46,180 nucleotides of DNA from Microcaldota archaeon (lineage in GTDB: Archaea > Micrarchaeota > Micrarchaeia > Micrarchaeales > CABMGC01), in contig JAJYWY010000017.1 of assembly GCA_021791245.1 (NCBI GenBank), positions 1-46,180 of the forward strand, read 5' to 3'. Below are positions 1-46,180 of the stretch, one piece after another. The notes beneath the pieces are model-generated. The model was not told where the DNA came from and made no database searches. It worked only from the letters and a program-made list of their open reading frames with translations. Position numbers and translations under genes: made by a program. Numbering within the stretch: the first letter of the stretch is position 1; each line of letters starts with the position of its first letter.

Positions 1-3000
1 ACAAAAAGCCGGGGGGGGGGGGGGGGGGGCGGAACGTATTCTTATTCAATACCTGTGCAGGCAACGATACCCCTTAATGGCACTGCGGATCCACTGGAAG
101 CGCAGCAGGGTGTCTTTTCTCCAATATCTTTTGCATCTCCATCTCAATTGCCAATAGTAGGCGCCGAAGGCGATCTTGTATCCGGAAGCTATTATGAGAG
201 CCCCACTGCAAGCGTATATGCAGTATCAGGCAGCCCTTCGTTTGCATACGGCACGGTCATATACTCCGGCCCTTCATCATGTGCGGCAGTAGAGGCAAAT
301 GTAATATCCCCATTTAACACAGCCCCTATGAATCACAGCATAATAATAGTAACTTCCAATGCCGTAAACATAACTGGGCTGAACTGCCAAATAGGGAATA
401 ATGTTGCAGGAGTAATATCTAATACCATAAATGTGCAAACAACGCCTAATTCCGCGTATCTTGTATATTCTGGAAACTTCGCGCTCGCCGGCGCTTTCAA
501 GACAGGTATGAAGGTGTTGCTTTACGGACCCGGCTTGGATGCAATTAATCTTGATGGAAACAATGGAGACGGATTCATAGAAAGCATTGCAAATGGAAAG
601 TTCTTCCCATCTAAATTCATGCCTTCATATATAGATCGTGCGGATAACAATATTGGCGCGGAGAGCTCTCATGGAATATTCAAAATATCAGGGTACAATA
701 CACAATCAGCATATTTCGATGGAAATGGAAATATAATAATACCTCATTCTCAGTCCTTGGCTCTTACTGGAAACTTTGCGCTGAGCTGGTGGTTCAACCC
801 TTCATTGTCACAATCTGTGAAATACGATGAAGAGATGGTTAACTCAAGGTGCCCTACAGATACCACATTTGACATGCAGCTTATAAGCGCAGGCTATAAC
901 TCAGGAGTATATGGGCTGCACGGGGATGTAGGAACAGGTACAGGTACATGGCTTGCTACAGACATAAATTATCAATATGTGTTCAGCAATAATACCTGGT
1001 ATAACGTTGCAGTAGACATAGCAACTTCGGGGTGGTCTCTTTATCTTAATGGAAACGAAGTTTCATCTGGATCATACTCTGGAACCCCAAGCCTTACTGA
1101 TGGCAATAGCAATATTTATTTGGGAGAATGTGGAACGCTCCCTTCAACAAATTTCAACGGCAACATGGCTAATTTGCAAATATACGGATCGTCACTTTCA
1201 AGTTATAATATAAGTAGGATATATTCAAGAGGGATAGATGGGCTTCCACTGAACACAAACTCCCTTGCAGCATGGTATCCTTTCAATGGGAATACCACGG
1301 ATGAAAGCGGCAACGGCAACAACGGAATACCTGTAAATACAATATTCAAGCGCATGCCTAGCTATAACGGCGATTCCATAAACGGCGGAAATCCAGCAAA
1401 CAATACTATGCCTATACCAGGAGTGCTGGGTTGCGATAGCTTCGGAGAATGCACAAACCAATCTCTGCCGCACTTGTACGGCACTTCTACAATGCCTGCC
1501 TCTGCATTGCAGCAGTCTCTTCAAGTCGCAAAGTTTAGCTATAATAAAAAAAGTTATATCCCTTCATTCTCTCCACAAATAAATACAGCTTCAGGCGATT
1601 ACAACACAGTTTCATTCTGGATGTTTTGGAATCAATCAATTGCAGGCAACACAAGGCCATTTGGATTTAATGTATATAGTCTTGTTGGCTGCGGCATGGA
1701 ATGCACTCCACCAGTGTTTGGCTTCAATACCGATAATGGAGATTATTATGGGATAAGCACCGCAAGTGTAAACGGGCTTAATGATCACTGGGTAAACGTA
1801 GTTGCAGAATTCTATAATGGATACTATACAGGAAACAGTTTTATCTATATTAATGGCACAAAGCAGACTTTGGTTCAAACAATAGGTACAGGACAAGGTG
1901 CTATCAGCACACCATACTATACTATTGGCAATTGGGGATTGCTTGGCAATTATTGGAATGGCGATATTGCGAATCTTCAAATATATAACGGATCACTTAA
2001 TTCAAATCAAATATCAACATTATATAAAGAAGGTATAACAGGGCTTCCGCTTAATGATGGCAGTCTTGCAGCATGGTATCCTCTCAATGGCAATGCAAGG
2101 GATTATTCCGGCAGCGGAAATGATGGACTTGCATACAATGTGACATTTCCATATTTTTATCTTGCTGGATACACGCCTGGCAGTAATCAAGTGTTGTCTG
2201 AACTTACTAGTATTTTCAATATTGCAAATATATTCCAGCTTTTCGGACTTACAACTCCCACACCATTAGGCAATGGGCAATACCATGTAGTGGTAACGCT
2301 CACAAATACGCAGTCATTGCCCACTCCTGTGCCGTTTCAGCAGATGGTGACTGTAGATAGCGCAACATATTCAAACTATGAGGATACAAACCTTGACAAT
2401 GTATATTTCTCATATGCAAATGGAACCATAATACCCAGTTGGCTTGAAAGCTGCAGCTCTACGTGCAGCACAAGCGGTTCTTCAAGCACAAGCACGGTAT
2501 ACTGGCTTAAGCTGAATAAGCCTATACCAGCTGGTGGGGAGATGCTGATTTACATGAGCTTTGCGCCAAAAGGCGTTAACATGTTCAATGGTAAGACAAT
2601 CGGCGAGGCTCCACAGCTCAGCTCAACCTACGCTCAATACGACGACGGGGCGAGCGTTTTTTTGGCTTACTTTAATATGCAAAACAACCCTATATCCTCA
2701 TCGCATTTAGGAACATCATATTATAGTATAACAACTACAACAGGACCAAATGGAGTAAATCAACCCTTACTTACGTGGACAGGAACTACTGGACAAGATT
2801 TTGATTTTATCAATTTAGCTTCAACTCTTCCATCAAATTACATAATTACTGATTGGGTTAAGTCAGATGCTCAAAGCTATGATATTGGCTTAGGAGCAGG
2901 TTCAACAACAGCAGGAGAGTGGGATGGTTATGTTGTTGACCCAGGAGCAAATACTAATGTAGATTTTAATTTATGGAAAATAACTGGGACTACTTTTGGA

Positions 3001-3300
3001 GTTCTTACATCTGTATCTTACTCCCAATCAGCAAGCACTTGGTATACTTTAGAGTTTCAATATGTATCAGGAGGCTCTATGACTGGCTGGGTAGAGCCAT
3101 GGCAGAACACTCTTGACGCAAGCTCATCATCTAATAAAGTTACTGGTTCAGATACTACATATACCTCTTTTAATGCAATAGAGCTGTTTCCTTACTCTGG
3201 TTCAACATCAGACATAACTTCTTGGGCTTTAATGGTCGCCCGTGCCTACCCTCCCAACGGCGTGATGCCTAGTGTAAACTTTGGGTTGGTTGGAAGCTGA
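1..3300 (+). CDS. Large surface protein with two LamG/concanavalin-A-like domains and a C-terminal DUF2341-like region; 5' end open at window edge
   Basis: ORF 55-3300 starts at an internal GTG; the same frame is open back to nt 1 (..GGGGGTYSYSIPVQATIPLNG). Two repeated LamG-type units (GLPLNTNSLAAWYPFNGNTTDESGNGNNG and GLPLNDGSLAAWYPLNGNARDYSGSGNDG); DUF2341-like end ARAYPPNGVMPSVNFG. Confidence 0.75.
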   Translation, partial: TKSRGGGGGGGTYSYSIPVQATIPLNGTADPLEAQQGVFSPISFASPSQLPIVGAEGDLVSGSYYESPTASVYAVSGSPSFAYGTVIYSGPSSCAAVEANVISPFNTAPMNHSIIIVTSNAVNITGLNCQIGNNVAGVISNTINVQTTPNSAYLVYSGNFALAGAFKTGMKVLLYGPGLDAINLDGNNGDGFIESIANGKFFPSKFMPSYIDRADNNIGAESSHGIFKISGYNTQSAYFDGNGNIIIPHSQSLALTGNFALSWWFNPSLSQSVKYDEEMVNSRCPTDTTFDMQLISAGYNSGVYGLHGDVGTGTGTWLATDINYQYVFSNNTWYNVAVDIATSGWSLYLNGNEVSSGSYSGTPSLTDGNSNIYLGECGTLPSTNFNGNMANLQIYGSSLSSYNISRIYSRGIDGLPLNTNSLAAWYPFNGNTTDESGNGNNGIPVNTIFKRMPSYNGDSINGGNPANNTMPIPGVLGCDSFGECTNQSLPHLYGTSTMPASALQQSLQVAKFSYNKKSYIPSFSPQINTASGDYNTVSFWMFWNQSIAGNTRPFGFNVYSLVGCGMECTPPVFGFNTDNGDYYGISTASVNGLNDHWVNVVAEFYNGYYTGNSFIYINGTKQTLVQTIGTGQGAISTPYYTIGNWGLLGNYWNGDIANLQIYNGSLNSNQISTLYKEGITGLPLNDGSLAAWYPLNGNARDYSGSGNDGLAYNVTFPYFYLAGYTPGSNQVLSELTSIFNIANIFQLFGLTTPTPLGNGQYHVVVTLTNTQSLPTPVPFQQMVTVDSATYSNYEDTNLDNVYFSYANGTIIPSWLESCSSTCSTSGSSSTSTVYWLKLNKPIPAGGEMLIYMSFAPKGVNMFNGKTIGEAPQLSSTYAQYDDGASVFLAYFNMQNNPISSSHLGTSYYSITTTTGPNGVNQPLLTWTGTTGQDFDFINLASTLPSNYIITDWVKSDAQSYDIGLGAGSTTAGEWDGYVVDPGANTNVDFNLWKITGTTFGVLTSVSYSQSASTWYTLEFQYVSGGSMTGWVEPWQNTLDASSSSNKVTGSDTTYTSFNAIELFPYSGSTSDITSWALMVARAYPPNGVMPSVNFGLVGS
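11..29. repeat. Poly-G homopolymer tract (19 G)
   Basis: Direct reading: gcc-(g)19-cggaacg, inside the open frame of the LamG protein. Confidence 0.9.
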
Positions 3301-3374
3301 TATAAATTCGTGTGCCTTTTATCCTGACAAGCAAGCAGCAAACATGCCAACAGCGCTCCTGCATGCTGCTATTC

Positions 3375-4028
3375 CTACTTGATTTGGAGGCGATTTATTA
3401 CTTCCATCCACCTTTTTATCTGGCCTTCCACAAGCAGCGTCTTGCCTTCTATAACTCTCCCAACATAGTTTTCTGGGGAGTTAATCCCGGCAAGGTTTGC
3501 ATACAAAAGAGCTGCCTCGCGCAACTTCATGTTAATTGCCGAATCTGCATCTTTTCCAGAATACTCCGGATAAGTCGGCGTAACGCCTATCATCTTTGCC
3601 AATGCATAAAATTCTGCCGCATGGCTGTAGCACTTAATGCTGCCTTCAAGCATGATCATCTTTTTATCTTTTTGGCTTTCCCTGCCAAATAAATCCATGT
3701 TCATGTCTCCATATGATATGTACTCATTAGTTGCCATCTCGCATACTACACCTATAAACTTGAGCATATTCTTGCAGCTCTCTTCGCTGTCGGACTTCAG
3801 CATTATCGTAAGCTGAAGCAACAGGTACTCCAATGCCCCTCCATATCTTTTGCTTTCAAGAAACGCCCCTGCATCATCCCTAAGTGCGCTTTTTGCAAAT
3901 TCGTATACTTCCTGTATGCACTTTTCATCGTTAAGCTGGCCATTTCTGAGCAGGTCGAAGCACTGCTTCACAATCTCTATGGACTTCCCCTTGGAATAGT
4001 TATTCTTTATAGATATTATTTCATCCAT
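3375..4028 (-). CDS. Hypothetical alpha-helical protein, paralog of the adjacent 4036-4767 gene
   Basis: Intact ORF; shared pattern with neighbour (LRNGQLNDEKC..FAKSALRDDAGAFLES vs VRNEQLDRMQK..FAMQALRQDAHMLLWEN; LKFIGVVCEMA vs LEYIGTVCEFA). Confidence 0.7.
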   Translation of the reverse strand: MDEIISIKNNYSKGKSIEIVKQCFDLLRNGQLNDEKCIQEVYEFAKSALRDDAGAFLESKRYGGALEYLLLQLTIMLKSDSEESCKNMLKFIGVVCEMATNEYISYGDMNMDLFGRESQKDKKMIMLEGSIKCYSHAAEFYALAKMIGVTPTYPEYSGKDADSAINMKLREAALLYANLAGINSPENYVGRVIEGKTLLVEGQIKRWMEVINRLQIK

Positions 4029-4035
4029 GTAGATA

Positions 4036-4767
4036 TCACCCTATTTTGCAATCACAATTCTCTTCCTGCACCTTCTTCACGGCATCTATAATTCCGGATA
4101 CACTATCCAATCTCTTCTTTACTTTGCTATCGCGCTCCCTCAATATAGGCATAAGATAGAGATCAAAGTACTTTATCGGGTCAACCAGTATATTTTTGGA
4201 CAATGCCTTCACTGAATCTGCAATCATCTTATCTGCAGTTGAATATACAGGAAGGCTTCTGGAATGCTGGAAATAATAAAGCTCTGTGCTTCCTATCTTC
4301 TTGGCTATCTCACAATATTCCTGTGCTTCTATGCAAAAGTGTATGCAATCATCGAGAAGCCTTGTCCTGTCATATCCATCCTTTTCGTCTGCTTTTTGCA
4401 TAGACTCAAACCCTTTCTTCAACGATTCTTCAGCCGCAAATTCACATACTGTGCCTATATACTCCAATATATCTTTTGAGTTCCTGGTGTCTTCGCATTC
4501 CAGCGAAAGCTCAAGCATCCTAAAGAAAACCTCTACAGCTTTTCCATATTCCGCCGCTTTCCCCACATTTTTGTTTTCCCACAACAGCATATGCGCGTCC
4601 TGTCTTAGCGCCTGCATTGCAAATCCCATAAGTTCATGTTTCTGCATTCTGTCCAATTGCTCGTTCCTGACGATTTTTAGGCATTCTTCTGTTAAAGAAT
4701 GGGAACTTCCTACGAAATACGACTTTTTAAATTCTGATAGGCATTCATTATATCGGTTTTCTTCCAT
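4036..4767 (-). CDS. Hypothetical alpha-helical protein, paralog of 3375-4028
   Basis: Intact ORF, tandem same-strand arrangement, 7-nt gap to paralog. Confidence 0.7.
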   Translation of the reverse strand: MEENRYNECLSEFKKSYFVGSSHSLTEECLKIVRNEQLDRMQKHELMGFAMQALRQDAHMLLWENKNVGKAAEYGKAVEVFFRMLELSLECEDTRNSKDILEYIGTVCEFAAEESLKKGFESMQKADEKDGYDRTRLLDDCIHFCIEAQEYCEIAKKIGSTELYYFQHSRSLPVYSTADKMIADSVKALSKNILVDPIKYFDLYLMPILRERDSKVKKRLDSVSGIIDAVKKVQEENCDCKIG

Positions 4768-4988
4768 GTAACCTCCATTTGTTTAGCAAGTATAATATGC
4801 AATTAGATTTATAAAATGCAAAATGCTATTATGCAAATGACGTAATTTTGGTATCTGGTTTGGGCATCGGATTTGGCTTCACGTATCGTTGAATGCAGAC
4901 TTGCATGGTTTTCAATTGGGTTTCCAATATGGGATGAATTGCCTTCCATTATTATGCAATGGCCACAGGTTTTAGCCGAAGCTGCAGC

Positions 4989-5522
4989 CTACTCCCTCCT
5001 CTCTTTCCCTATATCTTCATGCACTATATATCTTTCGTACGCAGAGGCAAAGTTTGACACATGCGTTTCCATGTCAACGAATTTCTTCAGGCATATCTTC
5101 CTGAGTACTGCAGACGAATCTTCCGGAAAATATCTGATCATCTCCATGCTCGCCTTTATCAGCTTCCTGTTTGATGTGCAGATTTGCAATATTTTGTCTT
5201 TGCCAAGCAATTGTGCGATCTTGGAATAATATATAGAATCATAGCATGAGAGTATCGAAGTTATATAGCCCTTTAGCCATACCGCAGCCTTTGACTCGTC
5301 GTTCTCTTCCATATAATGCACTAGCATGTCGTGCATGGAGTCGCTCTTGGCATCAGCAGAGTTAATGGCCTTATCTACAGCCTCTTTTAGCGCTATGAGC
5401 TGCTCCCGCGCATATTTGTAATCTCCAATGCCTATTGCAAGAACGAATATAAAAGAACTGCGCGACGCCTTGAATTCAGCGTCTCCTTCATGCTCATTTT
5501 CTCTGTTCCTAAACATATCCAT
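4989..5522 (-). CDS. Hypothetical helical protein
   Basis: 177-aa ORF; its ATG directly abuts the TAG stop of the upstream gene at 5522/5523. Confidence 0.6.
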   Translation of the reverse strand: MDMFRNRENEHEGDAEFKASRSSFIFVLAIGIGDYKYAREQLIALKEAVDKAINSADAKSDSMHDMLVHYMEENDESKAAVWLKGYITSILSCYDSIYYSKIAQLLGKDKILQICTSNRKLIKASMEMIRYFPEDSSAVLRKICLKKFVDMETHVSNFASAYERYIVHEDIGKERRE

Positions 5523-5870
5523 CTAATTCCTTCTTACAAAGTACTTCAAAAGCAGAGTAGACGCTAATTTATGGTCTTGATTTTTGGATGAATATACAAT
5601 ACACTCATAAAAGAACTTCTGGGCATTATCCAGATTGCCTTCCGACATATTGTATATGCCTGCAATATATGCAACATGGGCAGCCTGTGCGGTCATCGCA
5701 TGCCTGCCTTTCTCGTCATTGTTCTTCTTGCAAAGTATAATGCCGTATGCGCATACATTTATTGCCTTTATGAATTCTTTTTTCTCTAGTAATTGCACCG
5801 CTTGCCTAATCAAGATATCCACAGGCACAGAATTTCCGTAATTATTATCCTTGAAATTTTCTGCGGGCAT
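5523..5870 (-). CDS. Hypothetical TPR-like small protein
   Basis: 115-aa ORF with helix-turn-helix repeat look (LLEKKEFIKAINVCAYGIILCKKNND.. GNLDNAQKFFYECIVYS). Confidence 0.55.
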   Translation of the reverse strand: MPAENFKDNNYGNSVPVDILIRQAVQLLEKKEFIKAINVCAYGIILCKKNNDEKGRHAMTAQAAHVAYIAGIYNMSEGNLDNAQKFFYECIVYSSKNQDHKLASTLLLKYFVRRN

Positions 5871-5918
5871 AGTAATTATCTGCCACTTAAAAGGTTTTAT
5901 TACTTTTGTACAGGGGTT

Positions 5919-6863
5919 TTAGATTAGGTTGAGGGCAGAGAACATGATAGGGAGTATTATCGTTGCGTCTCCGTCTACCGTAACCTGCTTTGCCTTTTCC
6001 TTCACCTTACCCCATGAGATCGCTTCCGTAAGCCTAGCTCCAGAAAGGCTTCCGTCGTATTGCGAGGCCGTAGTTATGTATACTGCATAATCGAGGCCTC
6101 CTTTGAACTGGTTCCACCATATGACATGATGTTTGCTTATTCCGCCGCCAACCATCAGTGCTCCAGTGACCTTATGGTCAAAAGATATGTTGCTGAGCTC
6201 TAGCTCATCCTTGAGCAGGTTCAGCTTGAAATTATGGTCCTGCGAGAAAAGCACCATCTGGGTGCCGAATGCCCCGTCAAGTATGCCTGGATTATATATA
6301 GGCACTTTATTCAGGTATGCCTGGCGCACTATAGAGCCGCTGTCATTTATCCTTTTTCCGAATTCCGCTATTATCTCGCTTGCGCTGAATTCAGTCTTGT
6401 GACCCTCTTCAGAATATATATCATTCATGATTCTGTTGAATTCTTCTTCAAGCACCATGCCGTAATTTTCCTTCCCTATGAAAACATTTCCCAGCCTGTA
6501 TATGTCCTTTCTGTGCAGCTCTGCATCGTCCGCCTCGAACCTGCCTATGCTATACTTGCCCCCAGAAGCCCTTGCTATGTCGTGGTCAAGGGTTCCGCAT
6601 GTAGTTATTATCGCATCGAAATACTTTACTGCTCCGGCAAGCACTCCGCGGAGGCCTGTTGACACTATGTCCGCAGGGAAAGAAAGGAAATTGAAAGATT
6701 CATTGTCTTCGATCATAGCCCTCAGGGCTTCTATGCCGTCTGCCATCTCCTGGCCCGAAAAGCCTCCCATGTCTGACATTTCCTGTATGAGCTCAGAAAC
6801 CTTCATGTCTTTCCTTAGCTTGACATCCTTTACGTGCCTTGACAATATATCATTCTCCGTCAT
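5919..6863 (-). CDS. dys: Deoxyhypusine synthase
   Basis: TTCGTLDHDIAR, VGGGISKHHVIWWNQFKGGLDYAVYITTA, and C-terminal EAISWGKVK containing the expected active-site Lys. Confidence 0.93.
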   Translation of the reverse strand: MTENDILSRHVKDVKLRKDMKVSELIQEMSDMGGFSGQEMADGIEALRAMIEDNESFNFLSFPADIVSTGLRGVLAGAVKYFDAIITTCGTLDHDIARASGGKYSIGRFEADDAELHRKDIYRLGNVFIGKENYGMVLEEEFNRIMNDIYSEEGHKTEFSASEIIAEFGKRINDSGSIVRQAYLNKVPIYNPGILDGAFGTQMVLFSQDHNFKLNLLKDELELSNISFDHKVTGALMVGGGISKHHVIWWNQFKGGLDYAVYITTASQYDGSLSGARLTEAISWGKVKEKAKQVTVDGDATIILPIMFSALNLI

Positions 6864-7033
6864 TCAACCACTCTTTACGCTATAATAACTGAATATTTCA
6901 ATAATATTTTGCAACGCGAGCTGAAAACTCCGTACTATTTTATAGAATATAAAACGCAGCAATTCATATAAACATTCTTATTTATTATTAATTAAGTATA
7001 TTGTTAGATAAGAAAAAAGGGGATAGTGATAAA

Positions 7034-7597
7034 ATGACGTTACATGCCAAAACACGGAAAGCACAAAGCGCAATGGAGTACTTGATGACATACGGTTGGG
7101 CTATATTGATCATAGCCGTAGTGTTGGGAGTCCTCTTCAACATAGGTGTGTTCAATGGCGCAGGAGCGCTTGGAACATCATGTGTAGCATATTCTGGATT
7201 CTTATGCTCATCGCCGATACTAAGCCATACTACAGGAAACTTGATAGTGACAATAGGCCAGAATACAGGCATAGACTGGGCTTCTGCAAACGTAGTGTTC
7301 GTGCCGCAAGGAGGAAGCACAACATCAGGAGGAGTGCCGCAGGTTAGCAGCGAACCACAGGTTCCAGGTTTTTCTGCAGGTAATACATTCAACGGAGTTG
7401 CTTACAATGGCGCAGCAAATGCTCTAGGTTCATTCAACTCAGGCCAAAGCCAATCTATAACTCTTGTAACCGGACAAAACTCAGGGATAAATACAGGTAC
7501 GTTGGTATCTGGAGCAATATGGTCAGCATACACAGTCTCTGGATCGTCAAATGTATATTACGTCCAGATGGCAACTGCAAACCTGAAGGCAGTATAA
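7034..7597 (+). CDS. Class III signal peptide / pilin-like secreted protein
   Basis: N-terminus KTRKAQSAMEYLMTYGWAILIIAVVLGVLF (archaeal prepilin-type Q-[ST]-A-[MI]-E-Y motif). ATG at 7034 preferred over TTG at 7001 in the ORF track. Confidence 0.8.
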   Translation: MTLHAKTRKAQSAMEYLMTYGWAILIIAVVLGVLFNIGVFNGAGALGTSCVAYSGFLCSSPILSHTTGNLIVTIGQNTGIDWASANVVFVPQGGSTTSGGVPQVSSEPQVPGFSAGNTFNGVAYNGAANALGSFNSGQSQSITLVTGQNSGINTGTLVSGAIWSAYTVSGSSNVYYVQMATANLKAV

Positions 7598-7830
7598 TCC
7601 TGCCTTCTTTTTCTTTTTTTCTTAATCATTATCTTAATTATGTGATTTTTCATATTCCTCAAATTTTTTATATTCCCCAAATAATTGAAGATTTTTTACG
7701 CAAGCATAGATAAATACAAGTTTGAAAAAGCTTCTATCATGCAAGCTGTCTTACAGAAGGTCTTTTACTGATGCCATGCATTTTGATAGTCATATTTTTA
7801 TTTCTTGGTCTTTTCATAATATAGATTCAT

Positions 7831-8901
7831 ATGGCAGAACCCTACATGTCTGAGGACGACCAGGAACTTCTCAATTTCATAGAGGCTGCAAAACCGAAGA
7901 TCCTTGTAATAGGCGCAGGAGGCTCGGGCTCAAACACAGTAACAAGGATGAACGAAATGGATATAGAAGGAGTGACGCTAATATCCGCCAATACAGATGC
8001 CCCTCATCTTGCAAAGACCAAGTCGCACAGGAAGATACTTCTTGGAAAGAAGCTTACGAGGGGGCTAGGCGCAGGAAGCGATCCCAAGAGGGGCGAAGAG
8101 GCGGCGCAGGAGAGCACAGAAGATATTAAGCACATCATAAGCGATGCGCAGATAGTATTCGTAACGTGCGGCCTCGGAGGAGGAACAGGCACCGGATCCG
8201 CGCCTGTCATAGCCCATCATGCAAAGGAGGCTGGCGCGCTTACGATAGGCATAGTGACGCTGCCTTTTTCAAGCGAGGGAAAGACAAGGATGAAAAATGC
8301 GCTTGAAGGGCTCGCCAGGCTCAAGAGGGCCACAGACACTACAATAATAATACCTAATGACAAGCTGCTCTCAGTAGCGCCTGACCTGCCGATAAACATG
8401 GCGTTCAAAGTCTGCGACGAAGTGCTTGCGAATGCAGCCATTGGAATAATAGAGATGGTCACAAAACCTGGCCTAGTCAACCTCGATTTCGCAGACTTAA
8501 GGGCAGTCCTCAAGGACTCAGGATATGCGGTCATAGGCATAGGCGAGGTGAATTCTGCGCCTGCTGAGACAAGGGCTGCAAGCGTTATAGACGGCACGCT
8601 CAAGAGCCCTCTTCTTGACGTAGACTTATCAACCGCAAAGAAAGCGCTTGTCAATATAGTGGGAGGGGAAGACCTCACGTTAAGGGAAGCAGAGACCATC
8701 TTCCAGGAAGTGTCGAATAGGATAAGCATAGATGCAATGCTCAAATGGGGGGCGAGAATAGACCCTGAGATGCAGAAGAGCTCCGTAAAGGTTATGGTGG
8801 TAATGGGGGGAGTGGAGTATGCAGAATACACTGAGAATGGGATAAAGAAGAAGATAGAGGATTCCGGGGATATAGATCTGGATAATTTGTTTGATGACTG
8901 A
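7831..8901 (+). CDS. ftsZ: Cell division protein FtsZ
   Basis: GAGGSGSNTVTRM, CGLGGGTGTGSAPVIA, NIVGGEDLTLREAE. Confidence 0.97.
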   Translation: MAEPYMSEDDQELLNFIEAAKPKILVIGAGGSGSNTVTRMNEMDIEGVTLISANTDAPHLAKTKSHRKILLGKKLTRGLGAGSDPKRGEEAAQESTEDIKHIISDAQIVFVTCGLGGGTGTGSAPVIAHHAKEAGALTIGIVTLPFSSEGKTRMKNALEGLARLKRATDTTIIIPNDKLLSVAPDLPINMAFKVCDEVLANAAIGIIEMVTKPGLVNLDFADLRAVLKDSGYAVIGIGEVNSAPAETRAASVIDGTLKSPLLDVDLSTAKKALVNIVGGEDLTLREAETIFQEVSNRISIDAMLKWGARIDPEMQKSSVKVMVVMGGVEYAEYTENGIKKKIEDSGDIDLDNLFDD

Positions 8902-8935
8902 ATAGAGTTTTGTCTTGAAAAAACAAGGTAAGCAT

Positions 8936-10138
8936 ATGAAGAACATAACAATACACAGGTTGGAGTCGCTTCCCATGGATAAAAGGGAGATGGAGTATGT
9001 AGAAAGAAAAGGGATAGGGCATCCTGACAGCCTTATTGACGGGATAGTGGACAGGATAAGCGTAGAGCTTTGCAAGGAATATATAGACAAGATAGGTTTC
9101 GTGCTGCATCATAATGTTGACAAGGGATTGATAGTAGGCGGAGCTGCAGAGGCTGGCTTCGGAAAGGGCACTATAACAAAGAAGATAGATGTCATACTTG
9201 CAGGAAGGGCAACAGACAGGTACGAGGGCAAGGCAATAGATGTAAACAGGATAGCTATAGACACCACAAAGGAATACTTAAGGGAGAACACCAGATTCCT
9301 TGATGTGGACAATGAGGTAAACTTTGAATCCAGAATAGCAAGGGGAAGCGCAGACCTTACAAGCATATTCATCAGGGGGAGGGAGGCACCGCTTGCCAAT
9401 GACACTTCTTTCGGCGTTGGATTTGCGCCGTTCAGCGAAACGGAAAATCTTGTATTAAACGTTGAAATGTATTTGAACAGCAAAGAATACAAGAAGATCA
9501 GGCCTGCAGTTGGAGAAGACGTTAAGATAATGGGGATAAGGGAGAAAGACATGATAACGCTGACAGTTGCAATAGCATTCGTTGCCCATCATGTGAAGAG
9601 CATGGAGGAATACCGCGAGAATATAGCGAAGATAAAGGAGGACATAATCCAGTTCTCGAAGAAATACACAGGGAGGGAAGTCGAAGTGATAATAAACCAT
9701 GGCGACGTCATAGATGCTGGAGATGTTTATATAACCAAGTCAGGGCTGAGCTGCGAATCCGGAGATGACGGCTCGGTTGGCAGGGGGAACAGGGTCAACG
9801 GAATAATAACTCCCTTCAGGTATATGAGCCTCGAGGCAGCTGCCGGGAAGAACCCTATCAGCCATGTCGGCAAGATTTACAACATATTTGCGAACGAGCT
9901 TGCGAAGGAAGTGGTGAAGAGATACGAGGGAGAGGTGGAGGAGTGCAACATAGCCGTGGTATCGCAGATAGGAAGAAGAATAAATGACCCTAGGAACCTG
10001 AGCTTTAGCATCATAGCCAATGATCCGGCAAGATTCGATTCTTTGAAGAAAGAGATACATTCGCTTGGGGAAGAAAGGCTAGATAACATAGGGGAGCTCA
10101 CAAGCGAGATAATGATGGGCAAATACCCAGTATTCTGA
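8936..10138 (+). CDS. mat: Archaeal S-adenosylmethionine synthetase
   Basis: [56 protein letters not shown] at 8936 within the TTG-started ORF. Confidence 0.95.
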
Positions 10139-10200
10139 AGCAATAAAAAGCACATATGGCAATGAAGGAAAATCTGCCCTTGTAGCAGTGGTGAAACTGC

Positions 10201-11202
10201 TTATTCTTCGCTATAAATTATCTTAGCACCTTCGCTTGAAAAATCGAAAGGCTCATATCTTAGCCCGGGCAGCGCCTTGATTATCTTTTCGTGGCATTCG
10301 GGAGCTGCAAAGAACATTATGAACCCCCTGCTTCCTGCGCCCATTACCTTTCCTCCCTCCGCCCCGGCATCCAGGCCTATCTTGTAATAATCATCGATTA
10401 TTGGATTATCCAGGCCATGCGTTATCTTCTTCAATAGCCAATTCTCATGCAGGTATCTTCCGGTATTTTGCCATATATTATTTGAAAGGTCATCTAGCAT
10501 CTTATATCCAAGGTCGACCATCTTCCTGTATACTCCTGCATTTTCGTCAACGCTTTCTCCCATCTTTCCGTGGATTCCGGCATTTGGCTTCTCTATGCCT
10601 GTGTAAAGCAGCAGCAAATGGCTTTTCAGTTCATCTAGGCTTTTGCTATCCATATTTATTGCAGTATTATCTACGCTACCATCCTTATTGAACTGGAGGA
10701 ATTGGAATCCCCCCAATGCTGCCATATATTGGTCTTGCCTTCCTCCCTGCTCCTTTAGTATCTCCCTCTCGATCTTTATGGACTCCTCGGCAAGATCCTT
10801 TTGGGAAACCTCCTCTCCTTTCCATTCATGCAAAGTCTTTAAGAGGGCTACGGCAAAGCTGCTGCTTGCTCCAAGCCCTGTGCCGTTGGCAGGCACATCC
10901 GCGTCTGTATGTATCTCCACCCCTTTCCTTATATCTAGCATCCTTAGCGCTTCCCTTATTGAAGGGTGCTTTATGTCGTCTACAGAATCGGCTATCTCTA
11001 TCTTTGAATATGAAAGCTTTATCGTTTGCTCAAAATTTTTGTGAATGCTGATATACACGTACTTGTTTATCGATGCGGCTATGGATACCCCTGGGCCGTA
11101 TCTTCTATAATATTCTGGTATGTCTGTTCCGCCCCCTACAAAAGTTATCCTCAGCGGAGCCCTTGATAATACCATCTTCTTTGCCATTTGCTCAACAATC
11201 AA
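10201..11202 (-). CDS. GHMP kinase, HddA-like (heptose-7-phosphate kinase family)
   Basis: SRAPLRITFVGGGTDIPEYY, GTGLGASSSFAVALL, EQGGRQDQYMAALGG. Confidence 0.85.
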   Translation of the reverse strand: MIVEQMAKKMVLSRAPLRITFVGGGTDIPEYYRRYGPGVSIAASINKYVYISIHKNFEQTIKLSYSKIEIADSVDDIKHPSIREALRMLDIRKGVEIHTDADVPANGTGLGASSSFAVALLKTLHEWKGEEVSQKDLAEESIKIEREILKEQGGRQDQYMAALGGFQFLQFNKDGSVDNTAINMDSKSLDELKSHLLLLYTGIEKPNAGIHGKMGESVDENAGVYRKMVDLGYKMLDDLSNNIWQNTGRYLHENWLLKKITHGLDNPIIDDYYKIGLDAGAEGGKVMGAGSRGFIMFFAAPECHEKIIKALPGLRYEPFDFSSEGAKIIYSEE

Positions 11203-11210
11203 CAGGTAAA

Positions 11211-11738
11211 CTACGTACCATTTATTACCTCTAAAACCTTATAAAAATCTTGTGCAAAATAATCCCCATTTTCATCTCCTTTCCTCCTTATTCTTATTCC
11301 CCTGATTCCAAAGTTCCTTGCCATAACCATGTCTTTGTCGTCATCTCCTATGACGAAAGAGTGCTCGCGGTCTATGCTGAAGCTGCTGAAGGCGAGGCTA
11401 AGCAGCTTTGTATTCGGTTTCCTGCATTCGCACTTGTCTTCCGGCTTGTGTATGCAGCAGAATATCGCATCCACCCTGCCTCCCCTTCCCTCTATCTCCA
11501 CCTTTACTTTGTTGTTCACTTCGTCAAGCTGAGCCATGGTTATGATGCCCTTGCCTACTCCCGACTGGTTTGTGATTATTATTATATAGTACTTTTTGGA
11601 GAGCTCCTCCAGCGGCACAAATATGTCATCATACATTATTGTTTTCTCGCTGCTGTTGCAGTATGGGCAATCTACGTTGAGCGTACCGTCCCTATCAAGG
11701 AATAATGCAGGTTTCACTGATTCACCTAATCTCGACAA
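11211..11738 (-). CDS. HAD-family phosphatase, GmhB-like (heptose bisphosphatase / histidinol-phosphatase family)
   Basis: ALFLDRDGTLN, ITNQSGVGKG, CIHKPEDKCECRKPNTKLL, FVIGDDDKDMVMARN. Confidence 0.88.
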   Translation of the reverse strand: MSRLGESVKPALFLDRDGTLNVDCPYCNSSEKTIMYDDIFVPLEELSKKYYIIIITNQSGVGKGIITMAQLDEVNNKVKVEIEGRGGRVDAIFCCIHKPEDKCECRKPNTKLLSLAFSSFSIDREHSFVIGDDDKDMVMARNFGIRGIRIRRKGDENGDYFAQDFYKVLEVINGT

Positions 11739-11815
11739 TGAAGCACACTTTCACTGTAAAAGCAGGTCACGCAAAAAACACCATTTAGCTATTGCCACTG
11801 CCTATTGAATCAAGG

Positions 11816-12757
11816 CTATATGATATACATATCTCTGTTCTCGTATTGCGGAGAAGTTACACAAAGTACCCTCAATAACTCGGTCTCGCTTAAATTCTGA
11901 AGTGAATGCATATTTCCTTTAGGCACATATACCACTGATCCTTGTCTAACATCGTATTCTGAATTGCCTATGCATACTCTTCCTACTCCATTAAGCACGT
12001 AATATATCTCATCGCTCTCCTTGTGAGAATGGATTGCTGCTTTCCTTCCTGCAGAAAGAATGCCAAGCACAAGCGAGAATCCAAGGTCATTCATTACAGG
12101 GTATTTCTTTCCGAATATACTAATCTCTTTTTCCCGCACCAATTCATATGCTTCTGTGCCATCAATTGTATTTAAACTTGAAGACTTATCCAGTTCAGGG
12201 TTATGATGAGTTGCACTTAAACTTAAAGACTCATCCCGTTCAGGGCCTCCATACTTGTAGAATGTCAAAGGGTATTTTTCATTTTTGGAATTAGTACCTC
12301 CTTCAGCAAATGTAAAATAACTGGGTACTCTATTCCGGTAAGTATTTTCTACATTTACATCGTTTTTATCAAATGGCGGAGATGCAAAAACCAGATGTGT
12401 TAACTGCTTATTACCCATATAAGTATAATTTTCAAGGAAGTGCACAGTATCTTTAGGAATAACCACGCAAATATCATTTCTAACATCTATGCCCCACAAT
12501 CCTACATGCATGACTCCTTCCCCATTCAGTATAAAATATACTTCATGCGTATTTTGGTGTCTGTGGGGTAAAGAGGCTGCACGCCAGTCCATTGCCACAT
12601 ATGCCATGCTAACCCTTTTTAAAGAAGCTATCTCTTTGAGTGTTTGCTGGCATACATTTTCTGCTGGTTTCAGATCATCAATATTTACAACTCGGTGCAC
12701 GTCTGATTCTATTATAATTGAAGTATCCCAATTTCCAGGTTTTATTTTTTCTTCCAT
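11816..12757 (-). CDS. Two-domain cupin protein
   Basis: Two cupin cores: PHRHQNTHEVYFILNGEGVMHVG..IPKDTVHFLEN and IHSHKESDEIYYVLNGVGRVCIG..VPKGNMHSLQN. Confidence 0.85.
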   Translation of the reverse strand: MEEKIKPGNWDTSIIIESDVHRVVNIDDLKPAENVCQQTLKEIASLKRVSMAYVAMDWRAASLPHRHQNTHEVYFILNGEGVMHVGLWGIDVRNDICVVIPKDTVHFLENYTYMGNKQLTHLVFASPPFDKNDVNVENTYRNRVPSYFTFAEGGTNSKNEKYPLTFYKYGGPERDESLSLSATHHNPELDKSSSLNTIDGTEAYELVREKEISIFGKKYPVMNDLGFSLVLGILSAGRKAAIHSHKESDEIYYVLNGVGRVCIGNSEYDVRQGSVVYVPKGNMHSLQNLSETELLRVLCVTSPQYENRDMYII

Positions 12758-12922
12758 ATGATCATGACATAATATTTAGAATGATATAACAATCTCCACC
12801 CGCTTGCAAGCGGCATGGATTTCCAGAGTGAAACACTTATATAGAATTATGGGGTAATAAGGTATATATAAGGTATATATATCCCACATCCATGAATGAC
12901 GCGGGTTTTCCCGCTTATATTG

Positions 12923-14494
12923 TTAAAGAAGCTTCTGTCCTCTGAATATCTCTTTTTCAATCTTCTTCTCGGCCTTCAACTCCTTCTTCAGCTTTACCAC
13001 TATGTCAAGCATCTTCCCTTCCCGTTTCTGCGACACCCTGAAATAAATTTCATCCTTGGAATTTTCCGTTACCAAGATTACAACCTCTCCATCGTAAAGC
13101 CTTCCTGTTCTTCCCTTCCTCTGTATGTTCCTTATCTCGCTTGCTATTGGCTCGTAGAACACAACAACGTCTACTGTGGGTATGTCAAGGCCTTCTTCGC
13201 CTATGGAACTTGCCACCAGCACGTTGAACGCATTGTTTCTGAAGTCTTCTATCACCTGCTTCTGCTGTATCTGCGTAATCCCTTCTTTCTTCCCAACGAA
13301 TGCCCTTGCGTTAAATCCTCTGTCATTTAGCCTGTCTACCAGCATCTTGATTGTAGACCTGTACTGTGCGAATACTATTGCCTTTTTATGCATCCTTGAT
13401 GCCAGCACATCTACAAGAGAATATACCTTTGGATGCTCCTTTCCTATTTTGATGTAATCCTCTGCGGCATGCTTCGCAGACATTACCGCATCGCTTGCAA
13501 GCAGGCTCGAAAGCGCCTTGCTCTTCGTCTCTCTTTCTTCCAGAGATTTTGTATATTGCAGGAAAGGGTAGAAACCCTCTGTTTCTACAAGGTCGTATGC
13601 GTGTATCAGGTTCAGAAGCTTCACATAGCTCGTTATAGCCGCGAACCTGTAGTTCTTAGCATATAATTTCTTTATGTCATCGCCGATCTTTATCAGCATT
13701 CCTTTAGGCATTGACTCGAAACGCTTGAATGGCATGAGTCCCAATCCCCTTAACTTTCCCATATTGCTTTCTATCTCAGGGCGCAAGTAAGCGCATATCC
13801 TTTCAACTTCTTCATTCTTCTTTACCCCTACAACCTGGAAAGTTTTATGCATCACGTATTTTGCCACGTCTGCGTCGTTGTGCGTCCTTATTTCTATATT
13901 GTTAATGTTCAGCGTATTCAGCAGCTCCTTTATCTTGTCCTTCCTGCTTCCCGGCGATGCTGTAAGCCCTACTATCTGCACATCGTTTAGCACGGATTCG
14001 TTCGCTATATATGTATATGCATACTTTCCCACTGCATGATGGCATTCATCAAAGATTGCAACCCCGAAATTATTTAGGGATAAGAAGTTTTTTTTAAGGT
14101 CATTCATTATTGTCTGAGGCGTTGCAACTATCACTTTTGAGCTATTCTCTATTATTTTCCTCTTTTCCGATGAAGTGCTTCCAGTAAGCAAAACTATGGA
14201 ATCTTCATCCAATCTGAGGAAGCGCCTGAGCGTGGAATAATGCTGTTCGCTTAATGGCTTAGTAGGCGCAAGTATCACTGCCTTTTTTCCTTTTGATATG
14301 ATGTTGGCTATGGTAAATATGGCGATTAATGTCTTGCCAAGCCCGGTCGGAAGGATTACTAGGGTATTCTCTCCATTGAGAAGCGACTTTATTATGTTGA
14401 ACTGGTACTCCCTGAACTCTATGCCTTCAAGATTGACAAAATCTGCGGAAGAGCCCAGAGCGTGCCATCTTTGGTCCTCAGGCATAATATGCAT
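12923..14494 (-). CDS. Hef/Mph1/FANCM-type superfamily 2 DNA helicase lacking a C-terminal ERCC4 nuclease domain
   Basis: LPTGLGKTLIAIFTIA, IFDECHHAVG, GLTASPGS, SIGEEGLDIPTVDVVVFYEP, QRKGRTGR; protein ends about 25 aa after KGRTGRLYDGEVVILVTENSKDEIYFRVSQKREGKM plus a Lys-rich tail. Confidence 0.88.
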   Translation of the reverse strand: MHIMPEDQRWHALGSSADFVNLEGIEFREYQFNIIKSLLNGENTLVILPTGLGKTLIAIFTIANIISKGKKAVILAPTKPLSEQHYSTLRRFLRLDEDSIVLLTGSTSSEKRKIIENSSKVIVATPQTIMNDLKKNFLSLNNFGVAIFDECHHAVGKYAYTYIANESVLNDVQIVGLTASPGSRKDKIKELLNTLNINNIEIRTHNDADVAKYVMHKTFQVVGVKKNEEVERICAYLRPEIESNMGKLRGLGLMPFKRFESMPKGMLIKIGDDIKKLYAKNYRFAAITSYVKLLNLIHAYDLVETEGFYPFLQYTKSLEERETKSKALSSLLASDAVMSAKHAAEDYIKIGKEHPKVYSLVDVLASRMHKKAIVFAQYRSTIKMLVDRLNDRGFNARAFVGKKEGITQIQQKQVIEDFRNNAFNVLVASSIGEEGLDIPTVDVVVFYEPIASEIRNIQRKGRTGRLYDGEVVILVTENSKDEIYFRVSQKREGKMLDIVVKLKKELKAEKKIEKEIFRGQKLL

Positions 14495-14575
14495 TTATCA
14501 GGCGACGCCTATATAATCATAGCGGGAAAATCCGCGGATTTCAATCGTGGAACGGAAGCGAGCAAAAAGGTATAT

Positions 14576-14805
14576 AAGCATGAATGTTGCTAGAATGCCT
14601 AAACAAGGACGAGACAGGGCAGGCCTTGCGAGCAGAGAAGTTTCCAGGGATTGTACTCCTGTTTGCCATGGCCTCTGCCAAAAGGTTTCGAAGGAGACGG
14701 TTTCGTTGACCGATAAAATGCATCCTTTGCCGGATGCAGTAATTGCATGACGCAAAGAAAGCCCGAGCAGATTGCGGATGGGAGGATGCCACACGTACAA
14801 TATCG
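14576..14805 (+). ncRNA. Candidate structured non-coding RNA upstream of tRNA-Phe (class unknown)
   Basis: TATA-like ggtatataagc at about 14567-14577, no conserved ORF, several strong hairpins (e.g. TGCATCC-TTTGCC-GGATGCA; GGCAGGCC..GGCCTCTGCC) and a 3' block repeated at 36888. Confidence 0.4.
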
Positions 14806-14810
14806 CTCGC

Positions 14811-14919
14811 GCCTCAGTAGCTCAGTCCGGGAGAGCGTCCCGCTGAAGGCAGGCTTTTAGAAGAAGCCTGGTTAAAAACGGAAACGGGAAGGTCGTCAGT
14901 TCAAATCTGACCTGAGGCA
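14811..14919 (+). tRNA. tRNA-Phe(GAA) with a 35-nt intron at position 37/38 (14849-14883)
   Basis: Acceptor GCCTCAG/CTGAGGC, D arm GCTC..GAGC, anticodon stem TCCCG/CGGGA, loop CTGAAG^A, T arm GTCAG-TTCAAAT-CTGAC, discriminator A. Intron contains CAGGCTT..AAGCCTG hairpin. Confidence 0.92.
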
Positions 14920-14997
14920 TCTGGTAGCTTAAGATATAGCCTTGGATACTCTTTCTTATAATTATTTTTGCATATCGTAATATCGCTAGATGGTCTT

Positions 14998-17298
14998 ATG
15001 ATAAAATCGCTTGAGCTGACCAATTGGAAGACTCACAAACACACAAAGCTCGAGTTCCAGAAGGGCACAAATATACTGATAGGCAAGATGGGCGCAGGCA
15101 AAAGTTCCGTGCTTGATGCAATCTCATTCTCTCTCTTTGGAACGTTCCCTTCGGCAAAGCACAACAGAGTAAATCTCCAGGGAATAATAAGGAATGTTCC
15201 TGAGCAGGAGAAAGAGGCATACGCCAAACTTGTGTTCACGGCAAACGGCGATGAGTACACTGTAGAGAGAAGGATATACCAGAACAAAAGCGCACAGGCA
15301 ACCCTTAAGAAAAACGGCGATTACCTGCAATCGCAGCCAGACCGCGTGAATGAGGAGATAGCAAAAGCGCTCAAGGTAGATTATGACGTGTTCTCAAGGG
15401 CGGTATATTCCGAGCAGAACCAACTAGACAATTTCCTAAACCTAAGGTCTAGCGAGAGGAAGAAGCAGATGGACGAGCTTTTCGGACTTGACAAATTTGC
15501 AATATCCTCAGATAATGCAACCACTTTGGTCAACAGGATAAAGGATATAATCAAGGAGAAAAAAAGGGAAATAGAAAAATTCAATATAGGCGATATAAAA
15601 GGGCAGTTGGATTTGCTACGCAAAGAAAGGGAAAATTTAAATGATGGCATTACCCTCTCCGAAAAGAAAATAATTGAGATATCTGCAGAGATGAAAGAGG
15701 CGGAAGGGAGGCTCGTTTCCCTAAAAGAACTGAGCAATAAAAAGATGAAGATTGCAAACGAGATAGCCGAATTAAGGAGCAAGATAGATTTTGCTTTGAA
15801 GGACATAAAAAAGATAGAGGGGAAGAAACTTGGCACCCTTGAAGAAACAGAGAGCAAGATGTTAAAAGTATCCGCCATGCTGAAAGATGCAAGAAAAAGG
15901 GAACAGGAGCTTGCCGATAGCGAGAGATCAAAGGGAAAGGAGATAGCCGCACTGGAATCGCAGATCGCCCGTGCAGAAAAGGACATGAAAGAAAGGAGGC
16001 GCATTGAAGAGAAGCTTAATGGAATGCCATTCGATGATATAAGAAAAAAATTGGAAGATGAGACCAATCATATACGCGAACTAGAAACATCGCTGGCATC
16101 ATTAAAGGCGGAAGAATCAGATTTAATTAAGTGGATTGCAGAGCTTGATAAGCATTTTGCAAAATGCCCATTATGCGAAAGGGAGCTGAGCGAGGAGCTT
16201 AAGGCAAGGCTTATCGCAGGAAAAAGGGAGAGGACGGAGGCGGTAAAGGCAGATACAAAAAGGCATGAGGCGGAATTAGAAGGGAAACGCACATATGTAA
16301 AGAAAATTACCGATGATCTTAACGAAATAAAAATTGCAGAGGAGAGGCTCAAGGAATATTCAAGCACTAATGAGATTATAGAGCAGGGCAGAAGAAAACT
16401 TGAATCAGCAAAAAAGGAATTGGAAACCATAGAGAATGAGAGAAGGAAGGCGAGGGAGGATTACGATGCAACGCTGAAGGAAGAGAATTCGCTCAAAATA
16501 GCAAAAGAGGAGCTTTCGAGAAAGGCGATGTATGAGAAGGAGATAGACGCAATGGGGAAAGCCGCAGATGCAAAGGAGAAAGAGCGCTCTTCTATCAATG
16601 TGGACGAAAAGATCCTCGATTCGATGCAACATAAGGTAACCGAGCTGAATTCGAGACATAGCTCCATATTGTCCGAAATATCAGGAATGAAGATGCTTTT
16701 GCTTGAAAAAGACGCGCAGATAGGCGACAAGAGAAGGCAGATAGATGTCATAGAAAAGATGGAACTCGATTTAAGGAAAAAGGAAGATGCTGTAGAAAGC
16801 ATCTCAAAGTTTAAGGAATCATTGGAAGAAACAAAGATAGAGCTTAGGACAATGCTTATTTCCTCTATAAACAACATACTCGAAGAGATATGGCCTGAGA
16901 TATACCCGTATAGGGATTATCCATCGCTGAGGCTGGACGTCTCATCAGATGATTATGTCTTGCAGGTTTTGGTAGGAAAGAATGGCGCGAGATGGGAGAA
17001 GGTAGACGCGACGGCGAGCGGGGGCGAGAGAAGCACAGCGTGCCTGGCGCTGAAGGTTGCATTCAGCCTTGTGCTTGTCCCTAATCTCAAGTGGATAATA
17101 CTCGACGAACCGACCCACAATCTTGACAGGGCCGGAATCAACAAGCTCGTCACTGTATTCAACGAGACTTTGCCAAAGATAATAGACCAGATATTCATAA
17201 TAACGCACGATGACGCACTTAGGGAATCAGCTGCAGCCCAGGTATATGTTCTTGACAGGGACAAGGAATCCGGAGGGGCCACAGTTATTGGCAAATAG
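14998..17298 (+). CDS. rad50: DNA double-strand break repair ATPase Rad50
   Basis: Walker A GKMGAGKSSVLDAISFSLFG, zinc hook CPLCERELSEE, signature SGGERSTACLALKVAFSL, Walker B WIILDEPTHNLD. Confidence 0.95.
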   Translation: MIKSLELTNWKTHKHTKLEFQKGTNILIGKMGAGKSSVLDAISFSLFGTFPSAKHNRVNLQGIIRNVPEQEKEAYAKLVFTANGDEYTVERRIYQNKSAQATLKKNGDYLQSQPDRVNEEIAKALKVDYDVFSRAVYSEQNQLDNFLNLRSSERKKQMDELFGLDKFAISSDNATTLVNRIKDIIKEKKREIEKFNIGDIKGQLDLLRKERENLNDGITLSEKKIIEISAEMKEAEGRLVSLKELSNKKMKIANEIAELRSKIDFALKDIKKIEGKKLGTLEETESKMLKVSAMLKDARKREQELADSERSKGKEIAALESQIARAEKDMKERRRIEEKLNGMPFDDIRKKLEDETNHIRELETSLASLKAEESDLIKWIAELDKHFAKCPLCERELSEELKARLIAGKRERTEAVKADTKRHEAELEGKRTYVKKITDDLNEIKIAEERLKEYSSTNEIIEQGRRKLESAKKELETIENERRKAREDYDATLKEENSLKIAKEELSRKAMYEKEIDAMGKAADAKEKERSSINVDEKILDSMQHKVTELNSRHSSILSEISGMKMLLLEKDAQIGDKRRQIDVIEKMELDLRKKEDAVESISKFKESLEETKIELRTMLISSINNILEEIWPEIYPYRDYPSLRLDVSSDDYVLQVLVGKNGARWEKVDATASGGERSTACLALKVAFSLVLVPNLKWIILDEPTHNLDRAGINKLVTVFNETLPKIIDQIFIITHDDALRESAAAQVYVLDRDKESGGATVIGK

Positions 17299-17333
17299 GC
17301 ATTCTGCAAATCAGCAATTGGGAAAGCAAAATC

Positions 17334-18527
17334 TTACTTGTACCTAAGCAATGCACCGATCCCTTTGAATCCCATAAGAAATTCTTTGCCATATGAGCTT
17401 TCATCAGAAACTAGGGATATTTCCGCGCCGCTGTTTTCTGCCAGGTCTATCAATTCCTCAATTATATCGCGTGTATTTATTATTACCAGGTTGCCTCCGC
17501 ACGAGTGCTTCTGCTCCCTTGCCTTTCCCTGCTCTATTTTCTCGAATGTCTGCCCGTCGTTGTTGCATTTGTATGTAACCATATATGCATCAAGGTCTTT
17601 GTTTATTATTAATGTCGAAGCCTTATTTGCAAGGAGTGCGCCCTTGACATTCTCATATCCATATGTTGCAAGCCCTCCCCTTGCGATTTCCTGTATAAAC
17701 CTTTCAAGAATCTTCCTTTCCTGCAAAGCCTCCTGCTCCTTGAGCAGTTCCGAAGCCTTGTCCAGAAGCTCCTGGAGCCCTGTCTCATCCGTATATCCAT
17801 TGTCAAAGATGCCTATTATCTTTATCTGGTAATTTAGCGTATTCGCTTTCACAAATCCTTCCTTTGCAGGCCCTGGCCCTCCAATTATGAGCCCCTTTAT
17901 TTTAAAGTCATATCTACTGAATAACGTGTTTATTGCATCTCCAACAAGCTTATAATAATCATCTATGCTCTCCTCTATCGCTCTCTCATACCTTGCTGCT
18001 GACTGCCCCCCTTTCCTTACTTTTGCATGAGCCATAGAGGTTATCCTTTTCACTATTTGTATATGCGATCCACGGAGTGATGCAAGCGTAGCCTCCCTTC
18101 CATCCATTACAAGAAGCGCATATATGTCGTTGGTCTCAACCATGTCCACTATAGGGCCTAAAAGGAATGTGGAATCGCACCTGTATATATTGACTTTAAG
18201 CGGCACAGGAGGTTCTATCGAGAATAACTGTATATCCTCCCTACCTGATACGCTCGATATGTTTCCACAGAATATCACTAAGCCGTTTTTCGGGGTTTCC
18301 TTGAAAAGCTTGAGGTACTGCATTATCTTGTCTATTGCACTTAGAACGTTGGTTCTTGTGGTTTTTGACTTTATATTGGATGATTGGCTGTACTCTTCCC
18401 TAAGCTTGTTGGTCTCATCGGATATGGGCATGCCTGCAGGCATGTATACGCTGATTAATTCTGTGCCTGAGCCTTTTATTGACTTAAGCCTCTTTATCTC
18501 CTTCAAAACGCTGTAGTCTGTTTTCAT
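17334..18527 (-). CDS. prf1: Peptide chain release factor aRF1
   Basis: SSNIKSKTTR (NIKS), KVRKGGQSAARYER (GGQ), GGPGPAKEGF. Confidence 0.96.
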   Translation of the reverse strand: MKTDYSVLKEIKRLKSIKGSGTELISVYMPAGMPISDETNKLREEYSQSSNIKSKTTRTNVLSAIDKIMQYLKLFKETPKNGLVIFCGNISSVSGREDIQLFSIEPPVPLKVNIYRCDSTFLLGPIVDMVETNDIYALLVMDGREATLASLRGSHIQIVKRITSMAHAKVRKGGQSAARYERAIEESIDDYYKLVGDAINTLFSRYDFKIKGLIIGGPGPAKEGFVKANTLNYQIKIIGIFDNGYTDETGLQELLDKASELLKEQEALQERKILERFIQEIARGGLATYGYENVKGALLANKASTLIINKDLDAYMVTYKCNNDGQTFEKIEQGKAREQKHSCGGNLVIINTRDIIEELIDLAENSGAEISLVSDESSYGKEFLMGFKGIGALLRYK

Positions 18528-18533
18528 AATTAT

Positions 18534-19808
18534 CTACTTTCCTATGATTCTTTTGCCCATATAAGGAACTAAGGCTTCAGGCACAGTTATTGTCCCATCG
18601 TCATTGGCATAGTTTTCTATTATTGCCACTATGGTGCGCGTGGTTGCCACTGCGGTAGAATTGAGCGTATGCACAAATCTCCTCTCCCCATCCTCATCAT
18701 ATCTTATGTTGAGCCTGAGCGACTGCCAGTCCGTGCAGTTGGAGCACGAGACAACTTCCCTATATGTGCCTTGAGAAGGCATATATGCCTCTATATCTAT
18801 CTTCTTCGCAGCCACTATGCCTATGTCTCCTGTGCATATGTTTACCAGCCTGTACGGTATATCAAGCCTTTTGAATATATCCTCTGAATTGGCAAGCATC
18901 TCATCAAAGAGCCTCCATGATTCGTCTTGTTTTGCAAATATGAACTGCTCCACTTTATGGAACTGGTGCACCCTGAAGATACCCTTGGTATCCTTGCCAT
19001 GCGTTCCAGCTTCCATCCTGAAGCATGGGCTAATGCCTGCATACTTTATAGGAAGCCTTGCCTTCTCCAGTATCTCGTCCATGTACATTGCGGCAATCGG
19101 ATGTTCAGAAGTGGCTATCATCTTAAGGTCTTTGCCATCTTCATTGCCGCCTACCTTATACAGCACATTATCGAAATCCTCAAGCGAAGTTACCCCTTTG
19201 TATGCATCCTCCCGCATCATAAACGGAGGTATGACAGGAGTGTAGCCGCGGCTTGCCAGGAAATCTAATGCAAACCTCGATACGGAAAGGTCCAAAAGGG
19301 CAAGATCGCCTTTAAGGTAATAGAACCTCGCCCCTGCAATCTTAGCTGCCCTTTCTATGTCCAGCATGCCCAGATTAAGCGCTATTTCTTCATGGTTCCT
19401 GCTTATCCTCTTGGATGGTTCCCTATATCTCTTTATCTCAACGTTCTCGCTTTCATCAGCTCCGTATGGCACTGAATCGTGAAGCACATTTGGAAGCGAA
19501 AGCAGTATTCTGTATATGTCAGACTCAAGCTTTGATACCTTGGCATCATTTTCTTCTATATTTTCTTTTATTTCGCTTAGCTGCATTATCATTTTTTCTG
19601 CTTCATCATTGCTGCCCTTCTTCTTCAGTGCAGATACCTCCATGCTTGCCTTGTTCCTCTTCTCCTGCAACGCCTGCGTCTCTGTCTTTAATCTTCTCCA
19701 CTCCGAATCTAGCTTCAGCACTTCTTCTATATTATAATCTGATCTCCTCCTAACAAGGGATTTGCGTATAGATTCTAGGTTGTCCCTTACGTATTTCGTT
19801 GTTATCAT
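18534..19808 (-). CDS. serS: Seryl-tRNA synthetase
   Basis: Long N-terminal coiled coil, motif 2 GISPCFRMEAGTHGKDTKGIFRVHQFHKVEQF, motif 3 NSTAVATTRTIVAIIENY. Confidence 0.96.
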   Translation of the reverse strand: MITTKYVRDNLESIRKSLVRRRSDYNIEEVLKLDSEWRRLKTETQALQEKRNKASMEVSALKKKGSNDEAEKMIMQLSEIKENIEENDAKVSKLESDIYRILLSLPNVLHDSVPYGADESENVEIKRYREPSKRISRNHEEIALNLGMLDIERAAKIAGARFYYLKGDLALLDLSVSRFALDFLASRGYTPVIPPFMMREDAYKGVTSLEDFDNVLYKVGGNEDGKDLKMIATSEHPIAAMYMDEILEKARLPIKYAGISPCFRMEAGTHGKDTKGIFRVHQFHKVEQFIFAKQDESWRLFDEMLANSEDIFKRLDIPYRLVNICTGDIGIVAAKKIDIEAYMPSQGTYREVVSCSNCTDWQSLRLNIRYDEDGERRFVHTLNSTAVATTRTIVAIIENYANDDGTITVPEALVPYMGKRIIGK

Positions 19809-19877
19809 CAGCCATCACGGCAAGCAAGATGAAATGTCTGTACATATTATTATACCTTTCCAGATTAATGTGGTATT

Positions 19878-21281
19878 ATGTTGGATATCCAAGAGCATTA
19901 TTCACTTGCTGAATATGCGATAAGGTTCGCTTCAATGCACGGCTTCAGCTATTCAGAGGCATTTCTTGAGGCTATGCACGGCAGGTACCATGCATTGGAG
20001 CAGGGAAAGGTGAACGGCAACGGGTATTACGAAAAGGAGGGTATAAGGATAAGGTTATTGAAAGGCAACAAAATGTACACTTTTTCTACAAATAAACTGG
20101 AAAAGAAAACCATAAGAAATGCAATATTAAAGTACAAAGGCTTCAGGGGTGTTGACACCGTATTCTCATCAGAAGCTGTGGAGAGGAAAAAATATTCAGT
20201 AAAGGAGAAAAAGAAGGCAGATAATGCAAACGCGCTTAAGGATCTTCTGGAACTTGACAAGGTGTTCTCGGTAAACAAGAACGTGAAGTTCAGGAATTTT
20301 TATACAAGCACATCAAAATACAGGACAATATACATTAACAGCGAAGGTTCAATGATAGAAGCGGATATTCCGGCTGCTGTTTCTGCGGCAATAATCACAG
20401 TAGGCATAGGAAAGGAGACAAGGCAGAGAATGATATTTTTTGGTGGGATTGGAGGATACGAAATGCTTAATCATGAAGCCATAGAGGATTCCGTAAAGAG
20501 CGAGATAAGTGCAATGGCAAACGTGATAAAGAATGGGGTAACGATAAGCAATCACGAAATGAGAAAAATTAAGAACGTTGTAATATCACCTGAGATTGCA
20601 GGGATTGCGGTGCACGAAAGCGTTGGGCACCCTAGCGAAGCTGACAGGGTGTTCATGAGAGAGGCGGCGCAGGCGGGGACCAGCTATATAACAAGGCAGA
20701 ACTTTGGAATGAGAATAGGAAGCGATGCCGTCACAATAATCGACGACCCGACTTTGCAAAACTCCATGGGATTCTATCTCTATGATGAAGAAGGGATAAA
20801 AGCGAAAAAAAGGACCATAATAAAGAATGGGATGCAGAACGAGTTGCTTCTCAATAGATCGTATGCCCATGTGCTTGGCCTGAAAAGCAATGCTTCAGCA
20901 AGATCCGAGTCTTATAGGGCTGAGCCGATAATCAGGATGGCTAACACATATCTAGAGCCTGGAAGCGCATCACTGGATGAGCTGTTCAGCGAAGCTGGAA
21001 ACGGAGTATACATAAAATCATTCACAGAGTGGAACATAGACGATACAAGGAGCTTTTCGCGCTACCAAGGCAATGAGGCATATATGATAAAAAACCACAG
21101 GCTCGACAGGCCGGTAAAGAACTATGTGCTTGAATCGAAGACCTTAGATTTCTGGAATGCGGTTAAGCTTGTTGGAAAGGACTTCCAACTCTTCAGGGCC
21201 ACATGCGGAAAAGGGGAGCCGATGCAGGGAGTTCCGGTCTCTAATGGCGGCGCCCCTGCCCTTCTATCTTTTGGTGATTAA
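19878..21281 (+). CDS. tldD: TldD-family metalloprotease
   Basis: HExxxH motif AVHESVGHPSEADR; SYRAEPIIRMANTYLEPG; ATCGKGEPMQGVPVSNGGAPALL. Confidence 0.9.
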   Translation: MLDIQEHYSLAEYAIRFASMHGFSYSEAFLEAMHGRYHALEQGKVNGNGYYEKEGIRIRLLKGNKMYTFSTNKLEKKTIRNAILKYKGFRGVDTVFSSEAVERKKYSVKEKKKADNANALKDLLELDKVFSVNKNVKFRNFYTSTSKYRTIYINSEGSMIEADIPAAVSAAIITVGIGKETRQRMIFFGGIGGYEMLNHEAIEDSVKSEISAMANVIKNGVTISNHEMRKIKNVVISPEIAGIAVHESVGHPSEADRVFMREAAQAGTSYITRQNFGMRIGSDAVTIIDDPTLQNSMGFYLYDEEGIKAKKRTIIKNGMQNELLLNRSYAHVLGLKSNASARSESYRAEPIIRMANTYLEPGSASLDELFSEAGNGVYIKSFTEWNIDDTRSFSRYQGNEAYMIKNHRLDRPVKNYVLESKTLDFWNAVKLVGKDFQLFRATCGKGEPMQGVPVSNGGAPALLSFGD

Positions 21282-21317
21282 ACGAAGATAAATGCTGAAT
21301 ACATAGTAAAGCAGGCC

Positions 21318-22625
21318 ATGAAAAGCGGAGTTGACGAAGCTGTAGCAAACATCTCATCATACAGCATAAGCTATCTGAAAATTGCGAATTCGAGTATAGA
21401 CTCAATAGTGACAAACGAGGAGGATACCGGGTCCTTATTCGTATCCAAAGGCAAGCGCGTCTTTTCGGTTAACATAGATAAAGTAACCCCTGAAGGGATA
21501 TCCCGTGCAGTATCGGTGGCGAAGAAGAACCTGCATGATATATTGCCCAAGGAGGATTATTATGGGATAGCAGATGGCCCATTCAATTATGCTAAAAGCA
21601 CTGAAGCGGACAGCAAACTCTGGAATTATGATAATGCGACAATTGCAGATATGGCATACGAGGTGATAAATTCCGCGCTTGCCGCAGGCGCCAAGAGCGT
21701 GGCCGGAACAGTTGTAATATCAAAAAGCAGAAACGCGTTCGCTACGAGCAAGAAGGCAAGCGGCGAAGAAAGGAATGCGAGCATAAAAGTATCGGTAAGG
21801 GCATTTGGCAAAACGGCCTCAACGCAGAATGTCATGACTGCAAAGAGGCTAAATGGCATGCATGCGGGAAGGCTTGCAAAAAGGACCGCAGAACTTGCAA
21901 ATATACAGAGCTCGATAGGCAGGATCAAGAACGGCAAGTATGATATAGTCTATATGCAGCAGCCAGCTGGGTTGCTGATGTCAATGGTCAATGAGATGGC
22001 ATGCATGGGAAACGTAGAAACTGGAAGCTTCCTGACCGGCAAGCTGGGAACTAAGATCTCCGATGGCAGGCTAACAATGTACGATGACGGAAAAAGCAAT
22101 TGGCTGATAGATTCAAGCCCTTTTGACGATGAAGGATTTCCTACAAAGAAAACCAGGCTTATAGAGGATGGGAAGCTTTTAACATATCTGCATAACAATT
22201 CTACGGCTACTAAATACAATGTGGAAAGCACTGGAAACGCTGGCCTTGTTATGCCTAATCCAAATACATCAGTTATTGAACACAAAAACACTGTTCCGTT
22301 TGACAAGATGATAAGCAGGCTTGACAAAGGAATATTGGTAACTAATTCCTGGTACACAAGGTTCAGCAACTATCTGTCCGGGGATTTTTCCACTGTCCCT
22401 AGAGACCTTGCAGTGTATGTTGAGCATGGCGAGCCTAAGTTTGCCATAAGGCAGCTTGACGTGAGTTCTGCTACCGGCATAAGGATAAGCGATAATATGA
22501 TGAGGATGCTGAAGAATGTGGAATGCGCAGCAGACGATTCCATACAGACTGGATCATGGGATGCAGAGGACTATTTTGTTACCCCAAGCATTCTTGTTAA
22601 AGATGTTAAAGTAACAACGGCATAA
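21318..22625 (+). CDS. TldE/PmbA-family protein (partner of TldD)
   Basis: SLFVSKGKRVFSVNID, IYD..DEGFPTKKTRLIEDGKLLTYLHN, pairing with tldD. Confidence 0.88.
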   Translation: MKSGVDEAVANISSYSISYLKIANSSIDSIVTNEEDTGSLFVSKGKRVFSVNIDKVTPEGISRAVSVAKKNLHDILPKEDYYGIADGPFNYAKSTEADSKLWNYDNATIADMAYEVINSALAAGAKSVAGTVVISKSRNAFATSKKASGEERNASIKVSVRAFGKTASTQNVMTAKRLNGMHAGRLAKRTAELANIQSSIGRIKNGKYDIVYMQQPAGLLMSMVNEMACMGNVETGSFLTGKLGTKISDGRLTMYDDGKSNWLIDSSPFDDEGFPTKKTRLIEDGKLLTYLHNNSTATKYNVESTGNAGLVMPNPNTSVIEHKNTVPFDKMISRLDKGILVTNSWYTRFSNYLSGDFSTVPRDLAVYVEHGEPKFAIRQLDVSSATGIRISDNMMRMLKNVECAADDSIQTGSWDAEDYFVTPSILVKDVKVTTA

Positions 22626-22709
22626 AACTTCGGAGTGCATACTGCGGAGAGATCGTTTCTTTTGCATTGATTAGTTACATGTATTTTATTGATGCACTAG
22701 GATTATCCG

Positions 22710-23633
22710 TTATGTATCTGATTTTATTGATGCGCCAGAATTGCCAAAACGTGGATTTTGCTCTATCTTGAGCATGCCGTATTCCGCTATTCCGGAAAGC
22801 ATGTTAGACATCTCAAATACGAGCCTTTTCTGAAGCCCGTCAATCCTCCGTTTTTGCATCTTCTCCTTTATATTTAGCCTTGTATTTGAAGCCATCTCTA
22901 TCCCATCCATATTTCCCTCGAATCCGGAGAAACTGCTGTCCAGCTGATCCTTTAGCATTGAAAACACATCTTTGCCAATGCCTTGGACGTCGCCGGATAT
23001 CTCGGCCATTATATCCGAGATTCTCTCGAGCGAGTCAAGGACAGAGAGATACTGTGCATAATTGCTTGGCTGAATTACATTCACATATCTAATTCCAAGC
23101 ATGTAGAACCTGTTGACTCTCTTTTCTATTGCGGATATTTCCTTCGTATTTCCCACAATGGCCTCTTGAAACTCAGAGCTTATAAGGAAATGCATTCTCG
23201 ATAATATCTTGGCTATGTCCATCTCCTTCATATTGCTGAAGTCTTCTATCACCATTTCCTTGTTTGACTGGTAGGTTATCTCGAAGCCTGGACAATCATC
23301 TTTTATCCTCTTTTCCATGGCATCGAGCTGCACTGGCGAGATGCCTTCGTTGTAATAGAACTTTATCTTCTTTGTGCCGTTAAGATAATGGAGTCCTATC
23401 CACCTGCTTATAAGGACGGGGGTCATTGATCTTTCCAGGAATTTTTCAACTTCAACCTGCTTCTCCTGGCCAGAGGTTATGATCAGTTCGCCCTTGTTGC
23501 CCTCAGAAACGTTTATCCTGCACTCAGGGTATATACCGTGCTTGTCCGCCCACTTCTTAGGTATTATTACGGCAAGGCTTGTGCTTCCAAGCTTGAATAT
23601 CTTCTTTTCCATAAAACTTAAATGTATATACAA
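22710..23633 (-). CDS. Phosphate uptake regulator, N-terminal AbrB/SpoVT-like domain plus PhoU domain
   Basis: FKLGSTSLAVIIPKKWADKHGIYPECRINV followed by PhoU-like helical repeats (EAIVGNTKEISAIEKRVNRFYMLGIR). Confidence 0.8.
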   Translation of the reverse strand: MYIHLSFMEKKIFKLGSTSLAVIIPKKWADKHGIYPECRINVSEGNKGELIITSGQEKQVEVEKFLERSMTPVLISRWIGLHYLNGTKKIKFYYNEGISPVQLDAMEKRIKDDCPGFEITYQSNKEMVIEDFSNMKEMDIAKILSRMHFLISSEFQEAIVGNTKEISAIEKRVNRFYMLGIRYVNVIQPSNYAQYLSVLDSLERISDIMAEISGDVQGIGKDVFSMLKDQLDSSFSGFEGNMDGIEMASNTRLNIKEKMQKRRIDGLQKRLVFEMSNMLSGIAEYGMLKIEQNPRFGNSGASIKSDT

Positions 23634-23699
23634 ATATATATATTTTATGTCAAAAGCATAAATATATCCTAATTCTTTATTTCCATCAGCTGATGAATT

Positions 23700-23888
23700 A
23701 TGGATTGTATTGATTGGGCAAAAAAGATTGGCATTAAAAATTTACAGCAAAAAGAATTAAACGCGGCTGGAAGGGAACAGATAGAAGCAGGCCGGAAAAC
23801 GAAAACAAATGTTGGAAAAGCTCTATCGAATCTTGAACTCGTGCATTGGGAAGAATACGGATATGCCAATATCCTGAAGGATGCTTAA
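23700..23888 (+). CDS. Possible small protein upstream of the NAMPT gene
   Basis: 62-aa ATG ORF ending 14 nt before the preferred NAMPT ATG (23903); no family recognised. Confidence 0.35.
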   Translation: MDCIDWAKKIGIKNLQQKELNAAGREQIEAGRKTKTNVGKALSNLELVHWEEYGYANILKDA

Positions 23889-23902
23889 AAAAAGTGGTTG
23901 AG

Positions 23903-25321
23903 ATGGCGAACAAAAACAAAATAGCGGGCGATGCTGGCGAGAACATACTGCTTATGACCGACAGCTACAAGTTTACTCACTGGAAGCAGTATCCTCCAGG
24001 AATTCAGGCTGTTTTTTCGTATTTCGAATCAAGGGGAGGAATGTTCCCGGAGACAGTTTTCTTCGGACTGCAGTACATAATAAAAAGATACATGGAGGGA
24101 AGCGTCGTAACAAAGGAGAAGATAGAGGAAGCGGAAGAGATTGTTGCACTGCATCTCGGAGACAAGAAGTTATTCAACAGGGAGGGATGGGAGCATATAC
24201 TTAAGGAACATGACGGAAAGCTGCCATTAAGCATAAAGGCAGTGCCGGAAGGCTCAGTTGTGCGTACGCACAATGCGCTGATAACCGTAGAAAATACATG
24301 CGAGAAATGCTACTGGCTGACCAACTATATGGAAACCATGCTAGTTCAAACTTGGTACCCGACCACTGTAGCAACGCTTTCATTCAACATGAAGAAGCTC
24401 ATACTTAAATACCTAGAAGAAACTGGAACGCCCGAGCTTGCCGACTTCAAGCTGCATGACTTCGGATACAGGGGAGTATCCTCTATTGAATCTGCAGGGA
24501 TTGGAGGCGCAGCCCATCTTGTCAACTTCAAGGGCACAGACACCGTGGCATCGCTCCAGGTGCTGAAGAAATACTACAACGCACCGATGGCAGGATTCTC
24601 AATACCTGCCGCTGAGCATTCTACGATAACTTCTTGGGGCAGGGAGAATGAGCCAAAGGCAATGGATAACATGCTCGTGCAGTATCCTGTGGGCACTGTA
24701 GCGGTTGTATCTGACTCATACAATATATATGAGGCATCTTCAAAGATATGGGGGGAGATGCTTAGAGATAAAGTCCTGAAAAGGGACGGCACTGTTGTAA
24801 TAAGGCCGGATTCAGGCAATCCTCCTGAAGTAGTCCTAAAGGTTATCAGCATACTTGGGGAAAAGTTCGGATACACGATAAACGCAAAGAATTACAAGGT
24901 CCTGAACGAGCATATAAGGATAATACAGGGAGATGGAATCGATTTTTCTATGACTAATGATATCCTTGAGACGCTTAAGAACAATGGATGGTCCGCGGAC
25001 AACATAGCATTTGGAATGGGCGGAGCCCTGCTCCAGAAGCTTCACAGGGATACACAGAAGTGCGCATTCAAGTGCTCGAGCGTTACTGTCAATAACGAGG
25101 AAAGGGACGTGTACAAAGAGCCTATAACCGACAAGGGCAAGAATTCCAAGGCAGGAAGGCTAAAGCTCGTGATCAGGAACGGAGAGTACGAGACTGTAAC
25201 AGAGAAGGAACCTGGAAAGAACGAGCTGGTGGAAATCTTCAGGAACGGCAGGGCGATTCGCGAGTACAGCCTTGAGCAGGTGAGGGAAAGGGCAAAGCTA
25301 GGCCTTGCAAATGCCAGATGA
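23903..25321 (+). CDS. Nicotinamide phosphoribosyltransferase (NAMPT/NadV family)
   Basis: LMTDSYKFTHWKQYPPGIQAVFSYFESRGG, FGLQYIIKRYM, FHDFGYRGVSS-like LHDFGYRGVSSIESAGIGGAAHLVNFKGTDT, VIRPDSGNPPEVV. Confidence 0.93.
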   Translation: MANKNKIAGDAGENILLMTDSYKFTHWKQYPPGIQAVFSYFESRGGMFPETVFFGLQYIIKRYMEGSVVTKEKIEEAEEIVALHLGDKKLFNREGWEHILKEHDGKLPLSIKAVPEGSVVRTHNALITVENTCEKCYWLTNYMETMLVQTWYPTTVATLSFNMKKLILKYLEETGTPELADFKLHDFGYRGVSSIESAGIGGAAHLVNFKGTDTVASLQVLKKYYNAPMAGFSIPAAEHSTITSWGRENEPKAMDNMLVQYPVGTVAVVSDSYNIYEASSKIWGEMLRDKVLKRDGTVVIRPDSGNPPEVVLKVISILGEKFGYTINAKNYKVLNEHIRIIQGDGIDFSMTNDILETLKNNGWSADNIAFGMGGALLQKLHRDTQKCAFKCSSVTVNNEERDVYKEPITDKGKNSKAGRLKLVIRNGEYETVTEKEPGKNELVEIFRNGRAIREYSLEQVRERAKLGLANAR

Positions 25322-25336
25322 GGCCAGGTAGAGAAT

Positions 25337-26023
25337 ATGGAAATGGAATTGCGCGATAGAATTGTCGAAGCCGTGTCCAATAACGACTTGGAATCCATGA
25401 AGAATCTGCTTTCGGATGGCGCTGACCCCAATACTGCTTGCGACATATTTGGAAACACCTTGCTGCATAAGGCAATTGAAAGCCCAAAAGCCGTCTCTTT
25501 GCTTATAGATGCAGGCGCGGACGTCAATAAAAAAAACATATACTGGATTTCGCCAATATATGCTGCGTGCGCTTGCAAGGCCCCGAAAATAGAGACGATA
25601 AGCACGCTACTCTCAAAGGGCGCAGTAATTAATGAACGCAACATGTTCGGCACTATGGCCCTGCACGCAATATGCGCAAATCCCGAAGCTGACATGAACA
25701 TGCTGAAAGTGATGCTAGATGCAGGAGCAGATCCAAACATGAAGGATAGAGATGGCAGGACTCCGCTTTCCACCGCAGTTTCCTTAAACTACAGGAACAA
25801 TGTTGTGTGTATTTTAGAAAGCGGAAAGTGCACTTTTGACACTTGCAAGGAAGCCGCAGAGATTGCATCTGCAAGGGGGTTCATAGACCTTGCAGAGATG
25901 CTGCATTTGCACATGAAGGAAAATAATGCCGATAGAGAAAAAATGATTGGGAAGATAGTCGAGATGAATCCTTTGCCTAGCCACAAACCAAAAACAGAAA
26001 ATAAAAAAATGGAAATATTGTAG
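25337..26023 (+). CDS. Ankyrin-repeat protein
   Basis: Repeats: LLSDGADPNTACDIFGNTLLHKAIE, LIDAGADVNKKNIYWISPIYAAC, LSKGAVINERNMFGTMALHAIC, MLDAGADPNMKDRDGRTPLSTAV. Confidence 0.92.
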   Translation: MEMELRDRIVEAVSNNDLESMKNLLSDGADPNTACDIFGNTLLHKAIESPKAVSLLIDAGADVNKKNIYWISPIYAACACKAPKIETISTLLSKGAVINERNMFGTMALHAICANPEADMNMLKVMLDAGADPNMKDRDGRTPLSTAVSLNYRNNVVCILESGKCTFDTCKEAAEIASARGFIDLAEMLHLHMKENNADREKMIGKIVEMNPLPSHKPKTENKKMEIL

Positions 26024-26031
26024 TGTAATAT

Positions 26032-26580
26032 ATGGAAAGATCTTATATAGCAAAAAATGGTAAGCAGTACAGGCTGGGCCTAGTTATAGGAAGGTTCCAG
26101 CCGTTCCATCTCGGCCATAAGTCCATAGTCGACTTCGCCTTGAAAATCTGCGGGCGCGTGATAATAGGTATAGGAAGCTCACAGGAGTCTGGAACCTCAA
26201 CCAATCCATTCGATGTAAGGCTTAGAAAACGTGCCATAGAAGCGTGCCTTAAGGATTCAGGTGTTGACATGTCAAGGGTAATATTCTCATTCATACCAGA
26301 TTTCCACAATGACGATGAATGGCTGGAATATATAAAAAATAAGCATCATGGGATAAATATCGTGATCTCCGGGAACGACTGGGTAAAGAGCATATTCGAA
26401 AGAAGAAACGTAAACGTGGTAAAGCCGCCGGACTTCAAGCCAGGAATAGTAAGAGGCACAGTAATAAGAGACTTGATGAAAAAGGGAGAGAGATGGGAGC
26501 ATCTGGTACCAAAAAGTACACTGGAAGTGATAGAAAGGAATATGAAAAGCGCTGGATATGGTAATTCAAAAATTAAGTGA
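26032..26580 (+). CDS. nadM: Nicotinamide-nucleotide adenylyltransferase (archaeal NadM type)
   Basis: LGLVIGRFQPFHLGHKSIVDFAL (HxGH), ISGNDWVKSIF, VRGTVIRDLM. Confidence 0.92.
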   Translation: MERSYIAKNGKQYRLGLVIGRFQPFHLGHKSIVDFALKICGRVIIGIGSSQESGTSTNPFDVRLRKRAIEACLKDSGVDMSRVIFSFIPDFHNDDEWLEYIKNKHHGINIVISGNDWVKSIFERRNVNVVKPPDFKPGIVRGTVIRDLMKKGERWEHLVPKSTLEVIERNMKSAGYGNSKIK

Positions 26581-27356
26581 TTCAGATGAAAATAAAGCTT
26601 GTGGCGAATAAGGAGTATAAGGAGTTGGAAAAGCTTAGGGAAGCGTTCAGCGTCTCGGATGACGGTGAGATATGCATTGCACTTGGAGGCGACGGGACTT
26701 TAATAAGGGCAGCGAGAAACTACAACGGACCGATACTGCCGATAAGGAGCGGGGAAAAGGGCAGCATAGGCTATTATTCAGACTTGTCTTTTGACGATAT
26801 AGATTTCGCAATAAAAAAGCTCAGGGATGGAGATTACACAATTGAAAAGCTTGAAAACAAGATGCTGCTCAATTTCGCAGGAAAGGAATATCATGCAGTG
26901 AACGAAGTCCTGCTGCACAACGTGCTCGAAGAAGTAAGCTTTAGGATATACGAAATCAGGAATGACAGAAGATATGAAATATATCCCTATATAATAAGCG
27001 GAGATGGAATTATAGTGACAGGCGCGATAGGCTCTACAGCATACAACAAGGCAGCAAGAGGACCCATAATTATGGTGCCAAACGTGATGTGCATGACATT
27101 CCTAAATGTAGACGGGCCGTACAGCAATCCAATTGTCGTTGACGATTCAAAGATTATAGAGATTGAAATAGTAAAGTATACAGGGACATTGAGATATGAT
27201 GGGATAGACCTGGGGGTACTTAATGCAGGAGACAAGTTCAGGATAATGACATCAAAGGAAGAGCTAAAGATGGTGAGGTTCAATGAAAAAAAGGAGGAGT
27301 TCGCACAGAAACTAGATAGAATTATTAAAAGCAGGATGGTAAATTGGATGGAATAG
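26577..27356 (+). CDS. nadK: NAD kinase
   Basis: ICIALGGDGTLIRAAR, NEVLLHN, VTGAIGSTAYNKAARGPI; overlaps nadM stop by 4 nt. Confidence 0.92.
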   Translation: MIQMKIKLVANKEYKELEKLREAFSVSDDGEICIALGGDGTLIRAARNYNGPILPIRSGEKGSIGYYSDLSFDDIDFAIKKLRDGDYTIEKLENKMLLNFAGKEYHAVNEVLLHNVLEEVSFRIYEIRNDRRYEIYPYIISGDGIIVTGAIGSTAYNKAARGPIIMVPNVMCMTFLNVDGPYSNPIVVDDSKIIEIEIVKYTGTLRYDGIDLGVLNAGDKFRIMTSKEELKMVRFNEKKEEFAQKLDRIIKSRMVNWME

Positions 27357-27517
27357 ATCATTTATTTTGCAGTTTTTGGAATAATACCCCCAATTTGCAC
27401 ATGAAATGAATTGTGATATCAAAGCATTTCTCCCTTAATTGGGACGGTTGAAGCATGACATTATATCGCCACTCGGAATAGATAATGTTATATAAGTAAC
27501 TTGCAAATATCGCTTGT

Positions 27518-27603
27518 GCAGGGGTGGCAGAGCTTGGCCAAATGCGGCGGGTTCAGGGCTCGTTCTCTTAGCGAGTGCGAGAGTTCAAATCTCTCCCCCT
27601 GCA
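27518..27603 (+). tRNA. tRNA-Leu(CAG)
   Basis: Acceptor GCAGGGG/CCCCTGC, anticodon arm GCGGG-TTCAGGG-CTCGT, long variable arm, T arm GAGAG-TTCAAAT-CTCTC, discriminator A followed by CC. Confidence 0.93.
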
Positions 27604-27606
27604 CCT

Positions 27607-28383
27607 TTAAATCAATCCAGTAACTTCAAAGCGCTCCAGAAGATATTCTTTCACATCTCCATATTTGACAAATTCACTTTCTGGCAGCAGCCTTTCAAGC
27701 TCCTTGTTCCATATAAGACCCAGCTGCTCCATCCTGGCAAGCAGTCTGTCTTTTGTGAATGTATGGCCGTATTCCTTCATCTTTTTGTCTATCATGCTAA
27801 CTTCAAAATCTACGCCCCCTCTTGCTAGAAAATAGATATCATACAAATCCCTGGCCTTAACATTATGCCTGAAAAGCAACGCAACAATCTTCTCTGATAG
27901 TATCTCCCTTCTGTTCATAACTACTGCAACGTATGGTTTTAAGTCTGTGTATGTGGGATTTCTTCTAAATACCTCTGTCTTCTCAAGGACAGACGCCTTC
28001 TTATCAACTTCTATCTTTAGATGCTGGTATTTATTCAGCATCTCGAATAACGGGCCCCTTACGCTAAGCTCGTACACAAGCATATCTGCTTTATTTTTCT
28101 TCCTCATAACCTTCAGCGGGTATTCCTCAGAGATCTTGCTTATCACATCATCAAGCAACATAGGCAGTTTATTTTCGCCGCTTCCGCGTACCAGTGAGAA
28201 GTCAAGATCATCAGAGAATCTTATAGAGTTATAGAATTTAGAGAGTGCCGTCCCTCCCTTAAATACGAGCTTACCGGTCGCTGCGTATATTCCACTGAGA
28301 AATAGTTCTTCCACGTAGTCCTTCTCCTTCTGATACGGTTGCTCGTAAATGCTCGTTTTCAGAAGTTCATCTTTCTCAATCAT
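27607..28383 (-). CDS. Nucleotidyltransferase AbiEii/AbiGii toxin family protein
   Basis: GIYAATGKLVFKGGTALSKFYNSIRFSDDLDFSLV; EIL SEKIVALLFRHNVKARDLYDIYFLARGG. Confidence 0.92.
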   Translation of the reverse strand: MIEKDELLKTSIYEQPYQKEKDYVEELFLSGIYAATGKLVFKGGTALSKFYNSIRFSDDLDFSLVRGSGENKLPMLLDDVISKISEEYPLKVMRKKNKADMLVYELSVRGPLFEMLNKYQHLKIEVDKKASVLEKTEVFRRNPTYTDLKPYVAVVMNRREILSEKIVALLFRHNVKARDLYDIYFLARGGVDFEVSMIDKKMKEYGHTFTKDRLLARMEQLGLIWNKELERLLPESEFVKYGDVKEYLLERFEVTGLI

Positions 28384-29027
28384 GCGCCCGCCTTGTTTAC
28401 TTTTACCGAAGCGGCTAGTTTTTTAGCTCGTTCCGTATATCCGTATTCTTTCAACAGCGCCGCGATTCCGACAAGTACTGACCTTTTTTTGCTTTTCATT
28501 GCATAAAACATAAGCCTGTTTATGTCCATCCTGGCTGGCCGTTCAAGCGCAGAGGGATCGAGATCATTTATGTCACTAAAATAATATATGTCAATCAACG
28601 CTTTTTCCGGTTCCGCGATGAATATGTTGCCATCAGCTTCCTTACGGTATCCGAACAGCATATCTTTTTTTATTTTTTTGAAAACGATGTCGAAACCAGC
28701 AACCCCCCTGATTTTACTGTGCCTTTTCGTTGAGACAACATAGACCACTCTTGGTATCTGTGTGGTCAAGCCATAGTAAGCAAGTGCGGACACCATACTT
28801 ACATACGAAGGGCTCACTACATGCGACGCTATCTCATATTCGTTGTACCTTTGCTTTAAATAGTATAAGCCCCTTTCGACCCTGCCGATAAACCCTTTGT
28901 TCATGCATCTGTGAAGGTAAAGAATGGAATACGGTCTGCTCTTACGCAGGATTTTTTCCGCGTCATTTAGGGTAAACACCGGCATGTGTCTTTCGATTAG
29001 GAACCTTACAAACTCGTTTGTCTGCAT
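28380..29027 (-). CDS. AbiEi-family antitoxin / transcriptional regulator
   Basis: N-terminal wHTH (LNDAEKILRKSRPYSILYLHRCMNKGFIGRVERGLYYL) plus YVSMVSALAYYGLTTQIPRVVYVVSTKRHSKIRG; 4-nt overlap with toxin. ORF track start is 29081; ATG 29027 (MQTNEF) preferred. Confidence 0.9.
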   Translation of the reverse strand: MQTNEFVRFLIERHMPVFTLNDAEKILRKSRPYSILYLHRCMNKGFIGRVERGLYYLKQRYNEYEIASHVVSPSYVSMVSALAYYGLTTQIPRVVYVVSTKRHSKIRGVAGFDIVFKKIKKDMLFGYRKEADGNIFIAEPEKALIDIYYFSDINDLDPSALERPARMDINRLMFYAMKSKKRSVLVGIAALLKEYGYTERAKKLAASVKVNKAGA

Positions 29028-29069
29028 ACTAGTAATCTGCACGAGAATATATATAAATATATGTGTTAA

Positions 29070-29093
29070 ATTAATTATCAAATGATAATTAAT
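29070..29093. promoter_or_regulatory. Inverted repeat upstream of the AbiEi TATA region (candidate operator)
   Basis: ATTAATTAT-CAAATG-ATAATTAAT, adjoining AT-rich atatatttatatatatt before AbiEi ATG. Confidence 0.5.
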
Positions 29094-29147
29094 GACGCAT
29101 TTAATTACGCTAAGCCGCGCAAGGCTTAGGGCCCTGTGTCTTAGGGC

Positions 29148-29175
29148 TGCGAGAGTTCAAATCTCTCCCCCTGCA
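29148..29175 (+). repeat. 28-bp exact copy of the tRNA-Leu 3' end (attR-like)
   Basis: tgcgagagttcaaatctctccccctgca identical to 27576-27603. Confidence 0.9.
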
Positions 29176-29570
29176 TAATCGATAAGCTTCAGCTTAGCAG
29201 CGTGATAGAGAAATCCTACGCTTTATTATGGATGAAAGATAAACGTAGAAATATGTATAAATATGGATGTCAATAAAATAGGTATGGAATTGATAATGGT
29301 ATGCAAATTAAGGATCTATCATTATGCAGAAAGACAGAATGGGTAGATGGAAGGCTACTTCTTGCGAAACAGTCCTACAACAGGGTTCTTAATAAGACAA
29401 AATTTTCAATTGTACAGTTAAATAGGTTAGCCATGGAGATAATCCAAGAGGGCAATAAATTCATGAAAGTGTATTCGCAGACAAGATGCGATTTAGTGGC
29501 TCTATGAATGCATGGAAAGCCCACAAATTTACGGATTGAAATATGGCACGCACTATGATAAGGCGGATCT

Positions 29571-30659
29571 ATGGAAATACTAGACACTACTATAAACCTT
29601 CTTTTGCTTGCTGTAATAACCGTGCTTCTTGTAGAATTCTTGCTACCAAACATGCCACAGATAGTCACGGCAATAAGCAACCTTCTGCAGACATCATCTT
29701 ACCCATTGCAGAATTACAGCATAATAACTTCTTCGCAGGCTACTATACCTGGACAGGAAAGCACAACTGCAGTTACAACTATCCAAAGCAGCGAAAACTA
29801 CAGTGCATTGGTAAACTATACCTTGGGGCTGATAAATAAGGATCGTGCAGAGTACAATCTTGCCCCTGTATCGCTGTCTGCCGAACCTTCAGGCCAGCAG
29901 CATGCGGACAGCATGCTTGAATATTCGTATTTCAGCCACTGGGATATCTTTGGGCTAAAGCCGTATATGAGATATACGCTGCTTGGCGGCCTTGGAGCAG
30001 TAAGCGAGAACATAGCATATAGGTCAAGTTATGTATGCGTAGCTTCATTATGCACAGGCTCTATAAATCCTAAGTATGCGTTGCAGAGAATGGAATACAG
30101 CATGATGTACAACGATTCTGCATGCTGCAATAACGGGCACAGGGACAACATACTCAACCCATACCACAACATGGTAAGCATAGGGATAGCTTACGACAGC
30201 TCCAGGATATACCTTGTGGAGGATTTCATTGACAATTACATAAACTGGAGGGCAGGCTATCCCGCATTCTACAATGGCTATGTCGCAATAATCGGGAATC
30301 TCACAAAATATAATCTGTCATCTATACTGATAAGCTATGACAAGCCAGTATCTGGCATGACGCAGCTGCAGCTCAATGCCACATCCGACTATAGCTATGG
30401 CAAGGTAATAGCAGGTGTCGTGCCAAATGCAAGCTATTACTATTCGTCTGTAGATACAATATATGCAAGCATTTATTCAGTAAAGGGCAATGCATTCGAC
30501 ATAGAATTCGACATGAGGAACATTACCGATAAATACGGGGCAGGGGAATACACAATCATGCTGTGGCTAAATTCCAACAGCACCAACAGCTTTGTAGGAT
30601 CAACATACACGATATTCATTAATTCCAGCGGCGCGCAGGTTTTCCCTAGCAACGTGTGA
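29571..30659 (+). CDS. Membrane-anchored CAP/SCP (PR-1-like) domain protein
   Basis: N-terminal TM; LINKDRAEYNLAPVSLS..QQHADSMLEYSYFSHWD..SENIAYRSS..NNGHRDNILNPYHNMVSIGIAYDSSRIYLVEDF. Confidence 0.85.
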   Translation: MEILDTTINLLLLAVITVLLVEFLLPNMPQIVTAISNLLQTSSYPLQNYSIITSSQATIPGQESTTAVTTIQSSENYSALVNYTLGLINKDRAEYNLAPVSLSAEPSGQQHADSMLEYSYFSHWDIFGLKPYMRYTLLGGLGAVSENIAYRSSYVCVASLCTGSINPKYALQRMEYSMMYNDSACCNNGHRDNILNPYHNMVSIGIAYDSSRIYLVEDFIDNYINWRAGYPAFYNGYVAIIGNLTKYNLSSILISYDKPVSGMTQLQLNATSDYSYGKVIAGVVPNASYYYSSVDTIYASIYSVKGNAFDIEFDMRNITDKYGAGEYTIMLWLNSNSTNSFVGSTYTIFINSSGAQVFPSNV

Positions 30660-30732
30660 TTACCAACTGCATATGCTTAACGTTTATAATATTATCATAC
30701 ATATTGTTTCCATCTAATCATCAGGGGTTTTA

Positions 30733-31893
30733 GTGCAGCTTAAGCTTCCAAATATATACCACTACAAGCACTTGAAGGTGCTTCTTGCCATACCAGTGCT
30801 TATGATGCTGTTTGGCATACTGCTTTCCACGCATCTCCAGTTTGACACAACCCTCAGTGGGGGAGTAAGCGTGCTCCTGCAGACAAATTCAACTATAAGC
30901 CCGTCTGCCTTCGCATCTGCAGTATCATCAAAACTCGGAGTTAGCGAGCCAACAATAGCAAGCAGCCCGGGCGGATATCAGGTAACCATACCTATGAACA
31001 ACAGCCTGTCAAACGCACAAAATTACCTTATTGCATTCTTCGATTACAATGCAAATTACTCAGTGCAATCGGTCAATGCCACTTCAATACAGATAGCGCT
31101 TCAGCATAATCCTGCAAATGAAACCCTGGCCTCAGAGCTCAAGACAGCGCAGGCGCAGGAGAACCAGACTCTTTCGCTTATGTCGTCTTCGCTCGGTTCC
31201 GAGCTTGGCGAGCTAAGACCTTTCATAAACACCTCCAAATATGCATACGGCACAAGCAATCCGCAGCAGATGGCAAATGTTGCGAAGTTTGCATTCTCGA
31301 ATGCGAGCACAGTATACAAGGACAATGTGATATCCGATCTTAAATCCATAGTGCCTTTCACTTCATATTCGTATCAGCAGGTTACCCCGACTCTCAGCAG
31401 CTACTTCCTCAGCCAGGTCGAGTACCTTATAATAATAGCGTTTATACTGGTATCGATATCTGTACTTTTTATCTTCAGGAGCCCTGCTCCAGCATTTGCA
31501 GTAGTATTCGGGGCGGGAAACGACATAATAGTTGCGCTAGGATTTATGGCAATATTCAGGATACCTCTTGGATTGGACAGCCTTGGCGGGCTTCTTATGC
31601 TGATAGGCTATTCCATAGACACGGACATGCTTACTGCAATGAGGATATTAAAGAGGCATGAAGGTACTCCTGAGGATAGGGCATATTCGTCCATGAAGAC
31701 AGGTATTACCATGACTGCCACTGCGATAGTCTCCTTTGCAATACTCTTCATCGTGTCGCTTGTAGCGTACATACCAACATATTATGAGATATCAGGAGTC
31801 GTGCTCTTTGGGCTCATAGGCGACATCATAACTACATGGTTCGGAAATGCGTCAATAGTTCTCCTCTACTACAAGTGGAGGGAAAGAAGGTGA
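30733..31893 (+). CDS. secF: Protein-export membrane protein SecF
   Basis: FDTTLSGGVSVLLQ, GAGNDIIVALGFMAIFRIPLGLDSLGGLLMLIGYSIDTDMLTAMRI. Confidence 0.9.
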   Translation: MQLKLPNIYHYKHLKVLLAIPVLMMLFGILLSTHLQFDTTLSGGVSVLLQTNSTISPSAFASAVSSKLGVSEPTIASSPGGYQVTIPMNNSLSNAQNYLIAFFDYNANYSVQSVNATSIQIALQHNPANETLASELKTAQAQENQTLSLMSSSLGSELGELRPFINTSKYAYGTSNPQQMANVAKFAFSNASTVYKDNVISDLKSIVPFTSYSYQQVTPTLSSYFLSQVEYLIIIAFILVSISVLFIFRSPAPAFAVVFGAGNDIIVALGFMAIFRIPLGLDSLGGLLMLIGYSIDTDMLTAMRILKRHEGTPEDRAYSSMKTGITMTATAIVSFAILFIVSLVAYIPTYYEISGVVLFGLIGDIITTWFGNASIVLLYYKWRERR

Positions 31894-31906
31894 TCATATT
31901 ACAGTA

Positions 31907-33469
31907 ATGGATTATCTAAAGGATAAAAGAATTTTAGCAATGATCATACTCATAATAGCCTTTGCTATCCTTGACCTTAAATTTGGGCTAAATTTTGGAA
32001 TAGAGTTCGCAGGCGGAACGCAGATTCCGGTCACATTGTCGCACAACGTGACACCAAACGAAATGGATCAGATAATAAGTATACTGCAGCAGAGGGTTTC
32101 TACCTTTGGCCTAAAGCAGGTGGTGATTGAAGGGGTTGGAAGCTCACAGATATACGTTATAATACCAAGCGTGTCCGGAGCGGATATAAATTCCACAATA
32201 GGGATAATAGAGAGCCAGGGAGTATTCCAGGGGATAGTAAATGGAAAGGAGGCACTTAACGGATCTTCGATACTTAGCGGCAGCATAGGCGCAGTCCCGC
32301 CTAGCGTTAACAACAACAGCGTGTCATGGGCTGTTGACTTCTTCATAACTGAGCAGGGAGCCAATAGATTTTCCAAAGCGGTGCTTGGGCAGGCAAACCA
32401 GCCTTTGTATATGTTCCTAGACAGGCCGCAGAATGCGATAGTTCTGCTCAATTCTGCACTTTTGCAAGAGAACAACACTTTCAACATTAACGAGAACAGC
32501 GAAATAAACGCTATAGAAAACGGAGTGGCGTTTGGCAACCAGACCATACCGGTAGAGCTTCTTACGCAGAGCAACTGGAAGCAGCTATACCCATTCTTCA
32601 GCAACAACAGACAAAAGTACGGCAAAGTTATACTACAGCAGGGCACAAACAGCAGCATAGAAGAGCAGCTCAAAGCTCTCAATTATACTCTTATTCCCGA
32701 AAGCACTGCCAACATGACTCCGCAATTCGTGCCGCCTCAATCCGGAACTTCTGCATTGCTCAATTCATGGCCTGCCATAGGCTTGCTTTCTGCGCCTATA
32801 CTAAGCCCTCAGATAACCAACGGCTCAACAGGGCTTAGCTACCAGATAAGCGGTTTTGCCCCGTCATCTCTTGCACTCCAGGCAGCAGAAGCTTATGCTA
32901 CTACTCAGGCTTCTACTATATCGAGCATATTGAGCGGAGGCGCATTGCCTGTTTCCGTAATAGTCAATTCACCTACTGTAACACAGCCTACTTTAGGATC
33001 ACAGTTCCTTTATGTAAGCGCAATAGCAGCTGTAATCTCGGTACTTGCGGTATCGATGGTGATAGTCATAAGGTACAGGAAAATATTCCTGATAGGGCCA
33101 ATACTACTGACTACGTTGGCAGAGCTGTTCATAGTAATATCGGTGATAGGCCTTTTAGGTACAATAGACATATCAGCAGTCGCAGGAATGATAGCTGTTG
33201 TAGGCACAGGAGTGGATACCCAGATAATAATGACAGACGAGGTTGTGTCTGGCAGGCGGGAGAGCACAGCGCAGGCGCGATTCAAGGATGCATTCCGCAT
33301 AATATGGATAAATGTTGGCCTTTTGATAATAGCCATGCTGCCTCTCCTCTTTTCAACATCGCTTGTAGATATAATAGGCTTTGCCGAGGCAACTATACTC
33401 GGGGCGATTCTTGGAGTATTGGTTACAAGGCCAGCTTACGGGGCTATAATAAGCAGGCACTATAAGTAA
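31907..33469 (+). CDS. secD: Protein-export membrane protein SecD
   Basis: LKFGLNFGIEFAGGTQIPV, VSTFGLKQVVIEGVGSSQIYVIIP, TIDISAVAGMIAVVGTGVDTQIIMTDE. Confidence 0.9.
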   Translation: MDYLKDKRILAMIILIIAFAILDLKFGLNFGIEFAGGTQIPVTLSHNVTPNEMDQIISILQQRVSTFGLKQVVIEGVGSSQIYVIIPSVSGADINSTIGIIESQGVFQGIVNGKEALNGSSILSGSIGAVPPSVNNNSVSWAVDFFITEQGANRFSKAVLGQANQPLYMFLDRPQNAIVLLNSALLQENNTFNINENSEINAIENGVAFGNQTIPVELLTQSNWKQLYPFFSNNRQKYGKVILQQGTNSSIEEQLKALNYTLIPESTANMTPQFVPPQSGTSALLNSWPAIGLLSAPILSPQITNGSTGLSYQISGFAPSSLALQAAEAYATTQASTISSILSGGALPVSVIVNSPTVTQPTLGSQFLYVSAIAAVISVLAVSMVIVIRYRKIFLIGPILLTTLAELFIVISVIGLLGTIDISAVAGMIAVVGTGVDTQIIMTDEVVSGRRESTAQARFKDAFRIIWINVGLLIIAMLPLLFSTSLVDIIGFAEATILGAILGVLVTRPAYGAIISRHYK

Positions 33470-33488
33470 AAATCCGTTTGCAGTTGTC

Positions 33489-34550
33489 TTGCAGATGCTT
33501 TTTTGGAGTAAGCAGGAATATCAGTTTAATACAGAAGCAATAAGAACCCCCCTTTTCCAAACTTTTAGCATGGAATCAAATATAATGAAGGGGGAACATG
33601 ACGATAAAAAACAGGATAAGCTGAAAGACCTTATCAGAAAGGCAAAAGCAATATCCCGAGATGCAGCTATTGCAGGGCTTATCTACGTATCTGTATTCAT
33701 GCCATTAAACAAAAACCTTAATGGAAAACAGATTCCTATGCCAATCCGCAGCAATGCGCCAATTTTTTTGTCAATACATAAAAATAGCGCAACGCATGTA
33801 ATTACAGAAACATCACTGAACTGGTGCGGATACGCAGTTGAAACAAATTTTAATGATCCAAAATCAGAAATAGCACACGTACATGGAGACTTCAAGGTGA
33901 TTAAGGCACAGCCTTCATTGCTTCCAAGGTTTTCATCAGAATGGATAGGAATAGGAGGGATAGGGGACAAGTCGCTGATACAGATTGGCATCTCTGCAAA
34001 TTCCTCATTCGCGGGCTCCGGCTATTTTGCATGGTACGAGTTGCTGCCTAAATACGAACAATACATACCTATGAAGATATATCCTAAAGACCATATTATA
34101 GCAAACATAAAACTTGTAGACAAAAAAACAAATACCTGGGAAATGAATATGTCAGACCTTACAGAAGGGGAATGCTTTTCCAAAACTGTCACATACAAGT
34201 CAGCAATGCTATCCGCAGAGTGGATATTGGAAAAACCTGAGATAACGTTCCATCTATTTGGCATAACAGCCCCCATGATAACTCCATTGGAATATTTTAA
34301 TGATGCAAGTTTTGGCAACTTTCCCCTGCTCAACAGCAATTATGCTGTAATCAATGGCAAGTGGAGAAGCATAAACGAGGCCAATTACGTTAAAATAGAC
34401 ATGGTAACGGAAAGCGGAAAAATTATAGCCTCGCCATCAAAATTATCCGAAGATGGCACGTTCTTCGAGGTAAAAAGAAACAAGATCGATGATAAGCCTA
34501 TAATAATTATAGAAAATAGCGATAAAACGCACAAGCCTGCAACGCAATAA
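33489..34550 (+). CDS. Predicted membrane-anchored glutamic peptidase, G1 (eqolisin) family
   Basis: NWCGYAVET..VHGDFKVI..SEWIGIGGIGDKSLIQIGISANSS..YFAWYELLP..IYPKDHIIANI..SAEWILEKPE..PLEYFNDASFGN, matching the eqolisin order of motifs including Gln (LIQIG) and Glu (AEWILE). Confidence 0.82.
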   Translation: MQMLFWSKQEYQFNTEAIRTPLFQTFSMESNIMKGEHDDKKQDKLKDLIRKAKAISRDAAIAGLIYVSVFMPLNKNLNGKQIPMPIRSNAPIFLSIHKNSATHVITETSLNWCGYAVETNFNDPKSEIAHVHGDFKVIKAQPSLLPRFSSEWIGIGGIGDKSLIQIGISANSSFAGSGYFAWYELLPKYEQYIPMKIYPKDHIIANIKLVDKKTNTWEMNMSDLTEGECFSKTVTYKSAMLSAEWILEKPEITFHLFGITAPMITPLEYFNDASFGNFPLLNSNYAVINGKWRSINEANYVKIDMVTESGKIIASPSKLSEDGTFFEVKRNKIDDKPIIIIENSDKTHKPATQ

Positions 34551-34696
34551 TGGCAGAGAGATTATAGATGAATCCAGAGTTTATAGACAACATGTTTATA
34601 GACAAAATGGCAGAAACATTTATAGCCGGCTTAAACCTAAAAATGCATGTATATGGAGCGGATTAAGTTCACACGCCTGCCGGTCCGCTTAATAAA

Positions 34697-35293
34697 GTGC
34701 GTAGAATGCAAATCCAAAAAAGAGAAAATCAGAACACGAATATCCCAATAATTAAATATAGCACAAACAACGAATTATATGATAAGGTTATATCGCTTGG
34801 AAAGATTGCAAGGGATGTAGTTATCATCTGGAACAAAAAAGAATTCTCATTGAATGGAATTCTGTGCATATATAAAGCAGATCCAGAAGGGATAAAGCGC
34901 GAGTGCGATATTCTATTGGATATAAATAAAGTGATGCCGGAGAATTCCGCAAAGGTATTTGCAAGGATAGAATCTAAAGAAAATAGTGTATCCGGATTTG
35001 TAGAAGAGCGCATATACGGGAAATTCCTTACGTCTGTATTCAAACCTCCAGTTAACAAAACAGATGCCGATTCTGCAATTGCCCAGATAAGATATATAGT
35101 GCACAGCCTTAAGGCAAATGGGATTGTGCATGGCGACTTGAGCACGAATAATGTTTTCATAAGGAAAGGCAAAGTAGTTGTTATAGACCCGTATGCGTAC
35201 GATTATCCGTTTAAAGAGACGATAGATGAAAGTTGCCTTAAAGCATGGGAGATATGGTATAACAACTCGCTATCTAGCCTCAGAAGGGAATAA
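34697..35293 (+). CDS. Protein-kinase-like fold protein (RIO/Bud32/LPS-kinase-like)
   Basis: IVHGDLSTNNVFIRKGKVVVIDPYAYDYPF: HGD..N..D catalytic loop/metal-binding pattern; 198 aa. Confidence 0.7.
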   Translation: MRRMQIQKRENQNTNIPIIKYSTNNELYDKVISLGKIARDVVIIWNKKEFSLNGILCIYKADPEGIKRECDILLDINKVMPENSAKVFARIESKENSVSGFVEERIYGKFLTSVFKPPVNKTDADSAIAQIRYIVHSLKANGIVHGDLSTNNVFIRKGKVVVIDPYAYDYPFKETIDESCLKAWEIWYNNSLSSLRRE

Positions 35294-35468
35294 AAAGGAA
35301 TAAAAGAATAATATATAATAATTTTAGAAATTCTTATATAATCTTAGTATGTAGGCAATACTTGTATGTGGGCAATACTTATAGTATACTTAAAATACAG
35401 GAATATGAAAAAACAAGATATAACAAAATATATATACTTATATGCCGTAATATGGCAGAATATATGGT

Positions 35469-35960
35469 GTGAAAATGGCAACAAACGACGAGATACAAAA
35501 GAGACAAGGATCTTATAAAGAAGATTTAGACCACAACGGAATAAAAGGCAGTTTTAAAAGTATAAAAAGACTTGGAACTGCTATTATTGTAGGTTCAGTA
35601 TTGATAGGATCTCTTTACGGATGTAATAGGGCACCTAAACCCAATTTAAAAACCAATTTAATTAATAAAATTAATAATGAAAAAATTAATAAAGAAGCAA
35701 TATTGTTAGAAAAGGCACCACATTTGGTAGAATCTAATCCATTTGGTGTAACATGTCCTGAGCTTAAGACCGCGATAAGAACTGAAATAGATCATTCTAT
35801 AGCAGGTTTTGCAGAATCCCAGGTATTAAGGCCGAGGAAATATAAGTGGGTAACCCTTCAACTTTTAGAACAAGTGAAATATCACAGCTTGGTTGCAAAT
35901 GATTTCTTTATATTATATGAGCTAAAAGGCTGCAACTCAGAATCTCCAAAGACAAGATGA
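35469..35960 (+). CDS. Hypothetical membrane-anchored/lipoprotein-like protein
   Basis: ORF with hydrophobic segment ending in lipobox-like LIGSLYGC. Confidence 0.5.
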   Translation: MKMATNDEIQKRQGSYKEDLDHNGIKGSFKSIKRLGTAIIVGSVLIGSLYGCNRAPKPNLKTNLINKINNEKINKEAILLEKAPHLVESNPFGVTCPELKTAIRTEIDHSIAGFAESQVLRPRKYKWVTLQLLEQVKYHSLVANDFFILYELKGCNSESPKTR

Positions 35961-35984
35961 AGATAAAAGGGATTAAAGCAGAAA

Positions 35985-36012
35985 TGAAATAAGGGGCAAG
36001 CCCCCTATTTCA
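35985..36012. repeat. Hairpin repeat copy 1 (atgaaataaggggcaagcccc...)
   Basis: 21 nt atgaaataaggggcaagcccc identical to 45982-46004 region; forms GAAATAAGGGG-CAAG-CCCCCTATTTC. Confidence 0.8.
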
Positions 36013-36028
36013 TATATTGGTGAATTAA

Positions 36029-36322
36029 ATGGAGAGAACAAAAAGGTACAAGGGTGCATACAGACATAGTATTACAATAACTGGTGACGCCGAACTTAGC
36101 AAACAGATCGAGAAAACCGCTGCAGAAGTGAAGACACTATCCACACTTCTCAAAGAAATACTTAGGCCTAACTTTAACGCTACCGCAATTGTATTTGATG
36201 CAAATTCTTGCACACTCAGCATCGAAACTACAAGAGGAGGTGCAAGTGATTGTCTGGTTAACATAAATGTTGGTTATTCAAAAAATGTTAAAAAGCAAGA
36301 CGTCGTAAGATTTGACTGGTAA
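36029..36322 (+). CDS. Hypothetical protein
   Basis: 97-aa ATG ORF, AT-rich accessory block. Confidence 0.45.
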   Translation: MERTKRYKGAYRHSITITGDAELSKQIEKTAAEVKTLSTLLKEILRPNFNATAIVFDANSCTLSIETTRGGASDCLVNINVGYSKNVKKQDVVRFDW

Positions 36323-36455
36323 ACTCGCTTATATTATCATAATTTTGAAAAGTTGCATTTTGCACGCATATATGTGCAATCTTCCATTCTGCTGAAACAA
36401 AAAAGCAATCAAATAAAAGCTTGTATTTCAGAAAATTGGAAAATGCCTTGTCCTG

Positions 36456-36683
36456 GTGATGGAAGCCATATTATTGGCCAAAACAGATTATAAAGGTTGG
36501 ATTTTACTCGAGAGGCCTTTTTTGCACCACAAATATGGAATATATGTTTTTTATTCCAGAAAAATGAAATTTATAAAAAGCAAACAAAGAGAAGCAATTT
36601 TCATCCGTTTTCTTCTTTTCGACGATAAAAACATGCGCTTATTTGAGCTTAGAGAAAGGATAATCTTCAAAGCAATAAAATAA
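36456..36683 (+). CDS. Hypothetical small protein (uncertain)
   Basis: 75-aa ORF only; no family recognised. Confidence 0.25.
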   Translation: MMEAILLAKTDYKGWILLERPFLHHKYGIYVFYSRKMKFIKSKQREAIFIRFLLFDDKNMRLFELRERIIFKAIK

Positions 36684-36887
36684 TCATTTGAATAGAAAAC
36701 CCATTTTAAGTAAAATATGGAGAAGTTTTAAAATTGTTAAGAATATATTAGATTTACTAAAATAGTTTTATCTAACAATGTGATCAATAAATCTCACACC
36801 ATTTATGGGCTGGATGTAAATATGATCGCCGTGGTATCACTAACAAAAGTATTTCAACAAATGCATATAAACTTTCATGTTTGTTGA

Positions 36888-36945
36888 AGCCCGAGCAGAT
36901 TGCGGGTGGAAGGATATCACAGAACCAGGTTATAGCTAGAATCTC
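36888..36945 (+). ncRNA. Candidate short ncRNA sharing a block with the 14756 locus
   Basis: agcccgagcagattgcgg plus tgg.aggat; TATA-like gcatataaac centred about 26 nt upstream of the block start. Confidence 0.35.
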
Positions 36946-36948
36946 AAA

Positions 36949-37926
36949 TTATCTTTGTTTTTCCAATATTTTCTTGCCTATCATGGATCTTCCGCTTATC
37001 ACCCTTAATTGGCGTTGAATATAATATTTATCGCTATCGAAATTTTGTATCAATATGTTGTTTGTTGCATCTGCAATAAAATATTCATTGTCTATTTTAA
37101 CTTTTACCCATGCATGCCCGTTTTGCTCAGGGTCAGATTTTTTTATCTTTCCTACAGCATACCATGATTTTATGTTCTCACGCCTAAGGAGGAGATGCAG
37201 CACTGCAGCCTGCTCTTTGCACACTCCACTAAATGCTGCTATATTCTCTTCCAAATTCATTATATCAAAACTTCTTTTGTCATCGTGATATTTTATAGCT
37301 ATCCGTACGCATTCTATTAATCGCCTTACCTTCATTATCTCCTTTTCTTTCCCATCCGGCAATTTATCTAGAACATTACCATATGCATTCCTGTATGCCA
37401 AGTGAATGCCGGATATTCCTTTGCTTGTACTGGAAGGAATCAGTATTGGGCCATTATTAACAAACACTATATCTCCTGGCTCTAGCTCCTTAAGCCTCTT
37501 TTTTGAATAGGCATAATTAAATTTATTTATAAATTTTTTATAATTAGAAGAGATTTTTCCCATTTGAAATGTTCCAGAAATATAATTGTATAAAGAATAT
37601 ATTATGCCAATATCTATTATAGGTGATAGTGATATCGGCAAAAAAAAGTTTGTAATAAATGAAGCAACAGCTACGAAAGTGCCCCTTGAGAGTTTTTTCT
37701 CGATGTTATTAAATTTATTGGTCCAATCCCATCTCTTTTTTGATTCCTTCAATGTGCTTGTATATATCGATTTAATCTCATGTATATCTTCTTCGGTAAG
37801 TTTATCTGGTATGTATCCAAACATTTTCCTATTCATTGCTCTTCTTGCAATAAGATCTTGATGCTTGCGCAAAGTCTCTTTGAAACTAGCTTTTTTAGCA
37901 TCTTTAATTGAAAGCATATTATGCAC
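36949..37926 (-). CDS. Transglutaminase-like cysteine protease-fold protein with membrane segments
   Basis: Cys/His/Asp pattern FSGVCKEQAAVLHLLLRR..NGHAWVKVKIDNEYFIADATN. Confidence 0.75.
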   Translation of the reverse strand: MHNMLSIKDAKKASFKETLRKHQDLIARRAMNRKMFGYIPDKLTEEDIHEIKSIYTSTLKESKKRWDWTNKFNNIEKKLSRGTFVAVASFITNFFLPISLSPIIDIGIIYSLYNYISGTFQMGKISSNYKKFINKFNYAYSKKRLKELEPGDIVFVNNGPILIPSSTSKGISGIHLAYRNAYGNVLDKLPDGKEKEIMKVRRLIECVRIAIKYHDDKRSFDIMNLEENIAAFSGVCKEQAAVLHLLLRRENIKSWYAVGKIKKSDPEQNGHAWVKVKIDNEYFIADATNNILIQNFDSDKYYIQRQLRVISGRSMIGKKILEKQR

Positions 37927-38074
37927 ATGTCTTGGATTTTATGTATCTGTTATTTTATTGTTGTGATTTAATAATATATATTATCTGTCTCATGTTTTGC
38001 TCTGCAAAAAAACCTTGATTAAAGAGGGGAAGTGTTCATAAACAAGAAGGCATAGTTTGCTTCTTTGCAAAAAT

Positions 38075-38953
38075 CTATGCGAAGCTTATTGCTATTGCAC
38101 CAATTACCATCATTGTAAATCCTATAAGTTGCAGCGAGCTTAGCCTGTCCTTATAAAAAATTCTTCCGGTTATGCCTATTGCAAGAGGCACTAAGGCGAC
38201 GATTGCACTAGAAATAGCTATGGCGCCCATACCTATGTCCGCACCATATAATATGTTTCCCAGACCGTCGAGTATGCCGCCTACTGCTACTAGCATTATA
38301 GATGGAAGAGAATAAAGTATACTTCTTGCCACGTTCAGATTCGCCTTTGGCATCTTTTCTTTAGAAGGCAAAAACAGGACGCACATTGCCACAGTAAAGA
38401 AGCCGGCTAGTCTTACTATTGCTATGGGTTCCGTATAATTTCCGGTTATGCTTATTGCATATGCCATTGCAACCCAGTATATAGTCCATATGCAAAATGC
38501 CGCAACTGCAGGCAATACCAGCCTGTTGATTGAGAAACCGTTCTTCTTCATTACAAGAACCGCGCCTGTAAATATAATCAGCATTCCCAGTGCATTTATT
38601 GCGCTTAGCTTCTCGCCAAATGCAGCTATGCCAAGTATTATCAGAAACGCAGGGGGCAGTTCTGACAGCACTGCTGTAGTCGTTATCTGCTCGGTCTCGA
38701 ATGTCTTGTAGAATAGTATATCTGCGATGCCGAATGCAATGCCAACCAATATTGATAGAGCAATTATTGGGAATGGCACTGCAGGTTCTGGGGCCATGAA
38801 ATAGAATGCAGCAACGGGCAGCAATCCAAATCCTAGTATGTAGAGCGCCAATTTTTGCTTGCCCACCTTAAATACCATGCCTTTTGTCAATGTGTCGCTT
38901 ACTGCAAAGGAGAGCATTGCTACAAAGGCAATCGGTATTATATAGCCGGACAT
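38075..38953 (-). CDS. EamA/DMT-superfamily transporter
   Basis: About ten hydrophobic helices in two repeats; SALNALGMLIIFTGAVLVM, SSLQLIGFTMMVIGAIAISFA. Confidence 0.8.
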   Translation of the reverse strand: MSGYIIPIAFVAMLSFAVSDTLTKGMVFKVGKQKLALYILGFGLLPVAAFYFMAPEPAVPFPIIALSILVGIAFGIADILFYKTFETEQITTTAVLSELPPAFLIILGIAAFGEKLSAINALGMLIIFTGAVLVMKKNGFSINRLVLPAVAAFCIWTIYWVAMAYAISITGNYTEPIAIVRLAGFFTVAMCVLFLPSKEKMPKANLNVARSILYSLPSIMLVAVGGILDGLGNILYGADIGMGAIAISSAIVALVPLAIGITGRIFYKDRLSSLQLIGFTMMVIGAIAISFA

Positions 38954-39008
38954 ATTATATGCATTTTATAAATAAAGAAATAATAATGTTGAGAAGCGAT
39001 TGGTTTTC

Positions 39009-40052
39009 ATGCTGTATTTTGCATACGTATCAAATGTATTTAAGAAAAGCTCTCTTAATGAGCTTAGTAGAATTTTTCCAGATATGGATATTCTCAAGGA
39101 TTACAGGGAAATCGTAATATTCAATTCAAAGAAAAGGTTCAGCGTAGGGGATTTTAACAAGGAAAGCCCGATTTTCACATACAACATTATCAGGCTAAAC
39201 GAGAAAAAGGATGTTTCCACAGGGAATTACCTTGACGACATATACAAAACTGCATATTCTTTAAAACCGCGGAAAAAAAGCCGCATTAGGATCGAATGCT
39301 TTGATCTGAATAGCAGATGCGGTTATTCCTCAAAAGACATAGAAGTTTATATTGGAGAAAAGCTTGAATCGGACGGATATTGCATGGATATCATGAATCC
39401 CGATACTCTCCTTTATTTAGTTATAATAGATATGACCTGCTTTGCAGGGTGCGCCAGAAGAAACGAGATTGTACGAGAAAGTGCAAATCCGAGAAGGAGA
39501 TATGCAAGGAAAATCAGCAGGGCCGAATGGAAATTGCAGGAAGCGTTTGAGGAATTCCATATTCCAAATGGGAATTTGGCAATAGACGTTGGCGCATCTC
39601 CCGGAGGCTGGAGTGCCGTGCTGGTAAATAAGGGATTCAGAGTAATAGCTATTGACCCTGCAGATTTTGACGAGAGCATTGTAAGCAGCGATGCAATAGC
39701 GTACCACGCAGCCAGGGGAAAAATATGCGAAGTGGATAAAATGAATAATGATATAATCCATTTGAAGGAGAAACTCACAAGCGCAGTAAAAAAGATGGAC
39801 GGGATTATTGCAGACATGATTGCTATAGATATAAACTCACCAGGCAAAGATGCAGCAGAAGCTGCCATAATGTACTCAAAATATTTAAAAAAAGATGGCG
39901 CTTTATTGATAACAATAAAATGCCAGACAAAATTTGTAAAGTCTCATATAGAAACTGCCAAAAAACTGCTCCGCAAGAAATTTAAGATAAAGGGAGTGCG
40001 AGTGCTTCCTGCGAACAGGCAGGAAGTCACTATATTTGGGGTGAAAATATGA
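39009..40052 (+). CDS. FtsJ-like SAM-dependent (RNA 2'-O-) methyltransferase with N-terminal extension
   Basis: SRAEWKLQEAFEEF..LAIDVGASPGGWSAVLVNKGFRVIAIDPADFD..DGIIADM..LLITIKCQ. Confidence 0.8.
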   Translation: MLYFAYVSNVFKKSSLNELSRIFPDMDILKDYREIVIFNSKKRFSVGDFNKESPIFTYNIIRLNEKKDVSTGNYLDDIYKTAYSLKPRKKSRIRIECFDLNSRCGYSSKDIEVYIGEKLESDGYCMDIMNPDTLLYLVIIDMTCFAGCARRNEIVRESANPRRRYARKISRAEWKLQEAFEEFHIPNGNLAIDVGASPGGWSAVLVNKGFRVIAIDPADFDESIVSSDAIAYHAARGKICEVDKMNNDIIHLKEKLTSAVKKMDGIIADMIAIDINSPGKDAAEAAIMYSKYLKKDGALLITIKCQTKFVKSHIETAKKLLRKKFKIKGVRVLPANRQEVTIFGVKI

Positions 40053-40137
40053 TATCCAAACGCAACAACCGTAAATATGGACAATGATTTTGCATGCGGG
40101 ACAGGAAGGCAGTGGCGTTTTTTACATATATATCTGG

Positions 40138-40373
40138 TAGTGGCATGCCGTAGCCCCCCTTCTGTTTTAGACAGCATTGGACTAAGCGGCAATATGCCTT
40201 GCAGGCTCACTGCATGCGCATCGGCGCGTTTCATCTCCTTATGTGTGCTCGTAATGTCACAGCTTATACACATTCGGAGTTCGTTTCTGTTCCGAATTAG
40301 GCCTTGGGCCATGCATGCTCTGCCTGGGGAGAGCTTCCTCCGCACTGGGCGGTGAGCTGTCCGCATGCCACTG
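40138..40373 (-). ncRNA. rnpB: RNase P RNA
   Basis: Minus-strand: P1 GTGGCATGC..GCATGCCAC at both ends, CR-I-like GGAGGAAGCTCTCC, P11 ACAGAAACGA, GAGATGAAACG, CR-V-like CTGCAAGGC, CR-IV-like ACAGAAGGGGGGCTACGG. Confidence 0.85.
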
Positions 40374-40412
40374 AACTTTTATATACTTTAATCTATATAA
40401 GCTATTGTTTGT

Positions 40413-40853
40413 ATGTTTCTCCCCTTGGTATTCCTTGCAATAAGCATTCCTAAAAGCATAGGCAACATCAGCATTCCAGGCAACGTCAACATTCCAAGCA
40501 ATATCAGCATTCCAAGCAACATAATTCCAGGGAACATATCCGTGCCTGGAACTGCATATATACCGAAAAGCATAGCGCCGGGAAGCATAGAATACCTTGG
40601 GTCCGAGATATTTATTATATTGGCCATATTAATTGTAATCACGGTGATCTTCAAGGTTGGGGCTTCACTATTCAAGCTCGTTGCAGGAATAATAGCGAAC
40701 AGCGTATTCGGCCTCGTAGGGCTTTACATACTTAATATAACGCTTGGGCTGGGCATACCTTTTACATTGCCTATAATAGTGCCAATAGCAGTATTCGGGC
40801 TTCCTGGGCTAGGCACCATAGTTATACTTAAGTTCATGGGCATACCATTATAG
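40413..40853 (+). CDS. BofA-like small membrane protein with N-terminal IPGNI-type repeats
   Basis: C-terminal IANSVFGLVGLYILNITLGLGIPFTLPIIVPIAVFGLPGLGTIVILKFMG (pro-sigmaK processing inhibitor BofA-like); N-term NISIPGNVNIPSNISIPSNIIPGNISVPG. Confidence 0.7.
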   Translation: MFLPLVFLAISIPKSIGNISIPGNVNIPSNISIPSNIIPGNISVPGTAYIPKSIAPGSIEYLGSEIFIILAILIVITVIFKVGASLFKLVAGIIANSVFGLVGLYILNITLGLGIPFTLPIIVPIAVFGLPGLGTIVILKFMGIPL

Positions 40854-40854
40854 G

Positions 40855-41049
40855 CTATTTCGCCAGGTCTATGTCCTCCTTCTTAAGCGTCTTTCTCTTA
40901 GCGTGCTTTGCCAATTTTGCAGCCTTCCTTGCTATCCTGTATGCATATGCATTAAGCGTGTCAACGAATTCGTTAACTGCCTCGTCGCTGACTTTCACTG
41001 GGCCGGATTCCTTGAGTATTCTTTTTGCAATTGGCTTGGTTATTGGCAT
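40855..41049 (-). CDS. Archaeal histone
   Basis: PITKPIAKRILKESGPVKVSDEAVNEFVDTLNAYAYRIARKAAKLAKHAKRKTLKKEDIDLA; ATG at M6 of track ORF. Confidence 0.93.
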   Translation of the reverse strand: MPITKPIAKRILKESGPVKVSDEAVNEFVDTLNAYAYRIARKAAKLAKHAKRKTLKKEDIDLAK

Positions 41050-41077
41050 AAAACCACATATCATTTTTTGTAAGTGT

Positions 41078-42778
41078 TTAAAAGGTTTGCTTTCTTTCCT
41101 TTATCTCTGCAGTAACGTTGCCTATGAATGCATCAATATCGACCCCAAACTTCTGCTCCCCAGACCTGTTCCTAACTGCCAGCTTGCCAGATTCCTCCTC
41201 TTTCTTGCCTACTATTATCATGTAAGGTATCTTCCTCATCTGTGCATCACGTATTTTGTATTCAAGGGTCCTATCTGATTCGTCCAGTTCCACTCTTATG
41301 CCGCTGCTTCTTATTTTTTTGCTTGCTTCAATGGCAAATCCAATGTGCTGCTCGGACAGAGGTATCACTTCTACCTGCACTGGCGAAAGCCACGTAGGGA
41401 ACTTGCCCTGGTAGTGCTCAACCATTACCCCTATGAATCTCTCCAGTGTACCGAGCAGAGCCCTGTGTATTATTATAGGCGTATGCTGCTTGCCGTCTTC
41501 GCCCGTATATTCTAAGTTGAACCTTATTGGCAACTGGAAGTCTACCTGGACTGTTCCGCACTGCCATTTTCTCCCCATCGAATCGAAAGCATCAACATCT
41601 ATCTTAGGCCCATAAAACGCGCCTTCGCCTTCCTTTATCTCGTATCTTATCCCCTTCTTTTCAAGCGTCTTCTTTACTATGTCTGTTGCCCTCTGCCACA
41701 CCTTCTCGTCACCAAGATGATTCTCGGGCATTGTGGAAAGATTCATTATATACTTAAGGCCGAAGGTGTCATAGACCCTGCTTATAAGCTCTATTACAGA
41801 TTCAAGTTCTGCTTCTATCTGGTCCTCCTTTAGGAATATGTGTGCATCGTCCTGGACAAATTCCCTTACCCTAAACAGGCCGGTGAGCGCTCCGCTTATC
41901 TCGTTCCTGTACAGCCTGTCGAAGCACGCAGCCCTGAAAGGAAGCTCCTTATAGCTCCACTTCCTAGACTTATATATGAGTATTGTAGAAGGGCAGTTCA
42001 TGGGCTTCATGCCAAGCCGCTCTCCCTCAACGTCGACAAGGAACATGTTCTGGCTGAAGTGGTCAAGATGGCCGCTCACGCTCCACAATGCAATGTTTGA
42101 AAGCGCAGGCATGCTCACTTCCTTGTATCTTTTCTCTTCAAGCAGTTCGCGTATGAACTTAAGAAGTTCCATATATATTATGAGCCCGTTGTTGTGCCAA
42201 TAAACTGACCCTGGCGAAACTTCCTGGAAGCTGAAGAGATCAAGTTTCTCTCCTATAACCCTGTGGTCAGTATCCGGAAGGCCTGAAATGTCGCTCTTCC
42301 TTACTATAGAAGTGTCTATTTCCTTCTTCATCTGCCTTGGCTTCCCTTGCATCCCTTCAACGCTTTTAGTGCTGCCATATGTCTTGGACTGTTCTGCAAG
42401 AGGGTGGCCTTTTATCTTCATGCTCAGCCTCTTGTTCCATCCAAACGCAGATGAATGGTACTCTATGCCCTTCTCTTTAGCATTTTCCCGCATCTTATTT
42501 ATTATAGACATAGCGTCGTCAGGAGAGGCAAGGTTGCTGCTAAGGTGCGCAAAAGGATATATCACAAGGTTCTTCCTTTTCATTTTCTCCATGTACATAT
42601 ATGCATCGTCTATTGCCTTTGCAGCCTCTTCTATTCCGTCTCCTTTCTCAATAGACACGAGCATGACTAGCGCATCGTTTATCCTTATGGGTTTCTTTTC
42701 AGCAGGTTCATGCTTTGCAAGCTCGGGCTTTATTGGCTCGTACTCTATTTCATCGACATCTAGCTGAAGTATCCTCAT
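41078..42778 (-). CDS. thrS: Threonyl-tRNA synthetase, archaeal type
   Basis: Archaeal editing-domain N-term MRILQLDVDEIEYEP; RNEISGALTGLFRVREFVQDDAHIF; HRALLGTLERFIGVMVEHYQGKFPTWLSPVQV. Preferred start is M32 of track ORF. Confidence 0.95.
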   Translation of the reverse strand: MRILQLDVDEIEYEPIKPELAKHEPAEKKPIRINDALVMLVSIEKGDGIEEAAKAIDDAYMYMEKMKRKNLVIYPFAHLSSNLASPDDAMSIINKMRENAKEKGIEYHSSAFGWNKRLSMKIKGHPLAEQSKTYGSTKSVEGMQGKPRQMKKEIDTSIVRKSDISGLPDTDHRVIGEKLDLFSFQEVSPGSVYWHNNGLIIYMELLKFIRELLEEKRYKEVSMPALSNIALWSVSGHLDHFSQNMFLVDVEGERLGMKPMNCPSTILIYKSRKWSYKELPFRAACFDRLYRNEISGALTGLFRVREFVQDDAHIFLKEDQIEAELESVIELISRVYDTFGLKYIMNLSTMPENHLGDEKVWQRATDIVKKTLEKKGIRYEIKEGEGAFYGPKIDVDAFDSMGRKWQCGTVQVDFQLPIRFNLEYTGEDGKQHTPIIIHRALLGTLERFIGVMVEHYQGKFPTWLSPVQVEVIPLSEQHIGFAIEASKKIRSSGIRVELDESDRTLEYKIRDAQMRKIPYMIIVGKKEEESGKLAVRNRSGEQKFGVDIDAFIGNVTAEIKERKQTF

Positions 42779-42939
42779 TTTATCAATGCATGAATAGTAA
42801 GAATATGAACACTTGTGACATCTCCCACCGCTACTATATTGATTTCTCCGACCTAGTGGCAAGGGCCGCAAGGCCAGAATAATGTTCTCGGTTAATCATT
42901 TATCACATTCATCTTTTTATACTTTCCTAATGCTCTGCT

Positions 42940-43040
42940 ATTCATCGCAGTGCGATATTCTGACTTTCATTAGGACAGGAGGACGTTAGTCTAAAGCACG
43001 GTGGATTTCTGCGTGTCACGCGATAAGAGGCAAATCCGTA
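42940..43040 (+). ncRNA. Candidate structured ncRNA between S3Ae and ThrRS genes
   Basis: TATA-like tttttatactttcc near 42914-42927; hairpin ggatttctgcgtgtcacgcgataagaggcaaatcc followed by gtagaca (H/ACA-like ACA). Confidence 0.3.
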
Positions 43041-43049
43041 GACATGATT

Positions 43050-43619
43050 CTACTTTCCGATCTCTATCCTTTTTAGCTCCAACTTTGCTATTGGTGCAAT
43101 CTTGTTTGACATCTTCTTCGCTTCTGCCTGAAGAGAGCCTGAGATAAGGTCTTTTATTGTATCATCAACTGTCTTCGACGCGGAATACTCTTTTAGGAAA
43201 TCCGCCATCAGTTTCCTTAGCACCTTCTGCTTTGCTTCCCCTATCTTGTTTGCTGCAACTATGAGCATCTTGAGCACGAAGCCCTTGCCTTCTTTATCCT
43301 TTAGCCCATTTACCGTGTATATTGCAGTGGTGTTTGTCCTCACAAGCGAATGCAGATAGCTGAAGCTGTTTTCTATATAGTTTATGCTTGAATGCGCAGC
43401 ATTGCCGCTGGCAGATTCTATCTTGAACCCTGCGGAGAGGAAATTATGCGAGGGATTCTTGGTCACGCCAAACAGGCTTATCTTTATTACCCTCCCAGTC
43501 ACGCTCTTTTCATCCGCTGCAGGTATTTCGCCCAGTACCACCTCTTCAAGAACCTTCGGTGCATAAAGAGTGAACCATTTCTTGCTCTTCCACTTATCTT
43601 GGGATTTCTGTGTAGCCAA
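43050..43619 (-). CDS. rps3ae: Ribosomal protein eS1 (S3Ae)
   Basis: KWKSKKWFTLYAPKVLEEVVLGEIPAADEKSVTGRVIKISL. Confidence 0.93.
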   Translation of the reverse strand: MATQKSQDKWKSKKWFTLYAPKVLEEVVLGEIPAADEKSVTGRVIKISLFGVTKNPSHNFLSAGFKIESASGNAAHSSINYIENSFSYLHSLVRTNTTAIYTVNGLKDKEGKGFVLKMLIVAANKIGEAKQKVLRKLMADFLKEYSASKTVDDTIKDLISGSLQAEAKKMSNKIAPIAKLELKRIEIGK

Positions 43620-43629
43620 TCAATCACAT

Positions 43630-44088
43630 TCATTTTACAAGTAGCGCTGCCTTTTCCGGATCATACTTCCAATCTGAAGGTAGAACTCCCTCTCTCTTGT
43701 AGTACTTCGAGAGCCGCCATACTTTTGATTCTACCCTAGTAAGGCCAAGTTTGTTATGAACATCATTCTTGTTTAACGAGAGGTGCCTTCTCATCCTGAC
43801 CGCTTCCCTTATGAGATCCATAAGATCCTGGGGAAATTCCGTTCCTACACCTTTCTCCTTTGCTATGCTGGCAAGCCGTTTTCCTAGAGCATGCCTAATA
43901 TTAGGTACATTATGCTTGTCCTTAAGGGTCTGCCCTATCACTGACAAGCGTGTTCCCTGTTTTGCATAGCTGACTATAAGATCCTCTATCTCCTGCTTTG
44001 ACATTCCGGCTTCCTTTGCTTTGACCAGGTCGAGGTTAGGCTTTCTAGATTTCGCCTTACCGTGTTTCTTAGTATGCATTCTTGCCAT
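43630..44088 (-). CDS. rpsO: Ribosomal protein uS15
   Basis: MARMHTKKHGKAKSRKP..GVLPSDWKYDPEKAALLVK; ATG at M4 of track ORF. Confidence 0.94.
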   Translation of the reverse strand: MARMHTKKHGKAKSRKPNLDLVKAKEAGMSKQEIEDLIVSYAKQGTRLSVIGQTLKDKHNVPNIRHALGKRLASIAKEKGVGTEFPQDLMDLIREAVRMRRHLSLNKNDVHNKLGLTRVESKVWRLSKYYKREGVLPSDWKYDPEKAALLVK

Positions 44089-44396
44089 TAAAACCACATG
44101 AAATCAGCAGAGAAAAAGTCTGCTAAGGGATTATATTGTGCAATAAGGTTTATAAGTATTATTACAAACGGCAGGAAAAGCCTTATACCGATTTGGAAAT
44201 CCTGCGGAAGGTTTTGCTGACTAATCCGAATTGTTTAATGCCTTTTGATGAACTAGGCTTTTTGCTATGCGTTTTGTATATGACAACCCCTCTATAGACA
44301 AACTAGGCAAAAGATTTAAATACCTTTCTGTATTAGAAACTATTGCTAATTTTAGAAATATTTTTAAAGATTCCTATATCCAAAGAGATGAATTAG

Positions 44397-45488
44397 ATGA
44401 AAACCCAAGTAAAAAAAACTACAAAGAAGGATGCAAAAAAAAGCCCAGAAAAAAAAGCAGGGCAGAAGTCCCAAGTTATGCCAAAGGCAATTACTGCGCA
44501 AAAGGAGATGGAAGAGGAGTTTCTTGCACAGGAAGGGCTTGATGAGCAGAGCGTGAAGATAGTCAAGGGAAAGGTAGAGGGCGGAGTAAGGAAGTGCCCT
44601 AGCTGCGGAAGCACTGACATAATATTCGACAATGAGAGGGGGGAAGAGATATGCAACTCCTGCGGCCTTGTCATAGAAGAGAACATAACAGACGTAGGCC
44701 CAGAGTGGCGTGCGTTCGACGCTGACCAGAGAAATTCGAGGGCAAGGACTGGCGCTCCAATCAAATATACGAAGCTGAATAAAGGGCTAGTAACCGAAAT
44801 AGACATGTACAACAGGGACATACGAGGGGCAAAGCTGCCTTCAAAGAGGCAGGCTCAGCTGTATAGGCTTAGGAAATGGCATAAGAGGGCAAGCATAGCA
44901 ACATCGAGCGAGAGGAACTATCTTATAGCGCTTCCAGAATTGAACAGGGCAGCTTCATATCTCGGCTTGCCAGAGAACATAAGGGAGAGCGCAGCTCTGC
45001 TCTATAGGCAGTGCGTAAAGAACAACCTAATAAGGGGCAGGCCAATCGAGACAGTCGTTAATGCTGCGCTGTATGCAACATGCAGAAGCGCAGGAATGCC
45101 AAGGACGCTTGACGAGATAGCACAGATATCAGGGGTTCCAAAGAAGGAGATAGGCAGGGCATATAGGGTAATCTCCCACGAGCTTGGCCTGAAGATACCG
45201 CTTACGGATCCTGCGGGATACGTCCCACGATATGTTGCCGCGCTTAAGCTGAGCGGAGATGCACAGGAGAAATCAATGGAGCTGCTGAGAAGCGCAATGA
45301 AGAAAGGGCTTGTAAGCGGAAGGAGCCCTACCGGAGTATCGGCAGCCGCAGTGTATATAGCAGCTGCTTTGGTAGGCGAGAGGAGAACACAGAAAGAAGT
45401 GGCAAACGTCGCAGGAGTCACAGAAGTTACGATCAGAAATAGGTACAGGGAGCTGAAGAAGGAGCTTGATATAGATGTCAATCTCTGA
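44397..45488 (+). CDS. tfb: Transcription initiation factor TFB
   Basis: Zn ribbon CPSCGSTDIIFDNERGEEICNSCGLVIEE, B-finger GPEWRAFDADQ, two cyclin repeats. Confidence 0.97.
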   Translation: MKTQVKKTTKKDAKKSPEKKAGQKSQVMPKAITAQKEMEEEFLAQEGLDEQSVKIVKGKVEGGVRKCPSCGSTDIIFDNERGEEICNSCGLVIEENITDVGPEWRAFDADQRNSRARTGAPIKYTKLNKGLVTEIDMYNRDIRGAKLPSKRQAQLYRLRKWHKRASIATSSERNYLIALPELNRAASYLGLPENIRESAALLYRQCVKNNLIRGRPIETVVNAALYATCRSAGMPRTLDEIAQISGVPKKEIGRAYRVISHELGLKIPLTDPAGYVPRYVAALKLSGDAQEKSMELLRSAMKKGLVSGRSPTGVSAAAVYIAAALVGERRTQKEVANVAGVTEVTIRNRYRELKKELDIDVNL

Positions 45489-45532
45489 TTCTCTCCTTTT
45501 GCCTTTTTCTTTTTACCTTTTGCAATGATAAC

Positions 45533-45973
45533 ATGTTGAGAAAGAATATGAATGCGGCATTGGGGCTTTTTGCATTGCTGCAGCTACTTCTCTTTCAGGG
45601 CGTGATCAGCTCCACTGTATATAATTACGCCCAATCCAACTCCATTTATCAGAATGCGTCAGCATATGTAAATTATGTCAATCAGAGCGGGTACATAATA
45701 TTCTATCCAAACCTGACTTCGGCATATTTATACCTGAACAAGGCGCAATCTTACCTTGTAAGCTCGCCGCAGAGTTCAGTCTTTTACAGCAACAAGGCAA
45801 TAAGCAGCGCACAAAGCCAATATAATGCAGTAAACAGCTACAAGGCTGAGACATTGTACGCAATGGCTGCAATCACTGCAATATCGGCAATATCACTCTA
45901 TATCCTGATTAAGCCTATAAAAAGGAGATTAAGAAGGCAGCAGCGCGGCAGAAGTTTGAAAAACAACGTGTAA
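45533..45973 (+). CDS. Hypothetical protein with N-terminal signal/TM and C-terminal TM
   Basis: Hydrophobic N-term LGLFALLQLLLFQGVIS, C-term AMAAITAISAISLYILIKPIKRRLRRQQRGR. Confidence 0.6.
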   Translation: MLRKNMNAALGLFALLQLLLFQGVISSTVYNYAQSNSIYQNASAYVNYVNQSGYIIFYPNLTSAYLYLNKAQSYLVSSPQSSVFYSNKAISSAQSQYNAVNSYKAETLYAMAAITAISAISLYILIKPIKRRLRRQQRGRSLKNNV

Positions 45974-45981
45974 TTAATGTG

Positions 45982-46065
45982 TATGAAATAAGGGGCAAGC
46001 CCCTTATAAACCCCTAGCACGAGGGGTTCCTCCCCCGACAAGTCGGGGGTATATCACCCCTCGAA
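45982..46065. repeat. Hairpin-rich element 3' of the TnpA-like ORF, including repeat copy 2
   Basis: ATAAGGGG-CAAG-CCCCTTAT; CCCCCGAC-AA-GTCGGGGG nested within CGAGGGGT..ACCCCTCG. Confidence 0.8.
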
Positions 46066-46180
46066 TCAGTTGAATCGCAATTTCATCTGATGCGTATCTT
46101 CTCTCTGTTGCAAGAATGGTTCGTATGAAACGTCCTGCCTGCGAATGTAATTCTTTATCTTCTCTTCGTTGACGAAACCA
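46066..46180 (-). mobile_element. C-terminus of an IS200/IS605-type (Y1) transposase TnpA-like ORF, truncated by window edge
   Basis: Minus-strand frame reads GFVNEEKIKNYIRRQDVSYEPFLQQREDTHQMKLRFN*; the V-x-E-E-x-I-x-x-Y-I-x-x-Q motif resembles the TnpA C-terminus; adjacent strong hairpins. Confidence 0.55.

What the first reader, a model, noticed from the sequence alone, without database searches (positions are those of the whole stretch)
27518..29175. Minimal AbiE toxin-antitoxin island integrated in tRNA-Leu
The last 28 nt of tRNA-Leu (27576-27603) recur exactly at 29148-29175, ending at the discriminator base: a classic attL/attR signature. The intervening 1.5 kb contains only AbiEii (stop 4 nt after the tRNA) and AbiEi, with no integrase. 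It may be an integrase-less hitchhiking defence cassette or the remnant of a larger element.
Basis: partly seen in the sequence, partly recalled or inferred. Interest (0 to 1): 0.75.

Follow-up and report, generated by a model that had tools for sequence, protein, structure and literature searches.

The report
Hitchhiking toxin-antitoxin cassette in tRNA-Leu
In a tiny uncultured archaeon, a toxin-antitoxin gene pair with no integrase of its own sits at the end of a tRNA-Leu gene between copies of that gene's end; nearly the same cassette sits at tRNA-Leu genes of related archaea, so it probably moves by borrowing another element's integrase.

Summary
Confirmed: tRNA-Leu(CAG), an intact AbiEii/AbiEi pair, an exact 28-nt copy of the tRNA 3' end on the far side, no integrase. 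The far copy is really about 60 nt (29116-29177), 95% identical to whole tRNA-Leu(UAG) genes of another Micrarchaeota family but 84% to this genome's own: probably the footprint of an earlier host. Nearly the same 1.5-kb cassette (AbiEii 70-89% identical, one clade, dN/dS 0.06-0.16) occurs as 10 copies in 9 genomes of two families. In 8 of 9 assessable copies the AbiEii stop lies 2-5 nt past a tRNA-Leu 3' end (CAG, TAG, TAA or a pseudo-copy); distant AbiE homologues lack this link. Empty sites exist, one at the same tRNA-Leu(CAG)-secF locus. A tyrosine recombinase subfamily sits directly behind tRNA-Leu in relatives, and its N-terminus follows tRNA-Leu(TAG) in this genome. Best reading: an integrase-less satellite moved in trans by a tRNA-Leu integrase and kept by addiction; mobility and addiction are inferred. 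Against: only 4 of 9 copies keep the right repeat, and no complete close helper was found in the 9 genomes.

The parts
27518..27603 (+). tRNA-Leu(CAG), the occupied target gene, still intact
   Evidence: ARAGORN reports 27518-27605; discriminator A at 27603
27576..27603 (+). left core repeat (T arm and 3' acceptor strand of the tRNA)
27607..28383 (-). AbiEii-type nucleotidyltransferase toxin gene (258 aa), intact, under purifying selection
   Evidence: Pfam 6.8e-27; PADLOC 3.9e-62; dN/dS 0.058-0.157
28380..29027 (-). AbiEi-type winged-helix antitoxin gene (215 aa; a longer reading starts at 29081)
   Evidence: PADLOC 8e-33; Pfam AbiEi_4 1.5e-4, below cut-off
29070..29093 (.). palindrome ATTAATTATC-AAAT-GATAATTAAT upstream of AbiEi; the stretch TTAATTATCAAATGATAAT is present in all 6 copies printed; candidate AbiEi operator
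   Evidence: read directly from the sequences
27604..29107 (.). body of the cassette: stretch conserved between copies, homology ending near 29090-29117 in the comparisons
29116..29177 (+). right arm plus core: 3' part of a tRNA-Leu(UAG) type gene, 95% identical to tRNA-Leu(TAG) of another family, 84% to the own tRNA-Leu(TAG)
29148..29175 (+). right core repeat, identical to the left one

Best explanation
The stretch 27604-29175 is a small non-autonomous (satellite) element. It consists of an AbiEii/AbiEi toxin-antitoxin operon plus an attachment segment made of the 3' part of a tRNA-Leu gene. A tRNA-Leu-specific tyrosine recombinase encoded by other elements recombines the attachment segment of the circular cassette with the 3' end of a resident tRNA-Leu gene. 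The tRNA stays functional and a tRNA-Leu 3' copy marks the far end; that copy carries the sequence of the tRNA-Leu(UAG) gene the cassette came from. Between moves the AbiE pair makes loss of the cassette costly (addiction) and may also give phage defence. Shown here: the repeats, the discrete unit in nine genomes and at three isoacceptors, empty sites, the foreign-tRNA footprint, the existence of the integrase family and its tRNA-Leu linkage. Inferred: trans action of that integrase, a circular intermediate, addiction or defence.
For: 1) Unit and mobility: 10 close copies in 9 of 164 genomes (AbiEii 70-89%). The AbiEii stop is 2-5 nt past a tRNA-Leu 3' end in 8 of 9 assessable copies, at CAG, TAG, TAA and pseudo-copies. 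These copies form one clade, support 100/99. Of the 6 distant homologues (49-58%), 5 can be judged and none has a core within 2.5 kb of the stop. 2) Horizontal transfer: AbiEii is 86% identical to G013 and G018 while aRF1 is 63% and 61%, SerRS 48% and 52%, SecF 57% and 53%. 3) Empty sites: G143 (occupied) against G144 (empty), flanks 96%, a 69-nt tRNA segment duplicated; G097 (AbiE) against G096 (empty) at tRNA-Leu(CAG)-secF, flanks 90% and 92%. 4) Footprint: the right arm is 95% identical to tRNA-Leu(TAG) of G059, family f2. 5) Helper: close integrase relatives (64% or more) have tRNA-Leu directly upstream in 18 of 20 loci L265-L284 (16 TAG, 1 GAG, 1 CAG); relatives near 60% have Glu, Val or Pro and none Leu, 0 of 9. 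The own tRNA-Leu(TAG) on C34 is followed by the same leader and integrase N-terminus (78-85% identical to nine helper loci, which are seven distinct contigs). 6) In G040 one array holds an integrase unit followed by two integrase-less units.
Against: The right core is found in only 4 of 9 copies with an assessable right side (G000, G013, G018b, G023), not in G097, G161, G129, G137, G046. In G046 the AbiEii stop is 203 nt from the tRNA. The tight tRNA-Leu integrase subfamily is seen in only 2 of the 9 AbiE-bearing genomes, and incompletely: an N-terminus at a contig end in G000 and only the leader in G013. The integrases located in G013, G097, G129, G137 and G000 sit at other tRNAs or have none called. 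Silent divergence between this copy and six others is high (dS 0.72-1.04), so the last move of this copy is not recent. No excision, circle or toxicity was observed. Most genomes are draft metagenome assemblies.
Confidence: 0.72

Rival explanations
1. Decayed remnant (CIME-like): a larger integrase-bearing element inserted here, lost its integrase and most cargo, and left only AbiE between the att sites.
For: Such decay does occur nearby: one unit in G013 and one in L163 keep the integrase leader but no integrase ORF. Reviews (passages seen: PMC5704250, PMC8371274) describe integrase loss after integration.
Against: The AbiE unit has the same ends and about 1.5 kb in nine genomes, and in the window it carries none of the helper leader or conserved helper arm. 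Independent decay to the same boundaries is unlikely. One ancient decay followed by trans mobility is compatible with the best explanation.
Confidence: 0.15
2. Homologous recombination or DNA uptake: AbiE spreads between tRNA-Leu loci by recombination in the conserved tRNA sequence, with no integrase involved.
For: tRNA-Leu genes are highly similar across the order, and several copies lack the right repeat.
Against: Left junctions lie at the tRNA 3' end in 8 of 9 copies. The cassette sits at different isoacceptors, and duplicated segments of 28 to about 76 nt are short for homologous recombination (general knowledge). A dedicated tRNA-Leu integrase family exists.
Confidence: 0.08
3. The right copy is a functional 3' half of a split (trans-spliced) tRNA-Leu rather than an att site.
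For: The right copy starts before the anticodon stem and could form a variable arm (sequence reading).
Against: Whole tRNA-Leu(CAG) and tRNA-Leu(TAG) genes are present. The arm matches a foreign tRNA-Leu(UAG) at 95% with an A-C mismatch in its anticodon stem (reading). No 5' half was sought or seen.
Confidence: 0.02

Closest known systems
CIMEs (cis-mobilizable elements) and tandem accretion (PMC5704250, passages seen)
   Same: Integrase-less unit kept between att sites at a tRNA 3' end; arrays form by repeated integration.
   Different: CIMEs are defined as decay products of conjugative or mobilizable elements, described there for bacteria; here a discrete 1.5-kb unit recurs at several tRNA-Leu isoacceptors in two families of archaea.
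Additive flexible genomic islands marked by repeats of the last 20 nt of tRNA-Lys in Methylopumilus (PMC10872708, passages seen)
   Same: Islands marked by recurring copies of a tRNA 3' end.
   Different: Bacterial; the passages seen do not tie them to a tRNA-specific integrase or to TA units, and report mostly genes of unknown function.
Hitcher elements, including MITEs and CALIN cassette arrays (PMC11389934, passages seen)
   Same: No recombinase of their own; moved by a helper's enzyme.
   Different: MITEs carry no protein genes; CALIN uses attC and the integron integrase. Here the site is a tRNA-Leu 3' half and the presumed enzyme a tRNA-Leu integrase.
Archaeal tRNA-targeting tyrosine recombinases (PMC8371274, passages seen)
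   Same: Preference for the 3' part of tRNA genes; tandem integration and integrase-less integrated elements known.
   Different: The words DPANN and Micrarchaeota do not occur in that review; the relation of this integrase to its classes was not tested.
Type IV toxin-antitoxin AbiEi/AbiEii
   Same: Both proteins match family models and overlap by 4 nt.
   Different: AbiEi falls below the Pfam and NCBIfam cut-offs.

Membership tests
AbiE type IV toxin-antitoxin | AbiEii nucleotidyltransferase domain | tested here: met
   PF08843 6.8e-27, PADLOC 3.9e-62; GGT and SDDLDF residues invariant in 6 aligned sequences (naming them as the catalytic motif is from recall)
AbiE type IV toxin-antitoxin | AbiEi winged-helix antitoxin in the same operon | tested here: met
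   PADLOC 8e-33; but below the Pfam cut-off, 22.2 against 25, and below the NCBIfam cut-off, 39.1 against 150
AbiE type IV toxin-antitoxin | toxicity and neutralisation | not testable with these tools
   needs an assay
Integrase-less site-specific element at a tRNA gene (satellite or CIME) | direct repeats containing the tRNA 3' end at both ends | tested here: met
   for the window; 4 of 9 copies overall
Integrase-less site-specific element at a tRNA gene (satellite or CIME) | no recombinase inside | tested here: met
   the two genes are AbiEi and AbiEii
Integrase-less site-specific element at a tRNA gene (satellite or CIME) | empty site in relatives | tested here: met
   G096 against G097 at tRNA-Leu(CAG)-secF; G144 against G143. 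No second genome of this genome's own genus appears in the order search
Integrase-less site-specific element at a tRNA gene (satellite or CIME) | mobilised by a helper integrase | tested here: inconclusive
   helper family exists and its N-terminus is in this genome; no complete close helper found in the 9 AbiE-bearing genomes; activity not testable
CIME in the strict sense | derived by decay of an ICE or IME | tested here: inconclusive
   only AbiE genes in the window's unit; ancestry of the unit unknown
Integron cassette array | attC sites and integron integrase | tested here: not met
   sites are tRNA-Leu 3' ends; the integrase scores 16.8 bits against the integron integrase cut-off of 265
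Tycheposon | tRNA-flanked element with its own tyrosine recombinase | tested here: not met
   no recombinase in the window's unit

The most novel reading that the evidence does not exclude
Micrarchaeota run a cassette-exchange system at tRNA-Leu: small integrase-less units, mostly toxin-antitoxin or defence-type genes, share tRNA-Leu 3' halves as interchangeable att sites and are shuffled between isoacceptors, arrays and families by a tRNA-Leu-specific tyrosine recombinase. It would be integron-like in logic but built on tRNA ends, and a unit's right arm would record the tRNA of a previous host.
Probability: 0.4. Interest if true: 0.8.

Novelty: new variant of a known kind. Interest (0 to 1): 0.62.

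Why it matters
It gives a concrete, testable case of how toxin-antitoxin genes without any mobility gene spread among ultra-small archaea. It also suggests that a tRNA fragment left beside a cassette can name the lineage it came from. If trans-mobilisation is shown, TA units can be seen as hitchhikers that make themselves hard to lose, which bears on the open question of why TA and defence genes cluster at tRNA sites.

Tried and rejected
Split tRNA-Leu half: rejected because whole tRNA-Leu(CAG) and (TAG) genes exist and the arm matches a foreign tRNA.

The Rfam scan of 27300-29700 gave only one weak match, to a plastid family, on the tRNA.

Virus vehicle: the core was absent from viral contigs (0 exact matches), and 13 pattern matches for AbiEii gave no relative.

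CAP gene as a synteny anchor: found in 23 of 60 genomes searched, own genome included, but none of the 23 fetched loci has a called tRNA-Leu, so SecF was used instead.

G046 and G023 were first taken as fragment-flanked; reading the 5' ends showed whole tRNA-Leu(TAA) genes that ARAGORN misses.

In one search, 18 of 121 exact cores in 112 loci were classed as fragments; at least one of these (L186) is, by my reading, a whole gene cut by the locus edge. Fifteen further cores with a 5' acceptor were counted as whole tRNA genes.

In one note I wrote 17 of 20 for the integrase loci; recounting one search gives 18 of 20 (18 of 21 if L292, a partial hit at a contig end without a called tRNA, is added). 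In one search only up to 5 candidates a genome were scored, so that search could not count fragments. No structure prediction was run.

Full report
What is there. In this 46-kb contig (C9 of an 839-kb, 42-contig draft genome) tRNA-Leu(CAG) lies at 27518-27603 (ARAGORN prints 27605 as the end). Three bases later an AbiEii gene ends (27607-28383, -), and AbiEi overlaps it (28380-29027, -). An exact copy of the last 28 nt of the tRNA follows at 29148-29175, beyond chance. Both proteins are AbiE family. There is no integrase between the repeats. Relatives carrying the core are mostly named Candidatus Micrarchaeota.

The right copy is more than 28 nt. It aligns with tRNA-Leu genes back to 29116, just before the anticodon stem. 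Its best matches are whole tRNA-Leu(TAG) genes of another family of the order: G059 95% over 62 nt, then G127, G139, G130. The own tRNA-Leu(TAG) matches at 84%. The simplest reading is that the cassette's attachment arm was copied from the tRNA-Leu(UAG) gene of an earlier host. One base change leaves an A-C mismatch in the anticodon stem, as expected of a non-functional copy (my reading).

The cassette is a discrete, travelling unit. Among 164 genomes of the order (own included), 15 have AbiEii at E <= 1e-60. Nine of these genomes hold 10 close copies (70-89%). Aligned from the tRNA end, the copies share about 1.5 kb and then diverge. In 8 of 9 assessable copies the AbiEii stop is 2-5 nt past a tRNA-Leu 3' end: CAG in G000, G097, G161; TAG in G013, G137; TAA in G023; pseudo-copies in G018 and G129. 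In G046 the gap is 203 nt. The tenth copy (G018, second contig) is cut inside AbiEii. Of six distant homologues (49-58%), one is cut at the contig end (G032) and none of the other five has a core within 2.5 kb of the stop. The nine close rows form one clade, support 100/99. The AbiEii sequences are under purifying selection (dN/dS 0.058-0.157 in 21 pairs of 7 copies). The palindrome upstream of AbiEi keeps the stretch TTAATTATCAAATGATAAT in all 6 copies printed.

It moves horizontally. To G013 and G018 AbiEii is 86% identical, while aRF1 is 63% and 61%, SerRS 48% and 52%, and SecF 57% and 53%. Synonymous divergence of this copy from six others is 0.72-1.04, so this copy's last move is old.

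Empty sites. At the same tRNA-Leu(CAG)-secF locus and within one genus, G096 has 196 bp from tRNA to SecF, while G097 has the AbiE cassette inserted right after the tRNA; flanks are 90% and 92% identical. G097 has no right repeat, and about 30 bp next to the tRNA are replaced. Among the 15 tRNA-Leu-secF loci of that call, gaps ran from 132 to 3189 bp, and none of the 15 had a downstream tail repeat with at most 6 mismatches; the locus is a hotspot, but repeats are not seen there apart from the window's. At tRNA-Leu(TAG), G144 (empty) and G143 (a 1.4-kb ATPase unit) are 96% identical on both sides, with 69 nt of the tRNA duplicated. G084 against G034 shows a further size difference of about 0.85 kb at tRNA-Leu(TAG) with no right repeat found.

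The likely helper. In L162, L165, L185 and L229 a tyrosine recombinase (PF00589 2.8e-11 and 1.2e-9 in the two tested) lies directly after tRNA-Leu(TAG) or, in L185, after a core at the locus edge, followed by cargo, a conserved arm and the core. Close relatives of it have tRNA-Leu directly upstream in 18 of 20 loci L265-L284 (16 TAG, 1 GAG, 1 CAG with internal stops; four of these loci are the same contigs as L162, L165, L185 and L229), whereas relatives near 60% sit at Glu, Val or Pro (8 of 9; none at Leu, one without a called tRNA). Of 12 further members fetched (49-57%), the tRNAs called next to them are Arg, Val, Glu, Tyr, Asp, Ser and one Leu(CAG), with three having none called. In this genome tRNA-Leu(TAG) on contig C34 is followed, up to the contig end, by 163 bp that are 78-85% identical to the leader and integrase N-terminus of nine helper loci on seven distinct contigs (16 of 20 residues identical to the query). 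The two longer integrase genes of this genome, one with an internal stop, sit at tRNA-Glu(CTC) and a tRNA called Tyr. So a tRNA-Leu helper was or is present here, but its completeness is unknown. Close helper sequence was seen in 2 of the 9 AbiE-bearing genomes only (G000, G013), incomplete in both.

Company it keeps. Counting units that I saw with a core on both sides (not a random sample), 20 lack an integrase ORF and 6 have one (L162, L165, L185, L229, G040, G075). Of the 20, 13 carry AbiE, PIN-domain, HEPN-MNT or DUF2283/DUF4258 genes (or by homology to a scanned copy), 4 carry AAA ATPases (two were scanned with PADLOC and both match its candidate systems PDC-S27 and PDC-S01), and 3 carry other genes (AlkZ-like; PadR; DUF6155 with small ORFs). 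G040 has an integrase unit and two integrase-less units in one array. G013 has three units in a row.

How it most likely works. A tRNA-Leu integrase recombines the tRNA-like arm of the circular cassette with a tRNA-Leu 3' end; the tRNA is restored and the arm marks the far end. AbiE then selects against loss. Steps shown: sites, unit, transfer, empty sites, existence and tRNA-Leu linkage of the integrase. Steps inferred: that this integrase acts in trans on this arm, a circle, addiction.

Known or new. Integrase-less elements between att sites, tandem accretion, and islands marked by tRNA-end repeats are known (PMC5704250, PMC8371274, PMC11389934, PMC10872708; passages seen; passages of PMC6563490 on thaumarchaeal integrated elements). 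I found no paper on such cassettes in Micrarchaeota: no paper held all terms, and only the listings were seen, except that passages of PMC5498576 were read (TA genes in islands of Mia14, no tRNA cassette in the passages seen). The library lacks most subscription journals. I rate it a new variant of a known kind.

Noticed in passing
L090:1317-1426, L091:5899-6004 and loci: Many Micrarchaeota tRNA-Leu(TAA) genes have an enlarged D-loop and are missed by ARAGORN; they look like whole genes by their 5' acceptor.
   Followed up: partly
L162 before 6002, L163 before 2484, L165 before its core at 1056 (-), L179, L185, L229, L087 before 10082, L089: A strongly conserved arm of about 60 nt (TGAAATATGGCTAGGAATATAGGCGTGAAACAGCTAGGAAAC...) precedes the core at the far end of the integrase-bearing elements; it holds a repeated GCTAGGAA and may bind the integrase.
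   Followed up: no
L162, L165, L229 after tRNA-Leu(TAG): The reading frame of the integrase is open back through a conserved leader into the tRNA 3' end in several helpers (a stop interrupts it in this genome's C34 copy).
   Followed up: no
window 29571-30659: CAP-domain gene between the right repeat and secF; its homologues in relatives have no called tRNA-Leu nearby, so it may be a further insertion without a recognised end repeat.
   Followed up: partly
L229:2169-7397: One helper element carries thioredoxin-like, ArsR-like and mercuric-reductase-like ORFs (labels from my reading, not from a search), suggesting metal-resistance cargo.
   Followed up: no
G018 contigs C8 and C2 (L088, L089): The two AbiE pieces overlap over 591 bp at 97.8% identity: two copies or strain variants in the assembly.
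   Followed up: no

Follow-up and report, generated by a model that had tools for sequence, protein, structure and literature searches.

The window analysed here, a stretch of 46,180 nucleotides, makes up contig 9 of a Micrarchaeota genome of 839 kb (G000; 92.6% complete), and a single uninterrupted ORF on its forward strand (33489-34550) raises the question of whether a DPANN archaeon encodes a working G1 (eqolisin) glutamic peptidase and where such an enzyme would act. The eqolisin family is best known from fungi, whereas the host here is a tiny archaeon living in acid habitats. The features discussed are listed in Table 1. TTG 33489 is probably too early to serve as the start codon; ATG 33570 is the probable start, being the first plausible ATG ahead of the N-terminal hydrophobic segment, with ATG 33585 as the alternative. 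The predicted product consists of a basic N-terminus, a hydrophobic segment of 15 residues and the catalytic domain, in that order.

The ORF was searched against Pfam and matched Peptidase_A4 (PF01828) with an E value of 6.7e-18 (65.3 bits, cut-off 22.3 bits), the sole Pfam family found. A phmmer search of PDB sequences retrieved 1y43_B, the heavy chain of Aspergillus glutamic peptidase (AGP), at E 9e-4; with a profile of 31 homologues the same chain was found at E 8e-28 and scytalidoglutamic peptidase (SGP, 1s2b) at E 2e-22. All of the motifs named in the initial annotation were located in the ORF, with a match far above chance, and on these sequence comparisons the assignment to the G1 family is solid. 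In the profile alignments the Gln that had been proposed as catalytic (CAG 33981-33983) fell on SGP Q53. Two codons had been put forward for the catalytic Glu; the first choice, GAA 34230-34232, aligned with SGP E136 and AGP heavy-chain E110, and GAG 34218-34220 was ruled out, since it aligned with SGP E132, the preceding E of the AE-W pair. Both residues of the dyad were invariant in 99 of 99 homologues, the E having belonged to the pattern used in collecting these sequences and the Q not.

A model of the protein was computed with AlphaFold2 from an input alignment of 31 sequences (mean pLDDT 82.4, pTM 0.76; mostly above 90 in the catalytic domain) and compared with the PDB using Foldseek. 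The five best matches were all G1 enzymes, SGP (2ifr, 2ifw and 1s2b) and AGP (1y43 and 3trs), with a TM of 0.83-0.84 on the target and E values from 1e-12 to 1e-7; YncM-like proteins, neprosin and lectins ranked next, at much lower TM. The Pfam match and the SGP-like predicted fold, in a genome assigned to Micrarchaeota, bear out the earlier prediction of a G1 peptidase in a DPANN archaeon. Fold and alignment together imply that the side chains of Q138 and E221 would face each other in a cleft. A catalytically dead binding protein that keeps the G1 fold, which resembles that of concanavalin A-like lectins, would fit the lectins among the weaker matches and the replacement by Gly of D43, a helpful residue in SGP. 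The protein keeps Gln, Glu and every main motif of the active site, however, and Gly occupies the D43 position in 58 of the 99 homologues, being common among prokaryotic members, so that a dead protein is highly improbable and an active peptidase is preferred.

Table 1. Features of the window eqolisin gene, its upstream neighbours and other hydrolase genes of the same genome.
Feature	Position	Strand	Basis or remark
G1 (eqolisin) peptidase gene, probable start	33570..34550	+	PF01828, 65.3 bits; 326 aa from ATG 33570; ORF open from TTG 33489
Long basic n-region HDDKKQDKLKDLIRKAKAISRD	33597..33662	+	Sequence
15-residue hydrophobic segment AAIAGLIYVSVFMPL, probable signal-peptide core or short anchor	33663..33707	+	Hydropathy rule
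Peptidase_A4 catalytic domain (beta-sandwich)	33819..34391	+	Pfam match, AlphaFold2 model, Foldseek
NWCGY motif (SGP NWGG, W6)	33819..33833	+	Motif reading, profile alignment
WIGIGG motif; fifth residue G in place of SGP D43	33942..33959	+	Profile alignment, 99 homologues
LIQIG motif with predicted catalytic Gln, CAG (Q138; SGP Q53)	Gln at 33981..33983	+	Profile alignment; invariant 99/99
AWYELLP motif	34029..34049	+	
SAEWILE motif	34212-34232	+	
Predicted catalytic Glu, GAA (E221; SGP E136)	34230..34232	+	Profile alignment; invariant 99/99
F..ASFGN motif	34296-34319	+	
secF-secD, upstream neighbours	30733..33469	+	No conserved partner
Two thermopsins (A5)	G000 contig 11, L184:5966-7138, 7301-8377	-	Lysine-rich, basic N-termini
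Third thermopsin (A5)	G000 contig 36, L194:8045-9319	+	Lysine-rich, basic N-terminus
GHL10-like glycosidase	G000 contig 37, L215:7235-8506	-	24-residue basic n-region, AxA-type signal cleavage site, lysine-rich

The eqolisin gene lies 100 bases 3' of secD, a position from which the enzyme could be read as a component of, or a processing factor for, the adjoining SecDF export machinery. secD was present in 55 of 59 family genomes and the secF-secD pair was conserved among relatives, yet neither an eqolisin nor the window's downstream genes stood beside secD in any of 29 secD loci of relatives, whose eqolisins were on other contigs or far from secD. A functional tie to SecDF was therefore rejected, and this largely refuted reading is left with an almost negligible probability. 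Downstream of the eqolisin are encoded a RIO-like kinase-like protein, a 163-aa protein (35469-35960; lipobox-like LYGC behind a long basic N-terminus, GC 0.33, without a Pfam match), a 97-aa ORF and a transglutaminase-like protein (36949-37926). Homologues of the last were found in 10 of 61 related genomes, and since these overlap the eqolisin carriers only in part, the gene was rejected as a companion. A conserved eqolisin neighbourhood was likewise rejected, as none of the window's neighbouring genes was found near the eqolisins of relatives in the loci examined. The gene thus has a lineage-specific position, from which no clue to function can be drawn. GC was 0.28-0.39 in the eqolisin and downstream stretch, as compared with 0.42-0.48 upstream; that a low-GC segment was inserted beside secDF is reasonable but unproven. 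At the other end of the window (55-3297) a 1081-aa surface-like protein with Laminin_G_3 domains is encoded, which is related to surface proteins adjoining the eqolisin of G081.

The family was found in 39 of 302 genomes of the phylum, with a patchy distribution and up to 8 copies. A genome of about 0.9 Mb (G004; L007, L160 and L161) had eight eqolisin matches, of which two lie in tandem on contig 19 and two face each other on contig 5. Eqolisin domains were also seen within very large surface-like proteins (L164:9949-17319, 2457 aa; L167:2162-6694, at least 1511 aa). A collection scan, made with a six-member alignment, detected the family in Chloroflexota, Actinomycetota, Acidobacteriota, Bacillota, Patescibacteria and Nitrososphaerota as well, and 16 more distant matches (L101-L116; 24-29% identity) were on contigs of a viral collection, their origin being given by the collection only. 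The closest relative of the window eqolisin was about 43% identical, and there was no close orthologue. A tree built from 99 domains grouped the window copy with the G004 paralogues (support 82, open fork), within a set of 20 rows (support 95) made up of Micrarchaeota sequences, one from Bathyarchaeota and one labelled Marsarchaeota; a second Micrarchaeota clade (L003, L006, L009, L011 and L015) and L004 were placed elsewhere, deep placements being unsure because this was a quick tree with long branches. The eqolisin of L022, a record labelled Marsarchaeota, closely resembles the Micrarchaeota copies L027 and L035; either the bin is mislabelled or the gene was transferred recently.

Export features of the window eqolisin were judged by a crude hydropathy rule only. 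The initial annotation had suggested an extracellular enzyme with an N-terminal hydrophobic anchor; the hydrophobic segment is present and export is plausible, signal-like N-termini being seen repeatedly among the eqolisins of relatives, and the anchor is the weaker part, since a stretch of 15 residues resembles a signal-peptide core more than a membrane anchor. The A4 domain has 9.7% K+R, 22.6% STNQ and 2 sequons, as against about 1-6% K+R, about 30-40% STNQ and many sequons in the genome's clear surface proteins, and medians of 14.3% K+R and 17.8% STNQ in ORFs without a hydrophobic segment. The composition is intermediate, nearer the cytoplasmic pattern. Because the domain departs in this way from the organism's other surface proteins, extracellular placement goes no further than plausible, and exposure of the enzyme to strong acid is uncertain. 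The three thermopsins of the genome (K+R 10.7-14.1%) and a GHL10 glycosidase (13.6%) show a similar composition, likewise closer to that of cytoplasmic proteins, and each has a basic region before the hydrophobic core. Eqolisin and thermopsins alike are lysine-rich, poor in glycosylation sequons and located behind basic n-regions, and as they are unlike the low-lysine surface proteins, a simple picture of an acid-exposed surface protease is not secured. The sedolisin/kumamolisin prodomain (PF09286) was not found in this genome.

Across Micrarchaeota, eqolisins and thermopsins showed the same split into lysine-rich and low-lysine members, with overlapping GC, and in the eqolisins K+R and sequon density were negatively related (Spearman -0.55, p 0.003, rows not independent). 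The split was noticed post hoc and is based on hydropathy rules, and the two-class pattern is taken as a lead. The idea that lysine richness results from low GC alone was rejected, since the lysine-rich thermopsins and the GHL10 glycosidase are in loci or genes with GC up to 0.53; base composition alone is an insufficient explanation, as the GC of the classes overlaps and that of the GHL10 gene is 0.49 in spite of its lysine-rich product. This argument, and the presence of two classes both among the exported-looking proteins of this genome and among the eqolisins and thermopsins of the phylum, would suit an exported G1-fold peptidase that, as one of the lysine-rich exported hydrolases, is active in a compartment milder than the acid outside, for instance a space beneath the envelope of the cell itself or the interior of a symbiotic host archaeon. 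Against this, composition is an indirect indicator, exported proteins were picked out by a crude hydropathy rule, Paenibacillus also has lysine-rich eqolisins and no delivery system came to light; we regard this reading as unlikely. There is also little probability in the broader idea that Micrarchaeota run two export classes, one low-lysine and glycosylated for the acid outside, the other of lysine-rich, sequon-poor hydrolases (the eqolisin, three thermopsins and GHL10, with basic and often extended signal regions) destined for surroundings of lower acidity, perhaps in the cytoplasm or on the surface of a symbiotic host archaeon.

The preferred, and probable, reading is that the gene encodes a real G1 glutamic endopeptidase, which would be exported, active in acid and engaged in scavenging protein. 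The basic N-terminal region and short hydrophobic segment would carry the enzyme out of the cytoplasm, and the mature beta-sandwich domain would cleave proteins at low pH through the Gln-Glu dyad. The catalytic roles of these residues are established in SGP, and by analogy E221 would activate water and protonate the leaving amine, with Q138 stabilising the tetrahedral intermediate. The three thermopsins of the same genome, members of another acid peptidase family, also speak for this reading. Protein digested around the cell would give products to be taken up by an amino-acid-dependent organism. Most amino-acid biosynthesis is reported lost in Micrarchaeota (PMC5864196), and a scavenging role would suit a phylum that reportedly synthesises hardly any of its amino acids.

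G1 peptidases of archaea have been on record since 2010 (PMC3009609; PMC6154417) and bacterial members are also known, so that the window enzyme adds to a known family and is not a new kind. A MEROPS annotation of Micrarchaeota is already published (PMC5864196); none of the papers searched paired DPANN or Micrarchaeota with the G1 family by name, and earlier reports of DPANN members may exist. Glutamic peptidases recur, though patchily, among the genes of Micrarchaeota, and a genome of about 0.9 Mb can contain as many as 8 copies. The window eqolisin is a concrete target for the study of how amino-acid-dependent DPANN symbionts obtain protein, and the lysine-rich versus low-lysine split in eqolisins and thermopsins makes the place where these enzymes act a testable question.

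Among known systems, SGP (PDB 1s2b/2ifw; MEROPS G1) is closest in fold (TM 0.84 on the target) and has in common with the window protein the Gln53/Glu136 dyad and the NW, W.GI.G and AWYE motifs; the two differ in sequence (about 18-20% identity), and the window protein has Gly for D43, a lysine-rich domain and a long basic n-region. Neprosin, a glutamic-class prolyl endopeptidase, is a weaker fold match (TM about 0.4-0.5, about 10% identity) and belongs to a different family. The pepG1 of Alicyclobacillus and the archaeal G1 enzymes of Caldivirga, Acidilobus and Picrophilus (PMC3009609), compared by description and not by sequence, are similarly prokaryotic, with a conserved dyad and acid habitats, whereas the window gene is in a reduced DPANN genome. 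The surface-type eqolisins of other Micrarchaeota (L031, L163 and L164, for example) have the same domain and dyad, at about 33-43% identity, but unlike the window copy they are low in lysine, have many sequons and are often part of surface proteins of 600-2500 aa.
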